Origin: an uncultured Clostridia bacterium
GTDB lineage: Bacteria > Bacillota > Clostridia > Christensenellales > UBA1242
Assembly: GCA_944364445.1 (NCBI GenBank)
Contig: CALVWC010000003.1
Location: forward strand, 1 to 46,087
DNA length: 46,087 bases
Reading direction: 5' to 3'
In this document: in pieces, positions 1 through 46,087 of the stretch
Layout: each line of letters opens with the position of its first letter
How positions within the stretch are numbered: position 1 is the stretch's first letter
Notes under the pieces: model-generated
The model's input: the letters and a program-made list of their open reading frames with translations, nothing else
Databases searched by the model: none
Told to the model about the DNA's origin: nothing
Position numbers and translations under genes: made by a program

Positions 1-903
<903 letters not shown>

Positions 904-917
904 TTTTTAATCAATAA

Positions 918-945
918 AAAAACGCTTTAAATCTAAAGCGTTTTT
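918..945. terminator. bidirectional rho-independent terminator
   Basis: A 12-bp perfect stem (918-929 with 934-945, core ACGCTTTA/TAAAGCGT, loop AATC) is flanked by an A-run on the left and a T-run on the right. It can therefore end both the collagen-like gene on + and rpsT on -, whose stop codon is at 947-949. Confidence 0.88.
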
Positions 946-946
946 C

Positions 947-1216
947 TTATTTTGTTTTCTTTGCGTTGTCAAGCAATTTTGCAAAGTGTGCTTTCTTACG
1001 ATTTGCAGAGTTTTGATGAATTACATTCTCTCTTGCAGCACTATCAACCAAAGAAGTGAGTTCTTTATAAATTTCTGTGGCTTTTTCAACATCAGTTGCA
1101 AGCGCGTCTTTAAATCTTCTTATGCAGGTTTTGATTTCAGACTTAACAGAATTGTTAACAACTCTTCTTTCTTTTTCAATTAACACTCTTTTTTTTGCTG
1201 ATTTAATGTTTGCCAT
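947..1216 (-). CDS. rpsT: 30S ribosomal protein S20
   Basis: The 89-residue product begins MANIKSAKKR and is Lys/Arg rich and all helical, as expected for S20, which binds 16S rRNA in the body of the 30S subunit. I chose the ATG at 1216 because AAGGAG lies about 7 nt upstream; the longer reading starting at 1240 would add 8 residues before the canonical MANIKSAKKR. It is divergent from gpr, an arrangement recalling the conserved rpsT-gpr neighbourhood of Bacilli and Clostridia. It has its own sigma-A type promoter (1245-1273) and shares a bidirectional terminator with the collagen-like gene. Confidence 0.96.
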   Translation of the reverse strand: MANIKSAKKRVLIEKERRVVNNSVKSEIKTCIRRFKDALATDVEKATEIYKELTSLVDSAARENVIHQNSANRKKAHFAKLLDNAKKTK

Positions 1217-1244
1217 GTCTTTCTCCTTAAAAAATTTCATAGAG

Positions 1245-1273
1245 ATTATAACATATTAAAAAGAAAAAATCAA
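1245..1273 (-). promoter_or_regulatory. sigma-A type promoter of rpsT
   Basis: On the minus strand a TTGATT -35 (complement of 1268-1273) is followed after 17 nt by TATAAT (complement of 1245-1250), with TGT just upstream of the -10 (extended -10). The start site falls about 22 nt before the rpsT start codon. Confidence 0.8.
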
Positions 1274-1309
1274 CTTATTTTTTACATTTTTTTGGACAAT
1301 ATTATCTTT

Positions 1310-2071
1310 ATGATAGATTTATTAGATGAATGTGGCAAGGATTTAGCGAATTGCGGGTATGAAACAGAAAAACTTGGGAAGTATGAAATCACTTCTTCCA
1401 AACTTTTTATCGACTCCGATGGCAAAGCAAAAAAACTTGGTTTCGATAAGGGACATTATTTTATTCTTAACGCTCCACTTCTTCTTGGGCTGAAAGAAGA
1501 ACATTATAAAATTTTGAAAAATGAGATAAAAGCAAGAGTCAGCGAACTTTTTAAAATTAATAAAGTTAGAAAACAAAGTAAAATTCTTCTTGTTGGAATT
1601 GGAAATCCTGATATAATATCCGATAGTTTCGGCGACGCTGTGATTAAGAAAATTGATATAAAGCCATTTAAGGAAGATAATCATATTTATAAAATTTCGC
1701 CAAACACCTTTTCAAACACTGGTATAAATGCTTATGAAATTATTAGGCTTCTTGTGGAGGCGTTTGACATCTCTTTGGTTATTCTTTTCGATTCGCTTGC
1801 CACAACAAACATTGTAAGGCTTGGCACAAGTGTTCAGTTTAATGACGCAGGGCTGACTCCGGGAAGTGCGATTAATAAATTTGGCATAGCAATAAATTAT
1901 GACAGCTTAAGCGTGCCTTGTTTATCTATTGGTGTGCCTTTTATGATTTCTGCTGGAGATATTTCAAAACATGAGTCGAAGGATTTAATTTTGACAGAAA
2001 AAGACGTGGGTGAGAAAGTGGAGTTTATGTCGGAGGTTGTGGCTGAAGTGTTTAATGATTTGTTGAAGTAG
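1310..2071 (+). CDS. gpr: germination protease GPR (spore endopeptidase, peptidase family A25)
   Basis: GPR degrades small acid-soluble spore proteins during germination. The 253-residue product contains the family core: LLVGIGNPDIISDSFGDAVI (residues ~94-113), an SNTGINAYEII segment and VQFNDAGLTPGSAI (~175-188). D105 and D179 sit where the two essential aspartates of the A25 family are found. The protein is shorter than Bacillus GPR (~370) and the usual N-terminal RTDLA segment is only loosely matched by MIDLLDE. The start is uncertain: ATG at 1310 has no Shine-Dalgarno; an in-frame TTG at 1292 would add six residues that could act as a propeptide. It stands alone, without the usual spoIIP, and its stop codon touches the inverted repeat at 2071. 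Confidence 0.85.
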   Translation: MIDLLDECGKDLANCGYETEKLGKYEITSSKLFIDSDGKAKKLGFDKGHYFILNAPLLLGLKEEHYKILKNEIKARVSELFKINKVRKQSKILLVGIGNPDIISDSFGDAVIKKIDIKPFKEDNHIYKISPNTFSNTGINAYEIIRLLVEAFDISLVILFDSLATTNIVRLGTSVQFNDAGLTPGSAINKFGIAINYDSLSVPCLSIGVPFMISAGDISKHESKDLILTEKDVGEKVEFMSEVVAEVFNDLLK

Positions 2072-2181
2072 GCGGGCGAAAGTGGCTTTTTGCATGAAAT
2101 TTATGTGCAAGTTAAAAAACTTTTGAAGCAAAAAGCCAGCGTGCGAAGCACGCCCATGCCTTGCATGGACTTTCGCCCGCC
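2071..2181. repeat. GC-rich cloverleaf-like inverted repeat element (four-way junction)
   Basis: The outer stem is 13 bp and perfect (2071-2083 with 2169-2181, GGCGGGCGAAAGT and its complement). It encloses three perfect hairpins laid end to end: 2084-2093/2128-2137 (GGCTTTTTGC, 10 bp, with a 34-nt insert that has its own short palindromes), 2139-2144/2148-2153 (GCGTGC, loop GAA) and 2154-2159/2163-2168 (CCATGC, loop CTT). Only one base, A2138, is left unpaired at the junction. The element is far richer in GC than its surroundings and begins on the last base of the gpr stop codon. It lacks a T-run, so it is not a standard terminator. A mobile palindromic repeat (MITE/REP-like) or a structured RNA are both possible. 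Confidence 0.8.
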
Positions 2182-2214
2182 AGCAAAGTTGTGTTTTAAA
2201 ACAAAATTTAATCA

Positions 2215-2226
2215 TATATAAAACAT
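2215..2226 (+). promoter_or_regulatory. candidate -10 box placed for leaderless transcription of murI
   Basis: TATATA at 2215-2220 is separated from the murI ATG (2227) by exactly 6 nt, which would put +1 on the A of ATG. No Shine-Dalgarno is present. No good -35 is seen; TTGTGT at 2189-2194 is 20 nt upstream. Confidence 0.45.
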
Positions 2227-2940
2227 ATGAAAAAAGTGCTTTTAATAGACAGTGGCTCAGGCGGAGTAAACATATTAAAAGAATGTGTAAAAATTTGCCC
2301 TTATGCTGATTATCTTCTTTTTTGCGACACAAAAAATCTTCCTTATGGCAGTAAAAGTAAAGAAGAGTTAATTGAAATCACCTTTAAAAATTTGGACGAA
2401 ATTTACACGTTTTTTCCTTACGAAATTGTGATTTTTGCTTGCAACACAATAACCAGCACAGTTATTGAAGAAGCAAGAGCAAAATATTTAAATATCATTT
2501 TTATTGGAACAGTGCCTGCAATTAAACCTGCACTATTAACATATCCACCAAACGAAATTCTTCTTATTGCCACAGAGGCGACAATCAATAACAACAAATT
2601 AATTTCAAAATATCGTGACAGCGGAATAAAATTTTTACCTTTAAACTCTCTTGCTCCACTTATAGATGAAAATTTGGATAATTTACAGGTGTTAAGCGAC
2701 TATGTTAAACAAAACATAACCGGCAAGTTTAAAGCCTTGGTGCTTGGTTGCACACACTATCAAGCACTTGCAAATGTATTTAAATCAAATTTCAAAGATG
2801 TGGAAATTTTTGATAGTGCAAATGGCGTGGCAAGGAGATTGCTTTCGTTCATAAAAAAAGGCGAAGGCTATCAAGTGCAAATTATGTGCAATGATTTTTT
2901 CCTTCGCGATAGGTTTTTGTGGTATTTTTTTAAAAATTAA
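2227..2940 (+). CDS. murI: glutamate racemase
   Basis: It makes D-glutamate for peptidoglycan from L-glutamate in the cytoplasm. The 237-residue protein carries DSGSGG near the N-terminus (residues 8-13), the first catalytic cysteine in FACNT (C72) and the second in LGCTHY (C175), the two-base mechanism of the Asp/Glu racemase family. Length is slightly below the usual ~265, mainly at the C-terminus. There is no Shine-Dalgarno before the ATG; a TATATA box ends 6 nt before it, so the mRNA may be leaderless. The gene converges with the DUF1846 gene and the two stop codons overlap in the shared TTAA. Confidence 0.93.
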   Translation: MKKVLLIDSGSGGVNILKECVKICPYADYLLFCDTKNLPYGSKSKEELIEITFKNLDEIYTFFPYEIVIFACNTITSTVIEEARAKYLNIIFIGTVPAIKPALLTYPPNEILLIATEATINNNKLISKYRDSGIKFLPLNSLAPLIDENLDNLQVLSDYVKQNITGKFKALVLGCTHYQALANVFKSNFKDVEIFDSANGVARRLLSFIKKGEGYQVQIMCNDFFLRDRFLWYFFKN

Positions 2941-4454
2941 TCATCAAATAGATTTGTTGATAAAAACACTGGGTCACAGGTGATATTTATGCCAAGTTTT
3001 TTAAGGGTGTTTTCCTCGCTGGATGGCAAAATGTAGGTGCAATGTGCTTCGCAGTTTTTGAGGTTTGGAAGCTCATCGATTGCTTTCTTAGCCTTAGGAT
3101 TTTTTGCCGAACAAATGGAGAGTGCCACTAAAATATCATCGATTGTTAAAAGGGTGGAGTGAGATTTCAAGATGTTTGTGCGATATTCCACGATTGGCAA
3201 AAGGATGTCGTCAGTTATCACATCAAAATCATCGCCAAGGTCAGCAAGTGTTCTTAAGGCGTTCAAAACGACAGCGCCACTTGCGGTGATGATTTTCTTA
3301 GATTTCCCTGTCACAATTTCGCCGTCATTTAGTTCCAGTGCCACGGTTGGATAGCCACTGTCTTTTGCGGTGTCGCGAGAAACAGAGATGACTTTTAAAA
3401 GGTCGTCGGTGATGTTCACTTCGCTGACAAGTGATTTGTTTCTTTCCAAAGTGTCAAAAGTTGCAAGACCACGCTTAAAGTCACATTCAGCGCGATAATA
3501 ACGCCTTAAAATTTCTTTCTTAGCAGAAACTACTGCAAGTTTATCATCGATTATGGCATCAGCAATCATATTGACACCCATATCAGTTGGCGACTTATAA
3601 ATATCTTTGTTTGTGATTTTGTGAAGGATGTTTTGAAGAATTGGAAAAACGGCGATATCGCGATTATAATTTATGGCAAGTTTGCCGTAAGCATTGAAGT
3701 GAAAAGGGTCGATTTGATTGACATCTTGTAGGTCTGCCGTTGCTGCTTCATAAGCGATGTTCACTGGGTGTTTGAGTGGCAAATTCCACACTGGGAAGGT
3801 TTCAAATTTTGCATATCCTGCTTTAACACCTTTTTTATATTCATGATATAACTGTGAAAGGCATGTTGCAAGTTTTCCGCTTGATGGACCCGGTGCTGTC
3901 ACAACAACGAGTGGGCGAGTGGTTTCAATATATGGATTTTTACCATATCCCTCCTCGGAAACTATGGTTTCAACATCGTTTGGATAGCCTTTTGTGTAGC
4001 GATGTATGTAAACTTTTTCTCCGCGTTGCTCCAATTTTTGCTGGAATTTCATGGCGCTCGTTTGACCTTTGAAAAGAGTGATAACAAAGGCGGAAACATA
4101 AAGTCCAAGGGCACGAAGATTATCAACAAGTCGCAAAACCTCGTCGGCATAGTTCAAGCCAAGGTCTGCACGAATTTTGTTTTTTTCAATGTCGTTGGCA
4201 CTGACGCAAAAAACTATTTCTGTTTTATTCTTCATCTTTTGAAGAAGTTTAATTTTGATGTTAGGGTCAAATCCCGGAAGAACGCGAGAGGCGTGCAAAT
4301 CATCAAAAATTTTTCCACCGAATTCAAGGTATAGTTTGTTGTTGAATTTTTTAATTCTTTTGTTGATGTTTTCGCTTTGAAGTTTTAAGTAAAGTTCGTT
4401 GTCAAAGCAAATATTTTTGTTTTTAACATTTTTTGTTTTCTTTGTGTTTTTCAT
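2937..4454 (-). CDS. DUF1846 family protein
   Basis: The 505-residue product matches the conserved DUF1846 family of Clostridia and Actinobacteria as I remember it, including a GFDPNIKIKLL segment near residue 65, ETTRPLVVVTAPGPSSGKLATC (~185-205) with a P-loop-like GPSSGK, and FHFNAYGKLAINYNRD. Cellular function is not established. Start at 4454 is preferred because GGAG lies 7 nt upstream; the TTG two codons earlier sits too close to that site. The promoter has TATAAT (complement of 4474-4479). The gene converges on murI with 4 bp of overlap and is divergent from the DUF2953 gene. Confidence 0.85.
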   Translation of the reverse strand: MKNTKKTKNVKNKNICFDNELYLKLQSENINKRIKKFNNKLYLEFGGKIFDDLHASRVLPGFDPNIKIKLLQKMKNKTEIVFCVSANDIEKNKIRADLGLNYADEVLRLVDNLRALGLYVSAFVITLFKGQTSAMKFQQKLEQRGEKVYIHRYTKGYPNDVETIVSEEGYGKNPYIETTRPLVVVTAPGPSSGKLATCLSQLYHEYKKGVKAGYAKFETFPVWNLPLKHPVNIAYEAATADLQDVNQIDPFHFNAYGKLAINYNRDIAVFPILQNILHKITNKDIYKSPTDMGVNMIADAIIDDKLAVVSAKKEILRRYYRAECDFKRGLATFDTLERNKSLVSEVNITDDLLKVISVSRDTAKDSGYPTVALELNDGEIVTGKSKKIITASGAVVLNALRTLADLGDDFDVITDDILLPIVEYRTNILKSHSTLLTIDDILVALSICSAKNPKAKKAIDELPNLKNCEAHCTYILPSSEENTLKKLGINITCDPVFLSTNLFDD

Positions 4455-4546
4455 ATCCAATCTCCTAAAAGTAATTATAACCCATCTTGCGAAAAAATCA
4501 TAACAATTTGAGGTATTTTTATTTTTTTGTGGTGCAAATTATATCT

Positions 4547-5101
4547 ATGGATATAAAAACATCCCTTCTTCTTATCATTCCAGCGGTTGTTATCATTCTT
4601 CTTGTCTTCCCAATTTTTGTGGAAGTAAAGCTTTCTTTTAATCCAATTTTAAACCGCGGGGTTGTTGCACTTTTTATTTTCAAAAAGAAAATTATTTATT
4701 ATTATGTTGAGTTTCATGGAAAATACATCACTTTAAAAAATGACACAGAAACAAGGCAAGAGGAAATAGAGTTTGCAAGTCCTCAGTTTGCAATCATTGA
4801 AGAGTTTATTAGGCAGGTGAAAGATAAGATTAGGCTTAAACACCTTTTTATTTATTATAATATTGGACTTGGCGATGCGTTCAGGTCAGCAATGGTTTGC
4901 TCGGCATTTAACCAATTAATCAATTTTTTCTTTATAAATTTAAAGAGTAGAAAACCCACGGCTTCGCTTTGTTTATATGACACAGTGTCTTATAATCGCG
5001 AAATTTTTGAGGTGGCAGGGCGTATGAAAATTTCAATTTCTTTGTTTGATTTGGTATATTCTTTCATTTATTCAACCATAATAGTTAAAAGCAAAAACTA
5101 A
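4547..5101 (+). CDS. DUF2953 family membrane protein (YtfI-like)
   Basis: The 184-residue product has an N-terminal membrane segment (IKTSLLLIIPAVVIILLVF), a basic, hydrophobic KKKIIYYYV stretch and the conserved IGLGDAFRSAMVCSAFNQL motif near residues 104-122, as in DUF2953. In many spore formers this gene directly precedes ytfJ, which is also the case here (64-nt gap). I chose the ATG at 4547 because the protein then begins at the membrane helix; there is no clear Shine-Dalgarno, and in-frame GTG (4529, 4532) and TTG (4487) codons are alternatives. Confidence 0.75.
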   Translation: MDIKTSLLLIIPAVVIILLVFPIFVEVKLSFNPILNRGVVALFIFKKKIIYYYVEFHGKYITLKNDTETRQEEIEFASPQFAIIEEFIRQVKDKIRLKHLFIYYNIGLGDAFRSAMVCSAFNQLINFFFINLKSRKPTASLCLYDTVSYNREIFEVAGRMKISISLFDLVYSFIYSTIIVKSKN

Positions 5102-5164
5102 ACTATATATTGTGTAATATGCAAGCAAAAACACAATTTGTGGTGTGGTATGCAGGGAGGATTT

Positions 5165-5563
5165 ATGAAAAATTTTTCAGAAGACAGAACGGTTAACGAC
5201 CTTATTTCTAACGCTTTCGACAAAATTAAAACCATTGTTGACACACAAACAATCGTGGGTGAAAGATTGGATTTAAGCGACGGAACTGTGATTATTCCTA
5301 TATCAAAAGTGACGGTTGGCTATGTGGTTGGCGGTGGAGAATATGCCGATTTGTCTGCAAGACGCGTGGCTAATCATTATCCACTTTCTGGCGGTAGCGG
5401 TGGCGGTATGAGTGTGACGCCAGTTGGTTTTTTAATTGAAAAAGACGGAGATGTCACATTTGTTAATGTGGAAAACAAAACTCTTTACCAAACTGTTTTA
5501 AATATGTTTAACACCTTTTTAAATGCCATGCAAAAGGAAACGGAGGAAAAAGATGAAAAATAG
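5165..5563 (+). CDS. ytfJ: GerW family sporulation protein YtfJ
   Basis: The 132-residue product has the family signature: an N-terminal helix with IKTIVDTQTIVGE, VIIPISKVTVGYVVGGGEY (residues ~49-67), a glycine-rich GGSGGG and MSVTPVGFLI. Spore formers use this protein in the sporulation programme; in Bacillus it contributes to germination. The start at 5165 has GGGAGG 5 nt upstream; the longer frame would begin with TTG. The 3' end overlaps dacF by 11 bp, so the two are translationally coupled. A degenerate copy of a GCATAC-type palindrome lies just before its ribosome binding site. Confidence 0.93.
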   Translation: MKNFSEDRTVNDLISNAFDKIKTIVDTQTIVGERLDLSDGTVIIPISKVTVGYVVGGGEYADLSARRVANHYPLSGGSGGGMSVTPVGFLIEKDGDVTFVNVENKTLYQTVLNMFNTFLNAMQKETEEKDEK

Positions 5564-6701
5564 GAAAATCATCCTCTCTTTCGTTGCCTTTTTGCTTTTG
5601 GCAGGAATTTTATTCTCTTCTTTTTCCACTTTGTTTTTTGCTTTGAAAACAAGTGCGGAAAACTTATATACTTCTGCTGTGGGAGGATGCGTTATTGAGG
5701 CGGAAAGTGGCAGAGTTTTGTTTGAAAAAAACAAGGATAAAAAAGTTCCCATGGCAAGCACCACAAAAATTATGACGGCAATCACCGCAATCGAAAACTG
5801 CGAAAATCTTGATGAAAAATTTGAAATTTCTCCAAAAGCGGTGGGCGTGGAAGGCACTTCACTCTATTTAAGAAAGGGTGATGTTTATTCCACTCGTGAC
5901 CTACTGTTTGCTCTTATGCTTATCTCTGGAAATGACGCCTCGGTGGCTATTGCAGAACGCGTTGCTGGCTCGACAAGCGAGTTTGTCACGCTTATGAACG
6001 ACCTTGCAAAAAAGATTGGAGCAAATAACACCCATTTTGCCAACACTCACGGTTTGGATGCTGATGGGCATTACACCACAGCATATGACCTTGCAAAGAT
6101 TACCGAATACGCTTTAAACAACGACACCTTTCGTGAAATTGTTTCCACAAAAAACACAAAAATCACAAATGGAAATGGCGAAAATAGATATCTAAAAAAC
6201 AAAAACAAACTTTTGTTCACGCTTGATGGTTGTATCGGTGTGAAAACAGGCTTCACCAATGACGCGGGCAGGTGTTTGGTTTCGGCGGTTGAAAGAAATG
6301 GTATGCGTCTAGTTTGCGTGGTGTTAAATTGTGGACCTATGTTTGAAGAAAGTGCCACACTTTTAAACGAATGTGCAAATCGCTTTAAAAAAGTGGATAT
6401 AACCTCATTATATAACTACAATAATGAAGTGGAAGTTTTGGACGGACGCGAAAAAACAGCAAAAATCGGCACAAAGGAAAAGTTTTTCTACCCACTAACT
6501 GATAAGGAAATGGAAAGTTTGGAAATTAAATATTCTCTTCCAGAAAATTTGACCGCACCACTAAACAAGGATAGTGAGGTTGGAAAAATTGAAGTATTTT
6601 TGAATAAAGACTTGCTTTTCTCTGAAAAAGTTTATACAATAGATGATATAAAATCTAAAACACTTTGGCAAAGATTAAAGGAATTTGCAGGAAAGTGGTA
6701 A
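5553..6701 (+). CDS. dacF: D-alanyl-D-alanine carboxypeptidase (penicillin-binding protein 5 / DacF-DacB type)
   Basis: It trims the terminal D-alanine of peptidoglycan stem peptides outside the membrane. The 382-residue protein has a signal peptide (about residues 1-36, SAEN cleavage region) and the three active-site motifs of S11 peptidases: S69-T-T-K72 in MASTTK, S125-G-N in LISGNDAS and K231-T-G in GVKTGFT. The C-terminal ~90 residues look like the PBP5 beta domain, followed by an amphipathic WQRLKEF end that could hold it to the membrane. Start at 5553 has GGAGG upstream. Position after ytfJ suggests the sporulation paralogue used in cortex synthesis, but this is inference; spmA and spmB are missing between it and rluB. 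Confidence 0.92.
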   Translation: MKNRKIILSFVAFLLLAGILFSSFSTLFFALKTSAENLYTSAVGGCVIEAESGRVLFEKNKDKKVPMASTTKIMTAITAIENCENLDEKFEISPKAVGVEGTSLYLRKGDVYSTRDLLFALMLISGNDASVAIAERVAGSTSEFVTLMNDLAKKIGANNTHFANTHGLDADGHYTTAYDLAKITEYALNNDTFREIVSTKNTKITNGNGENRYLKNKNKLLFTLDGCIGVKTGFTNDAGRCLVSAVERNGMRLVCVVLNCGPMFEESATLLNECANRFKKVDITSLYNYNNEVEVLDGREKTAKIGTKEKFFYPLTDKEMESLEIKYSLPENLTAPLNKDSEVGKIEVFLNKDLLFSEKVYTIDDIKSKTLWQRLKEFAGKW

Positions 6702-6713
6702 AAGGAACTTTTC

Positions 6714-7418
6714 ATGAGATTAAACAAATTTTTAAGCACAGCTGGCGTAGCCTCAAGAAGAAAATGTGATGAACTAATTAAAGACGGAAAAATCTATGTC
6801 AACGGCGAGGTGCAATCTAACCTCGGCATAGTTATAGACGAAAAGAAAGATGTTGTGGAATATTTAGGGGAAAGGGTAATTTTACCTTCCTCTTTTATCT
6901 ATCTAAAAATGAACAAGCCAAAGGGATATGCCTGCACAGCAAGTGACGAAAAGGGAAGAAAAACCATTTTCGACCTTTTGGAAGATAAAAGCGTGCGCTT
7001 ATTTAATGTTGGAAGGCTGGATTATGACACCGAAGGGCTTATCTTTCTAACCAACGACGGAGAATTTGCCAACGGCGTTATTCATCCAAAATTTCAAATT
7101 GAAAAGGAATATATTGTCACGGTTGAAGGCGCGATGAAGGAAAGTGAGTTTGCGGTTTTACGAAAAGGTGCAGTGATTAATGGCGAGCGTATGCCAAGTG
7201 CAAGAGTGAACCCAATTTCTTTCGACGGAAAAGTGACAAAACTTTCAGTGGTAATCACAGAAGGGCAAAATCACCAAGTGCGAAGAATGTTTGACGCGAT
7301 TGGAAGGGATATTAAACTTCTTAAACGCGTGCGAATTGGAAGCGTACATTTAGGAAATCTTTTTCGCGGAAAAACAAAACCTATGACAGCCGAAGAAGTT
7401 GAAAGTTTTTTAAAGTAG
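6714..7418 (+). CDS. rluB: 23S rRNA pseudouridine synthase, RsuA/RluB family
   Basis: An S4 RNA-binding domain (residues 1-48, MRLNKFLSTAGVASRRKCDE) is followed by the RsuA-type catalytic domain with the signature GRLDYDTEGL; D103 is the expected catalytic aspartate. The enzyme isomerises a uridine of 23S rRNA. Length (234) is normal. It follows dacF after 12 nt, the conserved clostridial order, and is probably co-transcribed. Confidence 0.93.
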   Translation: MRLNKFLSTAGVASRRKCDELIKDGKIYVNGEVQSNLGIVIDEKKDVVEYLGERVILPSSFIYLKMNKPKGYACTASDEKGRKTIFDLLEDKSVRLFNVGRLDYDTEGLIFLTNDGEFANGVIHPKFQIEKEYIVTVEGAMKESEFAVLRKGAVINGERMPSARVNPISFDGKVTKLSVVITEGQNHQVRRMFDAIGRDIKLLKRVRIGSVHLGNLFRGKTKPMTAEEVESFLK

Positions 7419-7428
7419 GAGGATATAC

Positions 7429-7986
7429 ATGAAATTATATCATGGTTCTCAAAATGGAGATTTAAAAGAACTTAAAACAAACTTTAAAACGGCTAGAGAG
7501 AATGAAGAGGGAAAAGTTTTTTTGACGGATAGTTATGCTTGTGCGTTTATGTATGGTGCTTGCAGTTCAAGATTTTATGGCTATGATAAAGAAAATGATG
7601 TTTTAGTTATTCAAGAAAAAGCGCCAAATGGGTTAAAGAAAATGTATTCTGGACATGGATGTTTTATTTATTCGGTGGATGTAAAAAATGCAGAGAAATA
7701 TGAAAACCATCCAATTAAAAACCATGTTTACACTCTCACAGAAAATGTGAAATTGGATAACAAAGAGAAGATTGATGATTGTTATCAAAAACTTTTGGAA
7801 TTAGAAAAGGAAAAGGCTCTTAAAATTGTTAGGTGGGAAGACTTAAGTGAAGAAGAGCAAAAAAGGTGTAAAAATAACTTTATCAACACTTTTAAACCAT
7901 ATATGAATATAGAAAAGCAAAATTTTCCAGAAGAGTATAATCTTCTTGTTTCGCTTTATAAAGAACTTGAAGTTGAGGACAATTAA
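7429..7986 (+). CDS. unknown 185-residue protein beginning with a YHGS motif
   Basis: Good ribosome binding site (AGGAGG, 7 nt spacing), 10 nt after rluB and 1 nt before the next gene, so it is part of the same operon. The N-terminus MKLYHGSQNGDLKEL and the central segment KVFLTDSYACAFMYGA recall small proteins with an ADP-ribosyltransferase-like or RES-like opening (YHGS..., then a LT-x-AxxY segment), but I cannot confirm the fold and no catalytic triad is evident. The C-terminal half is Lys/Glu rich and helical. There is no signal peptide, so it is probably cytoplasmic. Function unknown. Confidence 0.75.
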   Translation: MKLYHGSQNGDLKELKTNFKTARENEEGKVFLTDSYACAFMYGACSSRFYGYDKENDVLVIQEKAPNGLKKMYSGHGCFIYSVDVKNAEKYENHPIKNHVYTLTENVKLDNKEKIDDCYQKLLELEKEKALKIVRWEDLSEEEQKRCKNNFINTFKPYMNIEKQNFPEEYNLLVSLYKELEVEDN

Positions 7987-7987
7987 T

Positions 7988-9184
7988 ATGAAAATTGGAA
8001 TTGTGGGTGCGGGTGCATCAGGGCTTATGCTGGCTGGACTTTTGAAGAAAAAGGGCTTTGATGTTTATGTTTTTGATAAAAATGAAAAATGCGGAAAAAA
8101 GTTATACATAACTGGCAAAGGGCGATGTAATTTGACCAATCTTTGCTTGCCAGATGAATTTTTGAAGAATGTGGTGCGAGGTGAAAAGTTTTTGCGAAGT
8201 GCCATATACAATTTTCCGCCAAGTGAGTGTGTGAGATTTTTTAATGATTTAGGCTTGGAAACAAAAGTGGAAAGAGGAAACAGAGTTTTTCCAAAAAGCG
8301 ATAAATCAAGCGATGTTATCAAAACTCTTACAAAATTTTGCGAGGGTGTTAAGTTTAAGTTTTGTGAAGATGTGAAAAGTGTCACTTTCAACGGCGATTT
8401 TTGTTTAAAAACGCAAAAAGAGGAATATCATTTTGATAAGGTTGTAATTGCCACAGGAGGTGCAAGTTATTCTTCCACTGGCAGTGATGGAAGCGGATAT
8501 AAACTAGCAAAAAGTTTTGGACATAGTGTGGAGGAAATTAAACCAGCACTTTGTCCGATAAAGTTAAATGACGATGTTTCGTCTTTGCAAGGAGTGTCAC
8601 TTAAAAATGTTGCCATAAATGCGGAGGCAGACAAGAAAAAAAATCACCTTTTTGGTGAGATGATGTTCACAGATGTTGGAATAACTGGACCTATTGTTTT
8701 AAGTTTGTCAAGTTTAATCAATCGTGCTTCAAATGTGAAAATTTCCTTGGATTTAAAACCAGCGCTTGATGAAAAAACACTTGATGCAAGGCTACTTCGC
8801 GACTTTGATGCAAATAAAAACAAAAATTTTCTCTTCGTTTTAAAAGGACTTATGCCTCAGACACTTTGTAAATTTTTTGCTGAGAAGTGTGAAGTTTTTG
8901 TGGATAAAAAGGTGCATGACATAACAAAAGAAGAGAGGGTAAGGGTGGTTAAAACTTTAAAAAATCTTCCTCTTTCATATAATGGACTTTATCCTCTTGA
9001 AACGGGCATAATCACAAGTGGAGGGGTTAAGTTGGCGGAAGTCAATCCAAAAACTTTTGAAAGCAAACTTCAAAGTGGCTTATATTTTGTGGGCGAAGTT
9101 TTGGACCTTGACGCGTTAACAGGGGGATTTAATCTTCAAATTGCTTTTGCCACAAGTTATTTGTGTGCATTAAATTTGAATTAG
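7988..9184 (+). CDS. NAD(P)/FAD-dependent oxidoreductase, HI0933/YhiN family
   Basis: The 398-residue protein starts with a dinucleotide-binding Rossmann motif (GAGASG, residues 7-12), then the family block KKLYITGKGRCNLTN (~38-52) and the FAD motif VVIATGGASYSSTGSDGSG. The C-terminal GEVLDLDALTGGFNLQIAF is the usual second flavin-binding segment. The family is annotated as 'aminoacetone oxidase' or flavoprotein YhiN; its substrate is unknown. Start at 7988 is supported by GAGG 9 nt upstream and by the direct onset of the Rossmann strand; the longer frame from 7946 overlaps the previous gene. Confidence 0.92.
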   Translation: MKIGIVGAGASGLMLAGLLKKKGFDVYVFDKNEKCGKKLYITGKGRCNLTNLCLPDEFLKNVVRGEKFLRSAIYNFPPSECVRFFNDLGLETKVERGNRVFPKSDKSSDVIKTLTKFCEGVKFKFCEDVKSVTFNGDFCLKTQKEEYHFDKVVIATGGASYSSTGSDGSGYKLAKSFGHSVEEIKPALCPIKLNDDVSSLQGVSLKNVAINAEADKKKNHLFGEMMFTDVGITGPIVLSLSSLINRASNVKISLDLKPALDEKTLDARLLRDFDANKNKNFLFVLKGLMPQTLCKFFAEKCEVFVDKKVHDITKEERVRVVKTLKNLPLSYNGLYPLETGIITSGGVKLAEVNPKTFESKLQSGLYFVGEVLDLDALTGGFNLQIAFATSYLCALNLN

Positions 9185-9194
9185 CAATATTTGT

Positions 9195-9222
9195 TTGACA
9201 AACAACATAGAAATGATATATA
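9195..9222 (+). promoter_or_regulatory. sigma-A type promoter of plsC
   Basis: TTGACA (9195-9200) and TATATA (9217-9222) with a 16-nt spacer lie about 30 nt upstream of the plsC start codon. Confidence 0.75.
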
Positions 9223-9252
9223 AAAGATAGAGAATTAAATTTAGGAGGCGTT

Positions 9253-9870
9253 ATGCTACTTTGGCTGGCGAGAATATTGCTTTGGATACCACTTTCCATT
9301 ATGCATCCAACATATATTTATGGAAGAAAAAATAGACCAAAAGGCAAGGCGATACTTTGTTCCAATCATCGCTCTAATTGGGATATTGTCAACTATCTTC
9401 TTCACACCAAGGAAAAAGTTGTGATTTTGGCAAAAAAAGAACTTACAAAAAATAAGTTTTTTGGTTTTATCTTAAAACATTTGGGAGCAATTTTTATCGA
9501 CCGTGAGGGCAATGATATCAACGCGATTAAAGAATGTATGAAAGCATTAAAAGCGGATAAGAAATTGTTTATTTTTCCAGAAGGCACACGCCTTAAAGAT
9601 GAAAGTGCGATTATGGGCGAAATTAAAAGTGGGCTTGCACTCATTGCTATTAAAACAAAAACTCCTATTGTGCCTATGTGGGTGGTGCAAAAGCCAAGAT
9701 TGTTTAGAAAATCACAATGTATTATTGGCAAGCCGTTTGAACTTAGCGAATTTTATGGCAAAAAACTGGACGAAGAAACTTTGAACGAAGCAAATAATAT
9801 TGTTCGTGATAAAATGTTGGAACTTTATTATAATCAAGAAGAACTTCTTGGTAAAAAGAAAAAAAAGTGA
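9253..9870 (+). CDS. plsC: 1-acyl-sn-glycerol-3-phosphate acyltransferase (PlsC family)
   Basis: It transfers an acyl chain to lysophosphatidic acid to make phosphatidic acid at the membrane. The 205-residue protein has the HX4D catalytic motif NHRSNWD (H39, D44), a FIDREG block and the substrate-binding FPEGTR (108-113). An N-terminal hydrophobic segment (LLWLARILLWIPLSI) fits membrane association. AGGAGG is 6 nt upstream of the ATG. Its partner plsX lies 17 kb away in this window. Confidence 0.93.
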   Translation: MLLWLARILLWIPLSIMHPTYIYGRKNRPKGKAILCSNHRSNWDIVNYLLHTKEKVVILAKKELTKNKFFGFILKHLGAIFIDREGNDINAIKECMKALKADKKLFIFPEGTRLKDESAIMGEIKSGLALIAIKTKTPIVPMWVVQKPRLFRKSQCIIGKPFELSEFYGKKLDEETLNEANNIVRDKMLELYYNQEELLGKKKKK

Positions 9871-9887
9871 TTTTTATGCTGTTTTTA

Positions 9888-9929
9888 TTGCATACCACCA
9901 CAAGATGTTGTGTAGTATGCAATTTTTTT
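9888..9929 (+). terminator. rho-independent terminator of plsC (GCATAC palindrome, copy 1)
   Basis: TTGCATAC (9888-9895) pairs with GTATGCAA (9915-9922), with an inner CACCACAA/TTGTGT stem and a GATG loop, then seven T. The sequence is closely related to the reverse complement of the terminator at 32976-33015. Confidence 0.88.
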
Positions 9930-10039
9930 GTTGTTTGTGTGGTATATCAAAAAATTTTCGAATATATTTAATTTTCTTTGACTTTTTTCCTTTTATTTGG
10001 TATATTATAACAAATGATAAACAAGACAAGAGGGCAAAA

Positions 10040-11080
10040 ATGAGCGAAGAATTTAATTTAGATTTAATTGACAAAACTTTCACTTCCTATAAGAAAGGTC
10101 AAATTTTTGACGGAGTTGTGGTTTTAAAAAGAGAGGACGGCGTTATTTTTAATATCGGTGGAAAAAACGATGCGTTCATTCCTGCAAGCGATTTTGACGA
10201 CTATGAAAAAACTAAGATTGGCGACAGATTTTCTGTTATCATAACCAAGCAAAAAAATGAAGAGGGGTTGATTGAGGCGTCTATGCGTCTTGCGCGTGAC
10301 ATCAAAATTGCCAATCAAAATGCACAAAGTTTGAGGCTGGGAAGCAAATTTACTTTTGTTGTGACAAGTGTAAACAATAGTGGACTTTTGTCTAAAATGG
10401 GCGATTATTCCGTTTTTGTGCCAGCAAGCGAAGCGTCACTAAAGTATGTGAAAGATTTAAAGAGTTTTGTTGGAAAACAGCTTGAAGTTGTTGTGACGGA
10501 AATTGACCACGAAAACAAAAACATTATCGCCAGTGCCAAACTTTTGCAAGAGCAAATTAAAGTGGCAATGGAAAATAATTTTTGGAACAGCATTTTCATA
10601 AATAAAGTTGTTCAAGGAAAAGTTAAAAAAATTATGCCATATGGTGCGTTTGTGGATGTGGATGGCGTGGATTGCTTTTTGCATATCTCACAAGTTTCCT
10701 ATGACAAAATTGAAAATGTTGCAGAAGTTTTAAGCGAGGGTGAAACATATAAGTTTAAAGTTATCAAACTTGACCGCGAAAACAAAAAGGTGGAACTTTC
10801 CTATAAAGCGTTATTAGAAGACCCAAAAATTACGCGTGTCAAAGAACTTTCAGTTGGTGACAGAATGACCGCCAAAGTGGTTAAACTTTTAAGGTTTGGT
10901 GCGATTGTGAAAGCACCAAATGGTGCAACAGGACTTTTGCATATTCAAAACTGCACTGAAAATCGCACAAAGAACATCTACGAACTTGTGAAAGTTGACG
11001 ACGAAGTTGAAGTGGAAGTTATTGATAAAAATGAAGAAGAAGGTAAAGTTTCCTTTAAACTTGTGAATATGATAGCGTGA
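10040..11080 (+). CDS. S1 RNA-binding domain protein (ribosomal protein S1-like)
   Basis: The 346-residue protein is made of four S1 (OB-fold) domains at roughly residues 17-87, 100-170, 186-258 and 268-345; domain 3 has the best match (VQGKVKKIMPYGAFVDVDGVDCFLHISQ). This is the short S1/YpfD type of Firmicutes, which binds mRNA and may associate with the 30S subunit. The start at 10040 has GAGGG upstream; the open frame runs on to 9800 but that stretch crosses the plsC terminator and is not coding. An upstream box TATTATAA near 10008 may be its -10. Confidence 0.88.
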   Translation: MSEEFNLDLIDKTFTSYKKGQIFDGVVVLKREDGVIFNIGGKNDAFIPASDFDDYEKTKIGDRFSVIITKQKNEEGLIEASMRLARDIKIANQNAQSLRLGSKFTFVVTSVNNSGLLSKMGDYSVFVPASEASLKYVKDLKSFVGKQLEVVVTEIDHENKNIIASAKLLQEQIKVAMENNFWNSIFINKVVQGKVKKIMPYGAFVDVDGVDCFLHISQVSYDKIENVAEVLSEGETYKFKVIKLDRENKKVELSYKALLEDPKITRVKELSVGDRMTAKVVKLLRFGAIVKAPNGATGLLHIQNCTENRTKNIYELVKVDDEVEVEVIDKNEEEGKVSFKLVNMIA

Positions 11081-11105
11081 AATTTGATAAATGTTTGAAA
11101 ATTAT

Positions 11106-11134
11106 GTGACAAAATTGTTTTGATATGATATAAT
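11106..11134 (+). promoter_or_regulatory. promoter of the SAM riboswitch-metK unit
   Basis: GTGACA (11106-11111) and TATAAT (11129-11134) are 17 nt apart; the start site would be about 11141, the first base of the riboswitch. Confidence 0.75.
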
Positions 11135-11140
11135 GTTAAT

Positions 11141-11266
11141 ATCCATGAAGAGTGTGCGAGGGACAGCCCCTTTGACCACACAGCAACCTAGTTCTTGACC
11201 AAGGTGCTAATGGCTGAGTCGATGGGTAAGAATGGAATTTTAACCCATCAAGTCGATGGGTTTTCT
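11141..11266 (+). promoter_or_regulatory. SAM-I (S-box) riboswitch with intrinsic terminator
   Basis: The sequence contains the S-box landmarks in order: AAGAG, GCGAGGGACAGCCCC, TTTGACC, CAGCAACC and AAGGTGCTAA, with GTGTG/CACAC closing P2 and TCCAT/ATGGA closing P1. A terminator follows: ACCCATC (11243-11249) pairs with GATGGGT (11255-11261), then a T-rich tail. The same ACCCATC can pair instead with GATGGGT at 11221-11227, the antiterminator; the 11-nt AGTCGATGGGT occurs at both 11217-11227 and 11251-11261. High SAM should stop transcription before metK, 43 nt downstream. Confidence 0.93.
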
Positions 11267-11303
11267 TGTTTTCTTTATGGACTTTTTTAAATAAGGAGGA
11301 AAT

Positions 11304-12389
11304 ATGTTAAGAACAATTACAAGCGAAAGTGTGAACATTGGGCATCCAGACAAAACTTGCGACACCATTGCAGATGCCTTTTTGGATGAGGCGTTAAGGC
11401 AGGATAAGGACAGCCAAATGGCAGTGGAGTGTGCCATTAAAAATGATAAACTTTTCATTTATGGCGAGGCGACAACAAGGGCTAAGATTGATTATGACAA
11501 AATTGCAAAAGAAATTTTAAGAGATATTGGCTATCAAAACGATTTTAAGATAATTAAGGAGATAAGCAAGCAAAGCCCAGATATTGCACAGGCTGTGAAA
11601 AAGAAAAAATTGTGCGCTAATGACCAGGGGATGATGTTTGGATATGCCACAAATGAAACAAAAGAGTTTATGCCTCTGCCAATTTTGATTGCTCACAAAT
11701 TAATGAAAAAATACGACGACTTTAGGCGAATGGGCGATATGTTTTTTGCTGATGCAAAATGTCAGGTGAGTGTGGAGTATGACGATTGGAAGCCTATAAG
11801 AATTTCCACGGTGCTTATAAGCGTTTCTCACTCTGAAAAAATATCCAATGAAGATATTTGTAAGGAAATTTTGGAAAATGTTGTGCTTAATGTTTTGGCA
11901 GAATATGAAAGTTTAACGGATGACAATCTGAAAATCTTAATTAATCCAAGTGGCAGGTTTACCATTTGGGGAAGTTTCGGCGACAGCGGTTGCGTGGGCA
12001 GAAAAATTATTGTTGACACCTATGGCGGAGTTGGCCGAGTGGGTGGAGGTTGTTTCAGCTCCAAAAACGCCACAAAGGTGGATAGGTCAGGTGCATATTA
12101 CGCGCGATATGTTGTCAAAAATGTGGTGGCACACGGCTATGCGGATATTTGCGAAATTGAAGTGGCTTATGCGATTGGACTTGATGAGCCTGTGACTGTT
12201 AACATTGAAACCTTTGGAACAAACAAGGTAAAATTAGAGGAAATTGAAAATTATGTTAAAAAGAACTTTGATTTTTCGCTTTCCAACATCATTAAGGAAC
12301 TTGACCTGTTGAAACCAATCTATAAACAGACCGCTTGCTATGGGCATTTTGGCAGAGAGGAGTTTTCTTGGGAAAAAATTAAAAAATGA
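11304..12389 (+). CDS. metK: S-adenosylmethionine synthetase (methionine adenosyltransferase), divergent
   Basis: It makes SAM from ATP and methionine. The 361-residue product keeps the key motifs: SESVNIGHPDK (H14, D16), DQGMMFGYATNET, INPSGRF, GRKIIVDTYGG and a version of the GGGAFSGKD loop that reads GGGCFSSKNATKVDRS, with both lysines and the Asp of KVDRS present. Changes from the usual form: GDQG is NDQG, ARHGGG is GRVGGG, and the protein is ~25-35 residues shorter than typical MetK. GGAGG precedes the ATG. Control by the SAM-I riboswitch just upstream supports the assignment. Confidence 0.93.
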   Translation: MLRTITSESVNIGHPDKTCDTIADAFLDEALRQDKDSQMAVECAIKNDKLFIYGEATTRAKIDYDKIAKEILRDIGYQNDFKIIKEISKQSPDIAQAVKKKKLCANDQGMMFGYATNETKEFMPLPILIAHKLMKKYDDFRRMGDMFFADAKCQVSVEYDDWKPIRISTVLISVSHSEKISNEDICKEILENVVLNVLAEYESLTDDNLKILINPSGRFTIWGSFGDSGCVGRKIIVDTYGGVGRVGGGCFSSKNATKVDRSGAYYARYVVKNVVAHGYADICEIEVAYAIGLDEPVTVNIETFGTNKVKLEEIENYVKKNFDFSLSNIIKELDLLKPIYKQTACYGHFGREEFSWEKIKK

Positions 12390-12400
12390 TGAATTTAATA

Positions 12401-12429
12401 TTGATAAATTAATTTTTTTGTGTTATACT
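12401..12429 (+). promoter_or_regulatory. sigma-A type promoter
   Basis: TTGATA (12401-12406) and TATACT (12424-12429) with a 17-nt spacer, 28 nt before the ATG of the coiled-coil protein gene. Confidence 0.75.
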
Positions 12430-12456
12430 GTAAAGCGTAATAAGTGAGGTGTGATT

Positions 12457-13380
12457 ATGGGATCGGTTAATCCATTAAAAAATAGATATAAAAATCCTAC
12501 TGACAGCAGTCAGTATGTTGGCGATGAAAGACAAAGAACAGATGCAATTGTAGCGGAACTTGCAGAAAATGAGCGTAGAAAAGTAGAAACATTTAAAAAG
12601 CTTGCAGAAGATCCGAGGCACATAGCGAAAAGAAAAGCGTATGCAGAGGAAAAGAACGCTAAACTTGAAAGGCGAAAAGAATTGCGTGCAGAACGTGACG
12701 CTGAGTTAGCCCAAAAAAGAACACAAGCGGCAATAAAGAAAGCGGTTATGGAGGCAAGTAAGGCAGAAAAAATTGCAAATGAAAAAGCGGAGCAAGAGGA
12801 GTTTATCGAACTTAGCAAAAAAACTGATTTAGATAGTCTTGTGCTTGCATATTATAAGCATCTTCAAAATCCAAAGTTCTTAGATTTTGCCATTTCCACT
12901 GTTCCTCAAATTCTTCCACATTTAGACGAAAATCTTTCACTAAATTGTTATGGTGAAACTTTCTTTAAGCATGAAAAGGCGTATATGGACAATATGCCAA
13001 AGTTGGTGGAAAAGTTTGGCTATAACAAGGTGGCGTCGCTTTTATACCGCGCATATCTACACAGCGACATAAAGTATAACAACCTTTTAAGTGAAACCGA
13101 GGATGGAAAACAACAAGCCTTGCTTATTTGGGGTAAGATTTTTGATAATAACTATGGATTAATCAAGGTTTCGGAATTTTCCAAACTTGACGAGGACGAA
13201 AAGGTGGCACTTTTTAAAGGTCTAGGTAAGGAGTTTGTTGAAGAAAATAAATCTAGGCTCATTTTTAGGTATAAAGCATTTATAAAAGCACTTCCTAAAG
13301 AATTTAAAAATTGCACATCAATTTTAAAGCTTCAAGAAGAAGCACAAAACGTAAATAAAGAGCGTTTTAGTAATAGATAA
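12457..13380 (+). CDS. unknown protein with charged coiled-coil N-terminal half
   Basis: The 307-residue protein has no signal peptide or membrane segment. Residues ~25-125 are very rich in Glu, Lys, Arg and Ala with heptad-like spacing (ERRKVETFKKLAED..., KNAKLERRKELRAERDAEL), which predicts a long coiled coil. The C-terminal ~180 residues are helical and less charged. Start at 12457 is preferred over the GTG at 12451 because GAGGTG then lies 6-7 nt upstream. It is a single-gene unit with its own promoter and terminator. I do not recognise the family. Confidence 0.8.
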   Translation: MGSVNPLKNRYKNPTDSSQYVGDERQRTDAIVAELAENERRKVETFKKLAEDPRHIAKRKAYAEEKNAKLERRKELRAERDAELAQKRTQAAIKKAVMEASKAEKIANEKAEQEEFIELSKKTDLDSLVLAYYKHLQNPKFLDFAISTVPQILPHLDENLSLNCYGETFFKHEKAYMDNMPKLVEKFGYNKVASLLYRAYLHSDIKYNNLLSETEDGKQQALLIWGKIFDNNYGLIKVSEFSKLDEDEKVALFKGLGKEFVEENKSRLIFRYKAFIKALPKEFKNCTSILKLQEEAQNVNKERFSNR

Positions 13381-13383
13381 AAG

Positions 13384-13409
13384 TAATCGCAAAAATGCGG
13401 TTATTTTTT
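13384..13409 (+). terminator. rho-independent terminator
   Basis: TAATCGC (13384-13390) pairs with GCGGTTA (13397-13403), loop AAAAAT, followed by T-rich sequence. It ends the coiled-coil gene. The rest of the gap up to 13621 is AT-rich and holds an AAGGAGGT with no ORF behind it and the promoter of the next gene. Confidence 0.8.
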
Positions 13410-13520
13410 TATAAAGCGAGGCAAACTAATCTTTAAGGAGGTAAATTATTTATTATTTAATTTTTGTTTTTAAAAACGAAAAAAATTTTCCATAAAATAT
13501 CTTAAAAGTTTTAAATTTAT

Positions 13521-13549
13521 TTGACAAATAATTTTAGTTATTTTAAAAT
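13521..13549 (+). promoter_or_regulatory. sigma-A type promoter of the glycosyltransferase gene
   Basis: TTGACA (13521-13526), 17-nt spacer, TAAAAT (13544-13549). The 5' UTR would be about 65 nt. Confidence 0.75.
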
Positions 13550-13621
13550 TAATAATGTATAGTAAGTTATACAAGATTAAAATCACACAACCATTTGGTT
13601 GATAACATATTGAGGTTTCTT

Positions 13622-14941
13622 ATGATAAATATTTATAATATCGCGAACATAGTTTTCTATGCGCTTCTTGGAATTTCTTTTCTTCTTCTTTTGCCAAGGA
13701 TTGTTATGTGCTTTATGGGTTGCGGAAAAGCAAAACAATTTAAAGAGGCAAAAAAGGAACATAAATATGCCATTCTTGTGCCAGCAAGGAATGAATCAAA
13801 AGTGATTAGGCAGATTTTGGATAGCATAAAAAATCAAACATATAATAAGGATAAACTTGAAACTTTTGTGATTGTGGAAAGTTTGGACGACCCAACTTGC
13901 GAAATCTGCAAAGAATATCAAAATGTGCATGTTTTTTGCAGGCAACACCTTGAAAACAAAGGGAAGGGTTATGCGCTTGATGAGTGCTTTTCATATATTT
14001 TAAATAACCAAAAAGGCATGAAAGAAGAGGACAAGTTTGAGGCGTTTTTCATTATGGATGCTGACAACGTGATGGCTAAGGACTATGTTTATGAAATGAA
14101 CAAAGTTTTTGATGCTGGCTTTGATGTTGGAACGGGTTATCGCGCAAATAAGAATTTTAACGACTCTTGGGTTAGTGCTTGCAGTGGGCTTTATTTCAAC
14201 TTTCTCTCCACTTTCAAAAACAAGCCAAAAGCAAAATTAGGGCTTGGAGTGCAGGTGACTGGAACTGGGTTTTATGTTTCCCGAAAAATTATTGAACAAC
14301 TTGACGGCTGGAAATTTAACACCTTAACCGAGGATTATGAATTTTCACTTTGTGCTGTTTTGCATAACTATTCAAGTTCATATAATGAAAAAGCGGTGTT
14401 TTATGACGAGCAACCATCTTCACTTAAAGTTTCTTGGAAGCAGAGAGTTAGGTGGTGCAAGGGTTTCATGCAAGCAAATAAAATTTTTCGAAAATCACTT
14501 TTTAAAAAGCGAATTGACACAAGTGGTAAAAGAAAATATGACCTTGTGGAAAACGCCACTTCACTTGCTCCAATCGTGTTTTCGCTTGTCAGTGTGGCAC
14601 TATACGCCGTTGTTAATCTTGTGCTTTTCATAATTTCAGTTATCACGCATAATCCTCTTTGGTATTATCCTCTTACATCCTTTGTGGGAGTCCTTCTTGG
14701 TTTTTATCTTCTCATGGTGCTTTACTCAGGGTTTATTGTTATTGTGGAGAGAAAAAGACTTAACGCTAAACCGCTTAATGCCTTTGTGGCATGCTTGACA
14801 AATCCTTGGTTTATGATTTTGTATGCACCAATTTTCTTCCAAGCACTTTTCACCAAAAATGTTGAATGGACGCCGATTGCACACACTTCAATCATTGATG
14901 TTGAGTCGGTTGGAGAAGAAGAAAAACAAGTTAAAATTTAA
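13622..14941 (+). CDS. membrane-bound family 2 glycosyltransferase
   Basis: The 439-residue protein has one N-terminal membrane helix (~5-28), a GT2 catalytic domain and a cluster of membrane helices at about 315-400. The catalytic motifs are all present: ILVPARNES, the DXD motif D146-A-D148, TED at 236-238 and QRVRW at 274-278, as in processive synthases of the hyaluronan/cellulose/poly-GlcNAc type. It would polymerise or transfer sugars at the inner face of the membrane; the sugar is unknown. TTGAGG 7 nt upstream supports the start at 13622 rather than 13595. It is monocistronic. Confidence 0.9.
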   Translation: MINIYNIANIVFYALLGISFLLLLPRIVMCFMGCGKAKQFKEAKKEHKYAILVPARNESKVIRQILDSIKNQTYNKDKLETFVIVESLDDPTCEICKEYQNVHVFCRQHLENKGKGYALDECFSYILNNQKGMKEEDKFEAFFIMDADNVMAKDYVYEMNKVFDAGFDVGTGYRANKNFNDSWVSACSGLYFNFLSTFKNKPKAKLGLGVQVTGTGFYVSRKIIEQLDGWKFNTLTEDYEFSLCAVLHNYSSSYNEKAVFYDEQPSSLKVSWKQRVRWCKGFMQANKIFRKSLFKKRIDTSGKRKYDLVENATSLAPIVFSLVSVALYAVVNLVLFIISVITHNPLWYYPLTSFVGVLLGFYLLMVLYSGFIVIVERKRLNAKPLNAFVACLTNPWFMILYAPIFFQALFTKNVEWTPIAHTSIIDVESVGEEEKQVKI

Positions 14942-14969
14942 ATTCAAGTTTTCACGCTTGAATTTTTTT
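14941..14969 (+). terminator. rho-independent terminator
   Basis: AATTCAAG (14941-14948) pairs with CTTGAATT (14957-14964) and runs into seven T. It starts on the last base of the glycosyltransferase stop codon. Confidence 0.85.
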
Positions 14970-15085
14970 ATTTTTTGCTGAAACCTTTGATATTTCCGAA
15001 AGTGTGGCGATTTTAGTTAAAATATTTTAACTAATATTTTTTCTAAAAAAGTTATTAAAAATTTTTAATTACCATATAAATTTGT

Positions 15086-15114
15086 TTGGAAAATAAAAAT
15101 TTTTATTGTATAAT
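15086..15114 (+). promoter_or_regulatory. sigma-A type promoter of degV
   Basis: TTGGAA (15086-15091) and TATAAT (15109-15114) with a 17-nt spacer, 26 nt before the ATG. Confidence 0.75.
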
Positions 15115-15140
15115 AGACATGGTCAAAAGGAGATAACATT

Positions 15141-16013
15141 ATGAAAAAAATTGCTATTGTTGTTGACAGCAACAGCGGTATAACGCCAAAAGAAGGAAAA
15201 CATCTTGGCATCAGCGTTGTGCCAATGCCGTTCATTATCGGCGAGGATGTTTTGTTTGAAGAAGTTGATTTGAAGCAAGAGGAGTTTTATCGTTTGCAAC
15301 GCGAGGGCGTGAAGATAACAACCTCTCAGCCAAACATAAATGAAATTGTGGAACTTTGGGAAAAATTATTAAAAACTCACGACCAAGTTTTGCACTTTAC
15401 AATGTCAAGTGCATTAAGTCAATCTTGCGAAACGGCGAAAAAGTTTGCCGAGGAAAATTTTCCAAACAAGGTTTTTGTGGTGGATAATAAAAGAATTTCC
15501 ATCACACTTAAAGCTTCTGTGTTCGACGCAATGAAACTTATTGAGCAAGGCTTGGATGCAAAAGAAATTAAGGAATATCTTGACAAGGACGCATTAAATT
15601 CCTCTATCTATCTTGTTGTTGACACATTAAAATATCTTAAGCAAGGCGGACGTGTCACACCAGCTGCGGCTGCAATTGGAACAGTTTTAAACATCAAACC
15701 TATTCTCACAATTCAAGGCGGAAAACTTGATAAATTTGCCATGGTGACAAACATTAAGTCGGCAAAAAAGAAGATGATTAACGCAATTAAAAAAGACATT
15801 GAAACACGATTTGCAAATTTTGTTAAAAATGGAGAGTTTGCTTTGGCGATAGCACACACAACCAACGATGAAAATGCGGAAATATTCAAACAAGAACTAA
15901 TGAAAGAATTTCCAAACATACCTTTCACTTATGTTGACCCTCTTTCTCTTAGCATTGCCACTCACACAGGTCCAAGAGTTTTGGCTGTTGGAGGATATCA
16001 CTTTGTGAAATAG
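15141..16013 (+). CDS. DegV family protein (fatty acid-binding, FakB-like)
   Basis: The 290-residue protein matches the DegV family throughout: IAIVVDSNSGI at the N-terminus, KITTSQPN (about 57-64), the MSSALSQS segment that corresponds to SSxLSGT, KYLKQGGRV (~176-184) and the C-terminal THTGPRVLAVG. DegV proteins hold a long-chain fatty acid and, with FakA, deliver it for phosphorylation and phospholipid synthesis; no fakA is in this window. AAGGAG lies upstream and the gene is flanked by its own promoter and terminator. Confidence 0.92.
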   Translation: MKKIAIVVDSNSGITPKEGKHLGISVVPMPFIIGEDVLFEEVDLKQEEFYRLQREGVKITTSQPNINEIVELWEKLLKTHDQVLHFTMSSALSQSCETAKKFAEENFPNKVFVVDNKRISITLKASVFDAMKLIEQGLDAKEIKEYLDKDALNSSIYLVVDTLKYLKQGGRVTPAAAAIGTVLNIKPILTIQGGKLDKFAMVTNIKSAKKKMINAIKKDIETRFANFVKNGEFALAIAHTTNDENAEIFKQELMKEFPNIPFTYVDPLSLSIATHTGPRVLAVGGYHFVK

Positions 16014-16019
16014 AAATTT

Positions 16020-16043
16020 AAGCGAGCAAATGCTCGTTTTTTC
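16020..16043 (+). terminator. rho-independent terminator of degV
   Basis: CGAGC (16023-16027) pairs with GCTCG (16032-16036), loop AAAT, followed by six T. Confidence 0.85.
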
Positions 16044-16044
16044 T

Positions 16045-16074
16045 TTGACAAATTTTATTATGTATTGCTATAAT
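16045..16074 (+). promoter_or_regulatory. sigma-A type promoter of the HIT-RNase HI gene
   Basis: TTGACA (16045-16050), 18-nt spacer, TATAAT (16069-16074) preceded by TGC (extended -10). This rules out translation from the in-frame codon at 16030. Confidence 0.85.
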
Positions 16075-16089
16075 TATGAAGAGGTTAAT

Positions 16090-16965
16090 ATGAAAGATTG
16101 TTTGTTTTGTAAAATCGTGAAAGGTGAAATTCCTTCTTATAAAATTTATGAAGATGAAAATGTTTATGCTTTTTTAGACATCGCAAACGATGTTTTTGGG
16201 CATGCTTTGGTGGTTTCCAAAAAGCATTTCGAAAATGTTATGGATTGCTCTGAACGCACGCTTGGAAAAATTATTGCCAGTGTAAAAAAAATCGGTGACC
16301 ACTTTGTGAAAGATTGTGGATTTTCTGGCTATAACATTTTGAACAACAGCGGAAAGAGTGCAGAACAATCAGTTATGCATTTGCATTTTCACATTCTGCC
16401 ACGAAAAGAGGGAGATGATTTCAAACTTTGGCGTGATTTTGGCGAAAGTGGAAAGACCTTGGAAGAAGTGCAAAAAGAACTTGTTATGCAAGACGAACAA
16501 AAAAATGTTTTGGATTATTCCTCTTTTAAGGAAGATTGCACGGTGCTTTACACCGACGGCGCTTGCTCGGGTAATCCAGGAATTGGCGGATATGGCGCGG
16601 TGCTTATAAAAACTGACGGCACGGCAGAAGAAATTTCGGGTGGCGAAAAACTTACCACAAATAACCGCATGGAACTCACGGCAGTAATTGAAGGGCTGAA
16701 ACTCGCAGGCGAGGGCGAAAAAGTGAAAGTTTATTCCGACAGTGCCTATGTTGTGAACGCCTTTAACCAAGGCTGGATTGATAATTGGAAAAGAAACGGC
16801 TGGCACTCTTCTGGCGGTGGAGAGGTTTTAAACTCTGACCTATGGCAAACATTAGCCTCTTTGGTTGATGCAAGACGAGTGGAATTTATTAAAGTTAAAG
16901 GTCACAGCGACAACGCGATGAACAACCGTTGCGACGCCCTTGCAACAAGTTTTTATAAAGATTAA
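16090..16965 (+). CDS. HIT-family hydrolase fused to ribonuclease HI
   Basis: One uninterrupted 291-residue frame joins two enzymes. Residues 1-~120 are a HIT/Hint protein: CLFCKIVKGEIPS zinc-type N-terminus and the histidine triad H97-x-H99-x-H101, which hydrolyses purine nucleotidyl phosphoramidates or dinucleotides. After a ~25-residue linker, residues ~148-291 are RNase HI: D156 (YTDGACSGNPG), E195 (NNRMELTA), D217 (YSDSAYVV) and D282 (RCDALA), plus H272 in KGHSDN, the full catalytic set for cutting RNA in RNA-DNA hybrids. GAAGAGG precedes the ATG at 16090. An internal ATG (residue 133) has no good ribosome site. Confidence 0.93.
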   Translation: MKDCLFCKIVKGEIPSYKIYEDENVYAFLDIANDVFGHALVVSKKHFENVMDCSERTLGKIIASVKKIGDHFVKDCGFSGYNILNNSGKSAEQSVMHLHFHILPRKEGDDFKLWRDFGESGKTLEEVQKELVMQDEQKNVLDYSSFKEDCTVLYTDGACSGNPGIGGYGAVLIKTDGTAEEISGGEKLTTNNRMELTAVIEGLKLAGEGEKVKVYSDSAYVVNAFNQGWIDNWKRNGWHSSGGGEVLNSDLWQTLASLVDARRVEFIKVKGHSDNAMNNRCDALATSFYKD

Positions 16966-17017
16966 GATTTTAACATCATATATTTTATAGATAAAAATCT
17001 TTTGAACCAGAATAATG

Positions 17018-17058
17018 AACAACACTACAACTTCAAAAGTTAATGTGTTGTTTTTTCT
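17018..17058 (+). terminator. rho-independent terminator
   Basis: AACAACAC (17018-17025) pairs with GTGTTGTT (17045-17052) and an inner AACTT/AAGTT stem, followed by six T. It ends the HIT-RNase HI unit. Between it and 17182 there is only AT-rich sequence and the next promoter. Confidence 0.85.
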
Positions 17059-17161
17059 TTACTGCAAATTTAACTGTCAAAACAACACTTTGCACAGCCT
17101 AAAAAATTATAAATCAAATAAATTTTATTAGTTTGTCATAGTTTTGTCCATTTTAATGTGT

Positions 17162-17167
17162 TATAAT
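17162..17167 (+). promoter_or_regulatory. extended -10 promoter element
   Basis: TATAAT (17162-17167) preceded by TGT, 15 nt before the ATG of the HTH gene. Two TTTGTC repeats (17132-17137 and 17143-17148) lie upstream; neither is at standard -35 spacing, so they could be operator half-sites. Confidence 0.6.
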
Positions 17168-17182
17168 ATAAATGGAGGTAAT

Positions 17183-17419
17183 ATGAAAAAATCTATCGCA
17201 AAGAAAACAATAATTTTATATGTCCTGAAAATGTTACAAGATGGTTCTTCAAAAGAACATCCAATAACGCAAACTAACATGGCAAAAGTTCTTAACTCTA
17301 TGGATATTCCATGTGATAGAAGAACAATAGGAAGAAATATTAACTATTTGATTGATTTTGGTTATAACATCAAAAAAATTAAAGGTGGAGGTTATTATAT
17401 AAGTCATGATGAGGAATAA
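17183..17419 (+). CDS. small winged-HTH protein
   Basis: The 78-residue product looks like the N-terminal HTH_11-type domain of WYL-type regulators: AKKTIILYVLKMLQDGS, then TQTNMAKVL..DIPCDRRTIGRNINYLID (helix-turn-helix) and a wing GGGYYIS. It lacks the WYL sensor domain. GGAGGT 5 nt upstream supports the start. It heads a small group of three genes that are more AT-rich than their neighbours and may control them; this is inference. Confidence 0.8.
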   Translation: MKKSIAKKTIILYVLKMLQDGSSKEHPITQTNMAKVLNSMDIPCDRRTIGRNINYLIDFGYNIKKIKGGGYYISHDEE

Positions 17420-17484
17420 ATGAATTTATTGAAAGGAAAATCTAAATAACACTGATTATTACAAAAAATTTAAAGGGGAAAAAT

Positions 17485-18012
17485 ATGGATAAGAAATTAA
17501 TAACATTTGAAATTGACGAAGCGGAATATGATTTATATAAAAACATAGTTGAAAGTGCAGGGCGAACAATTAATCAAACATTTATGATGTTAATTGAAAA
17601 AACACTGAAAGAAACAAATATTAACTGGTTGTTTTCAGCAGTTCAGGGAGAAGTTAGAGCGAAAAACAGCAAGAAAGAAAAATCTATTGCAATGTTTAAC
17701 AAATTAGGATATAAATGTTCTTTGCGCAACACAACATTTGCCACAAAAACATCAAATTGTGCAACATATTGGATGAATCCAGATAAAAAACATTTGACTG
17801 AAGATTGGTATATTATTTTAGATGATAATATAAATAATAATTTGCATTTGCTTTTTGTTCCTAAAAATTCAATAACAAATTTAAAAATGAGAAATGATAA
17901 AATTTGTAATGTGGCAATAGCATATGACGATCAACAATTTAATGAAATATATACTAACACAAAATTTGGTAAATTTTTCAAGCAAACAATTAAATATAAC
18001 TCGTTGGTTTAG
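17485..18012 (+). CDS. unknown protein with RHH-like N-terminus
   Basis: The first ~50 of 175 residues (ITFEIDEAEYDLYKNIVESAG..INQTFMMLIEKTLKE) look like a ribbon-helix-helix DNA-binding unit: a short strand followed by two helices. The remaining ~120 residues form an unrecognised, probably alpha/beta domain with aromatic-rich strands (EDWYIILDD, LHLLFVPKN). AAGGGG is 7 nt upstream of the ATG. A DNA-binding module fused to an effector or sensor domain is likely, but the function is not known. Lies 65 nt after the HTH gene. Confidence 0.75.
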   Translation: MDKKLITFEIDEAEYDLYKNIVESAGRTINQTFMMLIEKTLKETNINWLFSAVQGEVRAKNSKKEKSIAMFNKLGYKCSLRNTTFATKTSNCATYWMNPDKKHLTEDWYIILDDNINNNLHLLFVPKNSITNLKMRNDKICNVAIAYDDQQFNEIYTNTKFGKFFKQTIKYNSLV

Positions 18013-18038
18013 TATTAAAATTAATCAAGGAGGATATT

Positions 18039-18701
18039 TTGACTGAATATATTCGCACAAGGCAGAAATGCGTTATTTGCGGTCATATAAATTTTGTTAG
18101 ATTGTTGGCAAGTTCGCATATTGGAGAAACTAATGTCAGTTTAGATTCAAGAATTGGAAGAGAACTTTCGGCTTTTAATGAAGAATTGAATATGTGTGAA
18201 AAATGCCATTATGTAAACTTCAATTTGAACGAGCTTATTCCAAATTTAAATAAGGATATTGTTCTTTCAAGTTTTTACAAAGAAATATATAAAATTTTTA
18301 ATGAAAACGGGCTTTTATGTGAGTTGTTTTTAGCGGGCAATTTGTATCAAATAGCAGGCAACAACATGGAAGCGGGTTTATTTTACTTAGGCTGTGCGTG
18401 GGTTTGCGATGATGGTAAAGATTTTGAAAGTGCAAATTTTTTTAGGAATTATTGCTCTATTTGTTTAAATGAATATTTAAAGAAAGTAAACGACTTAGAA
18501 ATTTCAATAATTTTAATAGACACATATAGAAGAATGGGGAATTTTAAAAAATCAAAAAAGTTGGCAAGTAAAATTTTAGATAAATTAGATAAAAATGAAA
18601 GCGAGAATGTCAAAGAAATAATTACATATGAAATAAAATTATGTGAGGCATCTGATAAAGAAATTCATTTTGTGGATGAGGTAAAAAATAGAAAAGATTA
18701 A
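18039..18701 (+). CDS. zinc-ribbon protein with helical repeats (DUF2225-like)
   Basis: The 220-residue product starts with TTG, supported by AGGAGG 6 nt upstream. Two CxxC pairs, CVIC (about 11-14) and CEKC (about 53-56), form a probable zinc ribbon; the pattern of CxxC, SSHIGETN, DSRIGREL and a second CxxC followed by an aromatic segment resembles DUF2225. The C-terminal ~130 residues are helical and TPR-like (YLGCAWVCDDG, IDTYRRMGNFKKSKKLASK). Function unknown. It converges with ylbJ. Confidence 0.75.
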   Translation: MTEYIRTRQKCVICGHINFVRLLASSHIGETNVSLDSRIGRELSAFNEELNMCEKCHYVNFNLNELIPNLNKDIVLSSFYKEIYKIFNENGLLCELFLAGNLYQIAGNNMEAGLFYLGCAWVCDDGKDFESANFFRNYCSICLNEYLKKVNDLEISIILIDTYRRMGNFKKSKKLASKILDKLDKNESENVKEIITYEIKLCEASDKEIHFVDEVKNRKD

Positions 18702-18748
18702 CAATTTTTTTGCTGTTTAAAACATAAAGGAAAATTGCCAATTTTTTA

Positions 18749-19684
18749 TTATAGGAAGATAAAAACTAGGGCGAGAGTGATTAGCGCGCTGATGATGCCG
18801 TGAGTTAGTTTTTGTAAGGCAAAAAGGCGAACTGGCATTTTAACTTTGTTTAAAAGCGTTATGGATTGAAGTAAGGTGCTTATACCTCCAAAACTTATCA
18901 CAAAACTTGCTAGTATAACGCCAAGTTTAACGTTGCTTAAGGTGGATAAACTTAAACAGCCCTTTGTGATTTCAATAATTCCCTGTAAAAAGAAGGAAAT
19001 ATTATCTGGCAATAAGGAAAATATTGGAGAAAAACATTCAATTATAACAAAAAATATGGCTATGATTGCACCAACTGAAAGAATGGAAAGCGTGGAAGAA
19101 AGAACGATGTCGGACAGATTAAATTTCTTCTCTTCCACTTCTTTTTCATTGTTAATTTCCTTTTCTTTCACTTTGATATTTTTGTAAATAATTCCGTTTA
19201 TAAAGGCAGAAAGAACATGAGAGATGAAAAGAATATATCCAATTTGCGCGCTATGGAACATCCCCACACCAACTGCACCAATAATAAACATTGGCCCACT
19301 TGTTGAACAAAATGAACTCATGCGGAAGGCATCCTCTTTTGTTATCTTTCCCATTTCATAGTTATCGGCAATCATTTTTGAGCCAACTGGATAGCCAGAT
19401 AGTATTGCCATAAGAAAGGTGTAGAAGGAAATTGATGGTGTGCCAAAAACTTTTCTTGTGAACTTGCCAAAGGGTAGTTTTTCTATTTGACCTAAACTTG
19501 AAAGCACGCGTGTGAAAAACATAAAAGGCAGAACGCTTGGCAAAACATTAAACGCCCAAGCAGAAATTCCATTTAAGCCAACTTGAATAAATTTCGCTGG
19601 AAAGATAATCATATTCACAAGAAAAAAGAGAACTAAGATGGTAAATATGGTTTGCGAAAAGTTTTCCTTTAAAAGTTTTTTCAA
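18749..19684 (-). CDS. ylbJ: sporulation integral membrane protein YlbJ
   Basis: The 311-residue polytopic protein has about eight hydrophobic segments and the family landmarks LPSVLPFMFFTRVLSSLG, ILSGYPVGSKM, SSFCSTSGPMFIIGAVG and the C-terminal SFGGISTLLQS. YlbJ is made in the mother cell/forespore membranes and is needed for spore cortex formation. I chose TTG at 19684 because AAGGAG lies 5 nt before it; the ATG at 19708 would put that site inside the gene. It is divergent from pta, which matches the clostridial ylbJ-pta/ackA-rpmF neighbourhood. Confidence 0.9.
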   Translation of the reverse strand: MKKLLKENFSQTIFTILVLFFLVNMIIFPAKFIQVGLNGISAWAFNVLPSVLPFMFFTRVLSSLGQIEKLPFGKFTRKVFGTPSISFYTFLMAILSGYPVGSKMIADNYEMGKITKEDAFRMSSFCSTSGPMFIIGAVGVGMFHSAQIGYILFISHVLSAFINGIIYKNIKVKEKEINNEKEVEEKKFNLSDIVLSSTLSILSVGAIIAIFFVIIECFSPIFSLLPDNISFFLQGIIEITKGCLSLSTLSNVKLGVILASFVISFGGISTLLQSITLLNKVKMPVRLFALQKLTHGIISALITLALVFIFL

Positions 19685-19701
19685 AATAACTCCTTTTTTA
19701 T

Positions 19702-19730
19702 TTGACAAAATTTTTATGTGTGGTTATAAT
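19702..19730 (+). promoter_or_regulatory. sigma-A type promoter of pta-ackA
   Basis: TTGACA (19702-19707), 17-nt spacer, TATAAT (19725-19730). The predicted 5' UTR is ~81 nt. Confidence 0.85.
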
Positions 19731-19817
19731 TTAAATTAAGTTGGATTTGTCCAAAATTTTTCTTATATGTGCAATATATTTTATTTTGCGAATGAAGAAA
19801 AAAGAAGTGGAGAAGAT

Positions 19818-20816
19818 ATGTTTAAAATTAAAGATTTGATTAAAGAATCGAAAAGGCTTCAAAAAACCATCGTTTTTCCAGAAGTTAGTTTTTCAGACAG
19901 AACTTTGGAAGCGGTTAAATATCTTCAAAAAAAGAAGATTTGTAAGGTGCTTTTGGTGGGCGACGCCAGCGCGTTAATTCTTCGCGATAAGGATTTGGAA
20001 AAATTTGAAATCGTCAGCCCTATCACTTTTCCAGACAGAAAAAAACTTGTGAAAACTCTTTATGAAAAGCGTAAGGATAAAGGTATGACTTTGGAAGAGG
20101 CAGATGAACTTGAAAAAGACCCTTACTATTTTGCCACTCTTTTGGTGGAATGTGGATATGCAGACGGCATGGTGGCAGGTGCTGAGGCATCAACCGCAAC
20201 AACAGTTAGACCAGCACTTCAAATCATCAAATCAAAAAACAAAAAGCCAGTTTCAAGTTGCTTTTTAGTGTATGGCGACAACAAGTTTTTAAAGGGCAAA
20301 GCATTAATTCTTTCGGATTGCGGTGTGATTGAAAAACCAGACAGCGACACACTTTGTGCTATTGCAGAAGCAAGTGTTAAAAGTGCCAAACAGTTTAAAA
20401 TTGGAACGCCAAAAGTTGCCTTTCTTTCTTACTCCACAAAGGGTAGTGCCAAAAGTGACGATGTCACAAAAGTTCGCGAGGCTTACGAAAAATTTCACAA
20501 AAAAAATAAGGATGTTTTGTGCGACGGCGAACTTCAATTTGATGCTGCAATGGTGCCAAGCGTCAGTGAACATAAAGCACCAAAAAGCGAAATTAAAGGC
20601 GACGCCAACATTTTGATTTTTCCAGATATAAACGCAGGAAATATATGTTATAAGACCACACAATACATCGGCGGATTAACAGCGATTGGACCAATTCTTC
20701 AAAATCTTAAAAAACCTGTTAACGACCTATCTCGTGGGTGCAATGTTAATGATATTGTGATACTTAGTGTGATAACATCTTTGCAATGTGAAGATGAAAA
20801 TAAAAAAGGAGAATAA
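19818..20816 (+). CDS. pta: phosphate acetyltransferase
   Basis: It interconverts acetyl-CoA and acetyl phosphate; with AckA it yields ATP and acetate in fermentation. The 332-residue protein has the short clostridial Pta layout: KTIVFPE near the N-terminus, ADGMVAGAEASTATTVRPALQIIK (~117-140), LFLSYSTKGSAKS and the C-terminal DINAGNICYKTTQYIGG. GGAGAAG lies before the ATG at 19818; the upstream in-frame ATG at 19767 has no such site. The stop codon is 1 nt before the ackA start codon. Confidence 0.96.
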   Translation: MFKIKDLIKESKRLQKTIVFPEVSFSDRTLEAVKYLQKKKICKVLLVGDASALILRDKDLEKFEIVSPITFPDRKKLVKTLYEKRKDKGMTLEEADELEKDPYYFATLLVECGYADGMVAGAEASTATTVRPALQIIKSKNKKPVSSCFLVYGDNKFLKGKALILSDCGVIEKPDSDTLCAIAEASVKSAKQFKIGTPKVAFLSYSTKGSAKSDDVTKVREAYEKFHKKNKDVLCDGELQFDAAMVPSVSEHKAPKSEIKGDANILIFPDINAGNICYKTTQYIGGLTAIGPILQNLKKPVNDLSRGCNVNDIVILSVITSLQCEDENKKGE

Positions 20817-20817
20817 T

Positions 20818-22029
20818 ATGAAAATTTTAGTTATTAATGCAGGAAGTTCATCGTTGAAATATCAACTTCTTGACATGGAAAAGGAAAAACTTATTGCCAA
20901 AGGTAATTGCGAAATGATTGGGCTTGCTGGTTCCGTGATTTCATATAAGCATGATGGCAAAGAGGAAAAATTTAAAGGCGCACAAAACCATGAAGAAGCA
21001 ATCAAGAAAGTTTTAGATATTTTGGTGGACAAAGATAAAGGTGTGATTTCTTCTTTTAAGGAAATTGACGCCATCGCTCATCGCGTGGTTATGGGTGGCT
21101 ATATTTTTGACAAAAGCGTGCTTATCACTGAAAAGGTTATCAAGGATATTGAAAAACTTTCATCCATGGCGCCACTCCACAATCCAGCAAACGCAATGGG
21201 AATGAGAGCGTGCAAAAAAGTTATGCCAAAAACACCTCAAGTTGCAGTGTTTGACACAGCGTTCCATTCCACTATGCCAGAAAAAGCATATATGTATGGT
21301 ATTAAATTTGAGGACTATAAAAAATTCCATTTAAGAAAATATGGCGCACATGGCACAAGTCACAAGTATGTTGTTGAACAACTTGCAAAGACCTTGAAAA
21401 AGGATGTTGGTGATGTTAAGGCGATAACTTGCCACCTTGGAAATGGTAGCAGTATAACCGCTATTGAAAACGGAAAGAGTGTGGACACATCCATGGGCTT
21501 AACTCCACTTCAAGGGCTTGTCATGGGCACTCGTTCGGGCGACATTGACCCAACTTTAGTGCAATTTTTGTGTAAAGATAAGAATATGACCGTTGACGAG
21601 GTTATCACATATCTCAATAAAGAATGCGGACTTCTTGGAATTTCTGGTAAGTCCAGTGATATGCGTGAAGTTGAGGCGTTTGCAGATAAGGGCGATGCAA
21701 GAAGCAAACTTGCACTTGATATGCTGACATATTCTGCAAAAAAATATATTGGAACATATCTTGCCGTTTTGAATGGTGCTGATGCCATTGTGTTCACAGG
21801 TGGAATTGGTGAAAATAGACCAGAGATGCGTGAGGCGATTGTAAGCAACATGGAAAATCTTGGAATTGTGCTTGATAAAAAGAAGAATGACAACTTTAAA
21901 CGCGGTCAAATTGAACTTATCTCTTCCAAAAAATCAAAAATCAAACTTTTCGTCATTCCAACTGATGAGGAACTCATGATGGCTCGCGAAACAGAAGAAA
22001 TTGTTAAAAATTCAAAAAAATCTAAATAA
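20818..22029 (+). CDS. ackA: acetate kinase
   Basis: It makes ATP and acetate from acetyl phosphate. The 403-residue product has the N-terminal NAGSSSLKYQL, the HRVVMGG segment, the AVFDTAFHSTMP signature, the phosphate-binding TCHLGNGSSITA and the C-terminal FTGGIGEN, all typical of the ASKHA kinase AckA. AAGGAG precedes the ATG at 20818 and lies at the end of pta, so the pair is co-translated. Confidence 0.97.
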   Translation: MKILVINAGSSSLKYQLLDMEKEKLIAKGNCEMIGLAGSVISYKHDGKEEKFKGAQNHEEAIKKVLDILVDKDKGVISSFKEIDAIAHRVVMGGYIFDKSVLITEKVIKDIEKLSSMAPLHNPANAMGMRACKKVMPKTPQVAVFDTAFHSTMPEKAYMYGIKFEDYKKFHLRKYGAHGTSHKYVVEQLAKTLKKDVGDVKAITCHLGNGSSITAIENGKSVDTSMGLTPLQGLVMGTRSGDIDPTLVQFLCKDKNMTVDEVITYLNKECGLLGISGKSSDMREVEAFADKGDARSKLALDMLTYSAKKYIGTYLAVLNGADAIVFTGGIGENRPEMREAIVSNMENLGIVLDKKKNDNFKRGQIELISSKKSKIKLFVIPTDEELMMARETEEIVKNSKKSK

Positions 22030-22032
22030 AAC

Positions 22033-22061
22033 TTGACAAATCAAATATTATGTTGTAAAAT
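22033..22061 (+). promoter_or_regulatory. sigma-A type promoter of rpmF
   Basis: TTGACA (22033-22038), 17-nt spacer, TAAAAT (22056-22061), right after the ackA stop codon. Confidence 0.85.
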
Positions 22062-22103
22062 AATATGGCAAAATGAACGAAAATAACTAAAAGGAGAAAT
22101 AAA

Positions 22104-22298
22104 ATGGCTGTTCCAAAGGGGAAAGTTTCAAAACAGAGAAGAAATACAAGAAATTCCGCTAACTTTAAGGCAGAAAGCGTTTCGCTTGTTGAGTGTCCAA
22201 AGTGCCACGAACTTAAAGCACCTCACAAAGTTTGCAAAAAGTGCGGAACTTATAAGAATGAAACTGTTGTTGAAGATAAGAAAAAGAAGAAAAACTAA
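22104..22298 (+). CDS. rpmF: 50S ribosomal protein L32
   Basis: The 64-residue protein has the L32 start MAVPKGKVSKQRRNTR and two zinc-binding pairs, C31-x-x-C34 and C44-x-x-C47. AAGGAG is 8 nt upstream. The usual partner yceD (DUF177) is not upstream, and plsX, which commonly follows, is displaced by the protease and lemA genes. Confidence 0.97.
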   Translation: MAVPKGKVSKQRRNTRNSANFKAESVSLVECPKCHELKAPHKVCKKCGTYKNETVVEDKKKKKN

Positions 22299-22317
22299 TC
22301 TATTGATTTTTCAATGG

Positions 22318-22344
22318 TCCTATCATCTTGATAGGATTTTTCTT
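22318..22344 (+). terminator. rho-independent terminator of rpmF
   Basis: TCCTATCA (22318-22325) pairs with TGATAGGA (22329-22336), loop TCT, followed by a T-rich tail. Confidence 0.88.
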
Positions 22345-22381
22345 TTTATATATCTTTAAGTAGAAAATTATAAACAAAAAT

Positions 22382-22411
22382 TTGATTTATTTTCATAATA
22401 AATGGTATAAT
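22382..22411 (+). promoter_or_regulatory. promoter giving a leaderless protease mRNA
   Basis: TTGATT (22382-22387), 18-nt spacer, TATAAT (22406-22411) with TGG upstream (extended -10). The next ATG in frame that can be +1 is 22418, exactly 7 nt past the -10. No Shine-Dalgarno lies before it. Confidence 0.7.
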
Positions 22412-22417
22412 ATGAAT

Positions 22418-25400
22418 ATGAGTAATAAGTTATCAAAATTGAGTTGTTTTTTTATTTCATTTATGGCAGGCATAATTTGCCTTTTTTCTTTTAATTTTTC
22501 AAATTTCACGCAAGCAGAAACCTATGATATGGGAACTTATGAAGAGTTTAATAAAGGTCTAACGAGTTTGGTTAATGAATTTGGCTTATATCACGAAGGC
22601 GAGGAATATACTCTTTCTTCCGATTTAACAAGTGAAATTGATGGAGAAAGATATGTTTCAGCAAGTGCATTAAATCTTGAGGGTGAAGAGGTGGCTTTGT
22701 CGTCGCTAGACGAAAACTTCTATGAAGTTGAAAGCAAGGAAGATGAAATTGTTGTTAATGAGAAAAAATACACAAATCGCATAATCGTTTATTATGAAGG
22801 TAATCTTGAACCATATAACACCAAAAATTATGTTGAGGGTTTAGGCTACCATATCTATCAATATACCTCTCGAGAAGACACAATTGACGCATATAACTAT
22901 TATTCCAGCCTTGACTATGTTGAAAGTGTTGGGTATGACGATGTGGTGACCGCTTCCGAAATAGCTTTCACTGAAAGTTCTTCAGAATACTATTCTTGGG
23001 GTGCAGAAGTTATTGGAGTGCCTGATTTTATGGCTTACTTAAAATACACTGTGGATGATTTTCCCACCGTTTACATTGCAGTTTTAGACAGTGGAATTAA
23101 CTCTCAGCATTTTCTTTTTGAAAATCGAATTGCAAGTGAGTATGGCAGAAATTTCACAGGTGGCGCACAAGATGATTTTGAGGACGATTTTAGACATGGT
23201 TCGCATGTTTCTGGAATTATTGCAAATTTAACATTAGATAATGTGAAAATTATTCCTCTTAAAGTTTTAGATGACACTGGAAATGGCACAGTTGCCATGA
23301 TTCTTGACGCCATTGAATATGTGGAAAATTTAAACTCAAAAGAAAAACTTAACATAAGATTTATGAATATGAGTTTGGGTGTTGAAGATGAAAATGGTGG
23401 AGTTTATAATAACTATACCTTGGAAAGATGTGTAAGCCGTGTTTATAACAACGGAAATGGCATAACAAGTGTGGTTGCTGCTGGAAATAAGTCCAGTGAC
23501 ACAAACACCTCTTCACCTGCAAATATCAGCGACTCTTTCGTGGTTTCGGCTTTGGATGAAGATTTAACGCTGGCGTCATACTCTAATCACGGTTCAACGG
23601 TGGATGTTTCTGCACCGGGGACAAAAATAAATTCTGCTAGTAATGTGGGCGATTTAATGCGAGATGACAGCGGAACAAGTATGGCAACGCCTCATGTGAC
23701 GGCAGTTTTTGCTCTTCTTTTATCAAGTCCAACTTATGCCTCTTACAGCAACTTGCAACTGGAAGAACTTGTGAAAGATTACGCGATTGACCTTGGTGAT
23801 GAGGGGACTGACAAATATTATGGTGCTGGCTGTGTGAGTGTGGCAGATATCGGCGTTTCAACTGTTGGCGAGGTGGAATTTATTGAAGATAATTCCAATG
23901 AGGGATACAGCATTATAACTCTTTCCTATCCTGACGCTACCGATTATAAAATTTATTACACTGTTGATGAGTCATTACCAAACTCATCTTCCACTTTATA
24001 CACTGACCCAATCGTTGTTTCCAAAACCACAAAAGTGACAGCGATTGCGTATGTTGTCAGCGAAGGTGTTGTTTTGCAAAAAAGTGCCTTGTCGTCAAAA
24101 ACTTTCTATTTTAACAACGAGGACCTTGATAGTGCGTTCAAAGTTTCTGGAACGCTTCATAGCGGAACTTTGGAAGAATACACTGGCAGTTTAACGAATT
24201 TAAAGATAAATTCATATATTAATGGCTATTATATCACATCAATTTCTTCCTTTGCATTCAGTGGAGTGGAACTTGAAAGCATCACTTTGCCAATTTCCTG
24301 CACAACAATTTCCAATCATGCGTTCTATGGTCAAGCAAAATTAAAAGAAATCACAGGTTCATATGTTGAAAGTGTTGGCGAATATGCTTTTTCAAACTGC
24401 ACAGACCTTGAGATTGCAAACTTATCTAGGGTGGAAATTATTTCCGATTATGCCTTTAAAGATTGCACATCGCTTGTTGGTTTTAATGCTGGTTCGTCAA
24501 TTACGCAAATCGGCGACTATGCTTTTCAAGGATGTTTGAGTTTAAAAGAATTAGATATTCCTGATGTGCAAATTGTTGGAGAAAATGCTTTTGACAATGT
24601 GACACTTGACACTCTTACAATGGGCGGAAATGTTAGTTCTTTCGGCAATATGAAAAATTTTCATGCGGGAACAATTTATGCTTATCTCAATTCAAGTTTC
24701 GACGATTTATATTATGAATATGCCGACAATGTTGTTGATTTAAGTATGCGTTTTTTGACCACTTTGCCAGATAGAATGGTTATTAAAACCAACAGCGACG
24801 CATCATTTACCATAGATTATTATGGTGCATATATATCTTATAATCAATCAAATTTTCCTTTTTTTCAAACTGGCACATATTACACTTTCACCACTAAAGA
24901 CGGCTCACAGAGTTATGATTTATCAAACCAATTTTCAGAAATAAATGAAAACACCTATCGAGCCACTTTCTCTTTAAGTGGTCTTAAAGCAAATAGTTAT
25001 GTTTTCAGCATGACTCTTGTTGATGACTATGGCAATACGCTTGTTTCAGAGTCTATGGATGTTTTAGTCATCAATAGTGAGATTGAGGAACACACCTTAA
25101 ACTTTGTTGCTGGAAGGTATCAAGTTTATATTGATGGGCAACTTGCCACCAATTCTTACACTTTGTTTAATGGAATTGAATATAATGTGGAAGTTGTTGC
25201 ATATGACGGCTATGAAATCACCTTGGTTTCTGCAAATGGTGAAGAAAAAAGCGAGAACTTTTCCATTTTAGTTAAAGAGGATCTAACTCTTGACATTCAA
25301 GTTGAAGAAAAAAAGCAATTTAATGTTTCATTCACATTTGACGAAGGAGCAAATGTGCTTGTGGGTGGTAAGCAGTCAAGTGAAATAGTTATAGACCGCG

Positions 25401-25915
25401 GAGAAGATGTGGAGTTTACAATCGAATTAGAAGACGGCTTTAAATTAACTTCTGTCACAATTAATGGTAAGGAACAAGATTTAAACACCAATTTCACGCT
25501 AACAGACATTATGACAGACTATGTTGTGGAAATTACAACCACAAAAGAAGAATATGAGGTTTTTGTGAATTATGGTAATGGTGGCAAGGTGTCGTCGCTT
25601 GGTTCTATGCAAACCGTTTCTTATGGTGACTCGGTTGAACTTGTCATAACGCCAGATGATGGGTATGAGATTTCACGCGTGCTGGTGAATGGCGAAGAAG
25701 TGGTGGTTTCTGATAATATTCTCACACTTTCCAACATAACCTCTAATCAAAACGTGGTTGTCGAATTTAAGGCTTTAAATGATGAGGACAATTTAAAAAA
25801 TTCTGTGCTTATTTGGTTTGGCGTGATTGCAGGAATTTTTGTTGTGCTGGCTGTTTGCTTGATTATTTTGAATGTTTCAAATAAAAAACAAAAGAATTAT
25901 AAAAATCATGTGTAA
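22418..25915 (+). CDS. membrane-anchored subtilisin-like serine protease with LRR and beta-rich domains
   Basis: The 1165-residue protein has a signal peptide (about 1-30), then an S8 subtilase domain with the full triad: D224 in VLDSGIN, H260 in HGSHVSG and S421 in GTSMATPH. It is followed by a chitobiase-type beta domain (YYTVDESLP...), a BspA-like leucine-rich region with repeated 'YAF..C..L' units (about 590-750), and several beta repeats (INGKEQDL, VNGEEVVV) like bacterial Ig/InlB-type modules. One C-terminal membrane helix (VLIWFGVIAGIFVVLAVC) and a basic tail anchor it; no LPXTG is present. It probably acts outside the cell on proteins. A second in-frame ATG (22412) and an earlier one exist, but the -10 box excludes the longer readings. 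Confidence 0.9.
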   Translation: MSNKLSKLSCFFISFMAGIICLFSFNFSNFTQAETYDMGTYEEFNKGLTSLVNEFGLYHEGEEYTLSSDLTSEIDGERYVSASALNLEGEEVALSSLDENFYEVESKEDEIVVNEKKYTNRIIVYYEGNLEPYNTKNYVEGLGYHIYQYTSREDTIDAYNYYSSLDYVESVGYDDVVTASEIAFTESSSEYYSWGAEVIGVPDFMAYLKYTVDDFPTVYIAVLDSGINSQHFLFENRIASEYGRNFTGGAQDDFEDDFRHGSHVSGIIANLTLDNVKIIPLKVLDDTGNGTVAMILDAIEYVENLNSKEKLNIRFMNMSLGVEDENGGVYNNYTLERCVSRVYNNGNGITSVVAAGNKSSDTNTSSPANISDSFVVSALDEDLTLASYSNHGSTVDVSAPGTKINSASNVGDLMRDDSGTSMATPHVTAVFALLLSSPTYASYSNLQLEELVKDYAIDLGDEGTDKYYGAGCVSVADIGVSTVGEVEFIEDNSNEGYSIITLSYPDATDYKIYYTVDESLPNSSSTLYTDPIVVSKTTKVTAIAYVVSEGVVLQKSALSSKTFYFNNEDLDSAFKVSGTLHSGTLEEYTGSLTNLKINSYINGYYITSISSFAFSGVELESITLPISCTTISNHAFYGQAKLKEITGSYVESVGEYAFSNCTDLEIANLSRVEIISDYAFKDCTSLVGFNAGSSITQIGDYAFQGCLSLKELDIPDVQIVGENAFDNVTLDTLTMGGNVSSFGNMKNFHAGTIYAYLNSSFDDLYYEYADNVVDLSMRFLTTLPDRMVIKTNSDASFTIDYYGAYISYNQSNFPFFQTGTYYTFTTKDGSQSYDLSNQFSEINENTYRATFSLSGLKANSYVFSMTLVDDYGNTLVSESMDVLVINSEIEEHTLNFVAGRYQVYIDGQLATNSYTLFNGIEYNVEVVAYDGYEITLVSANGEEKSENFSILVKEDLTLDIQVEEKKQFNVSFTFDEGANVLVGGKQSSEIVIDRGEDVEFTIELEDGFKLTSVTINGKEQDLNTNFTLTDIMTDYVVEITTTKEEYEVFVNYGNGGKVSSLGSMQTVSYGDSVELVITPDDGYEISRVLVNGEEVVVSDNILTLSNITSNQNVVVEFKALNDEDNLKNSVLIWFGVIAGIFVVLAVCLIILNVSNKKQKNYKNHV

Positions 25916-25967
25916 AATAGTTTTATTTCTTGCACAAGGTGTGATATAATAAATTTAGGAGGGGAAA

Positions 25968-26546
25968 ATGAGCACTGGCACTATTGTTGCGATTGTGATT
26001 GTGGCAGTTGTTGTGCTTTTGGCAATTATTTTGATTGCATGGATTGTTGCAACTTACAACAGTTTCGTGAAAATGAGAAATAATGTCGATGAAGCATATT
26101 CCACAATGGATGTCTATATGAAAAAAAGATATGACTTGATTCCAAACCTTGTGGAAACTGTTAAAGGATACGCAACGCACGAAGAAAAAACTTTGGAAGG
26201 GGTTATGGCAGCAAGATATTCTTGCATGAACGCTAACACTCCTCAGGAAAAGGCAGAAGCAGAAAATATGCTCACTGGCACATTGAAATCGCTTTTTGCT
26301 GTTTCCGAAAACTATCCAAACTTGAAAGCTGACCAAAACTTTATGGATTTGCAACAATCTTTAAAGACTTTGGAAGAGGAAATTGCAACTTCAAGAAAAT
26401 ACTATAACGGCTGTGTTAAAACTTACAATGTTAAAAGAGAAACATTTCCAAGCAACATCATTGCAAAATGGTTCAAGTTTGAAAAACGCGTGCTTTTTGA
26501 AATTGCAAACGAAGAAGAAAGAAACGCTCCAAAAGTTCAATTCTAA
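25968..26546 (+). CDS. lemA: LemA family protein
   Basis: The 192-residue protein begins with a long membrane helix (VAIVIVAVVVLLAIILIAWIV, ~6-28) and continues with the LemA signature: YNSFVKMRNNVDEAYSTMDVYMKKRYDLIPNLVETVKGYA and a C-terminal FPSNIIAKWF. It is a small membrane-anchored helical protein of unclear function. AGGAGG is close upstream; an extended -10 (TGATATAAT, 25942-25950) lies before it. It forms its own unit, ended by a terminator at 26551. Confidence 0.93.
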   Translation: MSTGTIVAIVIVAVVVLLAIILIAWIVATYNSFVKMRNNVDEAYSTMDVYMKKRYDLIPNLVETVKGYATHEEKTLEGVMAARYSCMNANTPQEKAEAENMLTGTLKSLFAVSENYPNLKADQNFMDLQQSLKTLEEEIATSRKYYNGCVKTYNVKRETFPSNIIAKWFKFEKRVLFEIANEEERNAPKVQF

Positions 26547-26550
26547 GAAG

Positions 26551-26575
26551 ATAAGGCTTATGCCTTATTTTTTTT
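26551..26575 (+). terminator. rho-independent terminator of lemA
   Basis: ATAAGGC (26551-26557) pairs with GCCTTAT (26562-26568), loop TTAT, followed by eight T. Confidence 0.88.
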
Positions 26576-26612
26576 ATAAATTATTGTCAAATTGTGTTTT
26601 TTGTTAATTTCT

Positions 26613-26662
26613 TTGACTTATTTTCTATATTTTGTTATCATAATTATGCATAGTGTATGCAA
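26613..26662 (+). promoter_or_regulatory. plsX promoter with overlapping palindrome
   Basis: TTGACT (26613-26618), 17-nt spacer, TATCAT (26636-26641). The predicted start site (26648) lies in a 15-nt palindrome, TGCATA-GTG-TATGCA (26647-26661). In Bacilli plsX is controlled by FapR at its promoter; this palindrome does not look like the FapR site, so the regulator, if any, is unknown. Confidence 0.55.
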
Positions 26663-26684
26663 ATATTTTTTGTTGAGGTATGAT

Positions 26685-27701
26685 ATGAAAGTTGTTGTGG
26701 ATGCTTTTGGCGGAGATAACGCACCACTTGAAGTTGTGGAAGGTGCGGTGAACGCTGTTAAAGCAAATAAAGATTTGACAGTTATCTTGTGCGGTGATGA
26801 AGCGAAAATCAAAGAAATTTTGAATGGCAGAACGGAGAGAATTGAAATTGTTCATGCCAGCGAAGTCATCACAAATGACGATGCACCAACTGTTGCGATT
26901 AGGCAGAAAAAAGACTCCTCTCTTGTGCGCGCGTTTGACATTTTGAAGGAAGATGAAAGTGTTATTGGCTTGGTTTCGGCAGGAAGCACAGGGGCGATTT
27001 TATCTGGTGCTATTATGAAAATTGGCAGAATTAAGGGAATTTCTCGTCCTGCTCTTGCACCAATTCTTCCAACAAAAAAGGGGAGCGATGTTATAATCAT
27101 CGACAGCGGAGCGAATGTTGATTGCAAAAGCATCAATCTTCTTCATTTCGCCATTATGGGCAGTGCTTATTACTCTATTGTTGAAAATGTTAAATCGCCA
27201 AAAGTGGCACTTTTAAATAATGGTAGCGAGGAGCATAAAGGCAACGAACTTGTGAAAGAAACCTATCCTCTTATGAAAAAACTTCCAATCAATTTTGTGG
27301 GAAATTGCGAGGGTAAGGAAGTTATGTCTGGCGATGTGGATGTGATTGTGACGGACGGATTTGCTGGAAATGTGCTTTTAAAGGGCGTGGAAGGCACAGC
27401 AAGCGCCATTCTTTCTGTGCTTAAGCAGGAGATTAAATCAAGACCAATGTCGATGATAGGTGCACTTTTTATGAAAAAGACCTTTAAAAATATCAAGAAA
27501 AAGTTGGATGCAAATAAGCATGGAGGCGCGCCATTCTTGGGTTGCAAAAAACTTGTGGTTAAAAATCATGGCTCATGTGGCAGAGATAACATCACAGCAT
27601 CCATTAACCAAGTCATTAAACTTCATGAAAATAATTTGATTTATAAAATTGAAAATATGATAAGCGAAATGACGGAAAAAGTTGAGGCTTCAAATGATTG
27701 A
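26685..27701 (+). CDS. plsX: phosphate acyltransferase
   Basis: It makes acyl-phosphate from acyl-ACP for phospholipid synthesis. The 338-residue product has VVVDAFGGDNAP at the N-terminus, GLVSAGSTGAIL (~97-108), a GSEEHKGNE block and VTDGFAGNVLLK, all hallmarks of PlsX. TTGAGGT is 6 nt before the ATG at 26685; the frame upstream to 26592 crosses the promoter. It overlaps rnc by 8 bp. The usual acpP between plsX and rnc is absent. Confidence 0.96.
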   Translation: MKVVVDAFGGDNAPLEVVEGAVNAVKANKDLTVILCGDEAKIKEILNGRTERIEIVHASEVITNDDAPTVAIRQKKDSSLVRAFDILKEDESVIGLVSAGSTGAILSGAIMKIGRIKGISRPALAPILPTKKGSDVIIIDSGANVDCKSINLLHFAIMGSAYYSIVENVKSPKVALLNNGSEEHKGNELVKETYPLMKKLPINFVGNCEGKEVMSGDVDVIVTDGFAGNVLLKGVEGTASAILSVLKQEIKSRPMSMIGALFMKKTFKNIKKKLDANKHGGAPFLGCKKLVVKNHGSCGRDNITASINQVIKLHENNLIYKIENMISEMTEKVEASND

Positions 27702-28314
27702 TGAGAAATTAAAAATTAAATTTAGGGATAGAAAATTAATTAACAGAGCGTTAACCCATCCGTCAAAAAGCAAGGATAACTATCAGCGTTTAGAATTTTT
27801 GGGTGACAGCATATTAGATTTTATAGTGGGTGAATATCTGTTTAAAAATTCCAATTTCGATGAAGGAAAATTAACTGTTCTACGCGCTCATTATGTGTCG
27901 GAAGAAAATTTGGCAGAGTGTTTCAATAAACTTAACATTGAAGATGAACTTATTTTAGGTAAAAGTTTGCAAAACAAAGTGTCAAAAGCAATCAAAGCGG
28001 ATGTTATGGAGGCTGTTATTGCGGTTATATATCTTGAAAATGGGCTGGATTTTGTGCGTGATTTTCTTGTTAATGTTTTGGAACTTGACGGATTTAAAAG
28101 CGTTGAAAACACCAACTATAAATCGCAACTTCAAGAACTTGTGCAAGCAAATTTTAAATGCACAATGCAATATGTGACTGTTAAAGAGGGCGACATCTTC
28201 ACTTCACAATTTTATATGGACGAGGACCTTGTGGCAACGGGTTATGGAAATGACAAGATGAGTGCAGAACAAAATTGTGCATATGTTGCCATAAATAAGT
28301 TGTTTAGTGATTAA
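27694..28314 (+). CDS. rnc: ribonuclease III
   Basis: It cuts double-stranded RNA, including rRNA precursors. The 206-residue protein has the signature RLEFLGDSILD (E34, D38) and the second acidic pair D103 and E106 in DVMEAVIA, then a dsRNA-binding domain from about residue 140. It is a little shorter than average (~225-230). The ATG at 27694 is in the end of plsX, with GAGG inside plsX as its ribosome site, so the two are coupled. Confidence 0.95.
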   Translation: MIDEKLKIKFRDRKLINRALTHPSKSKDNYQRLEFLGDSILDFIVGEYLFKNSNFDEGKLTVLRAHYVSEENLAECFNKLNIEDELILGKSLQNKVSKAIKADVMEAVIAVIYLENGLDFVRDFLVNVLELDGFKSVENTNYKSQLQELVQANFKCTMQYVTVKEGDIFTSQFYMDEDLVATGYGNDKMSAEQNCAYVAINKLFSD

Positions 28315-28393
28315 AATTCTTGTATTTTGTTTTTAAATTTTTTCAAAATATGCTAGAATATTGTAAAGGTTTACATCATTAAAGGAAAAAGTT

Positions 28394-31300
28394 ATGTATT
28401 TTAAAAAAATTGAAATGATTGGATTTAAGTCGTTTGCAGACAAAACCACCATCGAATTTAATGGCGGTTTTACTGCTATCGTTGGACCTAACGGTTGCGG
28501 AAAAAGTAATGTTTCTGATGCTATTCGTTGGGTGCTTGGTGAGCAGAGCGCAAAAAGTTTGCGTGGTGACAATATGCAAGATGTCATCTTCAAAGGCACG
28601 GAAAAAAGAAGAAGTTTGTCGTATTGCGAAGTGACACTCACTTTTGATAATACCGACAGATTTTTCAATATCTCATACGATGAACTTTCCATCACAAGAA
28701 AGTTGTATCGTTCGGGCGAAAGCGAATATCAAATCAACAAAAACACTTGCAGACTTAAAGATATCATTGACCTTCTTTTCGACAGCGGTATCGGTAAAAA
28801 CGGCTATTCTGTTATTGGTCAGGGTAAGGTCAGCGAAATTGTGGATGAAAAACCAGAAGAACGCCGTGCTATGTTTGAAGAGGCAGCAGGAATGGCAAAA
28901 TTTAAAAGCAGAAAGGATGAGGCGGAAAGAAAACTGGCTCGCACAAGAGAGAACTTGGTGCGTATTGATGACATTGTTGCAGAAATTGAACGCCAAATGG
29001 GACCTTTAAAAAAGCAAGCGGAGGACGCAAAGAAGTATTTGGAATATAAAGGGCAGTTAAAAGATTTGGAAGTCAACGCCTACGTCTATCAATATGAAAA
29101 TGCACATAATGTCAAAGCGGAAATCAATCAAAGGCTTGCGGGTTATGCTGAGGAGTTAACTAATCGTCAGCACGATTTGGAAGAAACTTCTAATAAATAT
29201 GATGAAGAACTTAAAAAAATGTCAGAGTTTGACAAGGAAATATCCGCGCTTAATGAAGAACTTTTGCGTGTGACTGTGGAACTTGAAAAACAAGAGGGCG
29301 AGGTTAGAGTTGTTCGCGAAAAGATTAATTATACCCAGCGAGAAAATGACCGCTTGCATCTTGATTTAACCAACGCCAACACAATTTTGGAAAATTGCGA
29401 AAGTCAGCGCGAAGTTAAGAGCAAGGAACTTGAAGAACTATCGGACAGGTTGGAAACTTTAAAAAAGACCTATGCGGGACTTTCCAATAAACATCTTGAA
29501 ATTGTCGATGAAATGACGTTAAGCGAAAATGAAGCAGGGCTTTCTCAACAAAAATTTATTGATACCTTAGGCTCGCTTTCAGATGTTAAAAGCAATGCTT
29601 CGCGATATGAGGCGGAAAGAAATATCTTGAAAGAAAACCTTGAAAATTTGCAAAAAAATTTGGTGGAGGCTCAAAAAAAGGTTGATGAATTAAAGAAGTT
29701 TAACGAAGAAGCAAAGAAAAATGTGGAAATGCTTTCCGCTAGTTTTAACGACTTGAAAGATAGGTGCGGAGATGTTTCAAGTAAAAATTTCTTAGCAAAC
29801 AAAAGGATGAAGGAACTGGAAACAGAACATGCCAATCTGTTAACGCAGATAAAGGTGTTTGAAAACAGAAGAAAACTTCTAACCGAAATGCAAGCTGAAT
29901 TTGAAGGCTATGCCACAAGTGTTAAGCGAATTTTAAAGGAAAGCGAAAGAAATGCTGAAATTTCCAGCAAAATGGTGGGCGTTTTGGCATCGTTAATCAA
30001 AGTGCCTGCCAAATTTGAAACCGCGATTGAAGTTGCACTTGGCAATGCTGTTCAAAACATTGTTACCTTTAATGAAAACGGCGCAAAGGACTTAATTGCG
30101 TTTTTGAAGAAAAATGAATTTGGCCGAGCCACATTCCTTCCAATCACCTCAATGAAAAGGCGAGATTTAGACGAGCAAAGGGTGAGAGGTGTTGGTGGTG
30201 TTTTTGGAATTGCCAGCAAGTTGATTGAATATGATAAGCAAATCGACAATGTTATAAGCAATCTTCTTGGCGCAACCGTCATTGTTGACAACATGGAAAC
30301 GGCAGTTAACCTTGCAAACGCCAATCGTTTTTCTTTCAAAATTGTCACACTGGACGGCGATGTGGTCAGCACACAAGGTTCGCTCACAGGTGGAAGCAAG
30401 AAAAGTCAGGCGGTTAACCTTATCTCTCGTCAACGCGAAATTGAAACACTTGGCAGAGAAATTGAAAGATTGCAAACAGCAGAGAGAGGGGAGATTGCTG
30501 AGATTGAAAAACTTAAAAATGAGATATATGAACTTTCAAAATCTGAAACTGAGTTAAATTCGCAAAGAAGCGATTGCGAAATTAGATTAGTTAAGGAGCA
30601 GGAGAAGCTTGATTCCAACACTAAAGATTTGGAAGAGGCACTTGACGAAGCAAAGGTCTATGAAATGGAAAAGACCTCTGTGGAAAACAAGATTAAACTC
30701 ATCGACGGCGAACTTTCAGAAATCAATCTTGTTAAAAATGCTCTCAGTGGAAACAAGGAAGATGCTGACCTTTTAATTAAGCAAAAACAGGAAAAATCTA
30801 ACGCTTTAAGGCAGGAACGCGATGAGATTGTTAGCAAAATGACAACTATCAAAGTGGAAATTGCCTCTTGCGAAGAAAAGGTTAAAGGTGTTTCGGATGA
30901 AATTGACAGGCTTATTTCAGAAATTGATAAGCAAAATGCCAATGTTTCAAACACTAAAAAGGCGATTGCAGATAATGATGCTTTCATCGAGCAAGCAGAG
31001 AACATCATCAAGGTGCAAATTGAAAACGCTAAACCTTCAACGGCGAAAGATAACATGAATTCTATTCGCGAGCGTCGTGAGAAGTTGGAAAACGAAAAAG
31101 GTGATATGTCGTCAGTTTTGAAAAGATATGATGAACAAAAAACGCAAATTTTGGAGGAGATTTCCAGGCTTAACGACAGGAAATATCGCGAAGAGATGAA
31201 TCTATCAAAAGTGGACAGCGAACTTGAGGCTATGCAAGAGCGAATTTATGAGGAATACAGCCTCACATATAACACTTGCCTTGAACACAAGAGACCAGAT

Positions 31301-31981
31301 TTCGACATCAAAGAGGCATCCATACAAATTAACAAATTGAAAAAAGATATCTCGGCGCTTGGCTATGTTAATGTGCATGCGATTGAAGATGTTGCAACAC
31401 TTCTTGATAGATATAATGATATGTCAACTCAGTCTGCGGACCTTAAAAGAGCAGAAGAGGATTTGGTTAAAATCATCAAAGATTTATCTGGCGAAATGTT
31501 GACCAAATTTAATGAAGAGTTTGAAAAAATCAATAGTTCCTTTAAGGTTGTTTTCCGCGAATTGTTTGGTGGCGGAAATGCGAGGCTGGAACTTACAGAA
31601 AGTGAAGACCCACTTCTTGCAGGTGTGGAAATTATGGTGCAACTTCCAGGAAAGGCGGCAAACAAACTTTCCCTCCTCTCTGGTGGAGAAAAAACACTTA
31701 CGGCAATTGCGCTGTTGTTTTCAATTTTGCGTTTAAAACCACTTCCATTCTCGCTTCTCGACGAAATTGAGGCAGCGCTTGACGACGCAAACATTGAAAG
31801 GTTCGCACAATATCTTAAAAAATTGTCGCAAACCACACAGTTTATTGTCATCACTCACAGAAAGCCAACAATGGAACTTGCTGACAGTTTGTATGGTGTG
31901 ACAATGGAAGAAAAAGGCGTTTCAAAAATCGTTTCTGTTAAGCTTGCCGATGCAATCAAGCAGGCGGAGCAAGCAAATTAA
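28394..31981 (+). CDS. smc: chromosome segregation/condensation ATPase SMC
   Basis: The 1195-residue protein has the SMC plan: N-terminal ATPase half with Walker A GPNGCGKS (31-38), a long coiled coil (~170-500), the hinge (about 510-640, with GGVFGIASKLI), a returning coiled coil (~670-1020) and the C-terminal half with the LSGGEKTL signature (about 1095) and Walker B LLDEIEAALDD (about 1115). It acts with ScpA/ScpB on DNA. AAGGA lies upstream. TAGAAT preceded by TGC at ~28353 is a likely extended -10. Confidence 0.97.
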   Translation: MYFKKIEMIGFKSFADKTTIEFNGGFTAIVGPNGCGKSNVSDAIRWVLGEQSAKSLRGDNMQDVIFKGTEKRRSLSYCEVTLTFDNTDRFFNISYDELSITRKLYRSGESEYQINKNTCRLKDIIDLLFDSGIGKNGYSVIGQGKVSEIVDEKPEERRAMFEEAAGMAKFKSRKDEAERKLARTRENLVRIDDIVAEIERQMGPLKKQAEDAKKYLEYKGQLKDLEVNAYVYQYENAHNVKAEINQRLAGYAEELTNRQHDLEETSNKYDEELKKMSEFDKEISALNEELLRVTVELEKQEGEVRVVREKINYTQRENDRLHLDLTNANTILENCESQREVKSKELEELSDRLETLKKTYAGLSNKHLEIVDEMTLSENEAGLSQQKFIDTLGSLSDVKSNASRYEAERNILKENLENLQKNLVEAQKKVDELKKFNEEAKKNVEMLSASFNDLKDRCGDVSSKNFLANKRMKELETEHANLLTQIKVFENRRKLLTEMQAEFEGYATSVKRILKESERNAEISSKMVGVLASLIKVPAKFETAIEVALGNAVQNIVTFNENGAKDLIAFLKKNEFGRATFLPITSMKRRDLDEQRVRGVGGVFGIASKLIEYDKQIDNVISNLLGATVIVDNMETAVNLANANRFSFKIVTLDGDVVSTQGSLTGGSKKSQAVNLISRQREIETLGREIERLQTAERGEIAEIEKLKNEIYELSKSETELNSQRSDCEIRLVKEQEKLDSNTKDLEEALDEAKVYEMEKTSVENKIKLIDGELSEINLVKNALSGNKEDADLLIKQKQEKSNALRQERDEIVSKMTTIKVEIASCEEKVKGVSDEIDRLISEIDKQNANVSNTKKAIADNDAFIEQAENIIKVQIENAKPSTAKDNMNSIRERREKLENEKGDMSSVLKRYDEQKTQILEEISRLNDRKYREEMNLSKVDSELEAMQERIYEEYSLTYNTCLEHKRPDFDIKEASIQINKLKKDISALGYVNVHAIEDVATLLDRYNDMSTQSADLKRAEEDLVKIIKDLSGEMLTKFNEEFEKINSSFKVVFRELFGGGNARLELTESEDPLLAGVEIMVQLPGKAANKLSLLSGGEKTLTAIALLFSILRLKPLPFSLLDEIEAALDDANIERFAQYLKKLSQTTQFIVITHRKPTMELADSLYGVTMEEKGVSKIVSVKLADAIKQAEQAN

Positions 31982-31990
31982 GGAGAATAT

Positions 31991-32887
31991 ATGGGGCTTT
32001 TTAAGAAAATTGGTCAGGCACTTAGGAAAACTAAAGAGGCTTTAACAAGAAAAATCGATGAACTTTTAAGTCATGGTGAACTTAATGACGAGTTTTTTGA
32101 CGATTTAACTGATGTTTTAATATCTTGCGATGTTGGCGTGAAAAGTTCCATGGAAATTGTGGATGAACTTCGTGATGTTTGCCATGCAAAAAAGGTGAGA
32201 AACGGCGAGGGAGTTAAAAAGGTTTTAAAGGAAATCTTAAAGCAATACTTTATGGATGCGCCAAAAATTGAAATTGAATATCCTTGCATCATCACAATTG
32301 TTGGTGTGAATGGCGTTGGAAAAACAACAACAATTGGAAAGCTTGCAAATTATTTTAAGACTATGAAAAAAGATGTCACTCTTGTTGCGGGCGACACTTT
32401 CCGTGCAGCCGCGTCATCGCAATTAAATGAGTGGGCAGAACGAACAAAGACGAGAATAATTAAGCATGCAGAAGGAGCAGATGCGGCGGCTGTTGTTTTT
32501 GACGGAATTGCAAGTGCAAAAGCAAAAAAGACGGATGTTTTGATTGTGGACACAGCAGGCAGGCTTCACACAAAAACAAACCTCATGGAAGAACTTAAAA
32601 AAATTAATAAAATCATAAATCGAGAATATGCTGAGGCAAATAAATACACTTTTATTGTGCTGGATGCAACAACTGGTCAAAATGCCTTATCTCAAATCAA
32701 GGCGTTTGATGAGTTTGTGGATATTGATGGAATTGTGCTAACAAAACTTGACGGCACGGCAAAAGGTGGCGTGATTGTGGCAATCGAAAAAGAATATAAA
32801 CTCCCAGTTGTTTTTGTTGGCACTGGGGAAGGTGTGAGCGACCTTCAGCCATTTGATGCCGAAGAGTTTGTGGAAGAATTGTTTTAA
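31991..32887 (+). CDS. ftsY: signal recognition particle receptor FtsY
   Basis: It receives SRP-ribosome complexes at the membrane. The 298-residue protein is the short form without a long acidic N-domain: N domain 1-~90, then the G domain with GVNGVGKT (105-112), DTFRAAA, DTAGRL and TKLDGTAKGG. It starts 9 nt after smc with AAGGAG, the standard smc-ftsY pair; ffh does not follow. Confidence 0.97.
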   Translation: MGLFKKIGQALRKTKEALTRKIDELLSHGELNDEFFDDLTDVLISCDVGVKSSMEIVDELRDVCHAKKVRNGEGVKKVLKEILKQYFMDAPKIEIEYPCIITIVGVNGVGKTTTIGKLANYFKTMKKDVTLVAGDTFRAAASSQLNEWAERTKTRIIKHAEGADAAAVVFDGIASAKAKKTDVLIVDTAGRLHTKTNLMEELKKINKIINREYAEANKYTFIVLDATTGQNALSQIKAFDEFVDIDGIVLTKLDGTAKGGVIVAIEKEYKLPVVFVGTGEGVSDLQPFDAEEFVEELF

Positions 32888-32975
32888 TTTGTTTTAATAA
32901 TTGATTTATTGGAATTAAAACGCCCATTAAAAATTCAAGAATATATTTAAAATCAACATTTTGTTGTGTTTAATT

Positions 32976-33015
32976 TGCATACTACACTAGATTTTGTGGT
33001 GGTATGCATTTTTTT
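32976..33015 (+). terminator. rho-independent terminator of ftsY (GCATAC palindrome, copy 2)
   Basis: TGCATACTAC (32976-32985) pairs with GTGGTATGCA region (32999-33008, two G-T pairs) and runs into seven T. Its reverse complement is closely similar to the plsC terminator at 9888-9922. The rest of 32888-33196 is AT-rich; it contains the sigK promoter region near its right end. Confidence 0.85.
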
Positions 33016-33146
33016 ATCATTTGCTTGGTTATTTTTTTTGTTTAAAGTTCGTAAATTTTATGAGCAAAATTTTTGTCATTTATAATTAATATATGAATAT
33101 TTAAATATATATTTTTAAAGATTGTCCAGATAAACTTATAAAATTT

Positions 33147-33178
33147 TTGTCAAAATTCGACAAGATTTCTCATATAAA
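33147..33178 (+). promoter_or_regulatory. possible sigma-E type promoter of sigK
   Basis: CATATAAA (33171-33178) resembles the -10 of mother-cell sigma factors, with GTCAAAATT (33149-33157) 13 nt upstream as a weak -35. An inverted repeat TTGTC-N7-GACAA (33147-33163) overlaps it. No good sigma-A pair is seen. Tentative. Confidence 0.4.
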
Positions 33179-33196
33179 TTTGTCATAGGAGTCTTT

Positions 33197-33916
33197 ATGA
33201 TTTTTGAAAGTTTTGTTTATTTTTTTAGCCGAATAAGTTTATTTACAAACTACATCAACACTGTGCAAGGTTTTCCTAAACCTTTGACACTGGAAGAAGA
33301 AAAACGCGAATTTAAAAAAATGCGAGCGGGAGATAAAAAAGCGCGTGAAAAACTTATCAGCCACAATTTGCGATTGGTGGCTCATGTTGTCAAAAAATAC
33401 ACCAACACACTAGAAGTTGACGATTTATTGTCTGTGGGAACAATTGGACTTATCAAAGCGATTGACACTTTTGATTATGATAAAAAGGTTCAACTTTCAA
33501 CCTATGCGGCAAGGTGCATAAACAATGAAATCTTGATGCTTATTAGGGCGAACAAAAAGCATAAAAATGTTGTTTCGCTCAACAGTTTAACAAGCAGTAA
33601 TGAAGAAGATAATGATTTGGAACTTGAAGATGTGCTATCGTCAGATGAAGATGAACTTTTTATTCAAGTTGATAACAATTTAACCATGCAAAAAATTGAA
33701 AAAATCATTTCCACTAAACTTGATGAGAGGGAGAGAGAAATTATCATTCTTAGATATGGTTTAAATAATAAGCGTGCTTTGACACAAAAAGAGGTTGCGG
33801 ATAAACTTGGAATTTCAAGGTCGTATATTTCTCGCATTGAAAACAAAGCACTTGAAGTTATAAAAGAAAATTTTGAAAAAGAGCAAACGATGAAAAAAAA
33901 TGGAGAAAATGATTAA
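33197..33916 (+). CDS. sigK: RNA polymerase sporulation sigma factor SigK
   Basis: It directs late mother-cell transcription. The 239-residue protein has an N-terminal hydrophobic segment (residues 1-~25) that looks like the pro-sequence, then FPKPLTLEEEKREF, region 2 (NLRLVAHVVKKYTN, DDLLSVGTIGLIKAIDTFDYDK, LSTYAARCINNEILM) and region 4 (LDEREREIIILRYGL, TQKEVADKLGISRSYISRIE), the SigK/SigE pattern. The FPKPL opening favours SigK. AGGAG is 6 nt before the ATG. The gene is uninterrupted, with no skin-type insertion. SigE remains a lesser alternative. Confidence 0.88.
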   Translation: MIFESFVYFFSRISLFTNYINTVQGFPKPLTLEEEKREFKKMRAGDKKAREKLISHNLRLVAHVVKKYTNTLEVDDLLSVGTIGLIKAIDTFDYDKKVQLSTYAARCINNEILMLIRANKKHKNVVSLNSLTSSNEEDNDLELEDVLSSDEDELFIQVDNNLTMQKIEKIISTKLDEREREIIILRYGLNNKRALTQKEVADKLGISRSYISRIENKALEVIKENFEKEQTMKKNGEND

Positions 33917-34003
33917 AATTCATGTTTTTTTTGAAAAATTAAGCCATTTTTTATTAATTTTTGCAAACAAATTAAAATTTTTTAAAAATTTATTTTAAAA
34001 CGC

Positions 34004-34032
34004 TTGACAACACTTTTTTATTATATTATAAA
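34004..34032 (+). promoter_or_regulatory. sigma-A type promoter of the DAC-like gene
   Basis: TTGACA (34004-34009), 17-nt spacer, TATAAA (34027-34032), ~43 nt before the ATG. Confidence 0.8.
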
Positions 34033-34074
34033 ATTAAAGTATAAATGATTATTTTGATTTTGAAGAGGTGACGT

Positions 34075-35433
34075 ATGGAAAAATCGCAATTTTATGATTT
34101 TGTTAACACTTTGATTGTCCCTCTTTTCACGGGTTCGTTTGTTGCTGGCGAAATTGAATCTTCATCAAGAGATTTGGAAGTTGCGCTTGGAAAAGGAAAT
34201 TCTGTTTTGTTGAAACCTACCAAACTTGATGAATATAGAATTGTTTTGAAACGAGGTCAGGCGTTTAAGTCTTTTGAAGTTAATCTTATAAGAAATATTC
34301 TTGAAGAGATGACAGAACTTTCTTCGCATGGTATTGACAATGCTATATACTTACAAAAACTGCAAAGTGTTGTGATTGAAAAAGCGCTTATTAATTCAAT
34401 CACTGATGTTGCATCCGACACGATCATTGGAATTATATCTATGCTGGAAAGGTGGTCGGCACGAACTTATGAAGGGGCAAATGTTGCTATGGGCGTGTTT
34501 GTGAATTTGGCGACATTGGCGGAAGAAAAGTCAACAGTTTCATATGCTGAAATTATGAATCACGATTTTTATGCAAGACTCACTGACGGAATGTCTTGTT
34601 TTGTGGAGTTTGATAGGCGTGGGCTTCTTTTGACTTACACAAATTTAAAAAACACCAAATCTGCGCCAACAATTTCTCCTTACATTTTCGACCGTGTGGC
34701 AAGAAGTTGCAATGATAAACGCGTGGGTATTGTGCTTACAGTGAGAGGTGACATTTTAATTTTCTATGCACGCCAACTTATGTTTGCGAAAAGGAACGGC
34801 AAGTGGTGTGTTTATTCGCATGACGAAATTATTAGGCTTCTTTACAACAATGTTTCCTATACCGCCAAGCAAATTCGTCGTGCAATTTATAATACAGCGC
34901 TCGATTGCTCGTTTGGATACATGGGTGCTTGCATTGTTTATTTAAATAAGGATAAAACACTGGATGCCTTAAAATTTATTGATGTTGCAGATATCATTTC
35001 GGAACCACATTTCGAAATGAAAAAGCAGTTGGAACTTGAGGAGGCGTCGAAACTTTATAATTTGCAAACAGCAAAAGCAATTCAAGAAAAGTTTAATTGT
35101 AATCATGAAGAATATATGTTTAAAAATAATTGCATTAAATCTAGGTCGATAAGAAAAATTGTTTCAGGTAAAAAACTTTATGAACTTGACAGAAAACTTT
35201 TAGAGGATTTGGTTTCGATTGATGGCGCAACAATTGTTGACTTCGACGGCACGATTATTGCAGTTGGTGCGATCATAAAAATTGAGGCTGGAAGTTTGGG
35301 TGGCGGTAGACTGGCAGCCACAAAAAGTATGGCAAAATATGGCGTTGGAATTAAGGTTTCGCAAGATGGAATTATGCTTGGATATAGTGCAGATAAGCAT
35401 GGAAAAGTTAAACAAATCTTTAATGTTGGATAA
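34075..35433 (+). CDS. atypical diadenylate cyclase (DisA_N/DAC)-like protein
   Basis: The 452-residue soluble protein has at its C-terminus a DAC-like segment: DGATIVDFDGTIIAVGAII (from residue 383) and GGGRLAATKSMAKYGVGIKVSQDG, matching the DGA motif and the strand after the RHR loop of diadenylate cyclases. The RHR of the GTRHRAA motif is replaced by GRL (residues 411-413), so c-di-AMP synthesis cannot be assumed. Residues 1-~340 are probably a large N-terminal sensor-type region. GAGGTGA precedes the ATG. It is monocistronic, between sigK and rnpB. Confidence 0.7.
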   Translation: MEKSQFYDFVNTLIVPLFTGSFVAGEIESSSRDLEVALGKGNSVLLKPTKLDEYRIVLKRGQAFKSFEVNLIRNILEEMTELSSHGIDNAIYLQKLQSVVIEKALINSITDVASDTIIGIISMLERWSARTYEGANVAMGVFVNLATLAEEKSTVSYAEIMNHDFYARLTDGMSCFVEFDRRGLLLTYTNLKNTKSAPTISPYIFDRVARSCNDKRVGIVLTVRGDILIFYARQLMFAKRNGKWCVYSHDEIIRLLYNNVSYTAKQIRRAIYNTALDCSFGYMGACIVYLNKDKTLDALKFIDVADIISEPHFEMKKQLELEEASKLYNLQTAKAIQEKFNCNHEEYMFKNNCIKSRSIRKIVSGKKLYELDRKLLEDLVSIDGATIVDFDGTIIAVGAIIKIEAGSLGGGRLAATKSMAKYGVGIKVSQDGIMLGYSADKHGKVKQIFNVG

Positions 35434-35483
35434 AATTATCAATTTAAAAAATATATAAGAAAAATAAAAAATTTCAAAATTTA

Positions 35484-35545
35484 GGCTAAAATTTCATAAA
35501 AAACATGAAAAAAATGTGATTTTTTGAATTTTAGCCCTATTTTTT
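35484..35545 (+). terminator. terminator-like hairpin after the DAC-like gene
   Basis: GGCTAAAATTT (35484-35494) pairs with GAATTTTAGCC (35526-35536), enclosing a small TTCAT/ATGAA hairpin, followed by CTATTTTTT. A second hairpin (CCCTATTTT 35535-35543 with AAAATAGGG 35574-35582) shares two bases with it, so they exclude each other at the base. Confidence 0.7.
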
Positions 35546-35582
35546 ATATATTTACTATTTAAAAATCCGTTTTAAAATAGGG

Positions 35583-35611
35583 TTGATTTTTATGATGATA
35601 TGTGATATAAT
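35583..35611 (+). promoter_or_regulatory. sigma-A type promoter of rnpB
   Basis: TTGATT (35583-35588), 17-nt spacer, TATAAT (35606-35611); +1 at about 35618, the first base of the P1 helix. Confidence 0.88.
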
Positions 35612-35617
35612 GTGGAT

Positions 35618-35960
35618 GTCAGTCAGACAAATGGTCGCGTGTTATCGACTACCGATGACACGAGGAAAGTCCGAGCATCAAAAGAACAGGGTGCTAGTTA
35701 ACGGCTAGTGAAGGCGACTTTAAGGATAGTGCAACAGAAATAGACTGCCAAGTTTTCTTGGTGATGGTGGAAAGGTAGGGTAAGAGCCTACCGAAAGTTT
35801 GGTGACAAACTTTGCTCTGTAAACCCCACCCGATGCAAGGTTAAGTTTAGGCGACGGCGTTCTTTCCTGCCTAACAAAAATACCGCTTGATTTTGTTGGT
35901 GACAGCAAAACTAGATAGATGACCATTTGAAACAGAACTCGGCTTATAGTCTGGCTGATA
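35618..35960 (+). ncRNA. rnpB: RNase P RNA
   Basis: The ~343-nt RNA has the universal core: GAGGAAAGTCCGAGC near the 5' end, the GATGGTGGAAAGGTAGGG/GTAAACCCCACCCG region in the middle and ACAGAACTCGGCTTATAG near the 3' end (the two sides of P4). The P1 helix is formed by GTCAGTCAGAC (35618-35628) and GTCTGGCTGAT (35949-35959). It is the catalytic RNA that matures the 5' end of tRNAs. It is flanked by its own promoter and terminator. Confidence 0.96.
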
Positions 35961-35964
35961 ATTT

Positions 35965-35987
35965 AAGATGGGAAACCATCTTTTTTT
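35965..35987 (+). terminator. rho-independent terminator of rnpB
   Basis: AAGATGG (35965-35971) and CCATCTT (35976-35982) close a GAAA loop and are followed by seven T (to 35987). Confidence 0.92.
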
Positions 35988-36021
35988 GTTTAAAAATATT
36001 TTGTTGGGCAAAAATCATCTT

Positions 36022-37245
36022 ATGAGAAAGGAAGATGTATATAATTTTAAAACCACCATATTAAATCGCGTTAGGTTTCATGCACCGATATGTTTTGACT
36101 CTGAGATTGACAGGACAATTCTTTTTAACAATGGTGTAAATTTAAATTATCCTATTTTTGTTTATAGAAATACACTTTCAAAAGAGGTTTTAAAAGCGTT
36201 TTATGAGGCAAGTTTAGAGGCTGACTTTAATTTGTTAATACCTTTAACTAATGTTCAAAGTAAGCAGGAAAAGTTTTTGAAAAAAATTAATAATTGTGTG
36301 CTTTTTGGTGATAACGCACCTCTTTCTTTTATAACCATGATAAATAAACTCAACATTAATTATCCAGCAAGTTGCAACTATGATTTAACATATAAGGAAA
36401 AATTTTTTAAAGTTAATAATGAAATTTTAAACCCTGTTTATAAAGAGTTTTCCTTGCAAAGAGAAGTGGTTGTGGATGGCGTTAAAGTGGAGTATAAGGA
36501 ATTTCTTTTGAATGGAAATAATATTTATGTCAAACTCAAAAATAACGAAAAAAGAGAGAAAAAATTAAAAATTTCTTTAAATTTTCCGTTAAAAAGGGGA
36601 TATTTTCTCTTTAAACGATTAAATCGTTGTGTTAAAATTGAAAATTTGCAAAACGGAGAATTGATGTATTTTTCCTTTATTTGTCCTTGTGCGAAAATGA
36701 GTTTTTCGGCGGTTGATGGTTTGGAAAATTCTTCTTACTCCACCATTTATTTGGAATTTAACTTGACCATTAAACCTAATGAGAAAAAAAGTTTATTCTT
36801 TTTGATGTCGAATAAAAAATTCCCTCTTAAGACAGATAAAGAATTTGATGAGTTGTTTGAGATTGCTTTAAATAAAAGCAAAGAGATTTTTGATTTAAAA
36901 GTGAAAACTAAAGATGCTAAATTTGACCAATTTTTTAACAACACTTTACCTAAAAAAATTTGGCTTAATTGGAGTAATTTTTGCGAAGATGAAAGTTTAT
37001 TAAAAAAGTATGAAACACTTAGGAGGTTGTTTATCAAAGGTAAGGATAAAATTTGCTTTGTGCCATTTAAAGAAATTGGGCTTAAAGAACTTGGAATATT
37101 TAATGGCGAGTATTATAAAAAAATTTTAATAAGTTTTGGCGATGAAAGGTATTTGCAAGTTGGAAAGACAAAATTTTTTAATATATCAAATATAAATAAA
37201 AAATCACTTTCAAAACGAGATGCGATTTTTCTTTCATTCGCGTGA
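36022..37245 (+). CDS. unknown 407-residue protein
   Basis: The open frame is 425 codons from 35968, but that ATG lies in the rnpB terminator; ATG 36022 is the next one and is chosen with low certainty. No Shine-Dalgarno is seen; AAAAAT ends 6 nt before it. The product is Lys/Asn/Phe rich, has no signal peptide and no membrane helix. Segments such as VDGVKVEYKEFLLNGNNIYVKLKN and LEFNLTIKPNEKKSLFFLMS look like a beta-sandwich, and FNNTLPKKIWLN near residue 310 recalls weakly the entry to the helical barrel of GH94/GH36-type enzymes. I cannot assign a family. Confidence 0.65.
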   Translation: MRKEDVYNFKTTILNRVRFHAPICFDSEIDRTILFNNGVNLNYPIFVYRNTLSKEVLKAFYEASLEADFNLLIPLTNVQSKQEKFLKKINNCVLFGDNAPLSFITMINKLNINYPASCNYDLTYKEKFFKVNNEILNPVYKEFSLQREVVVDGVKVEYKEFLLNGNNIYVKLKNNEKREKKLKISLNFPLKRGYFLFKRLNRCVKIENLQNGELMYFSFICPCAKMSFSAVDGLENSSYSTIYLEFNLTIKPNEKKSLFFLMSNKKFPLKTDKEFDELFEIALNKSKEIFDLKVKTKDAKFDQFFNNTLPKKIWLNWSNFCEDESLLKKYETLRRLFIKGKDKICFVPFKEIGLKELGIFNGEYYKKILISFGDERYLQVGKTKFFNISNINKKSLSKRDAIFLSFA

Positions 37246-37304
37246 AAGATACTGGAAATGATTATTCATATATTTAAAAAATAAAAAATGTTAATTTTTG
37301 CATG

Positions 37305-37342
37305 AAAAACGCTTTTTTATTTGAAAAAAATGCGTTTTTTCT
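37305..37342 (+). terminator. rho-independent terminator
   Basis: AAAAACGC (37305-37312) pairs with GCGTTTTT (37332-37339), with an inner T-run/A-run stem; follows the unknown protein gene. The rest of 37246-37505 is very AT-rich without an ORF. Confidence 0.75.
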
Positions 37343-37481
37343 TCATTTTTTATAATTTTTTGTTTTTGCTTCAATTTTGCTATTAAAATTTTTTAGAATT
37401 AAAAGTTGAAAAACTGCAAAATAAAATAACTTTTTATACCCTTTAAGACTTTAAAATATTTTAATTAATTTGAATAATTTA

Positions 37482-37511
37482 TTGTGTTTTGATTTTTATT
37501 TATGATATAAT
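37482..37511 (+). promoter_or_regulatory. promoter giving a leaderless rarA mRNA
   Basis: TATAAT (37506-37511), preceded by TGA (extended -10), with TTGTGT (37482-37487) 18 nt upstream. The start site falls at 37518-37519, which is the rarA ATG. No Shine-Dalgarno precedes it. Confidence 0.65.
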
Positions 37512-37518
37512 ATGCAAG

Positions 37519-38808
37519 ATGGAAAGTAGGCAAAGAATTCCGCTTGCAGAAAGAATGCGAGCAAAATCTCTTGACGAATTTGTTGGACAAGAGCATATCG
37601 TGGGCAAAAACAAGATGCTGACACGCGCAATCGCAACAGGTAATGTTGGGAGTATGATTTTTTATGGTCCACCCGGAACAGGCAAAACAACTCTTGCCAA
37701 CATCATTGCCAAAATGATGGATGCAAACATTGAGAAGTTAAATGCGGTTTCCAGCGGTGTTGCTGATGCTAAAGCCATCATTGAAAGAGCGCGTTCAAAT
37801 AAAGCGATGTTCAATAAGGATACTTATCTTCTTTTGGATGAGTGCCACAGATGGAATAAGGCACAAAGCGATTGTGTGTTGCAGGCGATTGAAGAGGGAA
37901 GTATATATTTCATTGGCTCGACCACAGAAAATCCTTATACCAGCATGACGCGTGCGATTGTTTCAAGATGTTCCATTTTTGAATTTAAAAAGATTAGTGA
38001 AAAAGATGTTGTCAAAGTTTTAAAGCGTGCTTTAAGCGATAAGGAAAATGGGCTTGGGCTTATTGATATTGATATGAGTGAAGAGGCAATTAAATATTTG
38101 GCTTTTGCCTCTAACGGCGATGTTAGAACGGCACTTAACGCGTTGGAACTTGCGGTTAATTCCACCAAAATGGGAAAGGACAAGCGTTTGCATATTTCAA
38201 AAGAGGATATTTCTGAATGCTTGAACAGACGACCTTTATCTATTGATGAAAGTGGCTATTATGACTACCTTTCCGCATTTTGCAAAAGTTTGAGAGGTTC
38301 TGACACGGAGGCTGCGCTATACTATAGTCAGCGTTTAATTCAAGCAGGAGTTGACCCATTGATTATTGCAAGGCGTATGATTGCGCACGCATCTGAAGAT
38401 ATTGGAATGGCGGACTCAAACGCACTTTTAATGGCGTGCTGTGCCATGTTTGCAGTGGAAAAAATTGGACCGCCTGAGTGTTATTTGAATTTGTCGCACG
38501 CAATAATCTATTTATGTGAGGCCGAAAAATCGAACAGTGTTTACATGGCGATGAGTATGGCAGAAGAGGATGCCAAAAACGCAAGAGAGGACCAAGTGCC
38601 AAACCATTTGAAAAATCATCCAAGCACTAATGATGATGGTCATGGAAAATATAAATATCCACATAACTACGGCGGGTATGTCGCTCAGCAATATCTGCCT
38701 GACAGTTTGAAAGATAGGGTTTATTATAAGCCAAGCGCAAACGGAAAAGAGAAAAATTTGATAAGAAAGAAATTTAGTAAAAATATTTCTAAAAAGGGAG
38801 AGAATTAA
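37519..38808 (+). CDS. rarA: replication-associated recombination protein RarA (MgsA) AAA+ ATPase
   Basis: It acts at stalled replication forks. The 429-residue protein has PLAERMRAKSLDEFVGQEHI at the N-terminus, Walker A GPPGTGKT (50-57), Walker B LLLDECH (104-110), sensor 1 GSTTENP and the C-terminal oligomerisation domain with NHLKNHP and YKYPHNYGGYV, all typical of MgsA/RarA. The frame extends up to 37489 but the -10 box lies there, so the ATG at 37519 is the start. It touches the next gene: stop TAA is directly followed by ATG. Confidence 0.95.
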   Translation: MESRQRIPLAERMRAKSLDEFVGQEHIVGKNKMLTRAIATGNVGSMIFYGPPGTGKTTLANIIAKMMDANIEKLNAVSSGVADAKAIIERARSNKAMFNKDTYLLLDECHRWNKAQSDCVLQAIEEGSIYFIGSTTENPYTSMTRAIVSRCSIFEFKKISEKDVVKVLKRALSDKENGLGLIDIDMSEEAIKYLAFASNGDVRTALNALELAVNSTKMGKDKRLHISKEDISECLNRRPLSIDESGYYDYLSAFCKSLRGSDTEAALYYSQRLIQAGVDPLIIARRMIAHASEDIGMADSNALLMACCAMFAVEKIGPPECYLNLSHAIIYLCEAEKSNSVYMAMSMAEEDAKNAREDQVPNHLKNHPSTNDDGHGKYKYPHNYGGYVAQQYLPDSLKDRVYYKPSANGKEKNLIRKKFSKNISKKGEN

Positions 38809-39768
38809 ATGTTTGGACGAAGAGCAGACGGAAAGAGAGTTAAAGATTTGATGATTATTGAAAAGGCTTTGCCTTACTTCATGCCGATGAGAATTGATGG
38901 CGTGAATTTGTATAAGCAACAGGTGAAATGCAAAACCATTGACGATTTCATCTTAAAAGAAAGGCAGGAAACTGGTGTGCATTTCACTTACACCGAAATT
39001 TTGATTGCAGCGTGCGTTAGGATGCTTTATGAAAGACCTAAGGCAAACAGGTTTATTATGAATTGTCAAATTTACCAAAGAAATGAAATCACAGTTTCTA
39101 TGAGTATTAAACCAAAACTTATTGATGATTGCGATGAGGTGACACTTAAGTTTCACTTCACAGGAAGAGAAAATATTTATGAAGTTAAAAAGATTGTGGA
39201 TGATGAAATAAAAAGAAATGTGCAGTCGGCGAATGAAGCGCAAGAAACCACAAAAGCAGCGAAATTTCTTGGAAAACTTCCTTATTGGATGTTTAAGGTT
39301 GCCATGAAGTTTATAAGGTTTGCTGATAGGTATGGTCTTCTTCCAAAATCGCTTATTGATGTCAGCCCATTCCACACAAGCATCTTTATAACCGATCTGA
39401 AAAGTATTAAACTTGATAAAGTTTATCATCATTTATATAACTTTGGAACGACCACAATTTTCGGAGCGCTTGGAAAGGTAAAGTATGTGCCAGTCAGCGA
39501 TAGAAATGGCGATATTCACACTGAAAAAGTGGTGGATATTGGTTTGACTTTGGATGAAAGAGTGGCTGATGGGTTGTATTATGCAAATTGCGTTAAACTT
39601 TTGCTTAAATATCTTGAAAACCCAGAATGCTTGAAGCAAAGTTTGAGTGAAGCAGAAGTTATTGATAAAGCGAAGAAAAAGCAAGAGAAAAAAGAAAAAC
39701 GCTTAGCCAAGAAAAAGGCGAAGCAAGAAAAGAAAGATAAAATTGTGAAAATAAATGAAGTTGCTTAA
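38809..39768 (+). CDS. 2-oxo acid dehydrogenase E2 (acyltransferase) catalytic-domain-like protein
   Basis: The 319-residue protein matches the CAT-like catalytic domain of dihydrolipoamide acyltransferases (FTYTEILIAACVRML at ~59-73; the C-terminal VVDIGLTLDERVADGLYYANC) but has no lipoyl or subunit-binding domain. In active E2 enzymes the motif is DHRxxDG; here it reads D249-E-R-V-A-D-G255, so the catalytic histidine is Glu. The C-terminus is a highly basic KKK/EKK tail. It is coupled to rarA. It is probably not a classical acyltransferase. Confidence 0.8.
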   Translation: MFGRRADGKRVKDLMIIEKALPYFMPMRIDGVNLYKQQVKCKTIDDFILKERQETGVHFTYTEILIAACVRMLYERPKANRFIMNCQIYQRNEITVSMSIKPKLIDDCDEVTLKFHFTGRENIYEVKKIVDDEIKRNVQSANEAQETTKAAKFLGKLPYWMFKVAMKFIRFADRYGLLPKSLIDVSPFHTSIFITDLKSIKLDKVYHHLYNFGTTTIFGALGKVKYVPVSDRNGDIHTEKVVDIGLTLDERVADGLYYANCVKLLLKYLENPECLKQSLSEAEVIDKAKKKQEKKEKRLAKKKAKQEKKDKIVKINEVA

Positions 39769-39773
39769 TTTTG

Positions 39774-39797
39774 TGCGAGAATTTTCTCGCATTTTTT
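39774..39797 (+). terminator. rho-independent terminator of rarA-E2-like operon
   Basis: TGCGAGA (39774-39780) pairs with TCTCGCA (39785-39791), loop ATTT, then six T. Confidence 0.88.
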
Positions 39798-40000
39798 ATT
39801 TAAAGAGATTTAGAATAACAAATTACAAGTTTAAATTTTAGAAAATTTGTAAATCAATAAAAAAATGTTTTTATTTCGCGAATATAAGTAAATATTGTCG
39901 AAAAAGTTGTTAATGAAGTCATTTTGACAGCAATTTGACGGCAGAAATAAATCTAATTGTAAAATATTGTAAAATAGCAGAAAATTAGTTGGCATAAAAT

Positions 40001-40030
40001 TTGACTATGTCAATTTTATTTCATTATAAT
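40001..40030 (+). promoter_or_regulatory. promoter with palindrome over the -35
   Basis: TTGACT (40001-40006), 18-nt spacer, TATAAT (40025-40030). The -35 is inside the inverted repeat TTGAC-TAT-GTCAA (40001-40013), a possible operator. The gap 39798-40000 is otherwise AT-rich and holds a weak TTACAA...TTGTAA hairpin and two TTGAC-like motifs near 39924-39944. Confidence 0.65.
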
Positions 40031-40057
40031 TTCTCATGTTTTGCAAAGGAGTATATT

Positions 40058-40585
40058 ATGAAAGAAAATTGTTGGACAAAAACATTGCTTGGAACTTACA
40101 GGTATTTGGAAAATATTGCGGGTGCCATTGACAAGATGGTTATGAAAACTGCACTTAATTCTTATCACTTCTGTCGCGGGGAAAGCAATAATGTTTATAA
40201 TATTTCTAATAAAATTATTGACCTTGCGGATAGAAAAATCACCTTGATTAACCTTAAAGTGATCATAGATAAAGTGCTTATGGAAATTCCTGAAAGCGAT
40301 GCAAAACTTTTGATTGAAAGGTATGTTGAAAATGTCAAATGTCGCGTTATGGCAGAAAATTCAAAAGTAAGCATTAGAACACTTTTTAGAAAATTAACTT
40401 GTGCGGAAAACAATTTCACAAAGAAACTTGTTGCCAATGGCTATACAGATGCGAGGTTAAGCGAACTTCTTAAAAAAGAAAAGTGGATTTTAAATTTTTA
40501 TGACCAAGTGGCAAATAAGGGTGAAGAAAATTTAAATATGCAAAAAGACCTTGCTTATCAAACTAAAATTTTTGGTCTTGTTTAA
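40058..40585 (+). CDS. small helical protein, possible sigma region 4/RinA-like regulator
   Basis: The 175-residue protein starts at 40058 (AAGGAG 7 nt upstream). The central part, LMEIPESDAKLLIERYVENVKCRVMAENSKVSIRTLFRKLTCAENNF, resembles the region-4 HTH of small sigma-like phage regulators (L..L..RY......A....S.RT..RK...A). I cannot be sure of the fold. The N-terminal 70 residues are helical with two cysteines. It converges with the SH3-like gene: both stop codons share TTAA (40582-40585). A phage-type terminase gene lies about 0.9 kb downstream. Confidence 0.65.
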   Translation: MKENCWTKTLLGTYRYLENIAGAIDKMVMKTALNSYHFCRGESNNVYNISNKIIDLADRKITLINLKVIIDKVLMEIPESDAKLLIERYVENVKCRVMAENSKVSIRTLFRKLTCAENNFTKKLVANGYTDARLSELLKKEKWILNFYDQVANKGEENLNMQKDLAYQTKIFGLV

Positions 40586-41346
40586 TTTAAATCGCTGTCA
40601 TCAAACTCAAAATAGTCACCATGCTGGATTTTTCTTATTGCTTTTTTCTCTGTTTTCCTTTTTTGTTTTGTTGGTTTTTTCACAAGGAAAAAGAGGATGA
40701 AAATGCTGGGAATGGTTATTGCTATTATTAAAAGCACTTTTGTGCCAGTGGATAGGTTGGAAAATGAGGTTGAAGAGCCTTCTAGTGCCTCCTCGCTTAC
40801 TTCTTCAAAAGTTTCGTTGTTGATTGTTGTTTCGGGAGGGGTGGATACCACTTCAGAATAGATATAGCCTCTGACTATCTCACCATTAAGGTTGGTGCTG
40901 GCGTAATACCATGTGTTTCCGCGACTTGAAACTTCTTCACCTTCCATTTCGCCATAGAAATTGAAAACTGTGTCCTCTTCAACATCGGCAAGGCTTGTGC
41001 TTGACGAGTTTGGATTTTCATATAGCGAATATGCCACATAGTTTGTGAAAGTGGAGTTTAAGTAAGGTGAGTTTGGAGTGCCTCGCATTAAAGTGACATC
41101 TTCTTTTTTAACAAAGCCGATTAAATCTTTGTAGGTCACTTGATAAAATTCTCCCTCCACCGATATCACACTGACGAAATAGGAATAAGGCAGTTTGAAA
41201 AGTCCGCTTGCCGAACTTAAAGAGGAGTAAAAATACGCATCGCTATCTTTTACTTTTCCATATATATTATCTTCCGCACTTGCAAAATTTATCTCTACAA
41301 AGGGAAGAAAAAGAAGGGTGAATAAAATTAAAAATATTTTTTTCAT
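40582..41346 (-). CDS. SH3-like domain membrane protein
   Basis: The 254-residue protein has a signal peptide (1-24, ASAED), two bacterial SH3-like segments (about 28-88 and 102-168; e.g. YGKVKDSDAYFYSS, TYKDLIGFVKKEDVTL) then a low-complexity Thr/Glu/Ser stretch, a membrane helix (203-222) and a Lys-rich tail. SH3b modules often bind cell-wall material. It is anchored by its C-terminus, without LPXTG. There is no Shine-Dalgarno; TAAAAT (complement of 41353-41358) lies 6 nt before the ATG, so it may be leaderless. Confidence 0.82.
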   Translation of the reverse strand: MKKIFLILFTLLFLPFVEINFASAEDNIYGKVKDSDAYFYSSLSSASGLFKLPYSYFVSVISVEGEFYQVTYKDLIGFVKKEDVTLMRGTPNSPYLNSTFTNYVAYSLYENPNSSSTSLADVEEDTVFNFYGEMEGEEVSSRGNTWYYASTNLNGEIVRGYIYSEVVSTPPETTINNETFEEVSEEALEGSSTSFSNLSTGTKVLLIIAITIPSIFILFFLVKKPTKQKRKTEKKAIRKIQHGDYFEFDDSDLN

Positions 41347-41438
41347 AGTTTAATTTTAAATCTCATTAAAGGAATTTACGGAAGAGAAATATGTCTATAT
41401 TTTTATTTTAGTAGATTTTTTTGTAAAAAGGAGGAAGG

Positions 41439-42854
41439 TTGGATAATTTAGTTTTAAATATCTTAAAAATTGAAGAAGAAATCAAAAATCGCAAAAAATT
41501 GCCATATTTTCGCTATAATAAAGGAAAAAAAGTGCATAAAAAGCAAATTTTGTTTCATAAATGTCAAAAACGAAACCGCTGGGTGTTTGGAGGAAACCGC
41601 TCTGGTAAAACCGAATGCGGAGCAATGGAAGTGGTGTTTTTGGCTCTTGGCACTCATCCATATAAAAAGAATAAGCAAACGGAGGGTTGGGTGGTTTCGC
41701 TTTCAAGGCAAGTTCAACGCGACGTTGCACAAAGAAAAATTTTGGAATATCTTCCGCCATATTCCATTGAAAAAGTTGTTATGTTGTCTGGCGGGCAAGG
41801 AAGTGCAGAAAGCGGAATTATTGATTTTATTTTGGTGAAGAACGAACTTGGCTCAATAAGCAAAATTGGCTTTAAATCGTGCGACCAAGGACGAGAGAAA
41901 TTTCAGGGTGCAAGTTTAGATTATGTTTGGTTCGACGAAGAACCGCCTTATGACATATACCTTGAATGTCGTATGCGAGTTTTAGATAGGTGTGGGGAAA
42001 TTTTTGGCACGATGACGCCGTTAAAAGGGCTTACTTGGGTTTATAACACAATTTATTTAAATGAGCATGATGACGAGGAAGTCTGGTATGAGCAAATAGA
42101 GTGGGCGGATAACCCATTTTTATCGCAAGACGAAGTTGACAGCATGACAAAGAGTATGTCAAGTGAAGAACTTGAAGCAAGGCGATATGGGAAATTTATT
42201 GCAACAAGCGGGCTTGTCTATTCCGAGTTTGACGAAAATGTGCATGTGATTGAACCCTTTGACATTCCAAGTGAGTGGCAGGATAATATCTCCATTGACC
42301 CCGGACTTCACAATCCACTTTCCGCTCATTTTTACGCGGTCGATTTTGATGATAATGTTTATGTGGTGGCTGAACATTTTGAGGCGGAAAAGGATGTTTC
42401 CTATCATGCAAACAAAATTAAAGAAATTGCAGACAGGCTAAATTGGAAAAGAACCTCCTCTGGCAAACTTTCTGCGCTCATTGACCCTGCTGCCAGTCAG
42501 CGAACGCTTTCCAGTGAAAAAACTGTGGTCGAGCTTTTTAATGAAAATGGAATTTTGGTTAACACAAAAGTGAATAAGGATATGTTTTCAGGTATTGCAA
42601 CCGTTAAATCTTACTTAAAATCGGCAGACGGCAGGGTTAAACTTTATATTTTTAAAAATTGCGTCAATTTGATTCGAGAATTTAAGTCGTATTGGTGGGG
42701 TGATGGGGATAATCCAGTGAAGAAGGACGACCACGCTCTTGATGAACTTCGATATTATCTTATGACAAAACCAAGAAACACTTATAAACCGAAAAAGTCA
42801 GAAATACAAAAGGATAAGGAGCGATTAGCAAGAAAATTGAGATTTTTAAAGTAA
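41439..42854 (+). CDS. phage-type terminase large subunit (orphan)
   Basis: The 471-residue protein has the ATPase Walker A GGNRSGKT (51-58), Walker B VWFDEE (D166, E167) and the nuclease acids of the RNase H-like domain: D287 in SIDPG, D349 in ALIDPAAS and DHALDELRYYL near 450. This is a complete large terminase, the DNA-packaging motor of tailed phages. Start is TTG at 41439 with GGAGG 4 nt upstream. No small terminase, portal, capsid or tail gene lies within the window on either side, so it is an orphan. Confidence 0.92.
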   Translation: MDNLVLNILKIEEEIKNRKKLPYFRYNKGKKVHKKQILFHKCQKRNRWVFGGNRSGKTECGAMEVVFLALGTHPYKKNKQTEGWVVSLSRQVQRDVAQRKILEYLPPYSIEKVVMLSGGQGSAESGIIDFILVKNELGSISKIGFKSCDQGREKFQGASLDYVWFDEEPPYDIYLECRMRVLDRCGEIFGTMTPLKGLTWVYNTIYLNEHDDEEVWYEQIEWADNPFLSQDEVDSMTKSMSSEELEARRYGKFIATSGLVYSEFDENVHVIEPFDIPSEWQDNISIDPGLHNPLSAHFYAVDFDDNVYVVAEHFEAEKDVSYHANKIKEIADRLNWKRTSSGKLSALIDPAASQRTLSSEKTVVELFNENGILVNTKVNKDMFSGIATVKSYLKSADGRVKLYIFKNCVNLIREFKSYWWGDGDNPVKKDDHALDELRYYLMTKPRNTYKPKKSEIQKDKERLARKLRFLK

Positions 42855-42934
42855 TATTTTATTTTTTTAAATAATTTATAAATCTATTTGGAAAAATAAA
42901 GGTAAGTGTGGTAAAACTATATAGAGAGGGAAAA

Positions 42935-45391
42935 ATGAAAAAATCTATATCCATTTTTATCAGTTTACTTCTTTGCCTTCCACTTCTTTTATGTGGTGCT
43001 TTTTTTGTGTTTAACATTAACTTTGCTAAAGCAGAGGAAGTAGAGGGGAGAGTTATTTATTTAACTAGTGACAATTTTTTACAAGTAATAAATGAATATA
43101 TTAGAGTACCTGAGACTAATCCGATCTCTACTTACATTTTGCAAGAAGATATTGATGTCTCTAATGCGAAAAAAGATTTATATGATGATATAGAAGGTTT
43201 GTTTGGAACGGCAAGTCTCCCTTTTGCTGGAACATTTGATGGTAATGGTCACACAATTTCCAATTTGCATGTGAATTTGACGGGTGACTCTTATGCAAAT
43301 TCTTCCACCATATATGCAGGGCTTTTTGGGTATACAGATGGTGCAACAATCAAAAACTTACATATTTCAGGCACATACAATGTGGAAGTGCTTGAGTCAG
43401 ACGAACTTGTGATAGGCGGGCTTGTTGGACAGGCTAATAACACCACAATCGAAAATTGCTACATAACTTCTTCCATGTTTGTTGATGTTATTAAAGGATT
43501 TAATGAGGATAATGAGGCGGTTGCTGGTAATTTTAATATGTTGACATATGGTGGATTGGTTGGAGAAATGAAATATTCTACTTTAAAAAACTCAATTGTG
43601 CGTCCAACAAGTGCAGCTAATTTTCAGCTTTCGAATGTCTATCGAACAACTTCCGTTATTGGCGGTGTTGTTGGTAATCTTAATTCTTCAAGCGTTCGTT
43701 TTGTGCTTGGCGCTCAAAGTTTGAATGTCAATATTGATGAAAATTATAATGGAAGCACATATATTGGCGGAATTGCTGGATATATAAGCCAAGGCGAAGC
43801 ACAAATCATCAACTCAATTTATGACGGCGTTATAACGGTGGAGGACGGAAGCGGAAATGCTTCGATCGGTTATGTGGGAGGTTATATTTCCTCGCCAGCA
43901 CCAAGAGCCTATAACTTAAGTTATGATTATTATTATCGACCTCAAAACAGCACCTATACCGCGTTTGGCGATTATGGAAACTATGCGTTAAGAGATAATG
44001 AAGCATATATTATTTCTCAAAGCGTAAGAGCAAATTCCTCCAACTATTTTGAAAGCAAAGAATGGAATGACCTTTATGGCGATTGGGACTTTACAGACGA
44101 TTTCATAATCAGGAACAACGTTATTTATCTTCAAGCATTTGAAGACAATTTCACTCTTCGCACTGAAGTTGACGAGTTTATTTCCATAACAAAAGAAATT
44201 GAAAGTGGTCTTAGATATGGCGACACGGCTTCTTTTAGTTTTAAATTTTCTAACATCGAGGCTGGAGTTTCTGATGAAACATTTTCAAATTATTATGAAC
44301 TGACAAACATCACGCTTGACAAGCAAGACGGCAGTCAAACGGTGGTGACCTTTTTTAAGCAGGAAAATGATAATGATGAAACACATCTCGAGCCAAGAGT
44401 TAAAAGCGAATTTCCAAACATAACCGCAGAATATAACGAGGAAACTGAAGAATATACCATAACAATAAACGGCATAACTATGAATTATGCTGGCACCTAC
44501 TCGGTGAATATTGAACCAGTTCGTTTCACAGGCAATTTTGAGTATCGCCTGTTTGATGAAGAGGGGCAACTTGATAATGAAAGTGATGAAATGAAAACAG
44601 AATGTTATGTGTATTACACCAATGGCGAAAATAGGAATGACCCAACCATTCAAATCAAAGATATGGTTTATGGAAATCGTTATTCCATTTCCACATCCGC
44701 TCGAACAAACTCTCTATATTCATTCACTGGTTGGTGTATTGTGCAATATGATGACGAAGGAAATGAGATTTCCTCCGAGGAAATTACAGGGGCAACAAAC
44801 AGAGATTTATCTTTCACCTTTGGTCAAGGCGTTTTCACAGATAATTTCACAGTTTATGCAAGATATGACTATAATGCTTGCAATTTTAACTTCATTTTGG
44901 GCGACGGAATTGAGCAGATTGTGCTTTCAAATCGCAGTGAGCCTATCACCACCACCGACACAACTGTTCCACTTTTAAAACAATTAACAAGCATAACCAT
45001 GGATGTTTATGTTAAAGCAAATGCTAGTTTTGATGTTCAAAGATTTATGGATAGTGTGAACACCTTTGATTTGGAAAATCCAGAGGCGGGTTTTTGCGTA
45101 CTTGTGGATAATTATCCAATTACTTTGGAAGACGGCACCACACAATATCAATTTACTTTAAACCTGAACAATTTAAGCACCGATAATGAAGATAGTTTTA
45201 CATTAACTTTCAACACCGAGGAGGTTCACATAACAAATTGGACGCTTGTTTGGACTCTCGTCGGCTCAATCGGTGGAGGACTTCTTCTTATCGGCGGAAT
45301 AATTTTAATTGTTTTCTTGGTTAAACGCCGTGGCGGAAGAGGTGGCGGTGGCTCACTCAAAAAATCCTCCTATAAAAATATGTATTATTAA
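42935..45391 (+). CDS. large surface protein with GLUG-like repeats and C-terminal membrane anchor
   Basis: The 818-residue protein has a signal peptide (1-~31). Residues ~80-330 hold GLUG-type repeats, each with a GGLVG or GLFGY turn and a TIKNL/TIENC strand, which form a right-handed beta helix. Residues ~395-770 are beta-rich; one stretch (SFTGWCIVQYDDEG) resembles the InlB-type repeat. The C-terminus has one membrane helix (WTLVGSIGGGLLLIGGIILIV) and a Gly/Arg/Lys tail, with no LPXTG. GAGAGGG precedes the ATG at 42935; the frame to 42908 is not used. It may mediate adhesion; this is inference. Confidence 0.85.
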   Translation: MKKSISIFISLLLCLPLLLCGAFFVFNINFAKAEEVEGRVIYLTSDNFLQVINEYIRVPETNPISTYILQEDIDVSNAKKDLYDDIEGLFGTASLPFAGTFDGNGHTISNLHVNLTGDSYANSSTIYAGLFGYTDGATIKNLHISGTYNVEVLESDELVIGGLVGQANNTTIENCYITSSMFVDVIKGFNEDNEAVAGNFNMLTYGGLVGEMKYSTLKNSIVRPTSAANFQLSNVYRTTSVIGGVVGNLNSSSVRFVLGAQSLNVNIDENYNGSTYIGGIAGYISQGEAQIINSIYDGVITVEDGSGNASIGYVGGYISSPAPRAYNLSYDYYYRPQNSTYTAFGDYGNYALRDNEAYIISQSVRANSSNYFESKEWNDLYGDWDFTDDFIIRNNVIYLQAFEDNFTLRTEVDEFISITKEIESGLRYGDTASFSFKFSNIEAGVSDETFSNYYELTNITLDKQDGSQTVVTFFKQENDNDETHLEPRVKSEFPNITAEYNEETEEYTITINGITMNYAGTYSVNIEPVRFTGNFEYRLFDEEGQLDNESDEMKTECYVYYTNGENRNDPTIQIKDMVYGNRYSISTSARTNSLYSFTGWCIVQYDDEGNEISSEEITGATNRDLSFTFGQGVFTDNFTVYARYDYNACNFNFILGDGIEQIVLSNRSEPITTTDTTVPLLKQLTSITMDVYVKANASFDVQRFMDSVNTFDLENPEAGFCVLVDNYPITLEDGTTQYQFTLNLNNLSTDNEDSFTLTFNTEEVHITNWTLVWTLVGSIGGGLLLIGGIILIVFLVKRRGGRGGGGSLKKSSYKNMYY

Positions 45392-45540
45392 TAAAAATTA
45401 TTTTGAAGTATAACAATGGGATGATGTTTCGGCATTATCCTTTTTTTGTGTTGTGAAGGGTATAATTTGGAAAAAATTTGGCGAATTTTTGGTAAAACCG
45501 AAAAAAAGTTGAAAAAAGATAAATTTTTTTTGAAAAACTG

Positions 45541-45570
45541 TTGACAAAGGTGAAGAGGATATAGTAAAAT
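45541..45570 (+). promoter_or_regulatory. rRNA operon promoter
   Basis: TTGACA (45541-45546), 18-nt spacer, TAAAAT (45565-45570). The gap 45392-45540 is AT-rich and contains no gene. Confidence 0.8.
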
Positions 45571-45734
45571 AAGAGTGCTGACAAACATTAGGGTCAGCTG
45601 AACAATGACAATTAAATAGTTGAATTTAAACAACTTTTACGCAAGTAAAAAGTCAATGTAAGTTATCGAGCAAGGATTAAACGCACTAGTGTAGGTGCAA
45701 AATAAATTAACTCAAACAAACTTAAAATATTTTT
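45571..45734 (+). other. 16S rRNA leader
   Basis: The leader begins with a stable hairpin GCTGAC/GTCAGC (45577-45582 with 45593-45598) and contains a second stem, ACTTTTA/TAAAAAGT (about 45632-45653). These resemble processing or antitermination sites of bacterial rrn leaders; no clear boxA was identified. Confidence 0.6.
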
Positions 45735-46087
45735 TAACGTTAGAGTTTGATCCTGGCTCAGGACGAACGCTGGCGGCGTGCTTAAAACATGCAAGTCGAA
45801 CGAATAAATTGTTAGCACAAAGATGTCTAGAGAAAATTCCATTACACACATAAAACAATTTTTAATTTTGCGAGGGGAAGGGCTTAGCCCGGCGAGCACA
45901 AATTAAAAATCACACACGTGGAAGAGGATTGGGAAGAGAAACCGACGAAGTAGCGGTTAGGATATGAAAATATCCGTGTCCGCCTAAAGCGAAGTTGGTG
46001 TCTGTCCCAGATAGGCGTTTTTGTGCTGACAATTTGTTAGTGGCGGACGGGTGAGTAACGCGTGAACAATCTGGCTAACACAGGGGG
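45735..46087 (+). rRNA. 16S ribosomal RNA, 5' part, with long V1 extension
   Basis: AGAGTTTGATCCTGGCTCAG begins at 45742 (E. coli position 8), so the mature 5' end is about 45735. The conserved GGACGAACGCTGGCGGCGTG and CATGCAAGTCGAACG follow, then about 240 nt of unusual sequence before AGTGGCGGACGGGTGAGTAACGCGTG (46039 on). In most bacteria these two blocks are 40-60 nt apart. The gene runs off the window at 46087. Confidence 0.97.
45803..46038 (+). other. extended V1 (helix 6) insert in 16S
   Basis: 45803-45821 pairs with 46020-46038 along 19 consecutive pairs (two G-U), which extends helix 6. Inside are ~198 nt that can fold further: ATTTTTAATTTTG with CAAATTAAAAAT, a GGGCTTAGCCC palindrome and GATATGAAAATATC. 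Confidence 0.88.

Follow-up and report, generated by a model that had tools for sequence, protein, structure and literature searches.

The DNA at positions 2071-2181 of the window (the whole stretch of 46,087 nucleotides analysed here) is a member of an unnamed class of bacterial DNA elements, which keep the shape of a cross while their sequence changes. By our own estimate, with slightly less than an even chance, they are best read as shape-defined and probably non-autonomous mobile palindromic DNA, the arms of which would be kept matched, and sometimes flipped, via fold-back copying. Whereas most interspersed repeats are found by sequence, the conserved property is here the fold.

On the forward strand, the element is closed by a 13-bp outer stem formed by GGCGGGCGAAAGT (2071-2083) and ACTTTCGCCCGCC (2169-2181), which encloses three perfect hairpins of 10, 6 and 6 bp meeting at a junction with a single unpaired base, A2138. 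Arm 1 pairs 2084-2093 with 2128-2137 and carries a terminal loop of 34 nt (2094-2127), variable in length and sequence among copies and orthologs. Arm 2 (2139-2153, GCGTGC-GAA-GCACGC) pairs 2139-2144 with 2148-2153 and covaried among copies, while arm 3 (2154-2168, CCATGC-CTT-GCATGG) pairs 2154-2159 with 2163-2168. This layout, with its coordinates, had been proposed in a preliminary description and held in every part. An RNA fold of 2061-2191 reached -58.9 kcal/mol, corresponding to a z score of -6.47 against 200 dinucleotide shuffles (mean -36.0), none of which was equally stable. The upstream neighbour is the germination protease gene gpr (1292-2071, forward strand; Pfam PF03418), of which the TAG stop codon ends at 2071, its last base being also the first base of the outer stem, as had been noted. 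This overlap is considered incidental because the gpr stop of a sister species ends a few bases upstream of the element. Downstream lies an Asp/Glu racemase-like gene (2227-2940, forward strand), presumably murI, with a Pfam score of 27.3, below the 31-bit cut-off. No T-run follows the element at 2182, in agreement with the earlier view that it is not a terminator. At gathering score, Rfam returned no family for this element nor for nine loci of relatives, and the four matches obtained at a permissive threshold were all far under the cut-offs of their families.

Genomes are designated here by G numbers (G000, the element's own genome; G089, its sister species; the others, further genomes) and loci by L numbers. 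A DNA search of G000 already returned further copies. Covariance model R1, built from 15 copies, located 11 distinct places in G000 and 11 in G089, the 15 and 16 raw matches, respectively, including opposite-strand matches at the same places. Flanking DNA paired up all 11 loci of both genomes as orthologs, C2 and C13:18754 through one flank only (the G089 copy of C2 lies 264 bases from a contig end); no recent jump was seen between the two genomes, all 11 loci being common to both. At two of the 11, divergent variants were found, in which the outer stem and arms differed in sequence but still paired, and the terminal loop of arm 1 ranged from 30 to 67 nt among clean parses. The arm 3 stem was identical across the 15 copies of alignment A1 and differed at G089 C1:327845, one of seven further copies outside A1. 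In A1, six of the 35 pairs had changed on both sides (reached by 6 of 500 shuffles) and the covariation score was above those of all 500 shuffles; the count of further pair types was not, 372 of 500 shuffles being as high. Identity between G000 and G089 at 10 loci was 97.0 % in stems, 86.7 % in loops and 88.7 % in flanks, and gap columns made up 0.3 %, 13.9 % and 11.3 %, respectively. Stems that differ less than loops and flanks are easier to reconcile with selection, or with paralogs being copied onto one another, than with unconstrained drift of paired bases. The exact sequence family of G000, searched in genome contigs by the pattern of arm 3 and outer stem, matched G089 only (seven stretches); it was encountered neither in viral contigs nor in phages or plasmids.

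R1 also displayed weak matches in four other species of the genus, giving at least six of 112 genomes altogether; when folded, the five loci concerned took the form of crosses that shared the plan but differed in their arms. A strict descriptor (perfect outer stem of at least 9 bp, three or four perfect hairpins, at most three unpaired bases) matched 19 times in 837 kb, that is, 10 times in 398 kb of G092, eight times in 392 kb of G000 and once in the window. It did not match in 3.95 Mb of first-order Markov sequence simulated from the same stretches, so that, as suspected from the outset, the nested pairing exceeded chance on this count as well as by its z score. Two of the 19 matches involved tRNA genes and were set aside; in both the tRNA-Gln gene (L135:10087-10194, G000:C17) and the tRNA-Ser gene (L115:1370-1523, G092:C19), an adjoining fold-back complementary to part of the tRNA forms a similar cross. 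Within 1.22 Mb of sequence from the genus, three hairpins were found in 23 matches (including both tRNA cases and two long-loop ones possibly due to chance), two in five matches (not inspected) and four in none, against no match in 3.67 Mb of simulated DNA. No cross was detected in 334 kb from 20 genomes of the order's other families.

A second model, R2, was derived from six divergent elements by model-guided alignment, which replaced a useless MAFFT alignment and in which two of eight rows were misregistered. At E <= 0.05 it matched in at least 23 of the 112 species of the genus, and all 21 newly fetched loci folded as three-hairpin crosses, although R2 itself favours such folds. Among 396 genomes of the order, at least nine were matched: seven from this genus, one from another genus of the same family (G351, where the locus is a clean cross) and one doubtful (G137), a distant match which folded only partly as a cross and was not counted. 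Where more than 40 genomes were searched, filters were stricter and the number of candidates scored was capped, which makes these species and genome counts lower bounds. A relaxed fold scan was not relied on, as it gave 10 control matches (five of them three-branched) in simulated DNA; the analysis rests on the strict scan, which misses real members such as that of G065 described below, and on covariance-model matches. The preliminary description had asked for copies with compensatory changes. These were found, with 11 copies in G000, the distribution just given and double changes at an orthologous site (see below); a solitary copy with no pairing conserved in relatives was clearly not what the genomes contained.

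Single genomes displayed one shape with largely different arms. G102 harbored at least 10 elements, one of them loose, with blast matches between elements mostly confined to arm 1 and to portions of arm 3 and of the outer stem. Elements of G092 matched each other little beyond their AT-rich arms, except for one related (paralogous) pair recognised by inspection. A search for repeats that relied only on sequence would overlook many elements of either genome. A tentative reading, clearly short of an even chance, is that the identity of the class lies in its shape, a near gap-free cross which would be propagated between sites and kept matched and flipped by fold-back copying at the replication fork. 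If this is true, several crosses of largely dissimilar sequence can coexist in one genome.

The anatomy of the class was described from a fold-based list of 57 elements, reduced to 54 from 21 genomes by removal of two chance-like cases and one tRNA; 53 could be parsed. It is a working list and not a census: some known copies failed its filters, and it was partly selected for near-perfect pairing. Elements were about 75-150 bp long, with a GC-rich outer stem closing three side-by-side hairpins, the first of which was AT-rich; they were oriented by placing the more AT-rich outer arm first, and the middle arm was the most AT-rich in only two of 53. Median lengths were 11 bp for the outer stem (range 9-16), 11 bp for arm 1 and 7 bp for arms 2 and 3. 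The junction held zero to two unpaired bases in 42 of the 53. Of the 44 elements outside G000, AAATTTT stood at the beginning of arm 1 in 33, and the outer strand carried AAG close to its inner end in 29. Judged by their sequences, members of the class have common motifs besides a common shape.

These motifs bear on the idea that nothing moves and that a replication process repeatedly builds and perfects compound palindromes locally in AT-rich spacers. One genome holding different sequences in the same shape would be expected from it, the two tRNA genes with adjoining fold-back copies form such crosses too, and arms are near-perfect in Watson-Crick pairing. However, AAATTTT and AAG at these frequencies, together with the 11 related copies of G000, point to common descent, and two-hairpin crosses were rarer than three-hairpin ones. 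We consider purely local construction unlikely.

Evolution in place was followed in a spacer between genes which we take to be rnc and smc. The cross was present there in six of the 24 species examined and absent in the other 18; a strict rescan detected five of the six carriers and none of the 18 others, the sixth (G065) having been found by R2. With helices registered by hand, the six species provided 36 pairs, of which 12 were variable and 10 had changed on both sides, with only two of 216 pair cells unpaired and no G-T. When the 3' letters were shuffled 5000 times, a procedure that ignores relatedness, pairs changed on both sides numbered 3.4 and unpaired cells 18.3 on average, and the observed values were never reached. 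Both unpaired cells were C-A on the counted strand and G-U on the other, which is the gene-sense strand there. Stems were 75-99 % identical between species, about as much as the start of smc (84-88 %), which indicates that pairing rather than letters was kept. Conservation of stems above that of their surroundings was thus a property of the G000/G089 comparison and not of the rnc-smc set.

Other loci were compared in the same manner. The orthologous pair formed by L099 of G092 and L155 of G105 had flanks 77-80 % identical and, by inspection, two double changes from C-G to T-A. L213 of G030 and L217 of G061 displayed collinear flanks and a cross in both, with the same outer stem and different arms; it looks as if the interior had been exchanged. 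Downstream of a gene presumed to be rplS, which precedes the element in G092 and G098, an element was present at four of the 28 loci (of 30) where the gene end was located. After gpr, the element was absent in all 10 relatives scanned. In G061, the spacer after gpr (L095) contains a series of short hairpins, set apart from each other by units resembling CCTTCACTG. No insertion or excision event was caught in the genomes compared.

A simple ORF caller placed 37 of the 54 elements between tandem genes, 11 between convergent and one between divergent genes, five being unassigned. Facing gene 3' ends lay within 10 nt of the element in 19 of 63 cases and facing 5' ends in one of 40 (an overlap). 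This nearness to stop codons and the 11 to 1 excess of convergent neighbourhoods are what would be expected of an element acting in RNA, as a multi-hairpin 3' UTR stabilising or terminating transcripts from either side. A T-rich stretch (at least six T in the next 10 nt) following nine of the 37 tandem copies, and the two rnc-smc cells reading G-U on the gene-sense strand, point in the same direction. On the other hand, 12 of the 25 tandem copies situated at least 28 nt after the stop already had a terminator-like hairpin with T-run (by our own criterion) between stop and element, the remaining 12 of 37 being closer than 28 nt. Orientation relative to tandem genes was mixed (16 sense, 21 antisense), and G-U pairs made up about 1 % on both strands, with 14 of 1334 pairs in helices proper on the gene-sense strand and nine of 1329 on the other (counted over 36 of the 37 tandem elements, one being skipped). 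Selection of the list for perfect pairing lowers both counts and should neither create nor hide a strand difference. An apparent strand bias in a first count (32 sense, 15 antisense) had included long-loop pairs and was dropped, 14 against nine in helices only giving p 0.40. Since G-U pairs were about equally rare on the two strands and orientation was mixed, a property of double-stranded DNA is favoured. With Rfam silent as well, the strand-specific structured RNA envisaged in the preliminary description is not favoured, and a role at RNA 3' ends appears improbable.

The strongest rival at the DNA level is a structure used by the host. The cross would be bound by a protein that recognises junctions or cruciforms, for architecture, supercoil relief or gene spacing, and the pairing would be maintained by selection. 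Both-sided changes kept the rnc-smc pairing across species with smc 5' ends 84-88 % identical, G000/G089 stems exceeded their flanks (97.0 % against 88.7 %), no strand was preferred and the junction was nearly gap-free in most parsed elements, all of which would suit such a use. Copy number and sites differed strongly between species, however, so that no single site looks essential genus-wide; the rnc-smc stems changed about as fast as the neighbouring genes, and no binding protein is known. A structure used by the host seems rather unlikely to us, albeit the most serious of the competing explanations.

Mobile palindromic DNA copied by fold-back would account for a further observation. At the rplS locus, the flanks of G092 and G098 are collinear (82.9 % over 1813 nt and 75.7 % over 1052 nt) while the element is inverted (86.2 % over 87 nt); it was flipped in place between these two genomes. 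For copy C2, the right flank in G000 corresponds to the left flank in G089 and the element has the opposite orientation, which could be a flip or, the arms differing, an independent second insertion. Orientation differed at these two of the 16 orthologous loci compared (11 of G000/G089, rplS, rnc-smc, the G092/G105 pair, G030/G061 and the G106/G133/G096 set), and flips are thus rare.

Under the preferred reading, the elements would spread as non-autonomous mobile DNA, with a putative enzyme recognising the folded single strand by its shape and by the outer-stem and AAATTTT motifs. The strand may fold at the replication fork and lead the polymerase to switch template between the two sides of a stem. 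Such a switch would copy one arm onto the other, so that arms would stay complementary while their sequence drifts; at the outer stem, it would flip the interior. Kept complementarity and an in-place flip would both be explained by template switching on a folded strand, and it is from them that we infer the copying mechanism. Small inversions associated with hairpins occur in chloroplast DNA. For nematomorph mitochondria, the available portion of PMC6649704 puts forward template switching to explain perfect inverted repeats whose arms change together; arms there likewise stay identical while sequence varies between species, but those repeats are described as long hairpins inside coding genes, with no repeated multi-hairpin architecture.

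Mobility is suggested by interspersed copies, by presence and absence among species and by paralogs. Of the three options raised in the preliminary description, a mobile palindromic repeat was the best; movement itself is deduced from presence/absence and dispersed paralogs and was not seen. The proposed link with a RAYT or IS200-type transposase was not borne out. The Y1 transposase domain (PF01797, the only profile used in the transposase search) matched in seven of 61 genomes and seven of 24 carriers and was not associated with the element, leaving 17 carriers without a match. In carriers, it was full-length without a stop in G065, full-length with an in-frame stop in G032 and only partial in five, that of G000 being a broken fragment at a contig end. 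None of the 54 elements was flanked by a direct repeat of six bp or more; repeats of five bp were found in four elements (1.5 expected by shuffling) and of four bp in eight (4.9 expected). Old target duplications may have decayed. The MITE traits of short terminal inverted repeats and many copies were present (outer stem of 9-16 bp, 11 copies in G000). DNA and model searches of G000 returned only short copies, and no parent insertion sequence of the elements was found.

REPINs, MITEs and organelle hairpin elements are the nearest kinds, and none of them, as far as the available parts of the sources describe them, has the closed three-hairpin plan. In a REPIN, a pair of inverted REPs forms a single long hairpin; a highly conserved 16-mer and a RAYT belong to the system (PMC3116915, in part). 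Crosses resemble REPs and REPINs, as presented there, in being intergenic palindromes that form hairpins in single strands, with compensatory changes in the spacer, and probably in being non-autonomous. They differ from that partial account by three hairpins closed by a fourth stem into a four-way junction instead of one hairpin, and by the lack of any such long conserved word shared between species; the REPIN-RAYT association also contrasts with the 17 carriers devoid of a Y1 match. Like MITEs, as outlined in the accessible text of PMC10969869, crosses are short and intergenic, have a terminal inverted repeat (the outer stem) and include some copies related in sequence. Unlike the MITEs of that text, they contain three internal hairpins, show no detected target duplication or parent insertion sequence, and have arms which stay paired through sequence change at an orthologous site. 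Short palindromic repeats of Volvox organelles are likewise small, compact, intergenic hairpin DNA, thought to be selfish and able to nest, but these are organellar and form sequence-defined families, and a closed four-way cross is not described in the part of PMC2670323 at hand.

Double-hairpin elements, known from organelle DNA, consist of two tandem hairpins, whereas the cross has three hairpins and a closing stem and lies in a bacterial genome. No description of the closed three-hairpin plan was found in the literature searched, which left subscription papers mostly aside; neither an inverted-repeat survey (PMC13155455) nor an account of stem-loop families (PMC2267715) mentions such a plan in the sections available. 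The class offers natural experiments on the upkeep of palindromes in genomes, on cruciform flipping in living cells and on recognition of mobile elements by shape. These questions are directly testable, because orthologous copies changed on both sides of their stems and one case of flipping in place are already available.

Several minor observations were made in the window and around the crosses. Positions 1-565 form a tandem repeat in a 9-base register, encoding a low-complexity ORF that is collagen-like by eye and has no Pfam match. Rfam identified a SAM riboswitch (11140-11228), a class A RNase P RNA (35619-35962) and the start of a 16S rRNA gene (45735-46087). The genus has another family of palindromes, TGTGTAGTATGCA...TGCATACTACACA, with members at 9889-9925 and 32972-33008, after gpr in L089, L092, L094, L095 and L096, and in the vicinity of several G000 and G089 crosses. 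By eye, a stretch of about 45 nt resembling CCCGCACAAGCAAAATTTAAAACACAAACTTTTTTCACGC follows several crosses (G000 C12, C5 and, more weakly, C11; G089 C7:25829), and at G000 C5:10339 it is inverted and placed on the opposite side.
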